From assembly GCA_026126205.1 (NCBI GenBank), contig JAHCJP010000001.1, positions 434,001-498,000 on the forward strand: DNA of 64,000 bases. The letters are read 5' to 3'. The position numbers were made by a program, and so were the translations under genes. This document shows, piece by piece, positions 1-64,000 of the stretch (its first letter is position 1; each line of letters starts with the position of its first letter). The notes beneath the pieces were generated by a model. The model ran no database searches. It saw only the letters and a program-made list of their open reading frames with translations, and had not been told where the DNA came from. This stretch comes from Maricaulaceae bacterium (GTDB lineage Bacteria > Pseudomonadota > Alphaproteobacteria > Caulobacterales > Maricaulaceae).

Positions 1-599
1 TCGGTCAGGGTCACGGCCTCGCCCGCGGGTTCGGAGGTCTTGCGGTCCGACTGCGGCCCCGGCGCCGGCGTCTCGCCGCGCGCCAGCACGTCGAGAATGG
101 CGTTCAGGCTCTCGGCCGTCAGGTCTTCGTAGTAATCATCGCCATGGCGGTTCGATATCTGCACCATCGGGGCGTTGGCGCAGGCGCCGAGGCATTCCAC
201 CTCCACCCAGGAGAATTTGCCGTCCGCCGACACCTGGCCCTTCGGGCCGATGCGGCTTTCGCACACCTTCTTCAGCTCGCCCGCGCCGCGCAGCCAGCAG
301 GGCGTGGTGCCGCACACCTGGATCAGGTGTTCGCCCGCCGGGGCGAGATTGAACTGGGTGTAGAAGGTCGCCACCTCCAGCACCCGGATATGCGGCATGC
401 CGAGGCGGTCGGCGACATGGCGGATCGCCGGTTCGCTGACCCAGCCTTCCTGCTTCTGCGCGATCCACAACAGCGGGATCACCGCCGAGGCCTCGCGCCC
501 CTTCGGGTATTTACCCAGCCAGAATTTCACCAGCTTCTCGCTGTCCTTGCTGAAGGCGAAGCTTTCCGGCTGTTCGGCGTGAAGGCGGCGGACGCTCAT
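1..599 (-). CDS. nuoE: NADH-quinone oxidoreductase subunit E (partial, C-terminus beyond left edge)
   Basis: This is the 24-kDa subunit of complex I, which carries the N1a [2Fe-2S] cluster in the NADH-oxidising arm. About 199 residues are visible. Four cysteines fit the thioredoxin-like [2Fe-2S] fold: C96 and C101 (QVCGTTPC) and C136 and C140 (ECLGAC). The ATG at 599 overlaps the stop of the upstream gene as ATGA, which implies translational coupling. The visible sequence after about residue 165 is a polar, Pro-rich extension beyond the usual NuoE core. nuoF would be expected just beyond position 1. Confidence 0.96.
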   Translation of the reverse strand, partial: MSVRRLHAEQPESFAFSKDSEKLVKFWLGKYPKGREASAVIPLLWIAQKQEGWVSEPAIRHVADRLGMPHIRVLEVATFYTQFNLAPAGEHLIQVCGTTPCWLRGAGELKKVCESRIGPKGQVSADGKFSWVEVECLGACANAPMVQISNRHGDDYYEDLTAESLNAILDVLARGETPAPGPQSDRKTSEPAGEAVTLT

Positions 600-1048
600 G
601 GCGCACCCCTTTCATAGGCCGCGGCCAGCATGTCGCGGCCGACATGCCAGCGCTGCGCCCCGTGGCTCTCGCACCAGTCGCGGCCGGCGTCGAGCGCGCC
701 GCGCGCGCCCTCCAGCGATCCATCATGCTCGAAGCCGGCGCGTGCGCCAGCAGGCCCCTGCACGCGGACGAACAAGCTGTCATCGCCCTCGCGATAGCCA
801 AACTCATAGCGATACATTTCGGCCTCGACGGCGCCCTCGGCCCGATCCGGCCCGAAGGCGACAAGCTCGCAGGACAAGCACGCCGTTTCCTCACCGCTGC
901 CGGTACAGCCGGAGACGCCCGCCGCCGTATAAGCCGGCATTGGCGGCAGCGCCGCCACAATCGCCGCATCGAGCGCGGCCTGATCGCCGTCGGAGGCGCC
1001 GCATCCGGCGAGCATCGCCGCCGGGGCCAGGATCAGAACGCCCCTCAC
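596..1048 (-). CDS. Unrecognised small lipoprotein encoded inside the nuo operon
   Basis: This gene of 150 codons lies between nuoD and nuoE, in the same direction. It starts with GTG at 1048, which overlaps the nuoD stop (GTGA), and it ends in ATGA with the nuoE start. The first 16 residues form a short hydrophobic signal ending in a lipobox (LAGC, Cys16), so the product should be an inner- or outer-membrane lipoprotein. The mature part has further cysteines (GCTGSG, ACLSC, DWC) that could form disulfides, and no family I recognise. It is not a known complex I subunit. The overlaps on both sides argue that it is translated. A periplasmic accessory role near complex I is only inference. Confidence 0.8.
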
Positions 1049-2247
1049 CGGTCGATCTCCCCGAACACCACGTCCAGCGAGCCGAGAATGGCCGACACAT
1101 CGGCCAGCATGTGGCCACGATTGAGATGGTCCATCGCCGCCAGATGCGCGAAGCCCGGGGCGCGAATCTTCACCCGGTAGGGCTTGTTGGAGCCGTCGGC
1201 GATCATATAGACGCCGAACTCGCCCTTCGGCGCCTCGACGGCGGCGTAAACCTCGCCCGCCGAAACGTGCACGCCCTCGGTATAGAGCTTGAAGTGGTGG
1301 ATCAGCGCCTCCATGGAGCGCTTCATCTCCGCCCGGCGCGGGGGCGCGAACTTGGTGTCGGTGGGCAGCACCTCGCCGGCGTTCTCGGCCCGCGACAGCC
1401 ATTCCACGCACTGTTTCATGATCTTCACGGATTCCCGCATCTCCTCCATGCGGCAGAGATAGCGGTCATAACAATCGCCGTTCCTGCCGACCGGAATCTT
1501 GAATTCCAGCCGGTCATACACCTCATAGGGCTGGGCGCGGCGCAGGTCCCACGCCATGCCCGACCCGCGCACCATCACGCCCGAAAAACCCCAGGCCAGC
1601 GCGTCTTCGCGGCTGACCACGCCGATATCGACATTGCGTTGCTTGAAGATGCGGTTGCCGGTCAGCAGCGAGTCGATGTCGTCCAGCGCCTTGGGGAAGC
1701 TGTCGCACCAGTCGCCGATATCGTCGATCAGCTCCGGCGGCAGATCCTGATGCACGCCGCCGGGGCGGAAATAATGCGCGTGCATGCGGCTGCCCGAGGC
1801 GCGCTCGTAGAACACCATCAGCTTTTCGCGCTCCTCGAACCCCCACAGCGGCGGGGTGAGCGCGCCGACGTCCATCGCCTGGGTGGTGACGTTCAGCAGA
1901 TGGTTGAGAATTCGGCCGATCTCGGAATACAGCACGCGCACGTAGGAGCCGCGAATGGGAACCGGAATGCCCGCCAGCCGCTCTATGGCCATGCAGAAGG
2001 CGTGTTCCTGGTTCATCGGCGCGACGTAATCCAGCCGGTCGAAATAGCCGATGCCCTGCAGATAGGTCTTGTGCTCCAGCAGCTTCTCGGTGCCGCGGTG
2101 CAAAAGCCCGATATGCGGATCGACGCGTTCGACCACCTCGCCGTCCAATTCCAGCACCAGGCGCAGCACGCCGTGCGCCGCCGGGTGCTGCGGGCCGAAG
2201 TTGATCGTGAATTTGCGTTGTTCGGCGTTCGCGGGCGCGTCGGTCAT
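1045..2247 (-). CDS. nuoD: NADH-quinone oxidoreductase subunit D
   Basis: This is the 49-kDa subunit of complex I, which forms the quinone-reduction site with NuoB. At 400 residues it is a separate NuoD, not the fused NuoCD of enterobacteria. Family hallmarks are visible: [13 protein letters not shown] near the N-terminus, [10 protein letters not shown] at about residue 48, and a C-terminal end of the form DVVFGEIDR. Its ATG at 2247 overlaps the nuoC stop (ATGA). Its own stop overlaps the GTG of the following lipoprotein gene. Confidence 0.98.
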
Positions 2248-2855
2248 TTCCCGCCCTCCTTCGCCTTTTCATCGCCGGGGATGACGTATTTCGCGCCTTC
2301 CCACGGGCTCATGAAATCAAAGTCGCGGTATTCCTGAACCAGTTGCACGGGCTCATAGACCACGCGCTTCTGCTCCTCGTCCCAGCGCACTTCGACATGG
2401 CCGGTGAGCGGGAAATCCTTGCGCAGGGGCCAGCCCTGGAAGCCATAGTCGGTGAGAATCCGGCGCAGGTCCGGATGCCCGTCGAACACGACGCCGAACA
2501 TGTCAAAGGCCTCGCGCTCGAACCAGTCGGCGACGGGAAACAGCTCCACAACGCTGGGGACCGGGGTCTCCTCGTCCGTCGTCAGCTTCACGCGGATGCG
2601 GTGGTTCTGGTGCATCGACAGCAGGTGATAGACGACGTCGAAGCGGTCGGGCCGCGCCGGCCAATCGACGCCGCATATATCGATCAGGCTGGTGAACCGG
2701 CAGGAGGGATCCTCGCGCAGGAAACGCAGAATCTCGACGATGCGGTCGCGGTGGATATCCACCGTCAGCTCGCCATGCTCCACCCGCCAGCCGGTAACCG
2801 CCTGGTCCAGCGCCGAGGCGACGTGTTCGCCAAGCTCTTTCAGCGCCTCGCTCAT
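2244..2855 (-). CDS. nuoC: NADH-quinone oxidoreductase subunit C
   Basis: This is the 30-kDa peripheral-arm subunit of complex I, which carries no cofactor and packs against NuoD. It has 203 residues. The family signature around [13 protein letters not shown] and the downstream [20 protein letters not shown] stretch are present. The frame is open much further upstream, but the ATG at 2855 is the right start: it forms ATGA with the nuoB stop, and the homologous region begins there (MSEALKELG). Confidence 0.97.
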
Positions 2856-3415
2856 CGCTCGATCGACCCCTCGCGGCGGATTTTCTTCTGCAGTTGCAGC
2901 ACGCCATAGACCAGCGCCTCGGCCGTCGGCGGACAGCCGGGTACGTACACGTCCACCGGCACGATGCGGTCGCAGCCGCGCACCACGGCGTAGGAATAGT
3001 GGTAATACCCCCCGCCATTGGCGCAGGAGCCCATGGAGATGACGTAGCGCGGCTCGGGCATCTGGTCGTAGACCTTGCGCAGCGCCGGGGCCATCTTGTT
3101 GGTCAGGGTGCCGGCGACGATCATCACGTCGCTCTGCCGCGGGCTGGCGCGCGGGGCGAAGCCGAAACGCTCCAGGTCGTAGCGCGGCATCGAGGCCTGC
3201 ATCATCTCCACCGCGCAGCAGGCGAGACCAAAGGTCATCCACATCAGGCTGCCGGTGCGCGCCCAGGTGATCAGGTCGTCGGCGGCGGCGACGACGAAGC
3301 CCTTGTCGGCCAACGCGTCGGAGACGCCGTCGAAAAACGGATCATGCTTCTTCGGGTCGTAATGCGGCGTGGCGGCGCGGGCGGCCATGCCGGCGGGAAG
3401 GCGGTCAGCGGCCAT
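2852..3415 (-). CDS. nuoB: NADH-quinone oxidoreductase subunit B
   Basis: This is the PSST-type subunit of complex I, which holds the terminal [4Fe-4S] cluster N2 that passes electrons to quinone. It has 187 residues. The cluster ligands are visible in ACCAVEMMQ (adjacent cysteines), GSCANGGG and [11 protein letters not shown] polar N-terminal extension of about 35 residues precedes the conserved core. It ends in an ATGA overlap with nuoC and follows nuoA by only six bases. Confidence 0.98.
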
Positions 3416-3421
3416 GGCGGA

Positions 3422-3787
3422 TCACTCCCATTCCAGCGCCCCCTTCTTCCACTCATAGATGAATCCGACGGTCAGCACGCCGAGGAACACCATCATCGAC
3501 CAGAAACCGAACTGGCCCAGCTCGCCCAGGCTGACCGCCCAGGGGAACAGGAAGGCCACTTCGAGATCAAAAATGATGAACAGAATGGCGACGAGATAGA
3601 ATCGCACATCGAACTTCATCCGCGCGTCGTCGAAGGCGTTGAAGCCGCATTCGTATGTCGAGACTTTTTCCGGGTCCGGCTTCGTCGGCGCGATCACCCA
3701 GGCCGCGATCATGAAGCCTGCGCCCAGCGCGCCGGCGATGCCCAGGAAGATCAGGATCGGAAGGTAGTCCAGAAGCAGCGCGGTCAT
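3422..3787 (-). CDS. nuoA: NADH-quinone oxidoreductase subunit A
   Basis: This is the first gene of the complex I operon, a 121-residue membrane subunit with three predicted transmembrane helices. The conserved loop [21 protein letters not shown] and the following [11 protein letters not shown] helix are visible. They match NuoA/ND3, including the acidic residues of the membrane arm. The frame extends further upstream, but homology and hydrophobic character begin at the ATG at 3787. Confidence 0.97.
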
Positions 3788-4107
3788 GCCTGAGGCCCCG
3801 GCGGAATCGCCTTGATGCGTGTCGCTTCGCTTAAGGGCGCCGCGCGTTGCATGCAACGGCCGGACGGAGCCCCCGCTCAGTCGGGGCGGAAGCTAGATAA
3901 ACGCGCCACCGCCTGCAAGGCGAAAAGGCGGCGATTTCAGCTTGCCTGCAAACGCAAGCTGTTGATTGAAGCCGGACCGCCGGGGTTTCTTTCGCGTGGT
4001 TCACCTCCGTACGGGTTCCCAGGCGCGATTTCTGGCGTTAATCCTGTCGGCGACTGCCGAACGCGCGCCCGCCAGACGGCGCGCCGCAGAACCTGAGGGG
4101 AGTTTTC
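3788..4107. promoter_or_regulatory. Divergent intergenic region between nuoA and the AbgT-type transporter gene
   Basis: These 320 bases hold no credible gene and must carry promoters firing both ways. Two things stand out. One is a perfect 12-base palindrome GTTGCATGCAAC at 3846-3857. The other is a TATCTA box near 3894 on the minus strand that could be a -10 element for nuo, although no good -35 at proper spacing is evident. The transporter start is preceded by a clear GAGGGGAG ribosome-binding site at about 4094-4101. Promoter positions are not determined. Confidence 0.5.
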
Positions 4108-5748
4108 ATGAGCGAACAGGTGCGCCCGGCTGCGGGCGGGGAGCGTCAGAAGGGAATTCTGGGGCTGATTGAACGGGTGGGTAACCGCCTGCCGGACCCG
4201 GTTTTCATCTTCTTCTACCTGATCATCGCCATGGTGATCATCTCCACCATCGCCTGGTTCTTCAACGTCGCGGTGGATCACCCGACGCAACGCGATGCCG
4301 CCGGCGATCCGGTCGTGGTCAGCGCCGTCAGCGTTTTCCATCCCGATTCGATCCGGCGCCTGCTGGTCGACATGCCGCGCATCTTCACCGGGTTCCACCC
4401 GCTGGGTTATGTGCTGGTTGTGATGCTGGGCGCGGGCGTGGCCGAACGCGCCGGCCTGTTCGGCACCGCCATGCGCGCTGCGGTGCGCGATGTGCCGCGC
4501 TTTCTGCTCACCCCGGCCATCGCCTTTGTTGCGATGATGGGCAATCTCGCCGCCGACGCCGCCTATGTGGTGCTCATCCCCCTCGCTGCGGTGATATACG
4601 CCGCCGCAGGACGCCATCCGGTTCTGGGCATCACCGCCGCCTTCGCAGGGGTCTCCGGCGGCTTCTCGGCCAACCTGCTTCCGGGACAGCTCGACGCGCT
4701 GTTGTTCGGAATCACCGAGGCGTCGGTGGTCGCCCTGGTCCCCGACTGGACCATGAACATTGCCGGAAACTGGTATTTCATCGCCGCGATGACCGTCCTG
4801 TTCCTGCCGATCATCTGGTTCGTGACCGACAAGATCATCGAACCCCGCCTCGGCCCGTGGGCGGGCGGTGCGGTTGTCGGCTCCGATCATCCTGATAACG
4901 ATTCAGATTCCGAAATCACCCCGGCGCAGAAAAAGGGCCTCGCCCACGCCGGAATCGCCGTGCTGCTGGTTGCTTTCGTGTGGCTGTTCATGACCGTGGA
5001 CCTGGTCCGCCTGGTCACCTTCGGAAATTTCTCGCTCTATGGCGGCAATGCGCCGCTGTTCAGCGCCGACGAGACACTGGAGACCACCCAGCGGCTGGTG
5101 CCGTTTTTCTCGTCGCTGGTGGCAGGCTTCATGATCCTGTTCGTGTTCGCGGGCCTCGCCTATGGCCGCGCAGCAGGCACGATCAAGAACCATCGCGACC
5201 TGGTGGACATGATGTCCGGGGCGATGAAGGACATGGGTTATTACCTCGTCCTCGCCTTCTTCGCCGCCTATTTCGTCGAGATGTTCAACCAGTCGCAGCT
5301 GGGACTGATCTCGGCGGTGAACGGGGCGAACGCCATCCGCGACTCCGGGCTGCCGCTGCCGGTGGTGCTGGGGCTGATCGTGGTTTTCGCGGGCGTTCTG
5401 AACCTGTTCGTCGGCTCGGCCAGCGCCAAGTGGGCGCTGATGGCGCCGGTGCTGGTGCCGATGCTGATGCTTCTGGGCGTCAGTCCGGAGATGGCCACCG
5501 CCGCCTACCGTGTCGGTGACAGCGCCACCAACATCATCACTCCACTGATGGTGTACTTCCCGCTGGTGCTGGTGTTCGCGCGGCGATGGGTCCCGGAGTT
5601 CGGCATCGGTTCGCTGACCGCGGCGATGATCCCCTACTCGATCTGGCTGCTGATCGGCGGCATCGCCATGACCGTGGCCTGGGTCTATCTCGGCTGGCCG
5701 CTGGGCCCGGCGGCGCCAGTGGAATACGCCCTGCCAGGCGTGGGCTAG
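4108..5748 (+). CDS. AbgT-family transporter
   Basis: This is a 546-residue inner-membrane protein of the AbgT family. Members take up p-aminobenzoyl-glutamate, and some export sulfonamides or other antimetabolites. The N-terminal stretch around ERVGNRLPDPVFIFFYL is typical of the family. About eleven to thirteen hydrophobic segments follow, with the conserved FVGSASAKWALMAPVLVPM and GDSATNIITPLM motifs of the C-terminal half. It stands alone, with a strong RBS and its own terminator. The substrate cannot be told from sequence. Confidence 0.93.
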   Translation: MSEQVRPAAGGERQKGILGLIERVGNRLPDPVFIFFYLIIAMVIISTIAWFFNVAVDHPTQRDAAGDPVVVSAVSVFHPDSIRRLLVDMPRIFTGFHPLGYVLVVMLGAGVAERAGLFGTAMRAAVRDVPRFLLTPAIAFVAMMGNLAADAAYVVLIPLAAVIYAAAGRHPVLGITAAFAGVSGGFSANLLPGQLDALLFGITEASVVALVPDWTMNIAGNWYFIAAMTVLFLPIIWFVTDKIIEPRLGPWAGGAVVGSDHPDNDSDSEITPAQKKGLAHAGIAVLLVAFVWLFMTVDLVRLVTFGNFSLYGGNAPLFSADETLETTQRLVPFFSSLVAGFMILFVFAGLAYGRAAGTIKNHRDLVDMMSGAMKDMGYYLVLAFFAAYFVEMFNQSQLGLISAVNGANAIRDSGLPLPVVLGLIVVFAGVLNLFVGSASAKWALMAPVLVPMLMLLGVSPEMATAAYRVGDSATNIITPLMVYFPLVLVFARRWVPEFGIGSLTAAMIPYSIWLLIGGIAMTVAWVYLGWPLGPAAPVEYALPGVG

Positions 5749-5758
5749 GCGCAAACGC

Positions 5759-5792
5759 GAAACGGCCGGTCGCAAGACCGGCCGTTTTCGTT
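5759..5792 (+). terminator. Rho-independent terminator after the AbgT-type gene
   Basis: A 12-bp stem (aaacggccggtc / gaccggccgttt) with a GCAA loop is followed by a T-rich run (TTTTCGTT). It begins about 10 bases after the transporter stop. The A-rich left flank means it may also work on the opposite strand, for transcripts coming through tRNA-Asp. Confidence 0.9.
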
Positions 5793-5806
5793 AGTCGCGA
5801 AGAAAA

Positions 5807-5883
<77 letters not shown>

Positions 5884-6042
5884 GTCGGGTCTCGCCTATC
5901 GCGGCGAGAGGCGCCTGTCTAAGGGAGGGCTTCGCGCCGGTCAAGCACGATTGGCGGCGCGCGCGGCCCTGCCCGGCAAGGCTTGCAGGATACATCAAAA
6001 CCTGCCGCTATGGCGAGACCGGAACCTGAAAGGAACGCGACA

Positions 6043-6687
6043 ATGCGTCTGATCCTAACCGCCGCCTGTCTCGCCCTCGCCGCCGCCTGCGCGCCGCCGT
6101 CCGCCCAACAACTGCAACAGCAGCAGGAGACTCTGATCCACGCCGTGATCGAAACCGGGGCGGGCGACATCGTGGTGACGCTGTACCCGGACCGGGCGCC
6201 GGTCAGCGTGGCCAATTTCGTCGCCCACGCCCGTGCGGGAACCTACAACGGCGGCGCCTTCTACCGCGCCGTGCGCGAGAACAACGACCCCAACCCGGAC
6301 CCGAGCAAGCGAATCGACGTCATCCAGGGTGGTTGGGGCTATGGCGGCATGCCGGAAGCGGCGGAGATCGCCCACGAGACCACGGCGCAGACCGGTCTCA
6401 GCCACGTCGCCGGCGCGCTGTCGATGGGGCGCCTGGACCCGGGCACCGCCAGCACCGAGTTCTTCATCGTAGTCAACGATTCGACCAGCCTCGATTCCGG
6501 CCCCGGCGGCCGTAATCCGGACGAACAGGGCTACGCCGTGTTCGGCATGGTGGCCGAAGGCATGGACGTGGCGCACGCCATCTGGCGCGCGCCGACGGGG
6601 GACGAGGCGCCGGGCCCCTTCGTCGCCGGCCAGATTCTGGACCCGGTAATTCCGATCCGCCAGGTGCGGATTCTGGAGGAGGAATAA
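6043..6687 (+). CDS. Cyclophilin-type peptidyl-prolyl cis-trans isomerase lipoprotein
   Basis: This 214-residue protein catalyses proline isomerisation and presumably acts in the periplasm. The first 16 residues form a lipoprotein signal (LAAAC, Cys16), followed by a Gln-rich linker (QQLQQQQE). The cyclophilin domain starts near residue 30 with ETGAGDIVVTLYPDRAPV. FYRAV supplies the catalytic arginine and ASTEFFIVVND the hydrophobic pocket. The ATG at 6043 was chosen because it begins the signal peptide and follows an AAAGGA ribosome-binding site. The gene stands alone between two tRNA genes on the opposite strand. Confidence 0.94.
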   Translation: MRLILTAACLALAAACAPPSAQQLQQQQETLIHAVIETGAGDIVVTLYPDRAPVSVANFVAHARAGTYNGGAFYRAVRENNDPNPDPSKRIDVIQGGWGYGGMPEAAEIAHETTAQTGLSHVAGALSMGRLDPGTASTEFFIVVNDSTSLDSGPGGRNPDEQGYAVFGMVAEGMDVAHAIWRAPTGDEAPGPFVAGQILDPVIPIRQVRILEEE

Positions 6688-6756
6688 AGCCGCCCGTCTT
6701 CGCCCTGGCCAAAGTTAGCGCATGGCTAGCCAAGCCGAAGGGGGAAGGAGGAAGGC

Positions 6757-6832
6757 TGGTGGGCGGTGACGGGATCGAACCGCCGACCCTCTCGGTGTAA
6801 ACGAGATGCTCTCCCAGCTGAGCTAACCGCCC
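6757..6832 (-). tRNA. tRNA-Val (TAC)
   Basis: The 76-base gene reads on the minus strand with acceptor GGGCGGT pairing with ACCGCCC. The D-arm is AGCTCAGCTGGGAGAGC and the anticodon loop TTTACAC (anticodon TAC) lies between TCTCG and CGAGA. The T-loop is GGTTCGATCCC and the CCA end is encoded. It lies 13 bases downstream of the pheA stop on the same strand, so a shared transcript is possible. Confidence 0.97.
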
Positions 6833-6845
6833 TTGGCGCCGCGTT

Positions 6846-8012
6846 TTACCCGCCCTTTCCGTGTTCGGCCAGCACTGAAACCGGTGCAATGCGATCGGCC
6901 CCGTAGCATCCGAGAATGCGCAGCCGCCGCGCGGCGGCGCTCAAGGCGTCCATCGCCCGCCGCGCCGCCGGATCGTTCCGGTGCGCCTCGAAGTCGAGGA
7001 AGAACATCTCCTCCCACGGCGCACCGGGAGCGGGGCGTGATTCCAGTTTGGCGAGGTTGATGCCCTCGTCGCGGAATGCCGCCAGCGCGTCCAGCAACGC
7101 TCCCGGACGGTCGGCGGTGGCGAACATCACGCTGGTCTTGCACGGCAGGTTGATCGCCGGAAGCGCGGCTTCGCGCGCCAGCGCGATGAAGCGGGTGTAG
7201 TTCTCGGCCTGGTCGTTGGCCTCGGCGGCGATCACGTTCATGCCGAATAGGCGCGCCGCATCGGCCCCGGCGATGGCGGCGCTGGCCGGCCCCTCCTCCA
7301 TCGCCAACTCCAGCGCGCGGGTGGAGCTGGAGACGAACCGCGACACCAGATGCGGATGGCGGGCGAGGAAGCGGCGCGACTGCGCCAGCGCCTGCGGATG
7401 GCCGTAGACGGTCGAGACCGCGTCCAGTGACGCCGCCTTGCCGACAATGCAGTGACGAACCTTGTAATGATGCTCGCCAGCTATGGTCAGATCGCAGTCC
7501 AGCAGCAGGTCATAGACCTCGCTGATGCCGCCGGTGGTGGTGTTCTCGATCGGCAGGAAGCCGTATTCGGCTTCGCCCTTTTCCACGCTGCGCACGATGG
7601 ATTCGAAATCACGGCGCACCACCGGCTCCACCGCGTCGTACCGGCCGCGGAAATGCGCCTGGGCGGCGAAATGGGAATAACTGCCCGGCCCGCCGAGATA
7701 GGCCACGCGCGTCTCGCGGCTTTCGCCGGCGCGGGCGTCCAGCGCCGCGCGCTGGCCGCGCAGGCTCATCTCGATCAGCGTTTGGTAAAGGCGCTCCACC
7801 GCCGCTGGCTCCAGCCCCATGGCCTCGCCCGCCTCGACGGCGCGGGCCAGCACCGCCTTTTCGCGCTCGGTGTCGCGCACAGGCGCGCCCGAGACGGCCT
7901 TGGCCGCCGCCAGCCGCGCGCCCAGCGCCGCGCGCTCCGCCGTCAGGCGCAGGATTTCGCGGTCGGCGGCGTCGATGCCGGCCCGGATATCCCTCAGCGT
8001 CTGTTCGTCCAT
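6846..8012 (-). CDS. pheA: Bifunctional chorismate mutase / prephenate dehydratase (P-protein)
   Basis: This enzyme converts chorismate to prephenate and prephenate to phenylpyruvate, the committed branch to phenylalanine. It has 388 residues in three parts: an AroQ-type chorismate mutase domain (about 1-90), a prephenate dehydratase domain (about 105-285, with YLGGPGSYSHFAA near its start and the IENTTTGGI motif), and a C-terminal ACT domain whose ESRP and GALLDAL motifs bind phenylalanine for feedback inhibition. The ATG at 8012 has a GGGGGAA ribosome-binding site, which favours it over an in-frame TTG four codons upstream. An attenuator with a Phe-rich leader peptide lies directly upstream. 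Confidence 0.95.
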   Translation of the reverse strand: MDEQTLRDIRAGIDAADREILRLTAERAALGARLAAAKAVSGAPVRDTEREKAVLARAVEAGEAMGLEPAAVERLYQTLIEMSLRGQRAALDARAGESRETRVAYLGGPGSYSHFAAQAHFRGRYDAVEPVVRRDFESIVRSVEKGEAEYGFLPIENTTTGGISEVYDLLLDCDLTIAGEHHYKVRHCIVGKAASLDAVSTVYGHPQALAQSRRFLARHPHLVSRFVSSSTRALELAMEEGPASAAIAGADAARLFGMNVIAAEANDQAENYTRFIALAREAALPAINLPCKTSVMFATADRPGALLDALAAFRDEGINLAKLESRPAPGAPWEEMFFLDFEAHRNDPAARRAMDALSAAARRLRILGCYGADRIAPVSVLAEHGKGG

Positions 8013-8027
8013 GCATTCCCCCAAATG

Positions 8028-8115
8028 AAAAAGGCCTCCCGAAGGGGAGGCCCGGTGGTCGTCCTGCTCAGGTAATGAGCGCGTCAGCCGCCAGCCTCCC
8101 CCGTTTCCGGGAGGG
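8028..8115 (-). promoter_or_regulatory. pheA transcription attenuator (pause hairpin, antiterminator, terminator)
   Basis: On the minus strand four segments can pair alternatively. Segment 1 (CCCTCCC, 8109-8115) pairs with the start of segment 2 (GGGGGAGGC, 8094-8102). Segment 2 can instead pair over eight bases with segment 3 (GCCTCCCC, 8044-8051). Segment 3 otherwise pairs with segment 4 (GGGAGGCC, 8033-8040) to make an 8-bp terminator stem followed by TTTTT (8028-8032). Segment 1 lies inside the Phe-rich leader reading frame. This is the layout of classical amino-acid attenuation: ribosomes stalled at Phe codons would favour 2:3 and read-through into pheA. Confidence 0.88.
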
Positions 8116-8155
8116 CGTAGAAAAAGCCGTAAAAGAAGGCCGCCGCGCGCATCAT
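8084..8155 (-). CDS. pheA leader peptide (Phe/Tyr-rich)
   Basis: This is a 23-codon reading frame upstream of pheA containing the run FFYGFFY, four Phe and two Tyr codons within seven. It starts at ATG 8155 (or the next codon, 8152) and stops at TGA 8084-8086. Its 3' half overlaps segments 1 and 2 of the attenuator. Its likely role is to sense charged tRNA-Phe through ribosome speed, not to make a functional peptide. No strong Shine-Dalgarno is seen upstream. Confidence 0.85.
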
Positions 8156-8201
8156 GCGGAAAGCATGCGCGGCGGCGGCCTGTTCGTCAAACGCTTTGCG
8201 C

Positions 8202-10604
8202 TCAGTGCGCGACCTGGGCCTCGCCCTCGCCGCCGCGTCGCTCGCCCATCGCGGCGAGAGCCGCTTCATCGGCCTCGGTCCATTCGACCGGTTCGACCTT
8301 GCGGGTCAGGGCGTTGGCCAGCACCTCCTCGACCGTGGAGACGGGGATGATGGTCAGCCCCTTCTTCACATTGTCGGGGATTTCGGCGAGGTCCTTTTCG
8401 TTCTCGGCCGGGATCAGCACCGTCTTCACCCCGCCGCGAAGGGCGGCCAGCAGCTTCTCCTTCAACCCGCCGATGGGCAGCACGCGCCCGCGCAGAGTGA
8501 TCTCGCCGGTCATGGCGACATCCTTGCGCACCGGGTTCTGGGTCAGCACCGAAACGATGCCGGTCATCATCGCCACGCCGGCCGAGGGGCCGTCCTTGGG
8601 CGTCGCGCCTTCCGGCACGTGGACGTGGATGTCGGTGGCGCGGAACACGGTCGGCTTCACGCCCAGCGACGGCGCGCGAGCCTGCACGAAGGAATTGGCG
8701 GCCGAGATCGACTCCTTCATCACATCGCGCAGATTGCCGGTGACGGTCATGCGGCCGCGGCCGGGCATTTTCACCGCCTCAATGGTCAGCAGGTCGCCGC
8801 CCACTTCGGTCCAGGCCAGACCGGTGACCACGCCGACGCGGTCCTCGCCTTCGGTCTCGCCGAAGCGGTATTTGCGTACCCCGGCGAAGTCGCCGAGGTT
8901 ATCGGAGGTGACGGAGATGGATTTCGCCTCGCCGGCCTCGATCTTGCGCACCGACTTGCGGGCCAGGTTGGCGATCTCTCGCTCCAGGTTCCGCACCCCC
9001 GCCTCGCGGGTGTAGTAGCGGATCAGATCGCGCAGTGCGCCATCGTCCAGCGACCATTCGCCCTCTTTCAGCATGTGGTTCTCAAGCTGTTTCGGGATCA
9101 GGTGGCGGCGGGCGATCTCGACCTTCTCGTCTTCGGTGTAGCCAGCGATGCGGATGATCTCCATCCGGTCCAGAAGCGGCTGCGGCATGTTCAGCGTGTT
9201 CGCCGTGGTGACGAACATGATGCTCGACAGGTCGTACTCCACTTCCAGATAGTGGTCGGCGAAGGTGGAGTTCTGTTCGGGGTCCAGCACCTCCAGCAGC
9301 GCCGCCGAGGGGTCGCCGCGATAGTCGGCGCCCAGCTTGTCGATCTCGTCCAGCAGGAACAGCGGATTCGACGACTTGGCCTTTTTCAGCGACTGGATGA
9401 TCCGCCCCGGCATGGAGCCGATATAGGTGCGGCGGTGGCCACGGATTTCGGCCTCGTCGCGTACGCCGCCCAGGCTCATGCGCACGAACTCGCGGCCCGT
9501 GGCGCGCGCGATCGACCGGCCCAGCGACGTCTTGCCGACGCCCGGCGGACCGACAAGGCACAGGATCGGCCCCTTGATCTTCCGCGCCCGCGCCTGAACG
9601 GCGAGATGCTCCAGAATCCGTTCCTTGACCTTCTCGAGGCCGTAATGGTCGGCCTCCAGCACCGCTTCGGCGGCCTTCAGGTCTTTCTTCAGGCGCTTGG
9701 CCTTGCCCCAGGGCAAGGACAGTATCCAGTCGAGATAGTTGCGCACAACCGTGGCCTCGGCCGACATCGGGCTCATCTGGCGCAGTTTCTTGAACTCGGC
9801 CTCGGCCTTCTGGCGCGCTTCCTTCGACAGTTTGGCGGCGGCGAGCTTCTCCTCAAGCTCGGACAGCTCCTCGCGGGAATCGTCGCCCTCGCCCAGCTCG
9901 CGCTGGATCGCCTTCATCTGTTCGTTCAGATAGTACTCGCGCTGGGTCTTCTCCATCTGGCGCTTGACCCGGCTGCGGATCTTCTTCTCCACCTGCAGCA
10001 CGCTGATCTCGCCTTCCATCAGGCCCAGCGAACGCTCCAGCCGCCGGGCGGCGTCCGGCTCCTCCAGCAAAGCCTGCTTGTCGGCGATCTTCACGGCCAA
10101 ATGCGCGGCGATAGTGTCGGCCAGCTTGGCCGGGTCGGTGATCTGGCCGATGCTGGCCAGCGCCTCGGGCGGGGCCTTCTTGTTCAGCTTCACATACTCG
10201 TCGAACTTCTCGGCCGCGGCGCGCATCAGCGCCTCCAGCTCGGCCGGGTCGCTGTCCGTAGCTGCGAGCGGCTCGGCCTCGGCCTCGAAATACGACTCCT
10301 GGTCCGTGTAGCGCAGGATGCGCATCCGCGCCCCGCCTTCCACCAGCACCTTCACCGTGCCGTCGGGCAGGCGCAGCAATTGCAGCACCGAGGCGATGAC
10401 CCCGGTTTCGAAAATCGCCTCCGTCGCCGGGTCGTCGTCGCCAGCGTTCTTCTGCGTCGCCAGCAGAATCTGCTTGTCGGCGCGCATCACCTCTTCCAGT
10501 GCGCGCACTGATTTTTCGCGCCCCACAAACAGGGGAACAATCATGTGCGGGAACACCACGATGTCGCGCAACGGCAGCAGCGGAAGCGTCTTGGTCTCGG
10601 TCAT
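8202..10604 (-). CDS. lon: ATP-dependent protease Lon
   Basis: This cytoplasmic AAA+ serine protease degrades misfolded and regulatory proteins. At 800 residues it has the usual LonA length: an N-terminal substrate-binding domain ([15 protein letters not shown] start), a charged coiled-coil region, an AAA+ module with Walker A GPPGVGKT at about residue 352 and Walker B FLLDEID, and a C-terminal protease domain. The catalytic Ser is in PKDGPSAG (about residue 675) and the Lys in [10 protein letters not shown] (about 717). It follows clpX by 160 bases, so it probably has its own promoter. No heat-shock promoter of correct spacing could be identified there. Confidence 0.98.
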
Positions 10605-10764
10605 TCGTGTCTCCAGACCCCCGCGCGGGGCGCGGGCGGCCGTTTTGTCAGGCGAGCATAAAGCCTCGCCCTGTTCGGTTCGTTAAACAAGTGGAGGCGG
10701 CGCCCACGCCGATCAAGGCGCGGCGCTGTCGATGGGCTTTGCGCGAATGCCTGTAAAGCCGGCC

Positions 10765-12045
10765 TCAGGCGCCCTTCTGCGGCGCCGCGGCCGGGGCTGA
10801 TTTCTTGTCGGCGTAGATGTACAGCGGCTTGGCGCGGCCCTCGACCACCTCGGCGTTGACCACCACCTCCTCGACCCCGTCCAGGCCCGGGAGCTCGAAC
10901 ATCGTCTCCAGCAGAATGCCTTCCATGATCGAACGCAGGCCGCGGGCGCCGGTCTTGCGGGCGATCGCCTTCTTGGCGATGCCTTTCAGGGCGTCCTCGG
11001 TGAAGGTCAGGCCGACGCCTTCCATGTCGAACAGACGCTGATACTGCTTGACCAGCGCGTTCTTCGGCTCGGTCAGGATCTGCATCAGCGCCGCCTCGTC
11101 CAGGTCCTCCAGCGTGGCGATCACCGGCAGGCGGCCGACGAACTCCGGGATCAGGCCGAAGCGCAGCAGGTCGTCCGGCTCCACCTCACGCAGTATGTCT
11201 CCCGTGCGGCGGTCATCGGTCTCGCGCACGTCGGCGCCGAAGCCGATGGCGGAGCCCTTGCCGCGCTGGTTGATCACCTTCTCCAGTCCGGCGAAGGCGC
11301 CGCCGACGATGAACAGGATGTTGGTGGTGTCCACCTGCAGGAATTCCTGCTGCGGGTGCTTGCGTCCGCCCTGCGGCGGCACGCTGGCCACCGTGCCTTC
11401 CATGATTTTCAGCAGCGCCTGCTGCACGCCCTCGCCCGACACGTCGCGGGTGATCGACGGGTTGTCGGACTTGCGCGAGATCTTGTCGACCTCGTCGATA
11501 TAGACAATGCCGCGCTGGGCGCGCTCGACATTGTAGTCGGCGGCCTGCAGCAGCTTCAGGATGATGTTCTCGACATCCTCGCCCACATAGCCGGCCTCGG
11601 TCAGCGTGGTGGCGTCGGCCATGGTGAAAGGCACGTCGATGATGCGCGCCAGCGTCTGGGCCAGCAGCGTCTTGCCGCAGCCCGTGGGGCCGATCAGCAG
11701 GATGTTGGACTTGGCCAGCTCCACATCGGCGTTCTGGGTGGCGTGGTTCAGGCGCTTATAGTGATTGTGCACCGCCACGGACAGCACGCGCTTGGCGTGG
11801 TCCTGGCCGATGACATAGTCGTTCAGCACCTTGAAGATCTCATAGGGCGTCGGCACGCCCTCCTTGGATTTCACCAGCGAGGTCTTGTTCTCCTCGCGGA
11901 TGATGTCCATGCACAGTTCGACGCATTCATCGCAGATGAAGACCGTTGGTCCCGCGATCAGCTTGCGGACCTCGTGCTGGCTCTTGCCGCAGAACGAGCA
12001 ATAAAGCGTGTTCTTGGCGTCGCCTCCGCCCGATGACTTGCTCAT
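10765..12045 (-). CDS. clpX: ATP-dependent Clp protease ATP-binding subunit ClpX
   Basis: This is the hexameric AAA+ unfoldase that feeds substrates to ClpP. It has 426 residues. The N-terminal zinc-binding domain has two CxxC pairs (CSFC and CDEC). The Walker A motif GPTGCGKT lies near residue 118 and Walker B is IVYIDEVDK. The ClpP-docking loop IGF (in SAIGFGADV) is present, as is the [11 protein letters not shown] sensor-2 region. It lies downstream of clpP on the same strand, separated by 149 bases. Confidence 0.98.
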
Positions 12046-12194
12046 GACCGCTCCCGTCTCCGCCGGCCGGCCGCCGGCCGCGCCGCTTTCGCCGTTCCGT
12101 CCCTAGCAAGATCAGGGCCGGAGCTTAGCGAATGGTAACCGCGCCCGGCCATTCGACCACATTGCGCGCAGGGCGATCAAGCACCGCGCGCGGT

Positions 12195-12833
12195 TCATTC
12201 TCCGGCCTTCTCCGTCTTCGGCTCGCCCTCACGCCGTGCATAGACGTGATCGATCAGGCCAAATTCCTTCGCCTCGTCAGCGGACATGAAGAAATCCCGG
12301 TCCAGCGTCCGCTCGATGGCTTCATACTCCTGCCCGGTGTGCGTGACGTAAATCTCGTTCAACCGGCGCTTGATTTTTATGATGTCCTCGGCATGGCGCT
12401 CGATGTCGCTGGCCTGGCCTCGGAACCCGCCCGAAGGCTGGTGCACCATGATGCGCGCGTTCGGGGTGGCGAAGCGCATGCCCTTCTCGCCCCCGGCCAG
12501 CAGCAGCGACCCCATCGACGCCGCCATGCCGACGCAAGCCGTGGCCACGGGGCTGCGGATGTATTGCATGGTGTCGTAGATCGCCAGGCCGGAGGAGACG
12601 ACGCCCCCCGGCGAGTTGATGTACATGGCGATCTCTTTCTTCGGGTTCTCCGATTCCAGGAACAGAAGCTGGGCCACCACCAGGCTGGCCATGTGGTCCT
12701 CGACCGGGCCGGTGACGAAGATGATCCGCTCTTTCAGCAGGCGGGAATAGATGTCATAGGCGCGCTCGCCGCGGCTGGTCTGTTCGACCACCATCGGCAC
12801 AAGCTGCATCATCGTCTCTTGCGGATCATTCAT
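12195..12833 (-). CDS. clpP: ATP-dependent Clp protease proteolytic subunit
   Basis: This is the serine peptidase that forms the double heptameric chamber used with ClpX. It has 212 residues. The catalytic Ser lies in GMAASMGS (about residue 106) and the His in [10 protein letters not shown]. The Asp of the triad is in the following helix region (TLDRDFFMS). The gene sits between tig and clpX in the conserved order tig-clpP-clpX-lon. Confidence 0.98.
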
Positions 12834-12978
12834 GGCGGGCTCCCCGGCGGGCGGCCCGGATGGAGAATCGGGCCTGTGTTCTGAAAGGCCGGGTCAATAT
12901 CGCCACCCCGGACTCGCGGCGCAAGGCGCACGGCGCAGCAGCCGTTGCGCCTGACCTGCGGGCGACGGAAGAAAACGC

Positions 12979-14475
12979 CTATTTCTTCGCCGGGGCTTTC
13001 TTCGCGGCGGGCTTTTTCGCCGGCGCCGTCTTCGCCGCCGGTTTGGCTTCGGCCTTGGCCGGGGCGGCTTTCTTGGCGGCGGGCTTTTCAGCCTTCTTCG
13101 CCGGGGCCTTCTTCGTCGCCGGCTTTTTGGCCGGGGCCTCGTCCTCGTCGGCGAACAGGGCGTCGCGGCTGACCTTTTTCTCGCTCACCTCGGCCAGTTC
13201 GAGGATGTAGTCGACGACCTTCTCCTCGTAGATCGGGGCGCGCAGCGAGGCCAGCGCGTTCGGGTTCTTCTGGTAGAACTCCACCACCTGGCGCTCCTGG
13301 CCGGGGTAGCGGGCGGCTTCCTGGTTAACGGCACGGGCGATCTCTTCCTGGGTGACCTCCACCTTGCCCTCGCGGCCGATCTTCGCCAGCACCAGGCCCA
13401 GGCGCACGCGGCGCTCTGCGATGCCGCGGTATTCAGCCTTCAGCACGTCTTCCGGCTTGCCCTGGTCCTCGGGCTCCAGATGCCCGTGCTCCATGGCGTG
13501 GCTTACTTCGCGCCAGATGCCCTCGAACTCGGCGTCGACCATGCCCTGCGGCAGATCGAAGGCGTGTTCGGCGTCGAGTTGATCCAGCAGGGCGCGCTTG
13601 ACCTTCATCCGCGACTGATCGGCGAACTCGCGCTCGAAGCGCTGCTTCATCACTTTCTTAAGCTCGTCCAGCGACGACAGGCCCAGCCGCTTGGCCAGCT
13701 CGTCGTCCACCTGCGCCGCCTCCGGCGCCTCGACGGCCTTCACCGTCACGTCGAACACCGCGTCCTGCCCGGCCAGGCGGTCGACGCCGTAATCGGCCGG
13801 GAAAGCCACCTTCAGTTCGCGCTGCTCACCGGCCTTCGCGCCTAGTAGCTGTTCCTCAAAACCGGGGATGAAGGCGCCGTCGCCGATCACCACGCGCGCG
13901 TCCTCGGCGCTGCCGCCCTCGAACGCCTCGCCGCCGATCCTGCCGGTGAAATCGATCACCACGGCGTCGCCCTGTTCGGCCTTCGCGGCCTTGCCGGTCT
14001 TGGCCTTGAACGAACGGCTGTCGGCGGCCAGGCGCTCCAGCGCCTTCTCGACTTCCGATTCCGGCACCTCGGCCACCGGGCGGGTCAGCTTGACCTTCGC
14101 CGGATCGGCGGCCTTGAAGTCCGGCATGATCTCCAGCCGGATCTCGAAGGCGAAATCCTTGCCCGCCTTCACCACTTCATGAATGTCGGACTTGACCTCA
14201 AGCTGCGGCTGGCTGGCTGGCTCGATGCCGCGCTCGGACAGCGTCGACTGAGTGGCCTGCGGCAGCAGTTCCTCCAGCACGTCGCCGAGGATGGATTCGC
14301 CAAACACCTTCTTGATGTGGCTGGCCGGCACTTTGCCGGGGCGGAAACCCTTCAGCCGCACTTGCGGGCGGATCTCCTCGATCTTGGCGTCGAGACGATT
14401 CTGAAGGTCTTTGGCGGGCACCTTGATTTCAAAGGTGCGGCTCAGCCCCTCGGCGGCTTTTTCGACAACTTGCAT
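12979..14475 (-). CDS. tig: Trigger factor with an Ala/Lys/Pro-rich C-terminal tail
   Basis: This is the ribosome-associated chaperone and peptidyl-prolyl isomerase. The ribosome-binding signature GFRPGKVP is near residue 45, the FKBP-type isomerase domain spans about 155-245, and the chaperone domain follows. At 498 residues it is longer than the usual 430-450. From about residue 447 it carries roughly 50 residues of repeated AKK/APAKK units, resembling histone H1 tails. The tail is encoded by GC-rich repeats at 12979-13135. The role of the tail is unknown; binding to ribosomal RNA is only a guess. Confidence 0.96.
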   Translation of the reverse strand: MQVVEKAAEGLSRTFEIKVPAKDLQNRLDAKIEEIRPQVRLKGFRPGKVPASHIKKVFGESILGDVLEELLPQATQSTLSERGIEPASQPQLEVKSDIHEVVKAGKDFAFEIRLEIMPDFKAADPAKVKLTRPVAEVPESEVEKALERLAADSRSFKAKTGKAAKAEQGDAVVIDFTGRIGGEAFEGGSAEDARVVIGDGAFIPGFEEQLLGAKAGEQRELKVAFPADYGVDRLAGQDAVFDVTVKAVEAPEAAQVDDELAKRLGLSSLDELKKVMKQRFEREFADQSRMKVKRALLDQLDAEHAFDLPQGMVDAEFEGIWREVSHAMEHGHLEPEDQGKPEDVLKAEYRGIAERRVRLGLVLAKIGREGKVEVTQEEIARAVNQEAARYPGQERQVVEFYQKNPNALASLRAPIYEEKVVDYILELAEVSEKKVSRDALFADEDEAPAKKPATKKAPAKKAEKPAAKKAAPAKAEAKPAAKTAPAKKPAAKKAPAKK

Positions 14476-14537
14476 GATTCCGGCCTTGAACAGTCTGGCG
14501 GGCGGCCCCCGCCCCCGTGAAACGAGCGCGGGTTATG

Positions 14538-15161
14538 TCACGGGCCAATGCGGCGCGCAACGCCGCTTGGCGGCTGGAGCCGCAGCGATTTCCGCAATCG
14601 GGAGGAGTCACCAAATGTCGCCAGCCAGACCAAGGCGTCCGTAGCGCTCCGCACCATGCCAGTGAAGCCTGCAGCAGCCGCACAGTCCGGATCGAACCCC
14701 TTTTCGCCCTCGCGCATGTGCTCGATTTCTTCCTGCAGGATGTCTGCGATCAACTCCGCCAGCGCATCGTCCCGCCCGGTGAGATAGGCCGCCTGCTCCG
14801 CCAGATGGCCATGCACCGCCTGTTCGATCGCCGCCGTGCAGGCATATATCCCCCTGCGCCCGCCCAGGACGCTGACCAGCCCCAGCAGGAACCCTCCGGC
14901 CACCCATAGCGGCCTTGTCGCGCACGGAGACACATTCCGATCCCGCATCGCTTCACGAAAGCACTTGCGGTGGGTTTTCTCATGCGCGACCGCGTCAGCC
15001 AGAAAAGCATTCAGATCGTCAGACCAGGCCCACCCGAACAGGCGCTGGGCCTGGTAAATCGCAACCGCCCCGCACTCGCCCGAATGGTTTACGCGCAAAA
15101 TTCGGGCGCGGGTTCGCTCCAGAGGAAATTCCAACCCAAATGCGGGCGCTGCATCGGTCAT
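14538..15161 (-). CDS. coq7: Demethoxyubiquinone hydroxylase (Coq7 family)
   Basis: This di-iron enzyme hydroxylates demethoxyubiquinone in ubiquinone synthesis and associates with the inner membrane. It has 207 residues. The iron-binding residues sit in RVNHSGECGAVAIYQ, AHEKTHRKCF and EEIEHMREGEKG, the Coq7 pattern. The frame continues upstream through the tRNA-Leu gene, but homology begins at ATG 15161. It supplies the quinone that complex I, encoded earlier in the window, reduces. Confidence 0.95.
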   Translation of the reverse strand: MTDAAPAFGLEFPLERTRARILRVNHSGECGAVAIYQAQRLFGWAWSDDLNAFLADAVAHEKTHRKCFREAMRDRNVSPCATRPLWVAGGFLLGLVSVLGGRRGIYACTAAIEQAVHGHLAEQAAYLTGRDDALAELIADILQEEIEHMREGEKGFDPDCAAAAGFTGMVRSATDALVWLATFGDSSRLRKSLRLQPPSGVARRIGP

Positions 15162-15175
15162 GGCGGGCCTTGGTT

Positions 15176-15260
15176 TGGTGCGGATGGAGGGACTCGAACC
15201 CCCACGCCTCTCGGCGCCAGAACCTAAATCTGGTGCGTCTACCAGTTCCGCCACATCCGC
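15176..15260 (-). tRNA. tRNA-Leu (TAG)
   Basis: This 85-base class II tRNA reads on the minus strand with acceptor GCGGATG pairing with CATCCGC. The anticodon loop TTTAGGT (anticodon TAG) lies between CCAGA and TCTGG, followed by a long variable arm (GCGCCGAGAGGCGT). The T-loop is GGTTCGAGTCC and the CCA end is encoded. It ends 14 bases before the coq7 start on the same strand. Confidence 0.97.
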
Positions 15261-15325
15261 ATCGTCTGGCCGGGGCGCGGTGATAGCAGTCGCGCGGCGC
15301 TTCGCAAACGCCTATATGGCGGGTC

Positions 15326-15946
15326 ATGAGCGACGCCGCCGCCGATTCCGCGCACACCCCGCCCGGCATGGACTGGGAGGCCCGGTTCCGCGAGGGCCAC
15401 ACCCCGTGGGAGCGCCCGGGCCTGCACCCGGCCTTCCTGCAATGGCGCGATTCCGGCGCCTTCGCGGACGTTAAGCGGATCATCATTCCCGGCTGCGGCC
15501 GCGCGCCGGAGTTGGCGGCCTTCGCGCAAATGGGGCTGGACGCCGCCGGGACCGATCTTTCCGAAACGGCTTTAAATTACCAGCGCAATAAACTGAAAGA
15601 AAACAATCTCTCGGCGGTGCTTATACCCGGCGACAGCCTGGCCTATGCGCCGGACGCGCCGTTCGACGCGGTCTATGAACAGACCTTTCTGTGCGCGATC
15701 AGCCCGAAGCTGCGCGGCGATTACGAACGCGCCGTTCACCGCTGGCTGCGCCCCGGCGGCCGCCTGTTCGCGCTGTTCATGCAGAAAGAGGAGCCAGGCG
15801 GCCCGCCCTATGGTTGCTCCATCGCCGCGATGCACGACCTGTTCCCCGGCGACCGCTGGACCTGGCCGGAACCGCCCTACCCCGCCTTTCCGCACCCGTC
15901 GCTGAGTGGCAAGCCGGAACTGGCCGTGATCCTGACGCGGCGCTAG
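15326..15946 (+). CDS. TPMT-family S-adenosylmethionine-dependent methyltransferase
   Basis: This 206-residue protein resembles the thiopurine S-methyltransferase family, whose bacterial members methylate thiols, selenium or tellurium compounds. It opens with the family pattern WEARFREGHTPWERPG. SAM-binding motif I is IIIPGCGRAPEL and the acidic residue ending the next strand is in GTDLSE. Motif IV is FDAVYEQTFLCAI. The substrate is unknown. The gene is on the strand opposite to its neighbours and ends 12 bases from the maeB stop, convergently. Confidence 0.88.
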   Translation: MSDAAADSAHTPPGMDWEARFREGHTPWERPGLHPAFLQWRDSGAFADVKRIIIPGCGRAPELAAFAQMGLDAAGTDLSETALNYQRNKLKENNLSAVLIPGDSLAYAPDAPFDAVYEQTFLCAISPKLRGDYERAVHRWLRPGGRLFALFMQKEEPGGPPYGCSIAAMHDLFPGDRWTWPEPPYPAFPHPSLSGKPELAVILTRR

Positions 15947-15957
15947 CAGGAATCCGG

Positions 15958-18243
<2,286 letters not shown>

Positions 18244-18290
18244 GGAACTGACTTAACGCTGAATCGCGCGCCGCGCGACAGCAGGGATGT

Positions 18291-19775
18291 TCAGTTTTTC
18301 ACTTCGCTGCGCGCCACGAACAGGCGGGCATAGACCCCAGGCAGCGCCTGCGGCAGGTCTGACGCGATCAGGCCGGGGCCAAGGGCGATGCCGGCGTCGC
18401 CATGCAGCCAGGCCGCCGCCGAGGCGGCGTCGAACGCATCCGCCCCGCCGGCCAGGAACGCCCCGATCATCCCCGCCAGCACGTCGCCGGTTCCGGCGGT
18501 GGCCAGCCAGCTCGTGGCGTGGATATTGACCCGCGCCCGGCCGTCCGGCGCGGCGATCACCGTCTCCGGCCCTTTCAGCAGCACCACGGCGCCCGCCGCC
18601 TTCGCCGCCGCCTTCGCGGCCTCTATCCGGTTCAGCGACCCCGCCAGCAGGCCGGGGAACAGGCGCTCGAACTCGCCCTCATGCGGGGTCAGCACGTCGG
18701 TTGCGCGCAGCGTCGCGAACAGGGCTTGCGGCTCGGCCTCGAAACTGGTCAGGGCGTCGGCATCCAGCACCAGCGGCGCCGGCGTCGACAACGCCGCCAG
18801 CACGATTTCGCGCGTCGCCGCGCCCACCCCCGCCGCCGGGCCGATCACCGCCGCCGTGGCTCGCGTCTGCGCCAGACCCTCCAGAAACCCCGCCGCGCCG
18901 ACGAAGGGGCGCAGCATCTCCGACTCCAGCGCCGGGGCGTAGGCCGTGATCGCCTCTGGCGGCGCCAGCACCGTCACCAGCCCAGCGCCCGCGCGCAGCC
19001 CCGCCCGCGCCGCCAGCCGCGCCGCCCCGGTGCGGTGCGCCGGCCCGCCGAGAACCGCCAGCCGGCCGCGGCGGTGTTTGTGTTCGCCGCCCGGCGCCGG
19101 CAGATGCGGCCACAGGTCCGGCCCGTTCACTTCCGCCATGATCTCTGTCTCCGCCGCCCAGCCGTCAGGAATGCCGATATCAGCCAGAACCACCTCGCCG
19201 CACAGGCCGCGTCCCGGCGACAGCACATGGGCGGGTTTCAGCCGGTGAAAGGTCACCGTCAGATCCGCCTGGAACACCGGCCCGTCCGCCCGCGCCCGGT
19301 CGCCGTCGAGACCGCTCGGCACGTCGGCGGCGATCACCGGGCGCCCACCCTCGCCCGCAATTTGCGCCAGCGCCGCGGCGGCGCCCTCCAGACTGCGCGT
19401 CAAACCGGCGCCGAACAAGGCGTCGACCACCAATTCGGCCCCGCGCAGACTGTGGGTTGAAAGTGGCGCCGCTTCACCCCGCCATTGCTGCGCCGCAGCA
19501 AGCGCATCGCCCTTCAGCGCCGCGACCGCCCCCAGCAGGAACACCCGCACCGGCCAGCCGCGCTCCGCCAACAGGCGGGCGCAGACAAAGCCGTCGCCGC
19601 CATTGTTTCCCGGGCCGCACAGCACCGCCGCCGGGCGCGGCGTCCAGCGCGCGATTATCGCGTCGCACAAAGCTTTCCCGGCCGCCCCCATCAGCGCGGC
19701 GCCCGGTGTTCCGGCCCGGATCGCAAAGGCGTCGGCGGCGCGCATGGCGTCCGTGGAAAGAATTTCTGCAGGCAT
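18291..19775 (-). CDS. nnr: Bifunctional NAD(P)H-hydrate epimerase / ADP-dependent dehydratase
   Basis: This fused enzyme repairs hydrated NAD(P)H: the N-terminal epimerase (YjeF_N, about 1-210) interconverts R and S forms and the C-terminal ribokinase-like dehydratase (about 225-490) restores NAD(P)H with ADP. Visible motifs are GNNGGDGFVCARLL in the epimerase and TAGTGDVLAGMIGAFL in the dehydratase. At 494 residues it matches the common fusion. It is divergent from glnB, with 107 bases between. Confidence 0.95.
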   Translation of the reverse strand: MPAEILSTDAMRAADAFAIRAGTPGAALMGAAGKALCDAIIARWTPRPAAVLCGPGNNGGDGFVCARLLAERGWPVRVFLLGAVAALKGDALAAAQQWRGEAAPLSTHSLRGAELVVDALFGAGLTRSLEGAAAALAQIAGEGGRPVIAADVPSGLDGDRARADGPVFQADLTVTFHRLKPAHVLSPGRGLCGEVVLADIGIPDGWAAETEIMAEVNGPDLWPHLPAPGGEHKHRRGRLAVLGGPAHRTGAARLAARAGLRAGAGLVTVLAPPEAITAYAPALESEMLRPFVGAAGFLEGLAQTRATAAVIGPAAGVGAATREIVLAALSTPAPLVLDADALTSFEAEPQALFATLRATDVLTPHEGEFERLFPGLLAGSLNRIEAAKAAAKAAGAVVLLKGPETVIAAPDGRARVNIHATSWLATAGTGDVLAGMIGAFLAGGADAFDAASAAAWLHGDAGIALGPGLIASDLPQALPGVYARLFVARSEVKN

Positions 19776-19852
19776 GGCTATAAATCCGAGAATCAGCTGT
19801 TATGCTGCATCTGCGTTAAACGCCCTCCGCGCTTCGTGCGTCTTCCAACTGA

Positions 19853-20221
<369 letters not shown>

Positions 20222-20260
20222 TCCCCGCCCCAAGTCCAGCCCTGTAACGGAGCCCTCCCC

Positions 20261-21664
20261 ATGTCCGAGAAGATCCTGAAGAAAATCAAGGATGAAGAGA
20301 TCGCGTATGTCGATCTGCGCTTCACCGACACCCGCGGCAAGCTGCAACACGTCACCTTCGACGTCTCTATGGTCGACAAGGATTTCTTCGAAGACGGGGT
20401 GATGTTCGACGGCTCATCGATCAACGGCTGGAAAGCGATCAACGAGTCCGACATGACGCTGATGCCGGATCCCTCCTACGCGCATGTGGATCCGTTCTTC
20501 CAGGACAAGACCCTGTTCATGTTCTGCGACATCCAGGATCCGTCAACGGGCGAAAGCTACAACCGCGACCCGCGCACCACCGCCAAGAAGGCCGAGGCGT
20601 TCCTGAAGGCCAGCGGCGCCGGCGATGTCGCCTATTTCGGGCCAGAGGCGGAGTTTTTCGTTTTTGATGACGTGCGATGGACCACCAGCCAGAACGACAC
20701 CGGCTACCGGCTCGATTCTGACGAGGGCCCCTGGAATTCTGGAACCGGTTATGAAGGCGGCAATCTGGGCCACCGCCCGGGACCGAAGGGCGGCTATTTC
20801 CCGGTGCCGCCGATCGACTCGGGACAGGATTTCCGCTCCGAAATGCTGTCGGTGATGGGCGAACTGGGCCTGGAGCCGGAGAAACATCACCACGAGGTGG
20901 CGCCATCGCAACACGAGCTGGGGATGAAGTTCTCCACCCTCACCACGATGGCCGACCGCATGCAGATTTATAAGTACGTGGTGCAGATGGTCGCCGCCGC
21001 CTATGGCAAGACCGCCACATTCATGCCGAAGCCGGTCGTTAACGACAACGGCAGCGGCATGCATGTGCACCAGTCGATCTGGAGAGGCGGCCAGCCGCTG
21101 TTCGCCGGCGACCGCTACGCCGACCTTTCGGAAACCTGCCTCTACTACATCGGCGGGATCATCAAACACGCCAAGGCGATCAACGCCTTCGCCAACCCCG
21201 CCACCAACAGCTACAAGCGCCTGGTGCCGGGTTTCGAAGCGCCGGTGTTGCTGGCCTACTCGGCGCGCAACCGTTCGGCTTCGATCCGCATTCCCTATAC
21301 GTCGTCGCCGAAGGGCAAGCGCATCGAGACCCGCTTTCCCGACCCCGCCGGCAACCCCTATCTGACCTTCTCGGCGCTGCTGATGGCGGGCCTGGACGGC
21401 ATCGAACAGCGCATCCACCCCGGCGACGCCATGGACAAGGACCTCTACGACTTGCCGCCGGAAGAGTTGAAGGACATCCCCACCGTCTGCCGCACCCTGC
21501 GCGAGGCGCTTGAGGCGCTGGACGCAGACCGCGCCTTTCTGAAAAAGGGCGGAGTTTTCGATGACGACCAGATAGACGCCTACATCGAGCTGAAGATGGG
21601 AGAGGTGACTCGCTACGAGACCCACCCCCACCCTGTGGAGTTCGACCTCTACTACAAGTGCTGA
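20261..21664 (+). CDS. glnA: Glutamine synthetase type I
   Basis: This enzyme makes glutamine from glutamate, ammonia and ATP. It has 467 residues, typical of dodecameric GSI-beta. Visible signatures are [10 protein letters not shown] near residue 50, the ATP-binding region [13 protein letters not shown] at about 263, and NRSASIRIP near 345. The adenylylation site is LYDLPPEE, with its Tyr around residue 395, so control by GlnE is expected. It is preceded by glnB in the same operon. No obvious terminator hairpin follows before the autotransporter gene. Confidence 0.98.
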
Positions 21665-21782
21665 TCGCGACGGGGGAAAACTGACGCTGCGCCGGGCGGC
21701 AATTGACGGTCGACGCGGCGTCCGCACTTCGCTAACAATACGCGCCGTCAGAGGTTTGGGCCTCCAGCAGCCGGGATTCGTC

Positions 21783-24700
21783 ATGCGCACACGTCTATTC
21801 ATCTCCTGCGCCGCCGGGGCGCTGATCTCCGCCGCTCCGGCGCTCGCCCAGACCGAGGTGAATGACGAGCGCACATCGCCGATCCGCACCTCCACGATCA
21901 ACAACGGACAGCCGAACGACATCCTGATCACCACGAATGGGCGCGTGCGGCTGACCGGTGACGCCGGCCCGGCCGTCACCATGGATTCGACTCACAACGT
22001 CGAAAACCGCGGCACGATCAGCGTCACTGGCGCCGATGGCGGCGTTGCCGTGCACATGGTTGGCGGCGCCAGCGGGACCTTCACCAATGTCGGCGCCGTC
22101 ACCCTGGGCAGCGGCGAGGATGACGACACCCGCTATACGGACCTGGTTGGCATTCTGATCGATGGCGATGGCGCCTTCACCGGCGACATCCGCAACCTCG
22201 CCGGAGGGGCGATACGCGTGGACGGCGACGATTCCGCCGGCATCCGGGCGATCCTTCTTCTCGACGGCTCAATTGAAAATCTCGGCCTAATCAGCGTCAC
22301 CGGAAGCAATGGCGTCGGCATCGACCTGCGTCAGGGCCTGACCGGAGACCTAAATCTTGGCGGCGCAGTCAACGCCGCCGGCGAAGGCTCTACAGCCGTG
22401 CGGCTGGGCGGCGACGTAGGCGGCATCCTCGCCATTCGTGGCAACATATTCGCTTCCGGATACACGGTTTCCGACCGGCCAACCGGCGCCGGCGCCACCC
22501 AGGTCAATATGGACGAGCAATTGCAGGGCGGGCCGGCGATCATAGTCGGCGGCGACCTCGCCCATGGCTTTTTCGTGGTCGGACCAACGGCAGATGACCG
22601 AAGCATCAATCAGGGGGCGATCACCGTTCTTGGATCGGCGCCAGCGATCTGGATTTCTCCGGAATTTCGCACTACCGGCGCCGGCGACATTTTCATAGGT
22701 CGAGTGTTCTTCGCCGCTGACCCAGATGACGAAGATTCAGAGGACGAACTGCTCGATTATGGCCTGGTCAATCGCGGCGCAATCAGCGCCAATGGCATTT
22801 TTGACGGAGTTTCCGCCACGGCGATCCGCATTGAAGGCGCCTGGATTGACGGCGACTTGTTCACGACGACGATTGAAGGCGGCATCCGCAACAACGGTTC
22901 GTTTTCCGCAAACGCCTTCGCTGCCACGGCCACGACCCTGCTGATCGGTGAAGGCGCGATAATACCGTTTTTCCATAATGATAACGAGTTCTTCTCTACC
23001 GTCTCCAATGGCGGCACGGCGCGCGGCCTTGTGATTCTCGAAGGCGGCAGCCTGCCACATGTCATGAACTCGTCGCTAATACTGGCGCGCGTGCAGGGCG
23101 CTGGCAGCGCCATAGCCATTCTTGACGAGTCCAACACCCTGTCGCTGATCGAGAATTCCGGCCTGATACTGGCGCAATTCGCGGGGGTGAATGGCCAACC
23201 GATCGCCGCAGACCTGCCTGAACAGGCCTTCGCCCGCGCCATCGACCTGTCACGCTCGACCATCGACGTCACCTTCCGCCAGACTGCGCCAGAGGATGCG
23301 CCAGTCGGTTTCGAACCGGGGGTGACCGGCGACATCGTACTGGGATCCGGCGACGATACGGTTGATGTCAGCGCCGGCTTTATCCGCGGCGACATTGATT
23401 TCGGAACCGGCGCCGACAGGCTGCTGATCTCGGGAACCGGTCATGTCCACGCCGCGCTGCGCACGGCGGACAACGACCTCGCCATTGAGATGGACGGCGG
23501 CTCGCTTGAGATCCTCAACCGTTCCACCGCCAACATTCGCACCGCGAATTTCGGCGATGGTTCACGGCTGATCTTCCGCGTCGACACCGCCGAGCCGGGC
23601 GTCCCCCTGCTCGACGCCAGCGAGACCATCACCTTCGAAAGCGGTTCGCGTGTCAGCGCCTCGCTGTCCAACCTGATCGGAATGGGCGCCGAATACATCG
23701 TCCTGCATGCGAACGAACTGGTCATCGAAGACACGCTGCTTGATCTTGTCGGCGTCGATTCGCCCTTCCTCTATTCCGTCGTCCTGGAACGGCACGTCGA
23801 TGACAACGAAACCCTGGTAATGACCCTGCAGCGCAGAAGCGCCTCGGAAATGGGCATGAACGACGCCCAGTCCGCCGCGTTCGAAGCCGCCTGGTCGACC
23901 TGGCTTGAGAACAGCGCCCTGGGCGCCGCTTTCGCCGGGCTCAGCTCCGCCTCCTCCTTCTATGCCGCGTACAACCAGCTGCTGCCGGAATACAGCGTCA
24001 GCGCCATCCAGTTCGCCATCGCCAACAATGACAGCGCGATGGGCGCGATCTCCAACCGTCTCGACGCCGCACGGCGCAGCCCGGACGGCACCGGGGGCAT
24101 CTGGGTGCAAGAGTTCGGTTATTTCGCCGACCGCGCCGGATCGGCCTTTGGCCCGGGCTATCGCGGACAAGGCTTCGGCATGGCGATGGGCGTCGACCGC
24201 CCCTTTGGTCCCTTCTACGCCGTCGGCCTGAACCTCTCCGGCGCGGCCAGCGAAATCGCCGAACATGACGGATTCGACAAACCGATGACGGCTCTGACGG
24301 CGCAGTTCGGCGGTTACGCCGGTCTGGAAATGGGCGGTTTCACCGCCGACTTCTACGCCGGGCTGGGCCTCGACCGGTTTGAAACCGAACGGCGCATCCT
24401 GATCGGCGCGTTCGACCGCACCGCCGCCGCGAGCTGGACCGGGCATCACATGACCGCCTCGGCCCGTTTCGGCCGCGATTTCGAGTTCGGCCGGCGTTAC
24501 TATGTCCGCCCGGCTGTTTCGGTGGACTTCCTGCGGCTCAATGAATCCTCATACACCGAAACTGGCGGCGGGCTGGGCGTGGACCTGACCGTAGACCGGC
24601 GCGACACCCAGACCTTCTCCTCGACGGCCAGCATCACATTCGGCGCCCGCTTCGGCGATCCTACGTCCTGGTGGTCGCCACAGCTACGCCTTGGCTACCG

Positions 24701-24923
24701 CAACGAATTCGACGGCGTCAGCACCGAGACCACAGCGCGCTTCGCCGGCACGGACTCGCCATTCAACCTGCGCGCCCACCGCCTGCCCGGCACCGGCGCG
24801 GTGTTCGGCTTCTCGCTGTCGGCGGGGTCAGGGTACTCGACTTTCTCCTTCGACTATGACGCTGATTTCCGTGACGATTTCGTCCGCCACATCGCGCGCG
24901 TCGTGGTGCGGCTGGTCTTCTAG
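21783..24923 (+). CDS. Type V autotransporter with C-terminal beta-barrel
   Basis: This predicted outer-membrane autotransporter has 1046 residues. A signal peptide (about 1-23, ending APALAQ) is followed by a Gly/Asn/Asp-rich passenger (about 24-690) with many short imperfect repeats such as NRGAIS, NNGSFS and NQGAIT, expected to form a beta-helix. The C-terminal 270 or so residues (from GGIWVQEFGYFADRAG) look like the autotransporter barrel and end in the OMP-type RLVF. The ATG at 21783 was chosen because it begins the signal peptide; the frame is open nine codons further upstream. No catalytic motif (subtilase, lipase) is visible, so an adhesin-like surface role is likely but unproven. Confidence 0.88.
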   Translation: MRTRLFISCAAGALISAAPALAQTEVNDERTSPIRTSTINNGQPNDILITTNGRVRLTGDAGPAVTMDSTHNVENRGTISVTGADGGVAVHMVGGASGTFTNVGAVTLGSGEDDDTRYTDLVGILIDGDGAFTGDIRNLAGGAIRVDGDDSAGIRAILLLDGSIENLGLISVTGSNGVGIDLRQGLTGDLNLGGAVNAAGEGSTAVRLGGDVGGILAIRGNIFASGYTVSDRPTGAGATQVNMDEQLQGGPAIIVGGDLAHGFFVVGPTADDRSINQGAITVLGSAPAIWISPEFRTTGAGDIFIGRVFFAADPDDEDSEDELLDYGLVNRGAISANGIFDGVSATAIRIEGAWIDGDLFTTTIEGGIRNNGSFSANAFAATATTLLIGEGAIIPFFHNDNEFFSTVSNGGTARGLVILEGGSLPHVMNSSLILARVQGAGSAIAILDESNTLSLIENSGLILAQFAGVNGQPIAADLPEQAFARAIDLSRSTIDVTFRQTAPEDAPVGFEPGVTGDIVLGSGDDTVDVSAGFIRGDIDFGTGADRLLISGTGHVHAALRTADNDLAIEMDGGSLEILNRSTANIRTANFGDGSRLIFRVDTAEPGVPLLDASETITFESGSRVSASLSNLIGMGAEYIVLHANELVIEDTLLDLVGVDSPFLYSVVLERHVDDNETLVMTLQRRSASEMGMNDAQSAAFEAAWSTWLENSALGAAFAGLSSASSFYAAYNQLLPEYSVSAIQFAIANNDSAMGAISNRLDAARRSPDGTGGIWVQEFGYFADRAGSAFGPGYRGQGFGMAMGVDRPFGPFYAVGLNLSGAASEIAEHDGFDKPMTALTAQFGGYAGLEMGGFTADFYAGLGLDRFETERRILIGAFDRTAAASWTGHHMTASARFGRDFEFGRRYYVRPAVSVDFLRLNESSYTETGGGLGVDLTVDRRDTQTFSSTASITFGARFGDPTSWWSPQLRLGYRNEFDGVSTETTARFAGTDSPFNLRAHRLPGTGAVFGFSLSAGSGYSTFSFDYDADFRDDFVRHIARVVVRLVF

Positions 24924-24972
24924 CGAAGGCGCGCGGGCGGACCGCCCGCCCAACGCTAAGATTTGGTAAACC

Positions 24973-25596
24973 ATGCCGGAACAGGATTCCGGAATGTGGT
25001 TGCGCTCCCTATCGCTGGTGATCGCGCTTGGCCTGTTGACCGGCGCCTGCGGGCACCGGTCGCCATCGCAGACCCATGACGCCTGTCAGATGCTGCAGGA
25101 CAATCGCTCCTGGTGGCGCGCCCTGCAGCGCAGCGAACGCCAATGGGGCGTATCGCCGGGCATCCAGCTCGCCACCATCAACCGCGAATCCAGCTTCCGG
25201 CGCAACGCCCGCCCGCCGCGCAACCGCATCCTGGGCGTGATCCCCGGATCGCGGCCGTCAAGCGCGCGCGGCTATGCCCAGGCGCTGGACACCACCTGGC
25301 AATGGTATCAGCGCGACACCGGAAACACCCGCGGCCGCCGCAACAACTTCGCCGACGCCGCCGATTTCGTTGGCTGGTATTCGAACAAGAGCCGGCAATT
25401 GTCCGGCATCGCGCTGACCGACGCACGGGCGCTGTATCTGGCCTATCACGAAGGTCATACCGGCTATAACCGCGGCAGCTATCGCAGCAAGGCCTGGCTG
25501 CTGCGCGCCGCCGACCAGGTTGCGGCGGACGCCCAACGCTATGACGCCCAGATCCGCGAATGCCGCGGCCTGCGGCGCCGGTTCGGAGTGTTCTGA
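24973..25596 (+). CDS. Lytic transglycosylase-like (SLT) lipoprotein
   Basis: This protein has 207 residues (200 if it starts at the second ATG, 24994). A lipoprotein signal ends in LTGAC. The rest resembles a soluble lytic transglycosylase fold: the catalytic Glu is probably in INRESSF near residue 73, followed by SSARGYAQALDTTWQWY and a later YLAYHEGHTGYNRG segment. It should cleave peptidoglycan glycan strands from the periplasmic side of a membrane. It sits between the autotransporter and parE genes, with 39 bases to parE. Confidence 0.85.
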   Translation: MPEQDSGMWLRSLSLVIALGLLTGACGHRSPSQTHDACQMLQDNRSWWRALQRSERQWGVSPGIQLATINRESSFRRNARPPRNRILGVIPGSRPSSARGYAQALDTTWQWYQRDTGNTRGRRNNFADAADFVGWYSNKSRQLSGIALTDARALYLAYHEGHTGYNRGSYRSKAWLLRAADQVAADAQRYDAQIRECRGLRRRFGVF

Positions 25597-25635
25597 AATC
25601 TCCCCTTCCGGCGCCGACTCGTGCATCGTGCGTCA

Positions 25636-27651
25636 ATGACTCGCTCCGCCAACCAGGCCGACCTGTTTTCAGCCCCGCCGCCCGAGCCGCAGGCCGGCGC
25701 CGCCGCGCCCGCCGGCGGCTATTCGGCCGCCCATATCGAGGTTCTGGAAGGGCTGGAGGCCGTGCGCCGCCGCCCCGGCATGTATATCGGCGGCACGGAT
25801 GAACGCGCCCTGCACCATCTGTTCGCCGAGGTTCTCGACAACGCCATGGACGAGGCCGTCGCCGGCTGGGCCGACCGTATCGAAGTGGCGGTGGACGAAG
25901 ACGGCTTCGTCAGCGTCACCGACAACGGCCGCGGCATACCGGTCGATCCGCATCCGAAGTTCAAGGACAAGTCGGCACTGGAAGTGGTGATGACCACCCT
26001 GCACGCCGGCGGCAAATTCTCCGACGCCGCCTACAAGACCTCCGGCGGGCTGCACGGCGTCGGCGTTTCCGTGGTCAATGCGCTGTCGGAGCGGCTGGAG
26101 GTGCAGGTCGCGCGCGAGCGCACCTTGTACGGCCAGGACTTCGCCCGTGGCCTGCCGCTCGGCCCGTTGCGCACCGTCGGCGCGGCGCCGAACCGGCGCG
26201 GCACCCGCGTGCGCTTCAAGCCGGATGCGGAGATATTCGGCGCCCGGTTGCGCCTGAAGCCCTCGCGCCTGTTCGCCATGGCGCGCGCCAAGGCGTTCCT
26301 GCGCCGCGGGGTTGAGATCCGCTGGGCCTGCCCCGAAGACCTGCTGGACAACGCCGAAACCCCCGCCGAGGCCGTCCTGCGCTTCCCGGGCGGCCTCGCC
26401 GACCGCCTGGCGGAGCTGGTCAAGGGCTGCGCCCTTGTCACCACCGAGCCCTTCACCGGGCGAGTGGAGCGCGACGACGGCCGCGGCGGCGCGGAATGGG
26501 CGCTGGCGTGGTCGGCCAACGGCTTCGGAGAGGCCGACGGCTTCACCCAGTCCTTCTGCAACACCGTGCCGACGCCGCAGGGCGGAACGCATGAACAGGG
26601 GCTGCGCAATGCCCTGACCAAGGGGCTGCGCGCCTATGCGGAGCTGACCAGCGTCAAGAAAGGCGGGCTGATCACCCCCGACGACGTGATGGGCGGGGCC
26701 GGGGCGCTGGTCTCGGTTTTCATTCATGACCCGGAATTCCAGGGCCAGACCAAGGAACGGCTGGCGAGCCCGGAAGCGGCGAAGCTGGTGGAGACCGCCG
26801 TCGGCGACCGCTTCGACCACTGGCTGGCCGGCGCGCCGAAAGAGGCCGAGCGCCTGCTGGGCTGGGTGATCGAGCGCGCCGAAGAACGCCTGCGCCGCCG
26901 CAAGGAAAAGGCCGTCAAGCGTCAGACCGCGGCGCGCAAGCTGCGCCTGCCCGGCAAACTGGCCGACTGTTCTCGGGCCGGAGCCGACGGCACGGAGTTG
27001 TTCATCGTCGAGGGCGATTCGGCAGGCGGCAGCGCCAAACAGGCCCGCGACCGCGAAACCCAGGCCATCCTGCCCCTGCGCGGCAAGATTCTGAACGTCG
27101 CCTCGGCCAGCGGCGACAAGATCGCCGCCAACCAGGAGATCGCAGACCTGGTGCTGGCGCTGGGTTGCAGCGTGGGCTCGAAGTTCGTGCTCGACGACCT
27201 GCGTTACGAGCGCGTGGTGATCATGACCGACGCCGATGTCGACGGGGCCCACATCGCCGCGCTGCTGATCACCTTCTTCTACCGCTCGATGCCGGAGCTG
27301 ATCCGGTCAGGCCGGCTCTATCTCGCCCAACCGCCGCTCTACCGTCTCAGCCAGGGCGGACGGACGCTCTACGCACGCGACGACGTGCACAAGGACCAAC
27401 TGGTCGCAGAGGCGTTCAAGGCCGGCAAGGTCGAGGTTGGCCGGTTCAAAGGCCTTGGCGAAATGACCCCGGCGCAGTTGAAAAGCACCACCATGGATCC
27501 GAAGACCCGCCAGATGGCGCGCATCACAATGGACCCCGCCGCCATGCCCAGTTTCGAGGCGCTGGTGGAGACGCTTATGGGCCGCAAGGCCGAGTTGCGT
27601 TTCCAGTACATTCAGGATCACGCACCCGTGATCGGCGAGATCGACGTTTGA
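25636..27651 (+). CDS. parE: DNA topoisomerase IV subunit B
   Basis: This is the ATPase subunit that, with ParC, decatenates sister chromosomes. It has 671 residues, closer to ParE than to the longer GyrB. GHKL ATPase motifs are EVLDNAMDEAV, DNGRGIPVD and GLHGVGVSVVNALS. The Toprim domain has EGDSAGGSAKQARDR and DADVDGAHI. The C-terminal end has the FKGLGEM motif of type IIA B subunits. ATG 25636 is preferred over an in-frame GTG at 25621, as no homologous sequence precedes it. Confidence 0.95.
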   Translation: MTRSANQADLFSAPPPEPQAGAAAPAGGYSAAHIEVLEGLEAVRRRPGMYIGGTDERALHHLFAEVLDNAMDEAVAGWADRIEVAVDEDGFVSVTDNGRGIPVDPHPKFKDKSALEVVMTTLHAGGKFSDAAYKTSGGLHGVGVSVVNALSERLEVQVARERTLYGQDFARGLPLGPLRTVGAAPNRRGTRVRFKPDAEIFGARLRLKPSRLFAMARAKAFLRRGVEIRWACPEDLLDNAETPAEAVLRFPGGLADRLAELVKGCALVTTEPFTGRVERDDGRGGAEWALAWSANGFGEADGFTQSFCNTVPTPQGGTHEQGLRNALTKGLRAYAELTSVKKGGLITPDDVMGGAGALVSVFIHDPEFQGQTKERLASPEAAKLVETAVGDRFDHWLAGAPKEAERLLGWVIERAEERLRRRKEKAVKRQTAARKLRLPGKLADCSRAGADGTELFIVEGDSAGGSAKQARDRETQAILPLRGKILNVASASGDKIAANQEIADLVLALGCSVGSKFVLDDLRYERVVIMTDADVDGAHIAALLITFFYRSMPELIRSGRLYLAQPPLYRLSQGGRTLYARDDVHKDQLVAEAFKAGKVEVGRFKGLGEMTPAQLKSTTMDPKTRQMARITMDPAAMPSFEALVETLMGRKAELRFQYIQDHAPVIGEIDV

Positions 27652-27716
27652 CCTTCCCCGTGCGGCGTTGAACTATGCCGCATCGCAACCCGGGCATGGA
27701 TGGGGAGTTTGAATCC

Positions 27717-29153
27717 ATGACATCAATACGCTTGAAATGGCCGGCGCTGCTCGCCGGTTTCGCGCTGCTGGCCGCCTGCAATGGCCAGCCGGCGGAAAAC
27801 GGAAACGGCGATGGCGAGGCCAGCGGCGCATCTGAAGTCGTGCGTTACTCGACAGACCCCTACCCCTCCACTTATCAGCCGCGCCCAAGCCAGACCACGC
27901 TGATCACCAACGCCAACATCTATGACGGCGTCGGCGGCGAGATCCGTGGCGGCCAGGTGCTGATCGCCGACGGGCGCATCGCCGCCATCGGCGAAACGGT
28001 GGAGGCGCCGGAAGGCGCGCGGGTGATCGACGCCGGCGGCCGCTGGGTCACCCCCGGCATCATCGACGTCCATTCGCACCTCGGCGTCTACGCCTCGCCC
28101 GGCGTAAGCGCCCACAGCGACGGCAACGAGGCCACCAGCCCGGTCACCGCCGAAGTGTGGGCCGAACATGGCGTCTGGCCGCAGGACCCCGGTTTCGATG
28201 CGGCGCTGGCTGGCGGTATCACCACGCTGCACATCCTGCCCGGTTCCGCCAATCTGTTCGGCGGACGCGGCGTCACGCTGCGCAATGTGCCCGGCCGCAC
28301 CGTTCAGGAGATGAAATTTCCCGGCGCGCCCTACACCCTGAAAATGGCCTGCGGCGAGAACCCGAAACGGGTTTACGGCAGCCAGCGCCGCGCCCCGGCC
28401 TCGCGCATGGGCAACGTCGCCGGCTATCGCGCCGCATGGCAGCGCGCCGTTGAATACCGCCGCAGCTGGGAGAATTACTGGCGCCGCGCCGAGAACGGCG
28501 AGAACAACGTCACCCCGCCCACGCGCAGCCTGGAGCTGGATACGCTGATGGGCGTGCTGAACGGCGAAATCCTGGTGCAGATGCACTGCTATCGCGCCGA
28601 CGAAATGGGCCTGGTGCTCGATATGGCCGGGGAGTTCGGCTACCACGTCGCCGCCTTCCACCACGGCGTGGAAGCCTACAAGATGGCCGACTATCTGCGC
28701 GAAGCGGACACCTGCGCCGCCGTGTGGGCGGACTGGGGCGGCTTCAAGATGGAGGCCTTCGACTCCATCCGCGAGAACCTCGCCCTGCTTCATGCCGCCG
28801 GCGCCTGCGCCATGATCCATTCCGATGACGCGCTGGGCATCCAGCGCCTGAACCAGGAAATCGCCAAGGTGCTGGGCGACGCCCGAAGAGCGGGGCTGGA
28901 GATCAGCGAGGCCGAGGCCTGGGCATGGGTGTCGTCGAACCCGGCCCGCGCGCTGGGCATCGCGGAAGAGACCGGTTCTTTGCAGCCCGGCCTGCGCGCC
29001 GACCTGGTGATCTGGTCCGCCAACCCGTTCAGCACCTATGCGCTCGCCGACCAGGTGTTCATTGACGGCGCCGCGCTCTACGACCGCGCCGATCCCGCCA
29101 TGCGCACGGTGCGCGACTTCATGCTCGGCCAGCCCGGCGAGGGAGAAGACTGA
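27717..29153 (+). CDS. Secreted amidohydrolase-family lipoprotein
   Basis: This 478-residue protein is predicted to be exported, with a lipoprotein signal ending LLAAC. The metal-dependent amidohydrolase fold follows: DVHSH (metal HxH) near residue 120, further histidines in QMHCYRAD and AFHHGVEAY, and the late Asp in MIHSDD. Reactions in this superfamily include hydrolysis of cyclic amides and dipeptides; the substrate here is unknown. The ATG at 27717 follows GGGGAG and begins the signal. Its TGA overlaps the next ATG (TGATG), so the two genes are surely co-translated. Confidence 0.88.
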   Translation: MTSIRLKWPALLAGFALLAACNGQPAENGNGDGEASGASEVVRYSTDPYPSTYQPRPSQTTLITNANIYDGVGGEIRGGQVLIADGRIAAIGETVEAPEGARVIDAGGRWVTPGIIDVHSHLGVYASPGVSAHSDGNEATSPVTAEVWAEHGVWPQDPGFDAALAGGITTLHILPGSANLFGGRGVTLRNVPGRTVQEMKFPGAPYTLKMACGENPKRVYGSQRRAPASRMGNVAGYRAAWQRAVEYRRSWENYWRRAENGENNVTPPTRSLELDTLMGVLNGEILVQMHCYRADEMGLVLDMAGEFGYHVAAFHHGVEAYKMADYLREADTCAAVWADWGGFKMEAFDSIRENLALLHAAGACAMIHSDDALGIQRLNQEIAKVLGDARRAGLEISEAEAWAWVSSNPARALGIAEETGSLQPGLRADLVIWSANPFSTYALADQVFIDGAALYDRADPAMRTVRDFMLGQPGEGED

Positions 29154-30421
29154 TGAGAACCCTGTTCGCGATCATCGCTTCACTGCTGTTCGCGGCCTCC
29201 GCCGCGGCGCAGACCATCGCCGTCACCAACGGCCGGGTGATCACCAACGCCGAATCCGGCGTTATCGACAACGGAACCGTGCTGATCCGCGACGGCGCCA
29301 TCGCCGCCGTGGGGGCGGACGTGGAGATTCCGCAGGATGCGCGGGTGATCGACGCCGGCGGCGGCTGGATCACGCCCGGCCTGTTCGCGCCTTTCACGCA
29401 ACTGGGCCTGATCGAGGTGTCGCTGGAATCCAGCACCAACGACGCCAGCGCCAGCGGGTCGGACTTCTCCGCCGCGCTGCGCGCCGCCGACGCCTTCAAC
29501 CCCAACGGCATCCACATCCCCGACACCCGCGTGCGCGGGGTGACGCGCTTCGCCCTGTTCCCGAACACCGGCGCCAACATCATCGCCGGGCGCGGCGCGC
29601 TGGGGCACACCGGCGGCGGCTATGACGCCCTGTTCGCCGTCGACAGCTTCATGGTCGCCGACCTCAGCCAGTCAGGCGCCGGAACCGCCGGCGGATCACG
29701 CGCCGCGGCCTGGGCGTTCCTGAACGCGGCGCTGGCTGACGCCCGCGGCTATCCCGGCCGTTTCATGGCCCATCACGAGGGCGATGCGGTGAACCGGTTC
29801 GACGCCGCGGCGCTGGTCGACGTGGTGCGCGGGCGCATGCCGATGGTGATCACGGTGGACCGGGCCTCCGACATCCGCCGCGCCATCCAGTTCCAGCGCG
29901 AGAATCCGCCGGTCCGCGTCATTATTCGCGGCGGGGCCGAGGCGTGGATGGTGGCGGACGAACTGGCCGCGGCCGGAATCGCGGTGCTGATGGATCCGCT
30001 GCGCAATCTGCCCTCCTCCTTCGACGCCATCGGATCGACGCTGACCGCCGCCAGACGGCTGCACGAGGCCGGCGTGACCGTCGCCTACACCACTCAGACC
30101 GCGGACGGGTATTTCAACGCCCGCCTGCTGCCGCAGCATGCCGGCAACGCCGTCGCCCACGGCGTGCCGTGGGACGCGGCCTTCCGCGCCATCACGCTGA
30201 CGCCGGCCGAAATCTTCGGCGCCGGCGACCGCTACGGCGCGCTGGCGCCCGGCTATGCCGCCGATGTGGTGATCTGGGACGGCGACCCGCTGGAAGTGAT
30301 GTCAGCGCCTACCACGGTGATCATCGACGGCGTGGAGCGCGGCATGGACACCCGCCAGCGGCGGCTGCGCGACCGCTATATGGATATCGACGGAGAACGG
30401 CCTTTCGCCTACCGGAGATAA
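29153..30421 (+). CDS. Amidohydrolase-like secreted protein lacking the metal-binding HxH
   Basis: This 422-residue partner of the preceding gene has a cleavable signal peptide (ending ASAAAQ). The composite amidohydrolase fold is recognisable from VTNGRVITN, VIDAGGGWITPGLF and the C-terminal LAPGYAADVVIWDGDP. Where the family normally has DxHxH after the first strand, this protein reads GLFAPFTQL, so the first metal ligands are missing. It may be a non-catalytic subunit of a heteromer with the upstream gene product. The overlapping TGATG junction fits a fixed stoichiometry. Confidence 0.85.
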   Translation: MRTLFAIIASLLFAASAAAQTIAVTNGRVITNAESGVIDNGTVLIRDGAIAAVGADVEIPQDARVIDAGGGWITPGLFAPFTQLGLIEVSLESSTNDASASGSDFSAALRAADAFNPNGIHIPDTRVRGVTRFALFPNTGANIIAGRGALGHTGGGYDALFAVDSFMVADLSQSGAGTAGGSRAAAWAFLNAALADARGYPGRFMAHHEGDAVNRFDAAALVDVVRGRMPMVITVDRASDIRRAIQFQRENPPVRVIIRGGAEAWMVADELAAAGIAVLMDPLRNLPSSFDAIGSTLTAARRLHEAGVTVAYTTQTADGYFNARLLPQHAGNAVAHGVPWDAAFRAITLTPAEIFGAGDRYGALAPGYAADVVIWDGDPLEVMSAPTTVIIDGVERGMDTRQRRLRDRYMDIDGERPFAYRR

Positions 30422-30551
30422 CGCCGCGGGCCATATGCGTTGACAGTACGGGCGCGGCCCGTATGGTGCGCGCGCGAAAGCGGCGCGTCCGGTCAGGATG
30501 CTCCGCCGATTTATGACGCCCGCACCCCGCAGGCCTGACACCAGGAATCGC

Positions 30552-31982
30552 ATGAGTTTCAAGGATCTGGGGCTCAGCCCCGCTCTGCTTACGGCGCTGG
30601 ACGACGCCGGTTACACCCAGCCGACCCCCATCCAGAGCGGCGCGATTCCCGTCGCGCTGTCCGGTCGCGACGTTCTGGGCATCGCCCAGACCGGCACCGG
30701 CAAGACCGCCTCTTTCGTGCTGCCGATGATCGAGCGGCTGTCGCGCGGCCGCGCCAAGGCGCGCATGCCGCGCAGCCTGATCGTGGAGCCGACGCGCGAA
30801 CTGGCCGCGCAGGTGGCGGAGAATTTCGAGAAGTACGCCAAGAACTTCAAGCTGAACATGGCGCTGCTGATCGGCGGCGTCGCCTTCGGCCCGCAGGAGA
30901 AAATTCTCAATCAGGGAGCCGACGTGCTGATCGCCACGCCGGGGCGGCTGCTGGATCATTTCGAGCGCGGCAGGCTGCTGCTCAACGGCGTTCAGATCCT
31001 AGTGGTCGACGAGGCCGACCGCATGCTGGACATGGGCTTCATCCCCGATCTGGAGCGGATTTTCAGCCTCACCCCGCCGGTGAAGCAGACGCTGTTCTTC
31101 TCGGCCACCATGCCGCCGGAGATTCAACGGCTGGTCAGCCGTTTCCTGAAGGACCCCGAACGGGTGGAGGTCGCAAAACCCGCCACCACCGCCGCCACCG
31201 TGCGGCAATTGCTGGTGCGCGTTCCGGACCGCACGCCGAAGACCAAGCGCGCCCTGCTGCGCGCCGCGCTGGACCAGCCGGACGTGAAGAACGGCATCAT
31301 CTTCTGCAACCGCAAGCGCGACGTGGACGTGGTCGCCCGCTCGCTGCAGCGCCACAATTATTCCGCCGACCCGATCCATGGCGATCTGGAGCAGCGCCAG
31401 CGCATGGCGACGCTGGACCGGTTCAAGACCGGCGAGCTGCGCTTCCTGGTGGCCAGCGACGTCGCCGCGCGCGGGCTGGACATTCCGGCCGTCAGCCATG
31501 TGTTCAATTTCGACGTCCCGCACCATGCCGACGACTATGTCCACCGCATCGGCCGCACAGGGCGGGCCGGGCTGAGCGGCGTGTCGGTCACCCTCGCCGG
31601 CCCCGAAGACGCCAAGAACCTCGCCGCGGTGGTGAAACTGATCGGCAAGGATATCGAGGAAGTCCGCTTCGGCGGCGGCGCTCCCGCGGCGCCCGAAGCC
31701 GGTGAACCGGCGGCGCAGACGGACGCGCGCGACGGCGACAAACCGGCGTCGGGCCGTTCCCGGTCGCGGCGCGGACGCAAGCCTGCGGACGGGGAGTCCC
31801 GCCCGGCCCCGGCGGCGGACGCCGCCCGTCCGCGCACGCCAGGTGAAAAAGGCGATAGGGAGAGGAGTGAAAAGAGGGGTGATAAGGGGGATGAAAGGCG
31901 GGGTGGAGACAGGAATGAAGATGGTGAGAGGAAGGTAACCGGTTTCGGCGCCGACATGCCCGATTTTTTCAGGCGTCGTTGA
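30552..31982 (+). CDS. DEAD-box ATP-dependent RNA helicase (RhlE-like)
   Basis: This 476-residue protein unwinds RNA duplexes, probably in ribosome assembly or RNA decay. All core motifs are visible: Q motif GYTQPTPIQ, Walker A AQTGTGKT, PTRELAAQ, TPGRLLD, DEAD, SAT, and HRIGRTGRAG in the second RecA domain. From about residue 378 the tail is disordered and highly charged. Its last 40 or so residues (KGDRERSEKRGDKGDE and on) are encoded by an unusual purine-rich stretch. The start at ATG 30552 (MSFKDLGLS) matches the family. RNase E, encoded at the right end, is a known partner of such helicases, but the genes are not linked. Confidence 0.94.
   Translation: MSFKDLGLSPALLTALDDAGYTQPTPIQSGAIPVALSGRDVLGIAQTGTGKTASFVLPMIERLSRGRAKARMPRSLIVEPTRELAAQVAENFEKYAKNFKLNMALLIGGVAFGPQEKILNQGADVLIATPGRLLDHFERGRLLLNGVQILVVDEADRMLDMGFIPDLERIFSLTPPVKQTLFFSATMPPEIQRLVSRFLKDPERVEVAKPATTAATVRQLLVRVPDRTPKTKRALLRAALDQPDVKNGIIFCNRKRDVDVVARSLQRHNYSADPIHGDLEQRQRMATLDRFKTGELRFLVASDVAARGLDIPAVSHVFNFDVPHHADDYVHRIGRTGRAGLSGVSVTLAGPEDAKNLAAVVKLIGKDIEEVRFGGGAPAAPEAGEPAAQTDARDGDKPASGRSRSRRGRKPADGESRPAPAADAARPRTPGEKGDRERSEKRGDKGDERRGGDRNEDGERKVTGFGADMPDFFRRR
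31841..31936 (+). other. Purine-rich, AGG-codon-rich tract inside the helicase gene
   Basis: About 95 bases at the 3' end of the helicase gene are dominated by A and G, with scattered T and very few C, while flanking DNA is strongly GC-balanced. Six Arg codons here are AGG, where the neighbouring genes use mainly CGC/CGG. GAA, AAA, GAT and GGG are also over-used. The reading frame stays open and in phase. It could be a recent insertion, a replication-slippage expansion, or a site prone to ribosome pausing. Confidence 0.7.
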
Positions 31983-32092
31983 GTTTTCCGGGCGGATTCG
32001 GCCGGCCGTTTACAAGATCTTTTCCTTTCCGGCCTATCCTCGCCATGGCTTGGGGACGCGCTGTGCGCAGGGCAGCAGGGAAGGACGTTTAG

Positions 32093-33145
32093 GTGAACGG
32101 ACGGATACTGGGACCGGAAGGGCGCGATCTGGCGCGCAAGGCGCTGGACGAAATGGAGCGCCATGGAATCGCGCCCACCCCGCAGAATTATGCGCTCTGG
32201 GTCTGCTTTGTCAGTGACAGCATCCCTGAACTCTGTGAAGCGATCCAAAAGCACATCGACGAGGCCCTCGCCTTTGACGAACCTTTTCTGGACGGCCTGT
32301 ACGAACGCTTTTTCCACCTGAAGCATATCCAGGACGCGGTGATGGCCAGCAGCGGCGACATGAACGCCGAGCTGATCGCCGTTCGCGAAAGCCTGCAGGC
32401 CGCCGAGGCTCAAACCGCCGCCTATGGCCAGACACTGGCCGGAGCAACCGGTGAGCTAGGCAAAGCCGCCGACCCGGTGGCGCTGAAGCGCATGGTCGAG
32501 ACGCTGGCCGACGCCACCGCCAAGATGCAGCAGCGCGGACGTGATCTGGAGCGGCGGCTTCACGAGACCTCGCGCGAGGTGACGCAGCTTCGCAGCAATC
32601 TCGAACGCGTGCGCGAAGAGGCGATGACGGACGCACTGACCGGAGTCGCCAATCGCAAGCGCTTCGATGAAGCGCTGCGCAAGGCCAAACGGGGCGCCGA
32701 GATCCAGAACGAGGATTTCTGCCTCGTGCTGTGCGACATCGACCATTTCAAGCGCTTCAATGACACTTGGGGACACCAGACCGGCGACCAGATCATCCGG
32801 TTCGTCGCCAGCTGCCTGACCCGCCACGCAGCGGAACACCACGTCGTGGCGCGCTATGGCGGCGAAGAATTCGGCATTGTCATGCCGCGCACCCGTCTCG
32901 CCGAGGCGGCCGACATCGCCGAAAAGGCTCGCCAGACCGTGCAGTCCAAGCGGCTGTTGCGCAAGTCCACCAACGAGGACCTGGGCAATATCACCATCTC
33001 TCTGGGCGTATCACAGCATCGGGACAGCGAAGCTGTAGAATCATTGATCCAGCGTAGCGACACCAACCTCTACAAGTCGAAGCAGGACGGTCGTAACCGC
33101 GTCACCGTCGATGCCGGAACCGGCGCGGTGCGCTCGGCCGCCTGA
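32093..33145 (+). CDS. Diguanylate cyclase (GGDEF domain)
   Basis: This 350-residue cytoplasmic protein is predicted to make cyclic di-GMP. It has no membrane segment. The N-terminal part (about 1-110) is a helical region seen in some alphaproteobacterial cyclases (PTPQNYALWVCFVSDS), then a coiled-coil-like linker, then the GGDEF domain from about residue 175 (MTDALTGVANRKRFDEAL). The active site reads RYGGEEFG at about 255. The position nine to six residues before GGEEF is A..H, not the RxxD inhibitory site. The start is GTG at 32093 after a weak AGG site. Confidence 0.9.
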   Translation: MNGRILGPEGRDLARKALDEMERHGIAPTPQNYALWVCFVSDSIPELCEAIQKHIDEALAFDEPFLDGLYERFFHLKHIQDAVMASSGDMNAELIAVRESLQAAEAQTAAYGQTLAGATGELGKAADPVALKRMVETLADATAKMQQRGRDLERRLHETSREVTQLRSNLERVREEAMTDALTGVANRKRFDEALRKAKRGAEIQNEDFCLVLCDIDHFKRFNDTWGHQTGDQIIRFVASCLTRHAAEHHVVARYGGEEFGIVMPRTRLAEAADIAEKARQTVQSKRLLRKSTNEDLGNITISLGVSQHRDSEAVESLIQRSDTNLYKSKQDGRNRVTVDAGTGAVRSAA

Positions 33146-33241
33146 TCCCTGCGGCGTTGACACGCAGGCTCCCTGCGCTCGACCTGCGGGCGCGGGACGT
33201 GTTTATCTTCCCGGCAAACGAGATGCCGGGAGAGGCCGCCG

Positions 33242-34639
33242 ATGGCGGACACGCTGATCGAACTGACTGACCGCGCCAACGCGTTGAAGGCGCAGGGCAA
33301 GCTTACCGAGGCGATCGACGTTTACGCCGAGGCGGTCAGGGCCTGGCCGAATAGCGGTATCGCCGAACACAATCTGGCTGCGGCGCTTGGCGACGGCGGA
33401 CGGCACGCCGAGGCTGAGCAGCACCTTCGCAAGGCGTTCACGAAGGGGGTGGACGCGCCGGAGACCTGGTTGGTGCTGGCGAGAACGATGCAGAACCTGT
33501 TCCGCCAGGACGAGGCCGAGACCGCATTCCGGGAGGCGCTGAAACGCCGCCCCGCCATGTTCGACGCTCATAGGGAGCTGGCGCAGCTGATCTGGATGCG
33601 CACCGGTGATGCCCAAGCGGCGCTGGCCCCGCTGGAAGCCGCCATCGCCGCGATGCCCGGCGATCCGGCCCTGAAGCTGCTGAAAGCCAAGACCCTGGAG
33701 TTCACCGGCGACCTTGACGGCGGCTACCGCGAGCTTGCGGCGATGCTGTCACAGTTCCCGGACGAATCCGCGCTGCTGGTTCCGGCCTCCCACCTGGCCG
33801 TGATGACCGGCCGCACGCAGGCGGCGGTTGAACACGCCGAACGGTCCGTCCGCGCCAGGCCTGAAGACCCGTTATCTCTGGCAGCGCTGGCCTTTGCCCT
33901 GCTCGCCGCCGGCGACGCGCCTCGTGCGGCGGAGATCGCTGCGCGCTTCAGGGCGCAACAGCCGCTGGACCAGCACGCCATCGCCCTTCAGGCCACTGCC
34001 TGGCGGATGATGGACGACCCGCGTTACCGCAGTCTCTATGACTATGACGCCTTCGTGCGCCCCTACCGCATCGACGCGCCGCAGGGCTGGCGCGATCGCG
34101 ACCATTACCTGAAAGAGCTGGCCGAAGGGCTGAAGACCGTGCACCCCTACAAGACCCACCCTTTCGGCCAGTCGGTGCGCCATGGCAGCCAGCTTCCGGA
34201 CCTGCTGGCTGTCGATCATCCGGCGATCCGCGCCTTTCCGCAGGCCATCGCCGGCCCGGTGGCGGCGCATTTGGAACATCTCGGCAAGGGCGACGACCCG
34301 GTGCGCGCCCGCAATACAGGGCGCTGGCGCATTCACGGCATCTGGTCGGTCTGGCTGAGCCCCGGCGGCTTCCACGCCGACCATGTGCACCCGGCCGGCT
34401 GGCTATCGTCAGCCTGTTACATCGAACTGCCGGCCGCTGTGAACGCCGGCGGCAAGGAGGGCTGGATCAAATATGGCGAACCGGGCCTTGCCACCGCCCC
34501 GCCATTGGGGCCAGAGCATTTCATCAGGCCCGAGCCCGGGGTGCTGGCCCTGTTCCCGTCCTACATGTGGCACGGCACCATTCCGTTCTCCGGCGACCAG
34601 CCGCGCCTGACCGTGGCGCTCGACATCGTTCCCGATTGA
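33242..34639 (+). CDS. TPR protein with C-terminal putative 2OG-Fe(II) oxygenase domain
   Basis: This 465-residue protein has about six tetratricopeptide-like helical repeats in the first 265 residues (for example TEAIDVYAEAVRAWPNSG). The last 100 residues match the putative 2OG-Fe(II) oxygenase type: iron ligands in GGFHADHVHPAGW (HxD-like) and in YMWHGTIPFSG, and a 2-oxoglutarate-binding Arg in RLTVALDIVPD. It may hydroxylate a protein or peptide held by the repeats. Substrate unknown. It stands alone after the diguanylate cyclase gene. Confidence 0.85.
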   Translation: MADTLIELTDRANALKAQGKLTEAIDVYAEAVRAWPNSGIAEHNLAAALGDGGRHAEAEQHLRKAFTKGVDAPETWLVLARTMQNLFRQDEAETAFREALKRRPAMFDAHRELAQLIWMRTGDAQAALAPLEAAIAAMPGDPALKLLKAKTLEFTGDLDGGYRELAAMLSQFPDESALLVPASHLAVMTGRTQAAVEHAERSVRARPEDPLSLAALAFALLAAGDAPRAAEIAARFRAQQPLDQHAIALQATAWRMMDDPRYRSLYDYDAFVRPYRIDAPQGWRDRDHYLKELAEGLKTVHPYKTHPFGQSVRHGSQLPDLLAVDHPAIRAFPQAIAGPVAAHLEHLGKGDDPVRARNTGRWRIHGIWSVWLSPGGFHADHVHPAGWLSSACYIELPAAVNAGGKEGWIKYGEPGLATAPPLGPEHFIRPEPGVLALFPSYMWHGTIPFSGDQPRLTVALDIVPD

Positions 34640-34698
34640 CGCTTTCCCGCCCGGCGTGCAGGCGCCATGCTCCGCCCAGCAAAGCCGGGGGAATAGGA

Positions 34699-35424
34699 AT
34701 GGGGCGAACCTACAAGCTGCGCGGCGAGGCCAATTTCAAATGGCGCGGCGCCGACGTCTCGCGGGTGGAGAATTTTTCAGACATCGTCTTCGCCCTGGTG
34801 CTGACGCTGGCCGCCGTGCAGACGGTGCCGGCGGCGTTTGACGATCTCACCGGCCTCTGGCGCGACGCGCTGGCGCTGGCTGCCTGCTTTGCGCTGATCA
34901 TGCTGATCTGGCGAACCCACCATGTGTATTTCCGGCGTTACGGCCTTGAGGACGGTCTGGTGACTATCCTCAACGCCGTGCTTTTGTTCTTGGTTCTCGC
35001 CTACATATTCCCGCTAAAATTCATGGCTGATTTCGTTGTGCGCTTTAACACCGGGGGGTTCGCCAGCGGAGCCGAAGTCGCCGCCGCCCTCAGCCTTGAT
35101 CAGGTTCCGTGGCTGTATGTGATTTATGGCGGCTTCTACGCCGCGGTGAACGGGGTATTCGCCCTGCTCTACGCTCACGCCTTGCGCCGCGCCGGCGCCC
35201 TGGGCCTTGATGCGCGCGAAGGCGCATACACACGCTTCGAGATCGAACAGGCGCTGGGCATTATCGCGCTGACGGCGGTGATCGTGATCCTGGCCTTCTC
35301 CCTGCCTGTGTTCATCGCACCCTTCGTGGGCATTCTGTTCGCGCTGATCGGGCTGGTGTCATGGCTGTGCGGCCAACGCGCCGAGGCGCGGGCGAAAGCC
35401 GCGGAAGCCGCAGAAGCCGCCTAA
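34699..35424 (+). CDS. TMEM175-like membrane protein (potassium channel family)
   Basis: This 241-residue protein has about six hydrophobic segments. The first helix carries RVENFSDIVFALVLTL, matching the R-x3-FSD signature of TMEM175 proteins, which are potassium-selective or -permeable channels without the usual P-loop. A later FIAPFVGILFALIGL helix and an Ala/Glu-rich cytoplasmic tail (KAAEAAEAA) follow. The start ATG 34699 has a GGGGGAATAGGA upstream region. Its stop overlaps the stop of the convergent GST gene. Confidence 0.8.
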   Translation: MGRTYKLRGEANFKWRGADVSRVENFSDIVFALVLTLAAVQTVPAAFDDLTGLWRDALALAACFALIMLIWRTHHVYFRRYGLEDGLVTILNAVLLFLVLAYIFPLKFMADFVVRFNTGGFASGAEVAAALSLDQVPWLYVIYGGFYAAVNGVFALLYAHALRRAGALGLDAREGAYTRFEIEQALGIIALTAVIVILAFSLPVFIAPFVGILFALIGLVSWLCGQRAEARAKAAEAAEAA

Positions 35425-36023
35425 GCCGCCGGCGGTTCGGTTTCCTGGAACGAGGGGCGGACGCGCCAGCGCTCGAAGAAACCGGCCAGCGCTTCCCTGC
35501 CGTCGCGCCACGCGCTTTCCGGATAGCGGAAATCGAGATAACCGAGCGCCACGGCGACACCGAGCGAGCCGAGATCGGTGGCGTTGGCGAAGGCGCCGGA
35601 ATCCCCCTCCAGTTCGTCCAGCGCACGGGCGATGCCCCGCTCCTGCCGGCCGATCCAGAAGTCATAGCGCAGCTTGGCGTCGCGGCTGGTCTCGATCCGG
35701 CGTCCCACCGTCAGGTCCATAAGACCGTCGGCCAGCGCCACCAGCCGCAACACCCGCCAGCGTGCAGGGCCGCTGGCCGGCGTCCAGCGCGGCTCGGACA
35801 GCGTGTCGAGGTATTCGCAGATCAGCCGCGAATCGACCATGGCCGGGGCGTCGTTGCGCGCCAGAGCAGGCACCTTGCCCAGCGGGTTGGCGGCCAGCAG
35901 GTCCGGTGAATCGTCAAAGGGGTGGGCGGCCACCTCCTCAACCCGCGACTGCAGCCCCTTTTCCCGGATGAGAATCCGGCATTTACGCGAATATGGCGAC
36001 GTCGGCGAATACAGCAGACGCAT
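35421..36023 (-). CDS. Glutathione S-transferase family protein
   Basis: This 200-residue protein has a thioredoxin-like N-terminal domain (MRLLYSPTSPYSRKCRI, with candidate Ser and Cys residues for thiol activation) and the cis-proline/Glu-Ser glutathione site (LGKVPAL and MVDSRLICEYLD). An all-helical C-terminal domain follows. Substrates are unknown; detoxification or Fe-S-related thiol chemistry are both possible. It is transcribed toward the TMEM175-like gene, with stop codons overlapping. Confidence 0.9.
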   Translation of the reverse strand: MRLLYSPTSPYSRKCRILIREKGLQSRVEEVAAHPFDDSPDLLAANPLGKVPALARNDAPAMVDSRLICEYLDTLSEPRWTPASGPARWRVLRLVALADGLMDLTVGRRIETSRDAKLRYDFWIGRQERGIARALDELEGDSGAFANATDLGSLGVAVALGYLDFRYPESAWRDGREALAGFFERWRVRPSFQETEPPAA

Positions 36024-36134
36024 GTCCCAAGCCCCCTCGGAAGCGCCAACGCGGGCGCTTTTTCCAGCCTAGCGCGGTCCGCCGCCGGGAAAAGCGAAAT
36101 CGGCGGGCAATCCACCGCTGCTTGCAGTAGCGCC

Positions 36135-36491
36135 TCAGGCCTTGGCCGCCACCAGCGTCACGCTCTCGCCGCAACCGCAGGCGTCGGTCTGGTTCGGATT
36201 GCGGAACACGAATTTCGAGTGCAGCGGAGTGACTTCGAAATCGATCTGCACGCCCAGCAAGAACAGCAGCGAACTTGAATCGACCACGATCGACACGCCC
36301 TTGTCGTCCACGCGCTCGTCCAGTGGCGCCGGCTCGGCCACGTAATCCATGACGTATTCCATGCCGGCGCAGCCGCCATTCTTGACGCCGACGCGCAGAT
36401 AGCCCGCGCCGCGGCCGGCCATCAGCGCCTTGACGCGCTCCGCCGCAGCGTCGGTCAGGGTCAAGGCCTTGGGTCGTTCACGAGTCATCAT
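36135..36491 (-). CDS. sufA: A-type Fe-S carrier protein
   Basis: This 118-residue protein delivers or holds Fe-S clusters. The three ligand cysteines are present: one in GGCAGM near residue 40 and two in DACGCGES near residue 105. It is the last gene of the isc/suf operon. The start is one of two tandem ATG codons (36491 or 36488). It begins nine bases after the SufT-type gene ends. Confidence 0.95.
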   Translation of the reverse strand: MMTRERPKALTLTDAAAERVKALMAGRGAGYLRVGVKNGGCAGMEYVMDYVAEPAPLDERVDDKGVSIVVDSSSLLFLLGVQIDFEVTPLHSKFVFRNPNQTDACGCGESVTLVAAKA

Positions 36492-36500
36492 TCTTCCAGT

Positions 36501-36923
36501 CTACAGCATGTTCAGCGCCAGGCGCGCCTCGTCGCTCATCCGGTCGGGCGTCCAGGGCGGATCGAACACCAAATTCACCACCACGCGCTCGACGCCATCG
36601 ACGCCTTCCGCCGCCGTCTGCACCCAGCCGGGCATTTCGCCGGCGACGGGACAGCCGGGGGCCGTCAGCGTCATTTCGATCTTCAGCGTCCGGTCGTCTT
36701 CCAGATCGACCTTGTAGATCAGGCCAAGTTCATAAATATCGACGGGAATTTCAGGATCATAGACGGTCTTCATCGCCGTGATCACGTCATCGGTGATGCG
36801 GGCGACCTCGTCTTGTGGAATCGCATTTTCCGTCTTCGGCGCAGGTGCGGCTTGCGCCTCCGCCGCCGGGGGCGGCGCCGACAGGTCGATCACGTCACGG
36901 GTTCTGGCGCTGCGGTCCATCAT
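36501..36923 (-). CDS. sufT: SUF-associated MIP18/DUF59 protein (SufT-like)
   Basis: This 140-residue protein of the MIP18/DUF59 family helps mature or transfer Fe-S clusters. After a Pro/Ala-rich, probably flexible N-terminus (about 1-35), the domain has VYDPEIPVDIYELGLIY and LTAPGCPVAGEMPGWV, whose Cys is the likely ligand. The ATG at 36923 sits six bases past the sufS stop. An in-frame extension upstream shows no homology. Confidence 0.93.
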   Translation of the reverse strand: MMDRSARTRDVIDLSAPPPAAEAQAAPAPKTENAIPQDEVARITDDVITAMKTVYDPEIPVDIYELGLIYKVDLEDDRTLKIEMTLTAPGCPVAGEMPGWVQTAAEGVDGVERVVVNLVFDPPWTPDRMSDEARLALNML

Positions 36924-36928
36924 GCCCC

Positions 36929-38167
36929 TCAGATAAGAAATTCCCGCGCCTTCGCCACCGCCGCGATGAAGGCGCCGGCGTCGGCGGGCGTGTTGTAGAT
37001 GGCGAAGCTGGCGCGCGCCGTAGACGTGACGCCGAAACGGCGCATCAGCGGTTGGGCGCAATGATGGCCGGCGCGCACGGCGACGCCATACCGGTCCATG
37101 ATCTGCGCCAGGTCATGGGCGTGCAGGCCGTCGACCGAGAAGCTGAGGATCGCGCCCTTGCCGGGCGCGGTTCCAATGATCCGCGCGCCAGGGATGTCTC
37201 TCAGCCCCGCCGCGGCCTGCCCGTAGAGCGCCGCCTCATGCGCCATGATCGCGTTTTTATCGAACTGCGACAGCCATTTGATCGCCGCGGCCATGCCGAT
37301 CACGTCGGCGATAGCGGGGGTTCCGGCCTCGAACTTGTGGGGGACGTCGGCGAAGGTGACGCGGTCTTCGTAAACGTCGGCGATCATCTCGCCGCCACCC
37401 TGCCACGGGCCCAGCCGCTCCAGCCAGTCACCCTTGGCGTAAAGCGCGCCGGCGCCCGAGGGGCCGTAGAGCTTGTGGCCGGTGAAGACATAGAAATCAC
37501 AGCCGATCGCCCGAACATCCACCGGCAGATGCACGGCGGCCTGCGCACCGTCGAACAGCACGGGAACGCCTTTGGCGTGGGCCATTTCGGTGATGGCGCG
37601 GGCGTCGTTGACCGTGCCGAGCACGTTCGACATGTGGGTGATGGCGAGCAGTTTGGTGCGCTGGCCGATCAGGCTTTCCAGATGCGCCATGTCCAGCGCG
37701 CCGTCATCAGTCACCCGCGCCCAGCGCACGACGGCGCCCTTGCGTTCCGCCAGCAGCAACCAGGGCACGATGTTGGAGTGATGCTCCATCTGCGAAATGA
37801 TGATTGCGTCGCCCTCGCCCAGGCTTTCGCCAAGGCTGAAGGCGACCAGATTCACCGCTTCCGTGGCGCCGCGGGTGAAGACGATTTCTTCCGGTCTGGC
37901 GACGTTCAGAAAGTTGGCCACCGTCTCGCGCGCCGCCTCGAAGGCCGTGGTCGCCTCATTGGCCAGCGTGTGCAGGCCGCGATGCACATTGGCGTAGGAC
38001 TGCCGGTAAACGTTTGAAACCGCGTCGATAACGCTGTCCGGCTTCTGGGCGCTGGCGGCGCTGTCGAGATAGACCAGCGGGTGACCGTTGATCTGGCGCT
38101 TCAGGATCGGGAACTGGGCGCGGATGGCGGCGATGTCGAGCGCCGGGGCCTTGACGGGCGCGTTCAT
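36929..38167 (-). CDS. sufS: Cysteine desulfurase SufS (class II)
   Basis: This PLP enzyme takes sulfur from cysteine for the SUF scaffold. It has 412 residues. The PLP lysine is in FTGHKLYGPSG and the persulfide cysteine in RAGHHCAQPLM, the class II pattern. Its ATG at 38167 overlaps the sufD stop. No separate sufE is seen in this window, so the activator gene may lie elsewhere. Confidence 0.96.
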   Translation of the reverse strand: MNAPVKAPALDIAAIRAQFPILKRQINGHPLVYLDSAASAQKPDSVIDAVSNVYRQSYANVHRGLHTLANEATTAFEAARETVANFLNVARPEEIVFTRGATEAVNLVAFSLGESLGEGDAIIISQMEHHSNIVPWLLLAERKGAVVRWARVTDDGALDMAHLESLIGQRTKLLAITHMSNVLGTVNDARAITEMAHAKGVPVLFDGAQAAVHLPVDVRAIGCDFYVFTGHKLYGPSGAGALYAKGDWLERLGPWQGGGEMIADVYEDRVTFADVPHKFEAGTPAIADVIGMAAAIKWLSQFDKNAIMAHEAALYGQAAAGLRDIPGARIIGTAPGKGAILSFSVDGLHAHDLAQIMDRYGVAVRAGHHCAQPLMRRFGVTSTARASFAIYNTPADAGAFIAAVAKAREFLI

Positions 38168-39270
38168 GACAGGCCCTCCAGCCCTTGCCGCAAGCGGGCG
38201 GACAGCCGGTCGCGGACCGCCTCGTCCGTCACCGGTTGCAGCGGTTCGGCGAGGAAGCTTTCGATCAGCAGCGCCCGCGCCTGCGCCTCGGGCAGGCTGC
38301 GCTGGCGCAGGTAGAACAGGGCGTCGCGGTCAAGCTGGCCCAGGGCGTTACCGTGGGCGCACTGAACGTCGTCGGCATAGATTTCCAGTTCCGGCTTGGC
38401 GTCGATTTCGGCTTTTGAATCAAGCAGAAGCGCACGGTGGTTCATCCGCGCGTCGGTCTTCTGCGCCGCGCGGCGCACGACGATCTTGCCGCGGAAAACG
38501 CCCTGCGCCCCGCCCGCCGCCGCGCCCTTGCACAGCTGGGAAAGCGAGCCGCCGGGGCCGGTATGTTCGGTGACGCTGGTCAGGTCGGCATGGCGGCCGG
38601 AGTGCAGAAGATAGACGGCATTCAATACCGCTTCCGCCCCCTCTCCAGGGTGCAATAAATGGGTCTCCAACCGGCATAACACCCCCCCAAAGGTGACCTC
38701 GGTCTGATGAAAGCGCGACCGGGCGCCGATCTCGGCCCCGCCGGAGACGACGATCACCCCCGGCCCGCCGGATTCGACGACGCGATCCAGCCGCGCCCCG
38801 GCGCCGAGGCGGTAGAGGATGGCGATGTTGGTGAAACCGCCCTCGCCGGCGCCGTAATGCTCGGTGACGCGGGCCGCGGCGCCGTCCGGAACCTCGACCA
38901 GAACGATGCGGTGCCCGGCGCCGGCTTCGGCGCGGGCGGCCAGCGTCAGATGCTCGCCGTCCGACAGGCGGAACACCAGCGCATCGCCGCCCAGCGCGGC
39001 GGCCAGACGCGGCAGCAGGTTCTGCGGCGCATGCTCCACCGGGCTTTCGCGGTCGGCGGGGCGCGAGCTTTCAAAGGCCAGCGCGCCCTGCGCCACGGAA
39101 AGGCCGGACAGCGCCCGGCGCAGATCGGTCCATTTCCACGCCTCGGCGCGCTTCGCCGGCAGGCCCTGCGCGCTCAGCGCGTCGCGCAGTTCCGCCCGCC
39201 AGCCGCTGGCGCCGTCCAGCGCGGCGATCAGCGCCGCCTCGCCGTCATGGGGTTTGAAATGCGCGTTCAT
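38164..39270 (-). CDS. sufD: Fe-S cluster assembly protein SufD
   Basis: This partner of SufB in the SufBC2D scaffold has 368 residues. It shows the beta-helix core and the C-terminal family end (CAHGNALGQLDRDALFYLRQR, then ARALLIESFLAEPL), which mirrors the end of SufB. It is separated from sufC by a 178-base gap filled by a palindromic repeat pair. Confidence 0.94.
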   Translation of the reverse strand: MNAHFKPHDGEAALIAALDGASGWRAELRDALSAQGLPAKRAEAWKWTDLRRALSGLSVAQGALAFESSRPADRESPVEHAPQNLLPRLAAALGGDALVFRLSDGEHLTLAARAEAGAGHRIVLVEVPDGAAARVTEHYGAGEGGFTNIAILYRLGAGARLDRVVESGGPGVIVVSGGAEIGARSRFHQTEVTFGGVLCRLETHLLHPGEGAEAVLNAVYLLHSGRHADLTSVTEHTGPGGSLSQLCKGAAAGGAQGVFRGKIVVRRAAQKTDARMNHRALLLDSKAEIDAKPELEIYADDVQCAHGNALGQLDRDALFYLRQRSLPEAQARALLIESFLAEPLQPVTDEAVRDRLSARLRQGLEGLS

Positions 39271-39281
39271 GCGGCGCCCCC

Positions 39282-39426
39282 TTCATCCTCCCCCTCGACG
39301 GGGGAGGTCGGCCCAAAGGGCCGGGAGGGGGTGAGACGCGCAAACGCAAGCCGTGTAAACGCATGCGTCGCCCACCCCTTCAGTCCGGCTTCGCCGGCCA
39401 CCTTGCCCATCAAGGGGAAGGATGAA
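39282..39426. repeat. REP-like inverted module pair between sufC and sufD (copy A1)
   Basis: This 145-base element begins TTCATCCT and ends AGGATGAA. It consists of two modules facing each other around a short spacer. Each module has a CCTCCCC...GGGGAGG hairpin, a variable inner hairpin (39309-39323 CGGCCC-AAA-GGGCCG; 39383-39399 GTCCGGC-TTC-GCCGGCC with one mismatch), and a GGGAGGGGGTGAG-like arm. The arms could also pair with each other to form a cloverleaf. Another pair, A2, lies between sufB and sufC. Confidence 0.85.
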
Positions 39427-39448
39427 ATGGCGCTTCGCGAGTCGGTCA

Positions 39449-40225
39449 TCACGCCGCGTCCTTCGTAAAGCGGTCATAGCCCTCGGCCTCCAGCTCGCGG
39501 GCCAGCTCCGGCCCGCCGGAGGCGGCGATGCGCCCGGCGGCCATTACATGCACGCGGTCGGGCGCGATATGGTCCAGAAGGCGCTGGTAATGGGTGATGA
39601 CCAGCATGCCGCGTTCCGGGCCTCTGAGCGCGTTGACGCCGTCGGCGACCACTTTCAGCGCGTCGATGTCCAGCCCGGAGTCGGTCTCATCGAGGATCAG
39701 GAAGCGCGGCGAAAGCACCAGCGCCTGCAGAATCTCCAGCCGCTTCTTCTCGCCGCCGGAAAAGCCGACGTTCACGGGCCGCCGCAACATTTCGGTGGAA
39801 ATATTTAATTGAGCAGCCTTTTCCCGAACCAGTTTCATGAATTCCGGCGCCGCCATGTCGGCCTCGCCGCGCGCCTTGCGCTGGGCGTTCAGCGCTTCCT
39901 TCAGGAAGGTCAGGATCGGCACGCCGGGGATCTCCACCGGGTACTGGAAGCTGAGGAACAGCCCCTTCGCCGCCCGCTCCTCCGGCGCCATCGCCGCAAG
40001 ATCGCCGCCCAGAAAGCGCGCGGAACCTCCGGTGATCTCATAGCCCTCGCGGCCGGTCAGCACATGCGCCAGCGTCGACTTGCCGGACCCGTTCGGCCCC
40101 ATGATGGCGTGCACCTGGCCGGCGGGAACGGAAAGATCGACCCCGTTCAGGATCGGCTTTTCCGCGCCTTCATCGTCGGTGACGCGCACATGCAGGTTAT
40201 TGATCTCAAGCATCGGGTTTTCCAT
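39449..40225 (-). CDS. sufC: Fe-S cluster assembly ATPase SufC
   Basis: This ABC-type ATPase of the SufBC2D complex drives cluster assembly; it is not a transporter. Its 258 residues include Walker A GPNGSGKST, signature GFSGGEKKR, and Walker B LILDETDSGLD. The start is ATG 40225, with an alternative ATG four codons later (40213, MLEINNLH). Repeat pairs flank it on both sides. Confidence 0.96.
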   Translation of the reverse strand: MENPMLEINNLHVRVTDDEGAEKPILNGVDLSVPAGQVHAIMGPNGSGKSTLAHVLTGREGYEITGGSARFLGGDLAAMAPEERAAKGLFLSFQYPVEIPGVPILTFLKEALNAQRKARGEADMAAPEFMKLVREKAAQLNISTEMLRRPVNVGFSGGEKKRLEILQALVLSPRFLILDETDSGLDIDALKVVADGVNALRGPERGMLVITHYQRLLDHIAPDRVHVMAAGRIAASGGPELARELEAEGYDRFTKDAA

Positions 40226-40245
40226 TCACGCTAACGGGGTGGCGC

Positions 40246-40375
40246 ATCTTATCCCCCCTTGACGGGGAGGGTGGCCGGCGCAGCCGGCCGGGAGGGGTGT
40301 AAAACGGCAGCGGTCGCGGTCCTCACCCCCTCCGTCCGCTTCGCGGACACCTCCCCCGTCAAGGGGGAGGATGGG
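40246..40375. repeat. REP-like inverted module pair between sufB and sufC (copy A2)
   Basis: Two modules of the same family as copy A1 face each other over about 130 bases. Inner stems are 40273-40289 (GGCCGGC-GCA-GCCGGCC) and 40334-40348 (GTCCGC-TTC-GCGGAC). The right module, read on the minus strand, matches the left module of A1 almost base for base except for the inner stem, where both arms differ together so that pairing is kept. Confidence 0.85.
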
Positions 40376-40391
40376 TAAAGAGCAACCTCCA

Positions 40392-41867
<1,476 letters not shown>

Positions 41868-41872
41868 AACGC

Positions 41873-43027
41873 TTACGCGAGCTCCTGAACCGGTTGTTGC
41901 GCCTTGATGCGGGCGTATGCCCGCCCCCAGGCGGCGATGAAACGCTCTATGTCGGTCTCTGTCGTCGTCCAGCCCAGGCTGACGCGGATGGCGCAGCGGG
42001 CCAGCGCCTCGCCGGCGATGGCGGTCAGCGCCCGCCCGGCGGTGGTCTTGCCGGACGAACAGGCCGAGCCGGCGCTGACCTCGACCCCTTCCAGATCCAG
42101 CGCGATCACCTGCATCTCGCCGGGCCAGCCGGGCGCGGCGACGCACAGCGTGTTGGCCAGCCGCGCCGCGCCCTCGCCTATCACATGGGCGTCCGGGCAG
42201 TGTTTGCGAACCCCGTCCGCGGCGCGGTCGCGCAGCGCGGCCAGGCCCTCGAACAGTTCAAGATCGCGCACCGCGGCCTCGGCGGCGGCGGCGAAACCGG
42301 CGATGCCGGCGACATTCTCGGTGCCGTCGCGGCGGCCCTTTTCCTGCCCGCCGCCCTTGCGCGGGCGCGAGAACGGCGCGTCGCAGGACAGCACCAGCGC
42401 GCCTACCCCCTGCGGCCCGCCGGCCTTGTGCGCCGACAGCGCGGCGTAGGCGGCGCCGGAGGCGGCGAAATCGAACTCGAACTTGCCCAGCGCCTGCACA
42501 GCGTCGATGTGCAGCAGGCCCCCGGCCTCGCCCAGCATGCGCCCGGCCTCGGCATAGGGCTGGATCACGCCGGTTTCGTTATTCGCCGCCTGCAGGCACA
42601 CGAACGGGGTTCCGTCGGCTTCGGCGCTCCAGCGCGCCAAGCGCTGCGCCAGCCAGTCCAGATCCGCCGTTCCGTCCTTGCGTGGCGGCAGGAATTCGAC
42701 CGGCAGGTTCGTCGCCGCGGCGCAGCGTGAGACCGCGTCATGCTCCATCGCCGAAACGATGATGCGTTTGATCTGACCCGTCGCCACCGCACCTTCGATG
42801 GCGAGATTGTTCGCCTCCGTCCCGCCGCCGGTGAAGATCACGTCTTCCGCCCGCGCGCAGACGAGGCGGGCCAGCGTGGCCCGCGCCTGTTCGACCAGCG
42901 CCCGCGCCGCCCGGCCCGAGGCGTGGACAGAGGACGGATTTCCCGCCCGCTCCAGCGCGCGCAGCATCGCGGCCCCGGCCTCGGGGCGCAGCGGCGTCGT
43001 GGCGTTATGATCCAGATAGACGCTCAT
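41873..43027 (-). CDS. Cysteine desulfurase (class I, IscS/NifS type)
   Basis: This PLP-dependent enzyme converts cysteine to alanine and enzyme-bound persulfide. It has 384 residues. The N-terminal YLDHNATTP and the PLP Lys in [11 protein letters not shown] are clear. The active-site Cys lies in a mobile loop, [11 protein letters not shown], the class I pattern. It follows iscR and precedes sufB, so the operon encodes two desulfurases of different class. The class I enzyme may also serve tRNA thiolation. Confidence 0.94.
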
Positions 43028-43033
43028 CCGGGC

Positions 43034-43510
43034 TTACTCGGCTACCGCCTCCAGCGGGCGTGGCGCGCCCTTGCGCGGCGCCCCGGCGCAGGCGGCGCCC
43101 ATCACCCGCCCCTCGACCACATCGGCCAGGCTGACCGAGTTCAGGAACAGGTAGATATGCCGCCCCAGCTCGTCCCACAGGTCGTGGGTGATGCAACGTT
43201 TGCCGGTTTTCAGGCAACCGCGCGATTCGCCGTGGCAGCGCGTGGCGTCGATCGGCTCGTCCACGGCCAGGATCACATCTGAAATGCGCGTTTCGGCGGC
43301 GCTGCGCGCCAGGCTGTAGCCGCCGCCGGGGCCGCGCGCGCTTTTCACCACGCCGGCGCGGCGCAGCTTGGCGAACAGCTGCTCCAGATAGGACAGCGAT
43401 ATCGCCTGGCGCGAGGCGATATCGGCCAGCGTCACCGGTCCGTCGGCGTCGCGTGACGCCAGATCCGCCATCGCCATCACCGCATAGCGGCCGCGGGTGC
43501 TGAGTTTCAT
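43034..43510 (-). CDS. iscR: Rrf2-family transcriptional regulator IscR
   Basis: This winged-helix repressor senses Fe-S status and is expected to control the whole isc/suf operon it heads. It has 158 residues. The N-terminal helix-turn-helix (MKLSTRGRYAVMAM, then SYLEQLFAKLRRAG) is typical. The [2Fe-2S] ligands are C92, C99 and C106, followed by a His at 109 (CITHDLW). ATG 43510 is the family start, although the frame runs open upstream. Confidence 0.95.
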   Translation of the reverse strand: MKLSTRGRYAVMAMADLASRDADGPVTLADIASRQAISLSYLEQLFAKLRRAGVVKSARGPGGGYSLARSAAETRISDVILAVDEPIDATRCHGESRGCLKTGKRCITHDLWDELGRHIYLFLNSVSLADVVEGRVMGAACAGAPRKGAPRPLEAVAE

Positions 43511-43733
43511 GGCCGTTCGCTCCCTTGCAGGCGCTTGAAAAGCTCGCATTTTGCGCGCGCCCCGTGTTATAGGGCGCGCCTCGCCCGGCCCGGGGACGCC
43601 GCGCCAAGCCATCCAGCGCGATTACCCGAGTCAGGCAGTCAGGTTTTTGAACGTGGTAAAATACCGCTTTCCCGCGTTCAACCCCTGAATAACCAACCGA
43701 TGCAGTAAAGACAACCAAAACAGGCGCGACACA
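43511..43733. promoter_or_regulatory. Divergent promoter region for iscR-suf and the hydrolase gene
   Basis: These 223 bases contain no gene. On the minus strand TATAAC (about 43566-43571), flanked by an 8-bp inverted repeat (GCGCGCCC ... GGGCGCGC), lies about 55 bases upstream of iscR and could be a -10 element inside an operator-like palindrome. An AT-rich stretch (GGTAAAATACC, near 43655) lies nearer the hydrolase gene. Binding by IscR is plausible but I cannot match a consensus with confidence. Confidence 0.4.
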
Positions 43734-44399
43734 ATGCCCGACGTGATCATCACCGGCCCGGCCGGCCGGCTTGAAGGCAAGTACAGCCCCGGAGAGGGCG
43801 AGGCGCCGCCGATCGCGCTGATCCTGCACCCGCACCCGAAGGGCGGCGGGCACATGGAAAACCCGACATCGCTGATGATGTACGACCTGTTCCGCAAGCG
43901 CGGCTTCGCCACCCTGCGCTTCAATTTCCGCGGCGTCGGGCGCAGCCAGGGCGCCTTCGACCAGGGCATGGGCGAGCTCTCGGACGCGGCCACGGCGCTG
44001 GACTGGATCCAGGCCTATAACCAGAACGCGCCCTTCTGCTGGGTGGCGGGCCATTCCTTCGGGGCCTGGATCGGCATGCAATTGCTGATGCGGCGGCCGG
44101 AGATCGCGGGCTTCATCTCAGTCGCGCCGCCCACCAACATGTATGACTTCACCTTCCTCGCCCCCTGCCCGGCGTCGGGCATCATCATCCATGGCGGCAA
44201 GGACGTGATCGTGCCCTATGACGACATGGAGCGGACGATGGCCAAGGTGCGCTCGCAGAAGGGCATCGAGATCACCAAGCACCTGGTGCCGGAGGCCGGG
44301 CATCTGTTCCGCGACCATCTGGAAGAGCTGGAGCGCATCTGCGCCGACTATCTCGACATGCGCCTGCCCATCGTGCGCAAGGAGCGCCCGGTCGGCTGA
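43734..44399 (+). CDS. Alpha/beta hydrolase
   Basis: This 221-residue cytoplasmic protein has an alpha/beta hydrolase fold. The nucleophile elbow is GHSFGAW near residue 105. The LHPHPKGGGHMENP loop and NFRGVGRSQG motif place it in the small family of alphaproteobacterial hydrolases often annotated as dienelactone hydrolase-like. The acid is probably in HGGKDVIVP and the His in PEAGHLF. The substrate is unknown. Confidence 0.88.
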   Translation: MPDVIITGPAGRLEGKYSPGEGEAPPIALILHPHPKGGGHMENPTSLMMYDLFRKRGFATLRFNFRGVGRSQGAFDQGMGELSDAATALDWIQAYNQNAPFCWVAGHSFGAWIGMQLLMRRPEIAGFISVAPPTNMYDFTFLAPCPASGIIIHGGKDVIVPYDDMERTMAKVRSQKGIEITKHLVPEAGHLFRDHLEELERICADYLDMRLPIVRKERPVG

Positions 44400-46702
<2,303 letters not shown>

Positions 46703-46734
46703 GGTCTGCTCGCATCATACACGCGGCGTGTTTC

Positions 46735-46872
46735 CACTCCCTCCCCCTGCGGGGGGTGAGGCGCGTCACGAAAGGCTGAAAGCCTTTCGGCGTCGAACGG
46801 GGTGGGGGGCGAAACAACGCGCAGCTTCACCCCACCCTGACCCTCCCCTCCAGGGGAGGGGAAAGGTTTGTG
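46735..46872. repeat. REP-like palindromic element downstream of katG (copy A3)
   Basis: This is a related repeat pair in the 357-base gap after katG. The left module has CTCCCTCCCCCTGCGGGGGG, a perfect 9-bp inner stem (46769-46789, CGAAAGGCT-GAA-AGCCTTTCG), then a GGGGTGGGGGG arm. The right module reads CACCCCACCC and CCTCCCCTCCAGGGGAGGGG. It shares the architecture, but not the precise sequence, of copies A1 and A2. Confidence 0.75.
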
Positions 46873-46974
46873 CTACTGACGATCTGCATGCGGCCGCAAG
46901 AGTGTCCGTGCGGGTTTTACGGGTTCTGACCCCAGGCCAGGGCGGACTCGCAAAGACGTGATCGCCAAGTGATT

Positions 46975-47020
46975 GGCCGCCGCCGGGCGACGGGGTTAAC
47001 TCCCCTTCCCCGCGGCGGCC
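46975..47020 (+). terminator. Possible terminator-like double hairpin before the YciI-like gene
   Basis: Nine-base arms GGCCGCCGC (46975-46983) and GCGGCGGCC (47012-47020) enclose a second small stem (GGGG-TTAAC-TCCC). Only TTTCCC follows, so this is a weak terminator at best. It may end katG transcripts about 270 bases downstream, or act in the leader of the next gene. Nothing else is seen between the repeat and position 47059. Confidence 0.4.
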
Positions 47021-47059
47021 TTTCCCATTCCGCCGCGCCCGCGATCATGGGAGGCGGCG

Positions 47060-47464
47060 ATGACCGCACCGATCCGCAATATGTTCTGCGCCTTGCTGGC
47101 CGCGGCGGCGCTTTCCGCCCCGGCGCTGGCGGCTGAGGATGAGGGCGAGGCCGCCTATGGCCTTTACGCCATCGTCTACAGCCGCGGGCCGGGCTGGGAC
47201 GACAGCCGCGCCTTCCTTGAACAGGATCTGCGCCCGCATGGCGCCTATCTGGCCGGACTGCACCGCGACGGACGCCTGCTGGCCGCCGGGCCGCTGTTCG
47301 GCCCCGAAGGCGGCCTGGTGATCCTGCGCGCGCAAAGCCTTGAAGAGGCCGAGGCGATGATGGCCGAAGACCCGGCGGTGCTGAACGGCGTGTTCACGGG
47401 CGAGGTGCGCGAATGGCGTACGCGCTTCGTTTCCGAAGACCCTCTGCCCGCAACGCTGCGTTAG
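47060..47464 (+). CDS. Exported YciI-like (YCII-domain) protein
   Basis: This protein has 134 residues. A signal peptide (about 1-24, ending APALAA) is followed by a dimeric ferredoxin-like YCII domain: YAIVYSRGPGWDD, LRPHGAYLAGLHRDGRLLAAGP, and the DPAVLNGVFTGEVREWR end. The conserved His and Asp of the putative active site are present. Function unknown. The start at 47060 has a GGGAGG ribosome-binding site. Its TAG stop is formed by the TA target site plus the first base of the inserted element that follows. Confidence 0.82.
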   Translation: MTAPIRNMFCALLAAAALSAPALAAEDEGEAAYGLYAIVYSRGPGWDDSRAFLEQDLRPHGAYLAGLHRDGRLLAAGPLFGPEGGLVILRAQSLEEAEAMMAEDPAVLNGVFTGEVREWRTRFVSEDPLPATLR

Positions 47465-47730
47465 GCTCTGTGGCCAGTTAGCACGAGAGCCGCGATGGGA
47501 GCGAAAATGGCCGGATGGAAGGAAAGACGCGAAGAGCTTATCGGGAATACGGGCGAGCGGCTTGACGCGCCAGCCGGCCATTTTCGCCCCACCCCATCGG
47601 GGCGCGCCGTATTCGCCCGCCCGGGGCGTCGAGCCGCTTGGACGATGTCCCTGCATCGCCCTGCCGTCCCTCCTGCCGGATCGGACGAATCCGGCGGCGT
47701 CCCGGCCGCGCGGTAACTGGCCACAGAGCC
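47464..47730. mobile_element. 267-bp MITE-like element with 17-bp perfect terminal inverted repeats and TA duplication
   Basis: The element begins GGCTCTGTGGCCAGTTA and ends with its exact reverse complement. It is bordered on both sides by TA (47462-47463 and 47731-47732), a target duplication used by Tc1/mariner-IS630 and some IS5-type elements. No transposase is encoded, so it would be mobilised in trans. Inside lies a 14-bp perfect inverted repeat (47501-47514 with 47574-47587, near-perfect over 21 bases) and another of 11/13 (47555-47567 with 47627-47639), so the single strand folds strongly. An open frame across it on the minus strand looks incidental. Confidence 0.8.
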
Positions 47731-48833
47731 TAGGCGGCGCTGGCGCGCCTGCCCCCGGTCAGCGGGCGCGGAACGCCGGTCGTCGAAGGCAGGCTCAGCG
47801 GCAGGGCGCGCACCGAGCGCGCGGCAAGATAGGCGAAGGCCTCGGCCTCGATCAGGTCGCCGCGCCAGCCGGCGGCCTCCACCGGCTCCGCCGGCGCGCC
47901 GGCGAATTCGCCCAGCATCGCCATCAGAACAGGGTTTTTCCTGCCCCCTCCCGTCGCCAGCACCCGGCGCGGCGCGCCCATGCTCAAAATCGCCGCCGCC
48001 GCCGTTCGGGCGCTGAACGCAGTTAAGGTCGCCGCCCCGTCTTCGGGCGACAGGCCCTGCACGGGATCAAGTGAAAAATCCCAACGATCCAGAGACTTTG
48101 GCGGCGCTTTCTCAAAAAATGGATGATCCAGCAGCGCCGCCAGCGCGGCGTCGTTCACGCGCCCGGCGCGGGCCAGCGCCCCGTCCTTGTCATAGGGCCG
48201 GCCGATGGTGCGTTCGCACCAGGCGTCGATCAGGCCGCTGGCCGGGCCGGTGTCGAAGGCCGACGGCTCCGCCCCCGGCGCAATCCATGTCACATTGGCC
48301 ACGCCGCCGAGATTGAGCACCGCCAGCGGGCCTTCGATTCCCGACATCCGCGCCAGCGCGGCGTGATACAGCGGCGCCAGCGGCGCCCCCTGCCCGCCGG
48401 CCGCCATGTCGGCGCCGCGAAAATCGTAGATCACGTCTATGCCGGTGGCGCGCGCCAGCGCCGCGCCATCGCCGATCTGGCGCGTGGCGCCGGGCGCTTC
48501 TGCTTGCGGGGCGCGGTGCAGCACCGTCTGGCCGTGAAAGCCGATCAGGTCGATATCGGCGGGCGTCAGCCCGGCGGCGTCCAGCACGCGGGCTGTCGCC
48601 TCGGCATGGGTGGCGGTCAGCACCGCCTCGGCGGCGGAAAAATCCGGCTCCGGCCCGGAAAAGCGCCAGACAAGGGCCGCCTTCACCGCCGCTTTCAGCG
48701 CCGCACGCTCGGCCTCTGTATAGGGGCGCTCCGCCCCCGGGCCGAAAGCGGCGACCGTCTCGCCATCGGTTTCGATCAGCGCCGCATCCACCCCGTCAAG
48801 CGAGGTGCCGCTCATCAACCCGATCACGCGCAT
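47730..48833 (-). CDS. anmK: Anhydro-N-acetylmuramic acid kinase
   Basis: This enzyme phosphorylates and opens 1,6-anhydro-MurNAc, recycling products of lytic transglycosylases. It has 367 residues. Motifs are GLMSGTSLDGVDAAL at the N-terminus, GFHGQTVLH near residue 95, and NLGGVANVTWI. The ATG at 48833 is chosen; the two codons upstream are CTG and TTG. Its TAG stop uses the TA beside the inserted element. It fits with the transglycosylase-like gene at 24973 and the amidase at 60279. Confidence 0.95.
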   Translation of the reverse strand: MRVIGLMSGTSLDGVDAALIETDGETVAAFGPGAERPYTEAERAALKAAVKAALVWRFSGPEPDFSAAEAVLTATHAEATARVLDAAGLTPADIDLIGFHGQTVLHRAPQAEAPGATRQIGDGAALARATGIDVIYDFRGADMAAGGQGAPLAPLYHAALARMSGIEGPLAVLNLGGVANVTWIAPGAEPSAFDTGPASGLIDAWCERTIGRPYDKDGALARAGRVNDAALAALLDHPFFEKAPPKSLDRWDFSLDPVQGLSPEDGAATLTAFSARTAAAAILSMGAPRRVLATGGGRKNPVLMAMLGEFAGAPAEPVEAAGWRGDLIEAEAFAYLAARSVRALPLSLPSTTGVPRPLTGGRRASAA

Positions 48834-48908
48834 CAGCAAAAGCCTTTCCGCCCGCGCCGGGCGCCGTTAAAACGGCCCCGCCGCAACCCGCCGACGAAAG
48901 CCGCATCC

Positions 48909-50153
48909 ATGAGCGATTACAAGTCCGATCTGGTCCGCACTCTGGTCGAACGCGGCTATCTGTATCAAGCCACCGACATAGAGGGGCTGGACGCTGCGGC
49001 GGCGAAGGGGCCCGTCACCGGCTATATCGGTTTCGATGCCACAGCCAGTTCGCTGCATGTCGGCTCGCTGGTGCAAATCATGATGCTGCGCCGCATGCAG
49101 CAGGCCGGGCACACGCCCATCATCCTGTTTGGCGGCGGCACCAGCAAGATCGGCGACCCCAGCGGCAAGGACAAAAGCCGCTCCATGCTCAGCCACGAAC
49201 AGATCCAGGCCAACAAGGACGGCATCTTGCAACCGTTCGGCAAGCTGCTGGACATGGGCAAGGCCGTCGTCGCAGACAATGACGACTGGCTGTCGCAATT
49301 CGGCTATCTCGACTTCCTGCGCGAATACGGAACCCATTTCACCATCAACCGCATGCTGACCTTCGACTCGGTGAAGTCGCGGCTGGAGCGCGAACAGCCG
49401 CTGACCTTCCTCGAGTTCAACTACATGCTGCTGCAGGCGGTGGATTTTCTGGAGCTGAGCCGCCGCCATGGCTGCGCCTTGCAGCTCGGCGGCGCCGACC
49501 AGTGGGGCAATATCGTCAACGGGGTGGAGCTGTGCCGCCGCGTCGACGGCAAGGAGGTGTTCGGCTTCACCACGCCGCTGATCACCACCGCGTCCGGCGC
49601 CAAGATGGGCAAGACCGCTGAGGGCGCGGTGTGGCTGAACGCCGACATGCGCAGCCCCTATGACTACTGGCAGTTCTGGCGCAACACCGAGGACGCCGAT
49701 GTCGGCCGTTTCCTGCGTCTGTTCACCGACCTGCCGCTCGCCGAAATCGCGCGGCTGGAGGCGTTGCAGGGCGCTGAGATCAACGAGGCCAAGATCGTGC
49801 TGGCCAACACCGCCACCGCCATGCTGCACCGGGAACCGGCGGCGAAGCAAGCGGAGGAGGCGGCGAAGGCCGCCTTCGTCGAAGGGCGCCTGTCAGCGAA
49901 CCTGCCGACGGTGGATTTGATTATTGATAAATTCCCTAAATCACGCACCACCGCGGCGCTGGTTTACGAAGCTAAGCTGACGACATCAATGAAGGAGGCC
50001 AAGCGGAAGATCGCCGAGGGCGCGGTGCGCATCAATGATGAGCGCATAACCGAGTCGCGGGACCATACATATGGTGAAGTCCTGGCCGATGTGCGGGCGT
50101 TCAAGGTCCAGCTCGGCAAACGCATCGTGCTGCTCAAACCAGTGAAGAAATAA
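48909..50153 (+). CDS. tyrS: Tyrosyl-tRNA synthetase
   Basis: This class I enzyme charges tRNA-Tyr. It has 414 residues. The HIGH-type motif reads LHVGSL near residue 51 and the KMSKS-type motif is KMGKT near 236. A C-terminal S4-like RNA-binding domain includes EAKRKIAEGAVRINDERI. ATG 48909 begins the homologous sequence (MSDYKSDLVRTL). It is divergent from anmK by 75 bases. Confidence 0.97.
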   Translation: MSDYKSDLVRTLVERGYLYQATDIEGLDAAAAKGPVTGYIGFDATASSLHVGSLVQIMMLRRMQQAGHTPIILFGGGTSKIGDPSGKDKSRSMLSHEQIQANKDGILQPFGKLLDMGKAVVADNDDWLSQFGYLDFLREYGTHFTINRMLTFDSVKSRLEREQPLTFLEFNYMLLQAVDFLELSRRHGCALQLGGADQWGNIVNGVELCRRVDGKEVFGFTTPLITTASGAKMGKTAEGAVWLNADMRSPYDYWQFWRNTEDADVGRFLRLFTDLPLAEIARLEALQGAEINEAKIVLANTATAMLHREPAAKQAEEAAKAAFVEGRLSANLPTVDLIIDKFPKSRTTAALVYEAKLTTSMKEAKRKIAEGAVRINDERITESRDHTYGEVLADVRAFKVQLGKRIVLLKPVKK

Positions 50154-50235
50154 CCTCCGCTTCCCGGCCCCGCGCAGGATAAAGCGTAGCCGACAACGCT
50201 TCACACCCTCCCCCGGATGACTGCGTGATCTGGAG

Positions 50236-50363
50236 CCCTCGCCCTTCGTGGCCCGGCCCAAGGGCCGGGACTCCTCAGGGTGAGGGTGTATGTAGATTCA
50301 ATACCTTACCCCTCATCCTGAGGTGCGAGCCGCCACAGGCGGCGAGCCACGAAGGATGAGGGG
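50236..50363. repeat. Pair of opposed REP-like palindromes after tyrS (family B)
   Basis: In the 287-base gap between tyrS and the AsmA-like gene lie two copies of one unit in opposite orientation: 50236-50286 and 50309-50363. The consensus is CCTCAYCCTGAGG, a variable central stem, then CCACGAAGGRYGAGG. The central stem is CCCGGCC-CAA-GGGCCGGG-like in one copy and GAGCCGCC-ACA-GGCGGCGAGC-like in the other. This type is common in alphaproteobacterial intergenic DNA. Nothing else is seen in the gap. Confidence 0.8.
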
Positions 50364-50440
50364 CGGCCGGAGAGCAGCGAACAGAGATTTCACAAGGCAC
50401 TTTTTGGATCCGCCGCGTCTGCGAGAGCAATGCTGGCGCC

Positions 50441-53400
50441 TTATCCGGCGTCTTCTTGCGCTTCACCGGCATCGGGCGGCGACTCCAGTTCGATAATCGG
50501 GTCATCAGGGAAAACCAGCCCCTCGGAAGGCTCCACCAGATCCGAATCCGGCTCCGGCGTCATCTCTTGCGGCGGCTGGGCGGCGCGTTCGCGTTCGGCG
50601 CGTTCACGCGCAGCGCGCGCCGCGGCGGTGCCTTCGAAAATGCGCCGCAATATGCCCGGCGCCAGCGCCGACAGCGGATTGGCGAATACAGTCAGGTTCT
50701 CATAGGGGCCTTCGACCGAAAAGGTGACGCCGATCACGCCTTCTCCCGCCCGCGACACCAGCAGGCCGCCGACCAGCGGCAGGCCGCCGAACAGCGAGTT
50801 CAGCCCGTAAGATGGCGCCAGCGTGCCGTCAAAAGCCAGGCTGCGCGCATTAAGATCCACTGTTCCAGACGCGGTCACGCCCATCGCCGGGCCGGCGGCG
50901 CGCCCGTTCTCGATCTGAAGCAGGCCCGGACGAAACCGCAACTCCGCCTCCAGGGTTTCGAAACCGATCCCCTGCCCGCTGAGCAGCGCTCCCAGCCCCT
51001 CGAGAGAGCCGGCGGCGAGAATCCGGGCGAGAACCGGCATGCCGACGACGGTGAAATCCCGCGCCGCGCCACGCAGCACGATGTCGCCACTTTCGCCCGG
51101 CGGCGGCATATCGCCCTCCAGACTCAGCGTCCCGCCGGCGATGTATCCCTCGGTCACGAAGGCCGACATCACGCGACCGAAATCCGGCGCGCGAGCGGTG
51201 ATCCGCCGGCGGCCATCGGTTCCCGGGGCGATCTCCAGCGTCAATGGTCCGGTTTCGCCTCGCGCCGACAGGCTCAGCATTTCAAGCCCGGTTTCGCCGG
51301 TTTCGATATGCAGGCGCGTTTCGCCGTAATAGGCGCTCTCGGCGCTGCGCACCCGGGCCAGATCCGCCTCCAGAACCAACGGCGGCAGCGGCTCGCCGCT
51401 CTCGAAGTCACGCAAGGAGGCGATGAACTCACGCGCGTCCAGATATGCCCCGGACAGGCTGATATGCAGGGCCCCCTCTCCGTCATCCGCCCGCGCAGTG
51501 CGCATCGCCAGGTTGGCGTAACCGTCGATCTCGAAGCGCTCCGCGGCGGCCTCGATCAGCCGGCCGTCCTCGCCCAGGCGCGCGCTCAGTTCCACCGCCA
51601 GTCCCTCGGCGTCGGCGCGCAGGGAATTCAGCGTCATCGCGCCGTCCGGCGTGAAATCCAGGGAAACCAGCACCGCGCCGGGTTCGCCCTCCGGCTTGCG
51701 CCACACCCCGCCCGGCGCCTCCAGCGCCGCGGTGGTGAAATCGGCGGCGATCTCCATCGCCGACAGGCGCATCGCCCGTCCCTCGGTGCTGACATTCACC
51801 TGCACATCGCCATCGATGAAGCGCCGTAACGGCACGCCGAGTTCATCCATCATGCGCGCGTCCAGCACGGCCGACAGACCGAGACGCGTCGAGGGTTCGT
51901 CTTCGGGCGTGTTGAACGTCTCCACCCATTCGATGTCCGCCGGCGTCGCGCCGACCCGGGCCGTTCCCTCGATCCGCAGGCGCCGTTCATCGGCGGTCAC
52001 CGCGATGCGCCCTCCCGACAGTTCGAAGCCGGGAACCAGCCCGTCTGCGCCGACGCCGCTGAAGGCGCCATCGACGCTGAAGCGCAGGTCTTCAACCGGG
52101 ACCTCCGACAGCATCGGCCGCGTCATCTCGAAACGAATCTCGCCAGCGCCGCCAATGCTCCGCGGTTCGATGCCGTACAGCGACGGCAACCGCAGCGGCT
52201 CCTCGTCGATCAGCGCCAGGATGTCGGCGGCCTGACCGCGGCCGCGGACCCCGAAGCGCGCCGGCGCGCCGCGCGGCGCCAGTTGCGGGATGTCCACCAG
52301 GCCGGCGGTGAGCGCAATATCGCCGATGCGGCCCTCGCGCATGGTCAGCCGGAAGGCATTGCCCAGCAGCTCGGCCTCTCCCGACGCGTTCTCCACCGGA
52401 GGCATGGTCGACACATACAGGAACGAGGCCTGTTCGAAGCCGAAGGAGAGGCTCAGCTCCTCGTCCTGCAACTGCCCGGCGGCGAGAGAGTCGGCGCTGA
52501 TATCCATCTCCAGACGCGCATCGCGCAGGCGTCCGCCCAACACATTTGACGCCACCCAGCTCCGCGCGCCGTCTCCAAGCGGCATTGGCCAATGGCCGAT
52601 GACGATTTGCGTCGTCAGATTCCCGCGGATCGGGCCAGAAAGACGCAAATCCGGCAGCAGCCGGCCGCCAGCCTCGCGCAGCTGCGCTTCGCCCGAAAGC
52701 TCCACGGCGACATCGCCAATGTCCGCCGCCAGCCGGTCGAAGGTGATTTGCAGCGCATCCGTGCTGACCGCGCCTTCGGCCTCCACCAGCGTCCAGCGCG
52801 GCGGGATTTCGAAAAATCCCTCTGCATTGAGCCCGCCATCCTCCAGGCGCAGGTCGTAACGCCATTCGCGCGGCAAAGCGTCCTCGAACCGGCGCATCTC
52901 GTGGATGCGCCCTTCGAAGCCTGTGAACAGGGCGCCGGACTCGATCCGCCCGTCCACGAAAGCGATCTCGCCTTCCTCCGGGTCATAGATGGCGGTCAGC
53001 GCCGCGCCCGTGAACTCGCGGTCAGCGCCGCCGGCGTGCAGGCGCCCGGCGCCCGCCTCAATGGTCATCGACGCGGCGCGCAAGCCTTCGTCGCGTGAGG
53101 CGCTAATAAACAGATCCGCATCCACCGGAGCGTCCAGCGCGCCCAGAAACGCCAGCCGTCCTGACGCCGGCGCCACTGCGCGCGGCCACAGCCCGCTGAA
53201 GCGTAGCCGGAGCAACAGGCTCTCCAGGTCGGCGCCGGCTTCGATGCGGGCTTCCACCGGCGTGAAACCGGCCGGAGTGGCCAGGTCACCCGACAGGGAC
53301 GCCGCCAGCCCCCCGGCGTCGCGGGACAGGTTTATATCCGCGCCGGACAACAGCCAGGCGCCGCCGGCCATGTCGTCGACCACGCGCACGCCGGCTTCCG

Positions 53401-53959
53401 ATATGCTCACCCGGCGCAGCCGCCCGAGGCGGGAACCGGCGCCGCCCGGGTCGCGAAGCAAGATGAACAGGGCTTCAACGTCGCCGCCCCGGTCGCTTCC
53501 GGACCGCGCCCGCGCCATCACTTGCTCGGGCGCGCCCAGCCCGGCGCCCGCGGCGCCGTCCGCGCGCCGGACGATAGACACCGATCCGCCCCGGATCAGG
53601 ATCTCGACCGGCTCTATCCGCCCCAGCAACAGCGAATCTATGGCCAGGCCGGCCTCCAGCGCCGGGATGCGCGCCAGTTGCACCCCGTCCGGCCCGGCGA
53701 CCCTCACCTCCCGCGCGCTGATGAACAGCAGCGCCGTCTCGGGATCGAAGCGCGCCTCCAGGGACCCGAAGCTCACCTGCTCAGCAGCGAAGGCGGCGGC
53801 CAGCGCCCGTTCGGCCTGCGGCCCCATGAAATCCAGCGCCACTGGCCCGTCAGACAGCCGCCACAGCACGGCGGCGGCGGCGAAGATCGCCAGCGCAAGC
53901 AGCGCCGCCAGCGCCTCCAGCGCATACAACAGGCCCAGTTTCAGCGTCCGCGTCACCAT
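50441..53959 (-). CDS. Large AsmA/YhdP-like envelope protein
   Basis: This 1172-residue protein has one N-terminal transmembrane helix (about 8-32, LGLLYALEALAALLALAIFAA) and a long periplasmic part rich in beta strands. The C-terminal region (about 930-1110, with VGGLLVSRAGEGVIGVTFSVEGP) resembles the AsmA-like C-terminal domain. The end is a disordered acidic, Pro/Glu-rich tail. AsmA/YhdP/TamB-type proteins are thought to bridge the membranes and move phospholipids. Assignment to YhdP is by general layout, not close similarity. Confidence 0.85.
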   Translation of the reverse strand: MVTRTLKLGLLYALEALAALLALAIFAAAAVLWRLSDGPVALDFMGPQAERALAAAFAAEQVSFGSLEARFDPETALLFISAREVRVAGPDGVQLARIPALEAGLAIDSLLLGRIEPVEILIRGGSVSIVRRADGAAGAGLGAPEQVMARARSGSDRGGDVEALFILLRDPGGAGSRLGRLRRVSISEAGVRVVDDMAGGAWLLSGADINLSRDAGGLAASLSGDLATPAGFTPVEARIEAGADLESLLLRLRFSGLWPRAVAPASGRLAFLGALDAPVDADLFISASRDEGLRAASMTIEAGAGRLHAGGADREFTGAALTAIYDPEEGEIAFVDGRIESGALFTGFEGRIHEMRRFEDALPREWRYDLRLEDGGLNAEGFFEIPPRWTLVEAEGAVSTDALQITFDRLAADIGDVAVELSGEAQLREAGGRLLPDLRLSGPIRGNLTTQIVIGHWPMPLGDGARSWVASNVLGGRLRDARLEMDISADSLAAGQLQDEELSLSFGFEQASFLYVSTMPPVENASGEAELLGNAFRLTMREGRIGDIALTAGLVDIPQLAPRGAPARFGVRGRGQAADILALIDEEPLRLPSLYGIEPRSIGGAGEIRFEMTRPMLSEVPVEDLRFSVDGAFSGVGADGLVPGFELSGGRIAVTADERRLRIEGTARVGATPADIEWVETFNTPEDEPSTRLGLSAVLDARMMDELGVPLRRFIDGDVQVNVSTEGRAMRLSAMEIAADFTTAALEAPGGVWRKPEGEPGAVLVSLDFTPDGAMTLNSLRADAEGLAVELSARLGEDGRLIEAAAERFEIDGYANLAMRTARADDGEGALHISLSGAYLDAREFIASLRDFESGEPLPPLVLEADLARVRSAESAYYGETRLHIETGETGLEMLSLSARGETGPLTLEIAPGTDGRRRITARAPDFGRVMSAFVTEGYIAGGTLSLEGDMPPPGESGDIVLRGAARDFTVVGMPVLARILAAGSLEGLGALLSGQGIGFETLEAELRFRPGLLQIENGRAAGPAMGVTASGTVDLNARSLAFDGTLAPSYGLNSLFGGLPLVGGLLVSRAGEGVIGVTFSVEGPYENLTVFANPLSALAPGILRRIFEGTAAARAARERAERERAAQPPQEMTPEPDSDLVEPSEGLVFPDDPIIELESPPDAGEAQEDAG

Positions 53960-54054
53960 CCTGTCAGGGCCCGCTGTTGCAAGGGGTGGACGCGCTTCGC
54001 CAGGAAAAGGATGCTGCGCCCGAAACGGCGCGGATGCTTGCGCAGGGAGTTCGC

Positions 54055-54522
<468 letters not shown>

Positions 54523-54677
54523 GGTGTAGCTGTTTTCGTTTTGTGGTTGAAAAAGCTGTTAACGGCGCGCCGATTGCATAACGAATTGTTGATCATATTG
54601 GCTGTTTGGTGTCCTATGCGCCGCCGCCTGACAGGCCGAAGGCGCGCGCGAGTGGGACGAGCGACAGGCGGGAACGC

Positions 54678-55913
54678 ATGATATCGAGCGTCATCAAGGC
54701 GGTTTGGGGAGTCGCCGAGCGCTGGTTTCCGAACCGGCAGATTTATCATCGCAGCGAAGGCCAGGTCCGGTATTTCGAGGTCACGACCAGCATGCAGCTG
54801 GGCGCGCTCGCTGGAGCCGCCGCGCTGACGTGCTGGCTGTTCTTCGCCACTTTCAGCGTCGCCTTTCATGGTCAGGCTCTCGCCACCCGCACGGCCGATG
54901 CCGAACGCGCGCGTCAGGAGGCGATCCGGATGGTCAACGAGGCCCGCGCCGCCGAGGCCGCGGCCACGGCCTTCCTGGAATCACGCCTGGAGGAGTTCGA
55001 CCGCACGGCTTTCGAATTCCAGAGCCGGCATGAAATGCTGGGCCGGCTGTTGCAATTCGCCGAACGGATGCGCGGTGCGGATATCGACCCTTCGCCTTCT
55101 CTTGATGACGGCCGCATCCTGATGGCCGCCGCGCCGGCCGACCCGTCGCCGCGCATGTCACGCGACCCCATCACCTATATCGACCCGGAAACCGCCGCCC
55201 CTGAAGCGCGTGTTGCAGCGCTGATCAGCCAGCAGGACGCTGTTCTCGCCAGCGCCGAGGACGCCGCCGAGGCGCGGCTTGAGAACCTGCGCGCCGTGCT
55301 GCGGCTGACCGGGCTGCGGCTTGACGACGTGCTTGCCGAGGGCCGTCGCAGCAGCGAGACCGGCGGCCCCTTCGTTGCTCTGAGCGGCAGCGCCTCATTC
55401 GGCCTCTCGCCGGACATTGATGACGTTTTCTCGTCGCGTATCTCCCGCATCGCCGCGCGCCTGCTTGAGGCCGAGGAACTGGAGGCCGCGGCGCGCGCAG
55501 CGCCGCTGGGACATCCGCTGAATGTTCCCTATCGCAACAGCAGCGGCTATGGCTGGCGGACCGATCCCTTCACCGGCCTGCCCGCTTCTCATCCGGGCAT
55601 TGACTTCGTCGCCTACCGGCGGGCGCCAATTCTGGCCACGGGACCGGGACGGGTCGTTTACGCGGGCTGGCGCTCGGGCTATGGTCGCACCGTCGAGATA
55701 GACCATGGCTACGGGTTCATGACCCGTTATGCGCATATGCACTCGACCGATGTCCGTCGCGGTGACGAGGTGGTAGAAGGACAGCGCATCGGCACGATGG
55801 GCTCCACCGGCCGCAGCACGGGCACGCACCTGCACTATGAAGTGTGGTTCAAGGGCGCCCATTACGACCCGAGCCGTTTTGTGAGAGCTGGCCGATATGT
55901 TCAACAAGGGTAA
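54678..55913 (+). CDS. M23-family peptidoglycan endopeptidase, bactofilin-linked (LmdC-like)
   Basis: This 411-residue inner-membrane protein cuts peptide cross-links in the cell wall. A cytoplasmic segment (about 1-40, with RQIYHRSEGQVRYFEV) precedes one transmembrane helix (about 41-63). A coiled-coil-like region and a C-terminal LytM domain follow. Zinc ligands are HPGIDF and HLHYEVW. The next gene, a bactofilin, overlaps it by 17 bases. This pairing is known for BacA and LmdC in Hyphomonas-type bacteria, where bactofilin places the hydrolase to shape the cell; the cytoplasmic segment would be the contact. The name is by analogy. Confidence 0.9.
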   Translation: MISSVIKAVWGVAERWFPNRQIYHRSEGQVRYFEVTTSMQLGALAGAAALTCWLFFATFSVAFHGQALATRTADAERARQEAIRMVNEARAAEAAATAFLESRLEEFDRTAFEFQSRHEMLGRLLQFAERMRGADIDPSPSLDDGRILMAAAPADPSPRMSRDPITYIDPETAAPEARVAALISQQDAVLASAEDAAEARLENLRAVLRLTGLRLDDVLAEGRRSSETGGPFVALSGSASFGLSPDIDDVFSSRISRIAARLLEAEELEAAARAAPLGHPLNVPYRNSSGYGWRTDPFTGLPASHPGIDFVAYRRAPILATGPGRVVYAGWRSGYGRTVEIDHGYGFMTRYAHMHSTDVRRGDEVVEGQRIGTMGSTGRSTGTHLHYEVWFKGAHYDPSRFVRAGRYVQQG

Positions 55914-56472
55914 AGACTCCTCCCACCCGGAGCCCGCCGCCTCCCCGGCAGGTTCCAGCCAGAAAAGGTCCGCCATGAAATCCAAGGCCCCGTCCATCCT
56001 CAGCGCCGACATGGTGCTGACGGGTTCCATCTCCTCCGAAGGCGAGGTCCAGCTTGACGGCGCCGTCGATGGCGACGTGCGCGCCGGCTCGCTGATCATC
56101 GGCGAGGAAGCATCCGTGAAAGGCGAGGTCACCGCCGAAACCGTGGTGATCCGCGGCCGGGTTACGGGCAGCGTGCGCGCCCGCCAGGTTCAGCTGGCCT
56201 CCACCGCGCGCATCGAGGGCGACATCGTCCATGCTTCGCTGTCGGTCGAGAGCGGCGCTTTCTTCGACGGCCATTGCCGTCATGCCTCTGACCCGCTGTC
56301 GGAAAAATCCAGCCCGGCCAATGACGCGCGCAACCGCGCCGCGCCGCCGCCGATGTCCACTTCCGGCGGAATGGGCCAGGCCAAGCCGGCCGCGTCCGCC
56401 GCCACATCCCCGGGTTCATCTTCGGGAGGCGCCAGCTCGCTGGAAAGCATAGCAGGCAAGACGGCGAACTGA
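55897..56472 (+). CDS. Bactofilin cytoskeletal protein
   Basis: This 191-residue polymer-forming protein has a central DUF583 beta-helix domain (about 33-132, SILSADMVLTGSISSEGEVQLDGAVDGDV and on) flanked by unstructured N- and C-terminal tails, the latter rich in Pro, Ser and Gly. It assembles without nucleotides at the inner membrane. Overlap with the M23 peptidase gene implies coupled translation and joint action in local wall remodelling, for example at a stalk, bud neck or pole. Confidence 0.94.
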   Translation: MFNKGKDSSHPEPAASPAGSSQKRSAMKSKAPSILSADMVLTGSISSEGEVQLDGAVDGDVRAGSLIIGEEASVKGEVTAETVVIRGRVTGSVRARQVQLASTARIEGDIVHASLSVESGAFFDGHCRHASDPLSEKSSPANDARNRAAPPPMSTSGGMGQAKPAASAATSPGSSSGGASSLESIAGKTAN

Positions 56473-56510
56473 GGCGATTATCCGGGTGGCCAGGTAATGC
56501 GCCGGCGGGG

Positions 56511-57639
56511 TCAACCCTCGCCGGCGTTTTCCATTTCGCCGCCGCCGACCTTCGCCGCCAGCGCCGCCGCCATGAAGGGGTCAAGTGCGCCGTCCAGCAC
56601 GCCTTGCGTGTCCGATGTCTCCACGCCGGTGCGCAGATCCTTGACCATCTGGTAGGGCTGCAGGACGTATGAACGAATCTGCCGCCCCCAGCCGATCTCG
56701 GTCTTGGAATCGGCTTCGGCCTGGGCGGCCTCCTCGCGTTTCTGCAGCTCCATCTCGTACAGGCGCGCGCGCAGCATGTCCCACGCCTGGGCGCGGTTCT
56801 TGTGCTGCGACCGGTCGGCCTGACACTGCACGACGATGCCGGTGGGCATGTGGGTCAGGCGGATGGCGGAATCGGTTTTGTTGACGTGCTGCCCGCCGGC
56901 GCCGGAGGCGCGGTAGGTGTCGGTGCGCACGTCCTTGTCGAGGATCTCGATCTTGATACTGTCGTCGATCACCGGATAAACCCAGACGCTGGCGAAACTG
57001 GTGTGCCTGCGGGCGTTGGAATCATAGGGCGAAATGCGTACCAGCCGGTGCACGCCGGATTCGGTCTTCAGCCAGCCATAGGCGTTCTCGCCCTTCACCA
57101 GCACGGTGATGGACTTCAGTCCCGCCTCCTCTCCAGGATGCTCCTCAATGATCTCGGTCTTGAAGCCGCGGGCGTTCGCCCAGCGCAGATACATGCGCGC
57201 CAACATCTGCGCCCAGTCCTGGGCCTCGGTGCCGCCGGCGCCGGCGTTGATCTCCAGATAACTGTCATTGCCGTCGGCCTCGCCGGAGAGCAGCGCCTCC
57301 AGCTCGGCCCTCGCGGCGCGCTCCTTTAGCCCCTTCAGGGCCTCGGCCACCTCGTCCGCAAGGGCGGAATCGCCCTCCACCTCGGCCAGTTCGGCCAGTT
57401 CCAGCGCGTCGGCCAGCTCCGTCTCGACGCCGCTGACGGCGGATATCGCCGCCTCCAGCCGGTTGCGCTCTCGCATCAGGCTCTGGGCGTTCACGGGGTC
57501 GTTCCACAACGCCGGGTCCTCGGCGCGTGCGTTCAGCTCATCAAGACGTTTGCGGGCGCTGTCCCAGTCAAAGACGCCTCCTCAGCAGTCCTGCGGACCG
57601 CTGGATGTCTTCGGACAACTGCTGGATATCAGTGCGCAT
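56511..57639 (-). CDS. prfB: Peptide chain release factor 2 (with programmed +1 frameshift)
   Basis: This factor terminates translation at UGA and UAA. The gene has two overlapping frames: 23 codons from ATG 57639 to an in-frame TGA (57568-57570), then the rest in the +1 frame, giving 375 residues. The 1129-base length fits exactly one skipped base. The GGQ motif lies in [13 protein letters not shown]. The stop-recognition tripeptide is SPY ([15 protein letters not shown]), where enterobacterial RF2 has SPF. A single-frame gene call would wrongly start at the TTG near 57509. Confidence 0.95.
57568..57582 (-). promoter_or_regulatory. prfB +1 frameshift site
   Basis: On the minus strand AGGAGG (57577-57582) lies three bases before CTT TGA C. 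This is the internal Shine-Dalgarno plus slippery CTT-TGA-C seen in RF2 genes. When RF2 is scarce the ribosome slips forward at CTT and makes full-length protein, so the factor controls its own synthesis. Confidence 0.95.
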
Positions 57640-57666
57640 GGCCGGGGCCTGTCGTCAGTTTCATTT

Positions 57667-57687
57667 GCGGGCGGGATAGCCGCCCGC
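57667..57687 (-). terminator. Hairpin between PBP1A and prfB
   Basis: A perfect 8-bp stem (GCGGGCGG / CCGCCCGC) with a five-base loop lies in the 90-base gap between the PBP1A stop and the prfB start. No T-run follows on the minus strand, so it may slow or process read-through transcripts without fully ending them. Confidence 0.45.
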
Positions 57688-57729
57688 TCCGCCGGCCGCA
57701 ACCCGTCAGCGCGGCGATCCATTGAGAAA

Positions 57730-60198
<2,469 letters not shown>

Positions 60199-60278
60199 GC
60201 TCGCCCTCGGATCGCGGCCGGATATGACGGCGCCTGTGGGGCCGGATTATGGCCGCCCGGCCTTCACCTTGGAAGGTT

Positions 60279-61517
60279 TCAGGGCGCCGGTTGCAGGCTG
60301 GCGTGACGCACCGGCCCCTCAAGCCCGTTGCCGCGGGTGTCGAAATACTCGCCGATGGCGGTGACAACCGCGCGCATCAGCCGTTCGCGATACGCCGCCG
60401 AGTTCAGATTGCGCTCATCTTCCCGATTGGTGATGTAGCCCATCTCCAGCAGCACGGCCGGGGCCTGCGAATCCAGCAGCACGTAGAAATTCGCCTCGCG
60501 CCGCGAGGCGTCGATCACCGGCCCCACCGTGGCGATATGCGGGAGCAGGGCGGAGGCGAACACCGATGACTGGTTGCGTTTCTCACGCAACGCCAGCGAC
60601 ACCAGAATGTTGTTCACTTCCGGCGCCGAGGCGCGCGCCTCGGCGACCAGCGGATCACCGGAGGTCAGCGCGCGCTGGCGCGCACGGCTTTCGCCGCGGT
60701 CATTCAGGGTGTAGACCGACGCGCCGCGGGCGCCGGGATTCGGCGCGGAATCGGCGTGCAGCGAGATGAACAGGTCGGCCCGCGCCGCCGCCGCGATCCG
60801 CACCCGGTCCTCGTGCTCGACATATATGTCCGTGCTGCGGGTAAGGATGACCTCGTAGCGGCCTGTCGCCTCCAGCTGGCGGCGCAGTTCCAGCGCCGCG
60901 GCGAGGTTGATGTCAGCCTCGCGCGATCCGTTCAGCGTCACCGCGCCCGGATCGCGGCCGCCATGGCCGGGATCGATCACGATAATGCGGCGTTCGCGCT
61001 CAGGCTCGCGGAACGTCGCCTCCGCGCGCGCCGCGATCAGCGATTCCATACCGTCATGGGCGGGGAAGCCCGAGGCGGCGCGGAAAGAATCCTCCTCAGC
61101 GCGCTCCACATCCACCACCAGCCGGTGATTGCCGCCCTCGGCGGCCGGGCCTAGCGAGAACTGCGCCGCCACCAGCGCCGGACCGTCCAGCTCGAACACG
61201 ATGCGGGCGCGCTCTCCGCCGCTCTGGAAATAGCGGAAATCCCCGAACAGGCCGTGACCGCGGCCTTCCCCGGTTTGCAGGCCAGCCACCGTCCAGGACG
61301 CGGCCGGAAGATCGACGACCAGACGCGGCGAGGGCTCGGCCAGAGTGAAGGCGCGGAACTCCGCGGACTCGCTCAACTCCACCACCACGCGCGTACGGTC
61401 GCCGTCGACGCCGAAGCGCACGTCGCGCACCTCGGCCGCCGTCTGCGCAACCGCCGGCGCGGACGCTAGCCCCGCCAAAGCCAGTATGCCGATCAGGAAA
61501 ATTCTGTTTCCCGCCAT
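60279..61517 (-). CDS. N-acetylmuramoyl-L-alanine amidase with AMIN domain (AmiC-like)
   Basis: This periplasmic zinc amidase strips peptides from glycan strands, mainly at division. It has 412 residues: a signal peptide (about 1-24, ending APAVAQ), an AMIN domain (about 28-130), and an Amidase_3 domain (about 185-395). Zinc residues are in VIDPGHGGRDPG, SREADINL and SLHADSAPN. The catalytic Glu is in VLLEMGYITN. It probably forms a transcription unit with the downstream PBP1A gene. Confidence 0.94.
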   Translation of the reverse strand: MAGNRIFLIGILALAGLASAPAVAQTAAEVRDVRFGVDGDRTRVVVELSESAEFRAFTLAEPSPRLVVDLPAASWTVAGLQTGEGRGHGLFGDFRYFQSGGERARIVFELDGPALVAAQFSLGPAAEGGNHRLVVDVERAEEDSFRAASGFPAHDGMESLIAARAEATFREPERERRIIVIDPGHGGRDPGAVTLNGSREADINLAAALELRRQLEATGRYEVILTRSTDIYVEHEDRVRIAAAARADLFISLHADSAPNPGARGASVYTLNDRGESRARQRALTSGDPLVAEARASAPEVNNILVSLALREKRNQSSVFASALLPHIATVGPVIDASRREANFYVLLDSQAPAVLLEMGYITNREDERNLNSAAYRERLMRAVVTAIGEYFDTRGNGLEGPVRHASLQPAP

Positions 61518-61945
61518 GCCCGCACCATTGCAAACGCCGTGATTCGTAGCACGGCTTTTGTCGCAAGCTAACGCCTTAAGCTTGACGTTTGGTTAGCTGC
61601 GCGATGCGGCGCGCAAGCCTTTCCTTTCCCGAACGAATAAGGCATTGTGCCCGCGCCTGAATGAGCGACCGTCGCGCGTTTTCGCCGCCAGCGCCATTAC
61701 AGGCGCGCCAAGGCCGGTCAGCCGGCCGAAACGCCCTACCCTTTCGCCGCGGCCGTTTTCCGCTGGCGACCCGAACGCCGCGCCGCCGACTGACGGCGCA
61801 ATACGGAACAACACCATGCGCGACATGCCCGGCACGCCAGACCTGAAGAAGACGGCGCCGGCCGCATGCTTCGCGCCGCCGCGCCCGTTTCTTACGCCCC
61901 CGCCAAGCGCGCCGGGCGGAGAGGCCCGCGCAGGAGCCTGTTTGA
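61518..61945. promoter_or_regulatory. Divergent promoter region and long leader of rne
   Basis: These 428 bases have no convincing gene. Near the amidase side an inverted repeat AGCTAAC (61566-61572) / GTTAGCT (61592-61598) flanks an AT-rich centre. The rest is GC-rich and probably an rne 5' untranslated leader. Long leaders of rne mediate autoregulation in enterobacteria, but no homologous structure can be claimed here. A short open frame from about 61816 overlaps the rne start and is not supported. Confidence 0.45.
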
Positions 61946-64000
61946 ATGACACGCAAAATGCTGATCGACGCCGGGCACTCGGAAGAGACCCGCGTCGTGA
62001 TCGTCGAAGGATCCAAAGTCGAGGATTTTGATTTCGAAACCGCGGCTCGCAAGCCGATCCGCGGCAACATCTATCTGGCCAAGGTGACGCGGGTGGAGCC
62101 ATCGCTCCAGGCCGCTTTCGTCGAGTACGGCGGCAACCGCCATGGTTTCCTCGCCTTCAACGAAATCCATCCCGACTATTATCAGATCCCCTATGAGGAC
62201 CGCGTCGCCCTGAAGAAGGAGGCGGCGAAAGCCGACGCCGAACATAGCGACGAGGAAGACGGGGACGATGACGACCTGTCCGGCGAGTCTGCGCGCAAGC
62301 GCAGCCTGTATCTGCGCCGCTACAAGATACAGGAAGTGATCAAGCGGCGGCAGATCCTGCTGGTCCAGGTCGCCAAGGAAGAGCGCGGCGGCAAGGGCGC
62401 GGCGCTGACAACCTATATCTCGCTGGCCGGGCGCTACTGCGTGCTGATGCCCAACACCGCCCGCGGCGGCGGCATTTCGCGCAAGATCAACAGCGCCAAG
62501 GACCGCAAGCGCCTGAAAGAGGTGATCGCCGATTTCAAGGTGCCCGAGGGCATGGGGCTGATCGTGCGCACCGCCGGCGCCGCGCGCACCAAGGTCGAGA
62601 TACGCCGCGACTACGACTACCTGATACGGTTGTGGGACACCATTCGCGATGCGACGCTGCAATCCGTGGCGCCAGCGCTGATCTATGAGGAGGGCGACCT
62701 CGTCAAACGCGCCATCCGCGACCTCTACGACAAGGACATTGAATCGATCCTCGTCGAGGGCGAGGAGTCCTACAAGGAAGCCAAGAATTTCATCAAGATG
62801 CTGATGCCCAGCCATGCGGCCAAGGTCCAGCACTACAAGGAAAAGACGCCGCTGTTCATCGCCCACGGCGTGGAAGGGCAGCTGGAGACGATCTTCCAGA
62901 GCACGGTGCCGCTGAAATCCGGCGGCTATCTGGTCATCAACCCCACCGAGGCGCTGGTCGCCATCGACGTCAACTCGGGCCGCGCCACGCGCGAGCGCAA
63001 TATCGAAGCGACGGCGCTGAAAACCAATCTGGAGGCCGCAGACGAGGCGGCGCGGCAGATGCGCCTGCGCGACCTCGCCGGGCTTATTGTCGTCGATTTC
63101 ATCGACATGGAGGACAACAAGAACAACCGCGCGGTCGAGAAGCGGATGGCGGACGCGCTGAAACGCGACCGCGCCCGGCTGCAGATGGGCAAGATCTCGC
63201 AGTTCGGCCTGATGGAGATTTCACGCCAGCGCCGCCGCACCAGCATTCTTGAAGGGTCGACCAGCTCCTGCCCCACCTGCAAGGGCGCCGGTTATCTGCG
63301 TTCGGTGGAGTCGAGCGCGCTGCTGGCCTTGCGGGCGCTGGAGGCCGAGTGCCTGAAGGACCGCGCCGAAAAGCTGATGCTGTCCGTTGCGCCTGATGTG
63401 GCGCTCTACCTGCTAAATGAAAAGCGTGACCATCTACTGGCGGTGGAGGCCCGTTACGGCGTGCGCGTGATCGTCGCCGCCGGCCGCGACATGGTTCAGC
63501 CTGCGCACCAGATCGAGGTCGTCGCTGCGCGCGGTGAGTATGAACGCGCCGAGGCTGCCGCCCGCGAAGCCGGCGCGCATGTCGCGCGGCCGATCGACGC
63601 CGCCGATGACGAACCCACCGATGACGTCGAGGCCGAGGCCGAAGCCGAATCCCTGGTGGAAAGCGAAACAGTCGCCGACGGGCGTTCGGAGGACGCCGCC
63701 GGCCGCGGCGGACGCCGCCGGCGCCGGCGGCGGCGCGGCGGTCGTGACGGCGAACACCGGCCAGCGCCGGAAGCCGCTGCCGAGATTACGGAAACCGCGG
63801 ACTCCGACGCCAGTGAGGCGACTGGAGAACGCGAGTCAACACAGCCGAAAGCCGCGCAGGACGAAGGTGAGAGCGACGAGCAGCCGCGCAAGCGCCGCCG
63901 GCGCGGACGCCGCGGCGGCCGCGGACGCCGCCGCCCCGAGGGCGGTCCTGCCGGGTCCCCGCCAGTTGACGCGGTGGAGCAAACCGAACCGGGCGTGGAG
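61946..64000 (+). CDS. rne: Ribonuclease E (partial, C-terminus beyond right edge)
   Basis: This endoribonuclease is the core of the RNA degradosome. The 685 visible codons start at ATG 61946. The S1 domain (about 37-130) is split by an acidic insertion (about 82-105, EHSDEEDGDDDDLSGES). Catalytic aspartates are in VAIDVNSG and IVVDFIDM; the Zn-link is CPTCKGAG near residue 447. From about 550 the sequence becomes disordered, with Arg runs ([12 protein letters not shown]) and acidic stretches that usually bind RNA and partner proteins. It runs off the window in frame. Confidence 0.97.
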   Translation, partial: MTRKMLIDAGHSEETRVVIVEGSKVEDFDFETAARKPIRGNIYLAKVTRVEPSLQAAFVEYGGNRHGFLAFNEIHPDYYQIPYEDRVALKKEAAKADAEHSDEEDGDDDDLSGESARKRSLYLRRYKIQEVIKRRQILLVQVAKEERGGKGAALTTYISLAGRYCVLMPNTARGGGISRKINSAKDRKRLKEVIADFKVPEGMGLIVRTAGAARTKVEIRRDYDYLIRLWDTIRDATLQSVAPALIYEEGDLVKRAIRDLYDKDIESILVEGEESYKEAKNFIKMLMPSHAAKVQHYKEKTPLFIAHGVEGQLETIFQSTVPLKSGGYLVINPTEALVAIDVNSGRATRERNIEATALKTNLEAADEAARQMRLRDLAGLIVVDFIDMEDNKNNRAVEKRMADALKRDRARLQMGKISQFGLMEISRQRRRTSILEGSTSSCPTCKGAGYLRSVESSALLALRALEAECLKDRAEKLMLSVAPDVALYLLNEKRDHLLAVEARYGVRVIVAAGRDMVQPAHQIEVVAARGEYERAEAAAREAGAHVARPIDAADDEPTDDVEAEAEAESLVESETVADGRSEDAAGRGGRRRRRRRRGGRDGEHRPAPEAAAEITETADSDASEATGERESTQPKAAQDEGESDEQPRKRRRRGRRGGRGRRRPEGGPAGSPPVDAVEQTEPGVE

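Follow-up and report, generated by a model that had tools for sequence, protein, structure and literature searches.

Does the short open reading frame (ORF) in front of pheA in a Maricaulaceae genome encode the leader peptide of a transcription attenuator and, as its codons include tyrosine, does tyrosine supply matter to this gene in addition to phenylalanine supply? The locus lies in a stretch of 64,000 nucleotides, here called the window (assembly GCA_026126205.1, contig JAHCJP010000001.1, positions 434,001 to 498,000). Our preferred reading, to which we assign a probability of about 0.62, is a ribosome-mediated transcription attenuator of pheA, most likely responding to the charging of both tRNA-Phe and tRNA-Tyr. 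On the level of sequence and comparison, it is supported by the leader, the spacing of its promoter, the terminator, a co-varying antiterminator, the conservation of the tyrosine codons and the presence or absence of pathway genes.

The pheA Locus and Its Leader

All features of the locus described here are located on the minus strand. The pheA gene occupies positions 6846..8012 (ATG at 8012), and domain matches identify its product as a bifunctional chorismate mutase/prephenate dehydratase with an ACT domain. The attenuator, 5' of pheA, spans positions 8155-8028, and the upstream neighbor is the lon protease gene (8202..10604, stop codon 8202-8204). The tRNA gene behind pheA, inspected for a connection with phenylalanine or tyrosine, is a tRNA-Val.

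Every element that the original prediction listed for the leader peptide is present. The ORF, at 8084..8155, consists of 23 codons, four for phenylalanine and two for tyrosine, ends in TGA and is predicted to be leaderless. It is thereby a short upstream reading frame in which codons for the regulated amino acid cluster. The aromatic residues form the run FFYGFFY, in which Phe-Phe-Tyr is encoded twice: by TTC TTT TAC at 8129..8137, a triplet that doubles as the U-tract of an overlapping hairpin (see below), and by TTT TTC TAC at 8117..8125, the predicted control codons. The last codon of this second triplet, Tyr13, ends 14 nt before region 2 of the attenuator. The two strands of the window together contain 414 ATG-initiated ORFs with a length of 15-40 codons. 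The leader ORF (in the form of two nested ATGs) is the only one of them with at least six Phe/Tyr codons in seven, and the 300-nt upstream region was dinucleotide-shuffled 20,000 times without once giving an ORF of this kind. The fold of the 185-nt attenuator region has a z of -4.7. The claimed distance to lon needs a small correction: the leader is indeed close, but the gap between the lon stop codon and the leader ATG measures 46 nt rather than 47.

Occurrence among Relatives

This PheA was found in 51 of 137 genomes of the GTDB family Maricaulaceae at E <= 1e-60. These relatives include Maricaulis, Hyphobacterium, Woodsholea, Oceanicaulis, Marinicauda and Glycocaulis; Hyphobacterium indicum is a member of the family by NCBI taxonomy. 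When the upstream regions of all 51 pheA loci were inspected, a counterpart of the leader was present at 46, and the phenylalanine codons, on whose conservation the original prediction hung, are conserved in them. In a sample of the order, this PheA was encountered in 46 of 398 genomes, all 46 within Maricaulaceae; in a sample of the class, it was encountered in one of 385, the host genome itself.

One of the five loci counted as non-leader loci, L015, reaches the end of its contig after a partial leader. At the other four of the 51, the leader is missing, and three of these belong to the genus of the window itself. The loci L016, L017 and L018 (genomes G024, G027 and G026) and L024 (G086) have neither leader nor attenuator, although their genomes have no clear prephenate dehydrogenase (TyrA) and do have the phenylalanine hydroxylase PhhA; the lon terminator is retained at L016, L017 and L018. 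At these four loci, pheA seems either to have lost its control or to have come under a different one.

RNA Structure and Predicted Switching

In the fold of the untranslated leader, region 1 (8108..8113) is the 5' arm of a stem with region 2 (8092..8103), in which leader nucleotides 43-48 pair with 53-58; this is the leader-internal pause stem that had been claimed. The alternative partner of region 2 is region 3 (8044..8053), with which it can form an antiterminator. This helix was announced as 8 bp long and contains at least that many, with 10 consecutive pairs if G-U is included and ~12 bp with bulges. The same region 3 serves as the 5' arm of the terminator, whose 3' arm (region 4), together with the T5 run, lies at 8028..8040. 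The GC-rich terminator thus extends over 8053-8032 and is followed by T5 (8032-8028), as described in the original prediction. Antiterminator and terminator are mutually exclusive, the former overlapping the 5' arm of the latter.

An intrinsic terminator between leader and structural gene is present at all 46 leader loci, and in its consensus structure, 5 of the 10 pairs show two-sided changes with pairing kept. The covariation analysis in relatives that had been proposed as a check is also positive, as the antiterminator co-varies between lineages. Across 13 groups, split by eye within genera and compared over trimmed regions, own pairing has a mean of -24.3 kcal/mol vs. -20.3 for foreign pairing, and none of 20,000 permutations was as good; an earlier comparison against mean foreign pairings gave a modest difference (-26.1 vs. 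-23.7 and -23.3). Together with the conservation of the leader and the universal terminator, this co-varying antiterminator strongly supports a transcription attenuator of pheA.

The equilibrium fold of the window gives a terminator probability of 0.19 for a ribosome stalled at Tyr13 and of 1.00 for a ribosome at the stop codon or for no translation. Over the 46 leaders, however, this probability drops below 0.5 upon stalling in only 10, and in 44 of the 46 the structure formed while region 4 is still to be transcribed exceeds the isolated terminator hairpin in stability. Equilibrium folding therefore works for the window, not generally, and was discarded as proof of switching. The case for a switch rests on the covariation, and the switch itself would need kinetic (co-transcriptional) control.

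Tyrosine Codons and the Route to Tyrosine

If only the charging of tRNA-Phe counts, the tyrosine codons would be tolerated neighbors of the phenylalanine codons in a plain phenylalanine attenuator. The codon counts speak against such tolerance. The 46 Maricaulaceae leaders contain 143 Phe, 96 Tyr and 0 Trp codons, with tyrosine present in 45 of them. The control set comprised 58 genomes of the phylum with PheA at E <= 2e-68 (from 127 non-own matches in 387 genomes), which we take to be gammaproteobacterial from their E. coli-like leaders and gene type, plus nine weaker matches and E. coli. Control leaders were defined as ORFs with at least five Phe/Tyr in nine codons, phenylalanine and tyrosine being treated alike, and were found in 36 of the 58 genomes and in E. 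coli, and in none of the nine weaker matches. Tyrosine is nearly absent from these 37 leaders (231 Phe, 1 Tyr), although a Fisher value on such counts assumes codon independence and is not a fair probability. One of the excluded control candidates of score 4, in genome G1013, reads FFYGF.

The position of the codons bears on the same point. In the interval 12-20 nt before region 2, tyrosine is present in 44 of the 46 Maricaulaceae leaders; phenylalanine is present there too, in 41, as a plain phenylalanine attenuator would have it. Genus g15 argues for the opposite: this interval holds tyrosine in 13 of 13 leaders vs. phenylalanine in 8, and four leaders have tyrosine alone, with no phenylalanine, within 8-20 nt before region 2. 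The tyrosine codons of the Maricaulaceae leaders look selected.

TyrA was not detected in the host genome (99.98% complete), which has no match to PF02153 and none to a Maricaulaceae TyrA protein. The genome does encode PhhA (TIGR01267, 362 bits vs. a cut-off of 264.75), so that PheA should supply both phenylalanine and tyrosine. The original prediction had raised the question whether tyrosine supply also matters; given the conserved tyrosine in the predicted control position and a genome with PhhA but no TyrA detected, the answer is plausibly yes.

The leader genomes of the family extend this picture. In the 26 outside g12 (G004 set aside), no clear TyrA was found. Weak PF02153 matches occur in some of them, the best being that of G089 (26.6 bits at a cut-off of 26.5), which is unmatched by the TyrA protein search, and G028, among the 26, has a completeness of only 69%. 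Tyrosine codons are present in all 26 and in all three TyrA-less genomes of g12. A PhhA match is present in 43 of the 46 leader genomes; the three without one are G004 and two genomes that are 65-69% complete. The sole leader free of tyrosine belongs to G004, in which TyrA is present, PhhA was not found and a single CM_2 match exists; in the congeneric G003, which encodes PhhA but no TyrA, the leader has three tyrosine codons, a contrast that amounts to one genome pair. Congeners with and without PhhA and TyrA offer a natural contrast for the gain and loss of regulatory codons.

TyrA is present in 16 of the 19 g12 genomes, and all 16 also have tyrosine codons, which fits a plain phenylalanine attenuator and means that the absence of TyrA is not required for such codons. 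These genomes break the rule that TyrA is absent if and only if tyrosine codons are present. The rule that PhhA implies tyrosine codons was rejected as well: in the gammaproteobacterial control, TyrA is present in 36 of 36 leader genomes and PhhA in 17 of 36, and the leaders of these 17 are free of tyrosine, save one with a single tyrosine codon. Read together, the distributions suggest that tyrosine codons accompany dependence on the route from phenylalanine to tyrosine, with the exception of g12, where TyrA and tyrosine codons coexist.

Two peculiarities of the enzymes were observed. In genus g15 (G083-G097), the PF00351 matches of PhhA fall into two pieces per genome, which suggests that the hydroxylase is interrupted by an insertion or has diverged over part of its length. 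The TyrA of g12, g18 and G004 (L073, L072) is compact and divergent, with ~240-260 aa, and stays below all NCBIfam cut-offs; other Maricaulaceae genera with TyrA have the usual longer form.

A further reading, which goes beyond dual sensing, is put forward tentatively, at slightly less than even odds. Where tyrosine comes only from phenylalanine, the leader would be read chiefly as a tyrosine sensor, with tyrosine as the invariant control codon (as in g15); the control codons would follow the wiring of the pathway, and scarcity of the end product of the branch would control the precursor gene. The plain phenylalanine attenuator draws additional support from the AroR leader of Corynebacterium glutamicum (Phe-Tyr-Phe), which is reported to respond to phenylalanine and not to tyrosine (PMC11802643), but given the control leaders and genus g15, we regard it as unlikely. 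A much less probable alternative is that the shared signal is the supply of chorismate mutase, the tyrosine codons being present because the chorismate mutase of PheA also feeds TyrA. PheA does carry this domain, and the g12 genomes with TyrA and tyrosine codons are in line with it, but the host genome is without TyrA and has two further CM_2 proteins besides PheA, and G004, with its TyrA and single CM_2 match, has no tyrosine codons.

Predicted Promoter and Start Site and the Probable lon Terminator

The promoter was expected very close to the leader or within lon. The predicted promoter is close: a -35 element TTGACG (8185..8190) and a -10-like element CATGCT (CANNNT; 8162..8167), separated by a 17-nt spacer and ending 6 nt before the ATG, lie wholly inside the 46-nt gap. 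As the TTGAC box is located 3' of lon and 5' of the leader, no promoter inside lon needs to be invoked. TTGAC precedes the leader ATG by 35-37 nt in all 46 leader-bearing loci (35 nt in 21, 36 in 13 and 37 in 12, with 33-39 nt allowed). A CANNNT -10 element, a motif picked after inspection of the sequences, fits 45 of the 46, the spacer being 17 or 18 nt long and the distance to the ATG 6-7 nt. This promoter pattern has one match in the window vs. 0.04 expected, and five in the whole host genome vs. none for the reversed control. A generic sigma-70 scan, which requires at least 4 of 6 -10 positions, detected no promoter at the locus; CATGCT is a weak -10 motif that agrees with the E. coli consensus at 3 of 6 positions.

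Because of the nearly constant position of TTGAC, the promoter most likely lies in the gap and the leader mRNA is most likely leaderless, transcription being predicted to start at 8155, where the leader ATG has its A. Across Maricaulaceae, the pheA attenuator would, as a rule, have a leaderless leader peptide. The RNA of Sinorhizobium meliloti trpL is likewise reported to start at the ATG of the leader ORF (PMC7298713), and leaderless mRNAs are common in Caulobacter, with 375 reported (PMC4117421). A second leaderless-type promoter is visible in the host genome (L154, G000:C2:161524-161561, minus strand). Downstream of it come an ORF of 25 codons, GC-rich stretches and then another gene, which, as an impression from its sequence, may resemble Rnk-type regulators.

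The gap also holds part of a GC-rich hairpin with a U-tract, probably the terminator of lon (8130..8180), which spans the spacer and -10 element of the pheA promoter, the leader ATG and the first phenylalanine codons. The hairpin proper, 8180-8138, is followed by TTCTTTTA, and this U-tract coincides with the first phenylalanine codons of the leader. Promoter, start codon and control codons are in this way packed into the probable terminator of the neighboring gene. A transcript from the pheA promoter would be without the 5' arm of the hairpin, and its leader AUG would therefore be free; in lon read-through, the AUG would be sequestered.

This overlap is not general. At 23 leader-bearing loci, lon is no farther away than 600 nt. 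A separate lon terminator precedes the -35 element at 16 of these, where the overlapping hairpin is either missing or has a score of <=17.4. In six others, lon lies within 66 nt, and a strong overlapping hairpin (28.8-31.5) is found in three of them (L013, L014 and L022), not in the other three. The last locus, L049, has neither a separate lon terminator nor a strong overlapping hairpin. That the aromatic codons simply result from the lon terminator, with no leader peptide at all, is hardly credible: the hairpin with its TTCTTTTA does resemble a terminator whose U-tract spells phenylalanine codons, but the codons persist at the 16 loci with a separate lon terminator, phenylalanine is encoded by both TTT and TTC and tyrosine by both TAT and TAC, and the leader is also kept where other genes lie between lon and the leader.

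Proposed Mechanism

For the dual-sensing attenuator, we infer the following course of events, from the start site and leaderless translation to the stalling of the ribosome and the tyrosine response. RNA polymerase would begin with the A of the AUG of the leader; since this gives a leaderless mRNA, a ribosome could load at once. When charged tRNA-Phe or tRNA-Tyr is scarce, the ribosome would stall at the codons of FFYGFFY. A stall at the last triplet would cover region 1 and leave region 2 free to pair with region 3, and transcription would continue into pheA. With both charged tRNAs plentiful, the ribosome would reach the UGA and cover region 2, and the terminator of regions 3 and 4 would form. 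Tyrosine codons would be used because this lineage appears to make tyrosine from phenylalanine by PhhA without TyrA, PheA supplying both.

Comparison with Known Attenuators

In E. coli, pheL-pheA is controlled by an alternative antiterminator and terminator. The Maricaulaceae locus resembles this system (RF01859, Phe_leader) in having a short leader ORF, rich in codons for the product amino acid, 5' of the gene for the bifunctional chorismate mutase/prephenate dehydratase. The Rfam model matches the window over its full length (1-125) at 23.2 bits and E = 0.064, the second of 22 matches listed and below the gathering score of 55. The E. coli leader, in contrast, contains seven phenylalanine codons and no tyrosine, and tyrA is located next door, whereas the Maricaulaceae leader has tyrosine codons and is predicted to be leaderless.

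S. meliloti trpL (rnTrpL/peTrpL) is also an alphaproteobacterial attenuator with an RNA starting at the leader ATG, but its codons are for tryptophan, its gene is trpE(G), and its leaderless start is reported from experiment, while that of pheA is predicted (PMC7298713). For the pathway, a precedent is Dyella japonica, in which tyrosine is made by phenylalanine hydroxylase without TyrA, as has been suggested for Legionella pneumophila (GapMind, PMC7311316); the wiring is the same as that which the host appears to have, although this precedent, as far as the consulted part of that report goes, is metabolic and does not concern attenuation. The closest precedent for the codons is the aroR leader of the C. 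glutamicum aroF operon, in which a Phe-Tyr-Phe peptide takes part in the attenuation of aromatic biosynthesis. It belongs to another gene and phylum, and the portion of the report used here states no link to a missing TyrA (PMC11802643). Its response to phenylalanine alone lowers our confidence in tyrosine sensing.

No report of a pheA attenuator with both phenylalanine and tyrosine codons was found in the literature searched; the 2004 survey of proteobacterial attenuators (Vitreschak et al.) may already mention this leader. If attenuator codons are tied to a change in pathway topology, the leader sequence could predict the route to tyrosine, and the reverse. The Maricaulaceae leader is a variant of classical ribosome-mediated attenuation.
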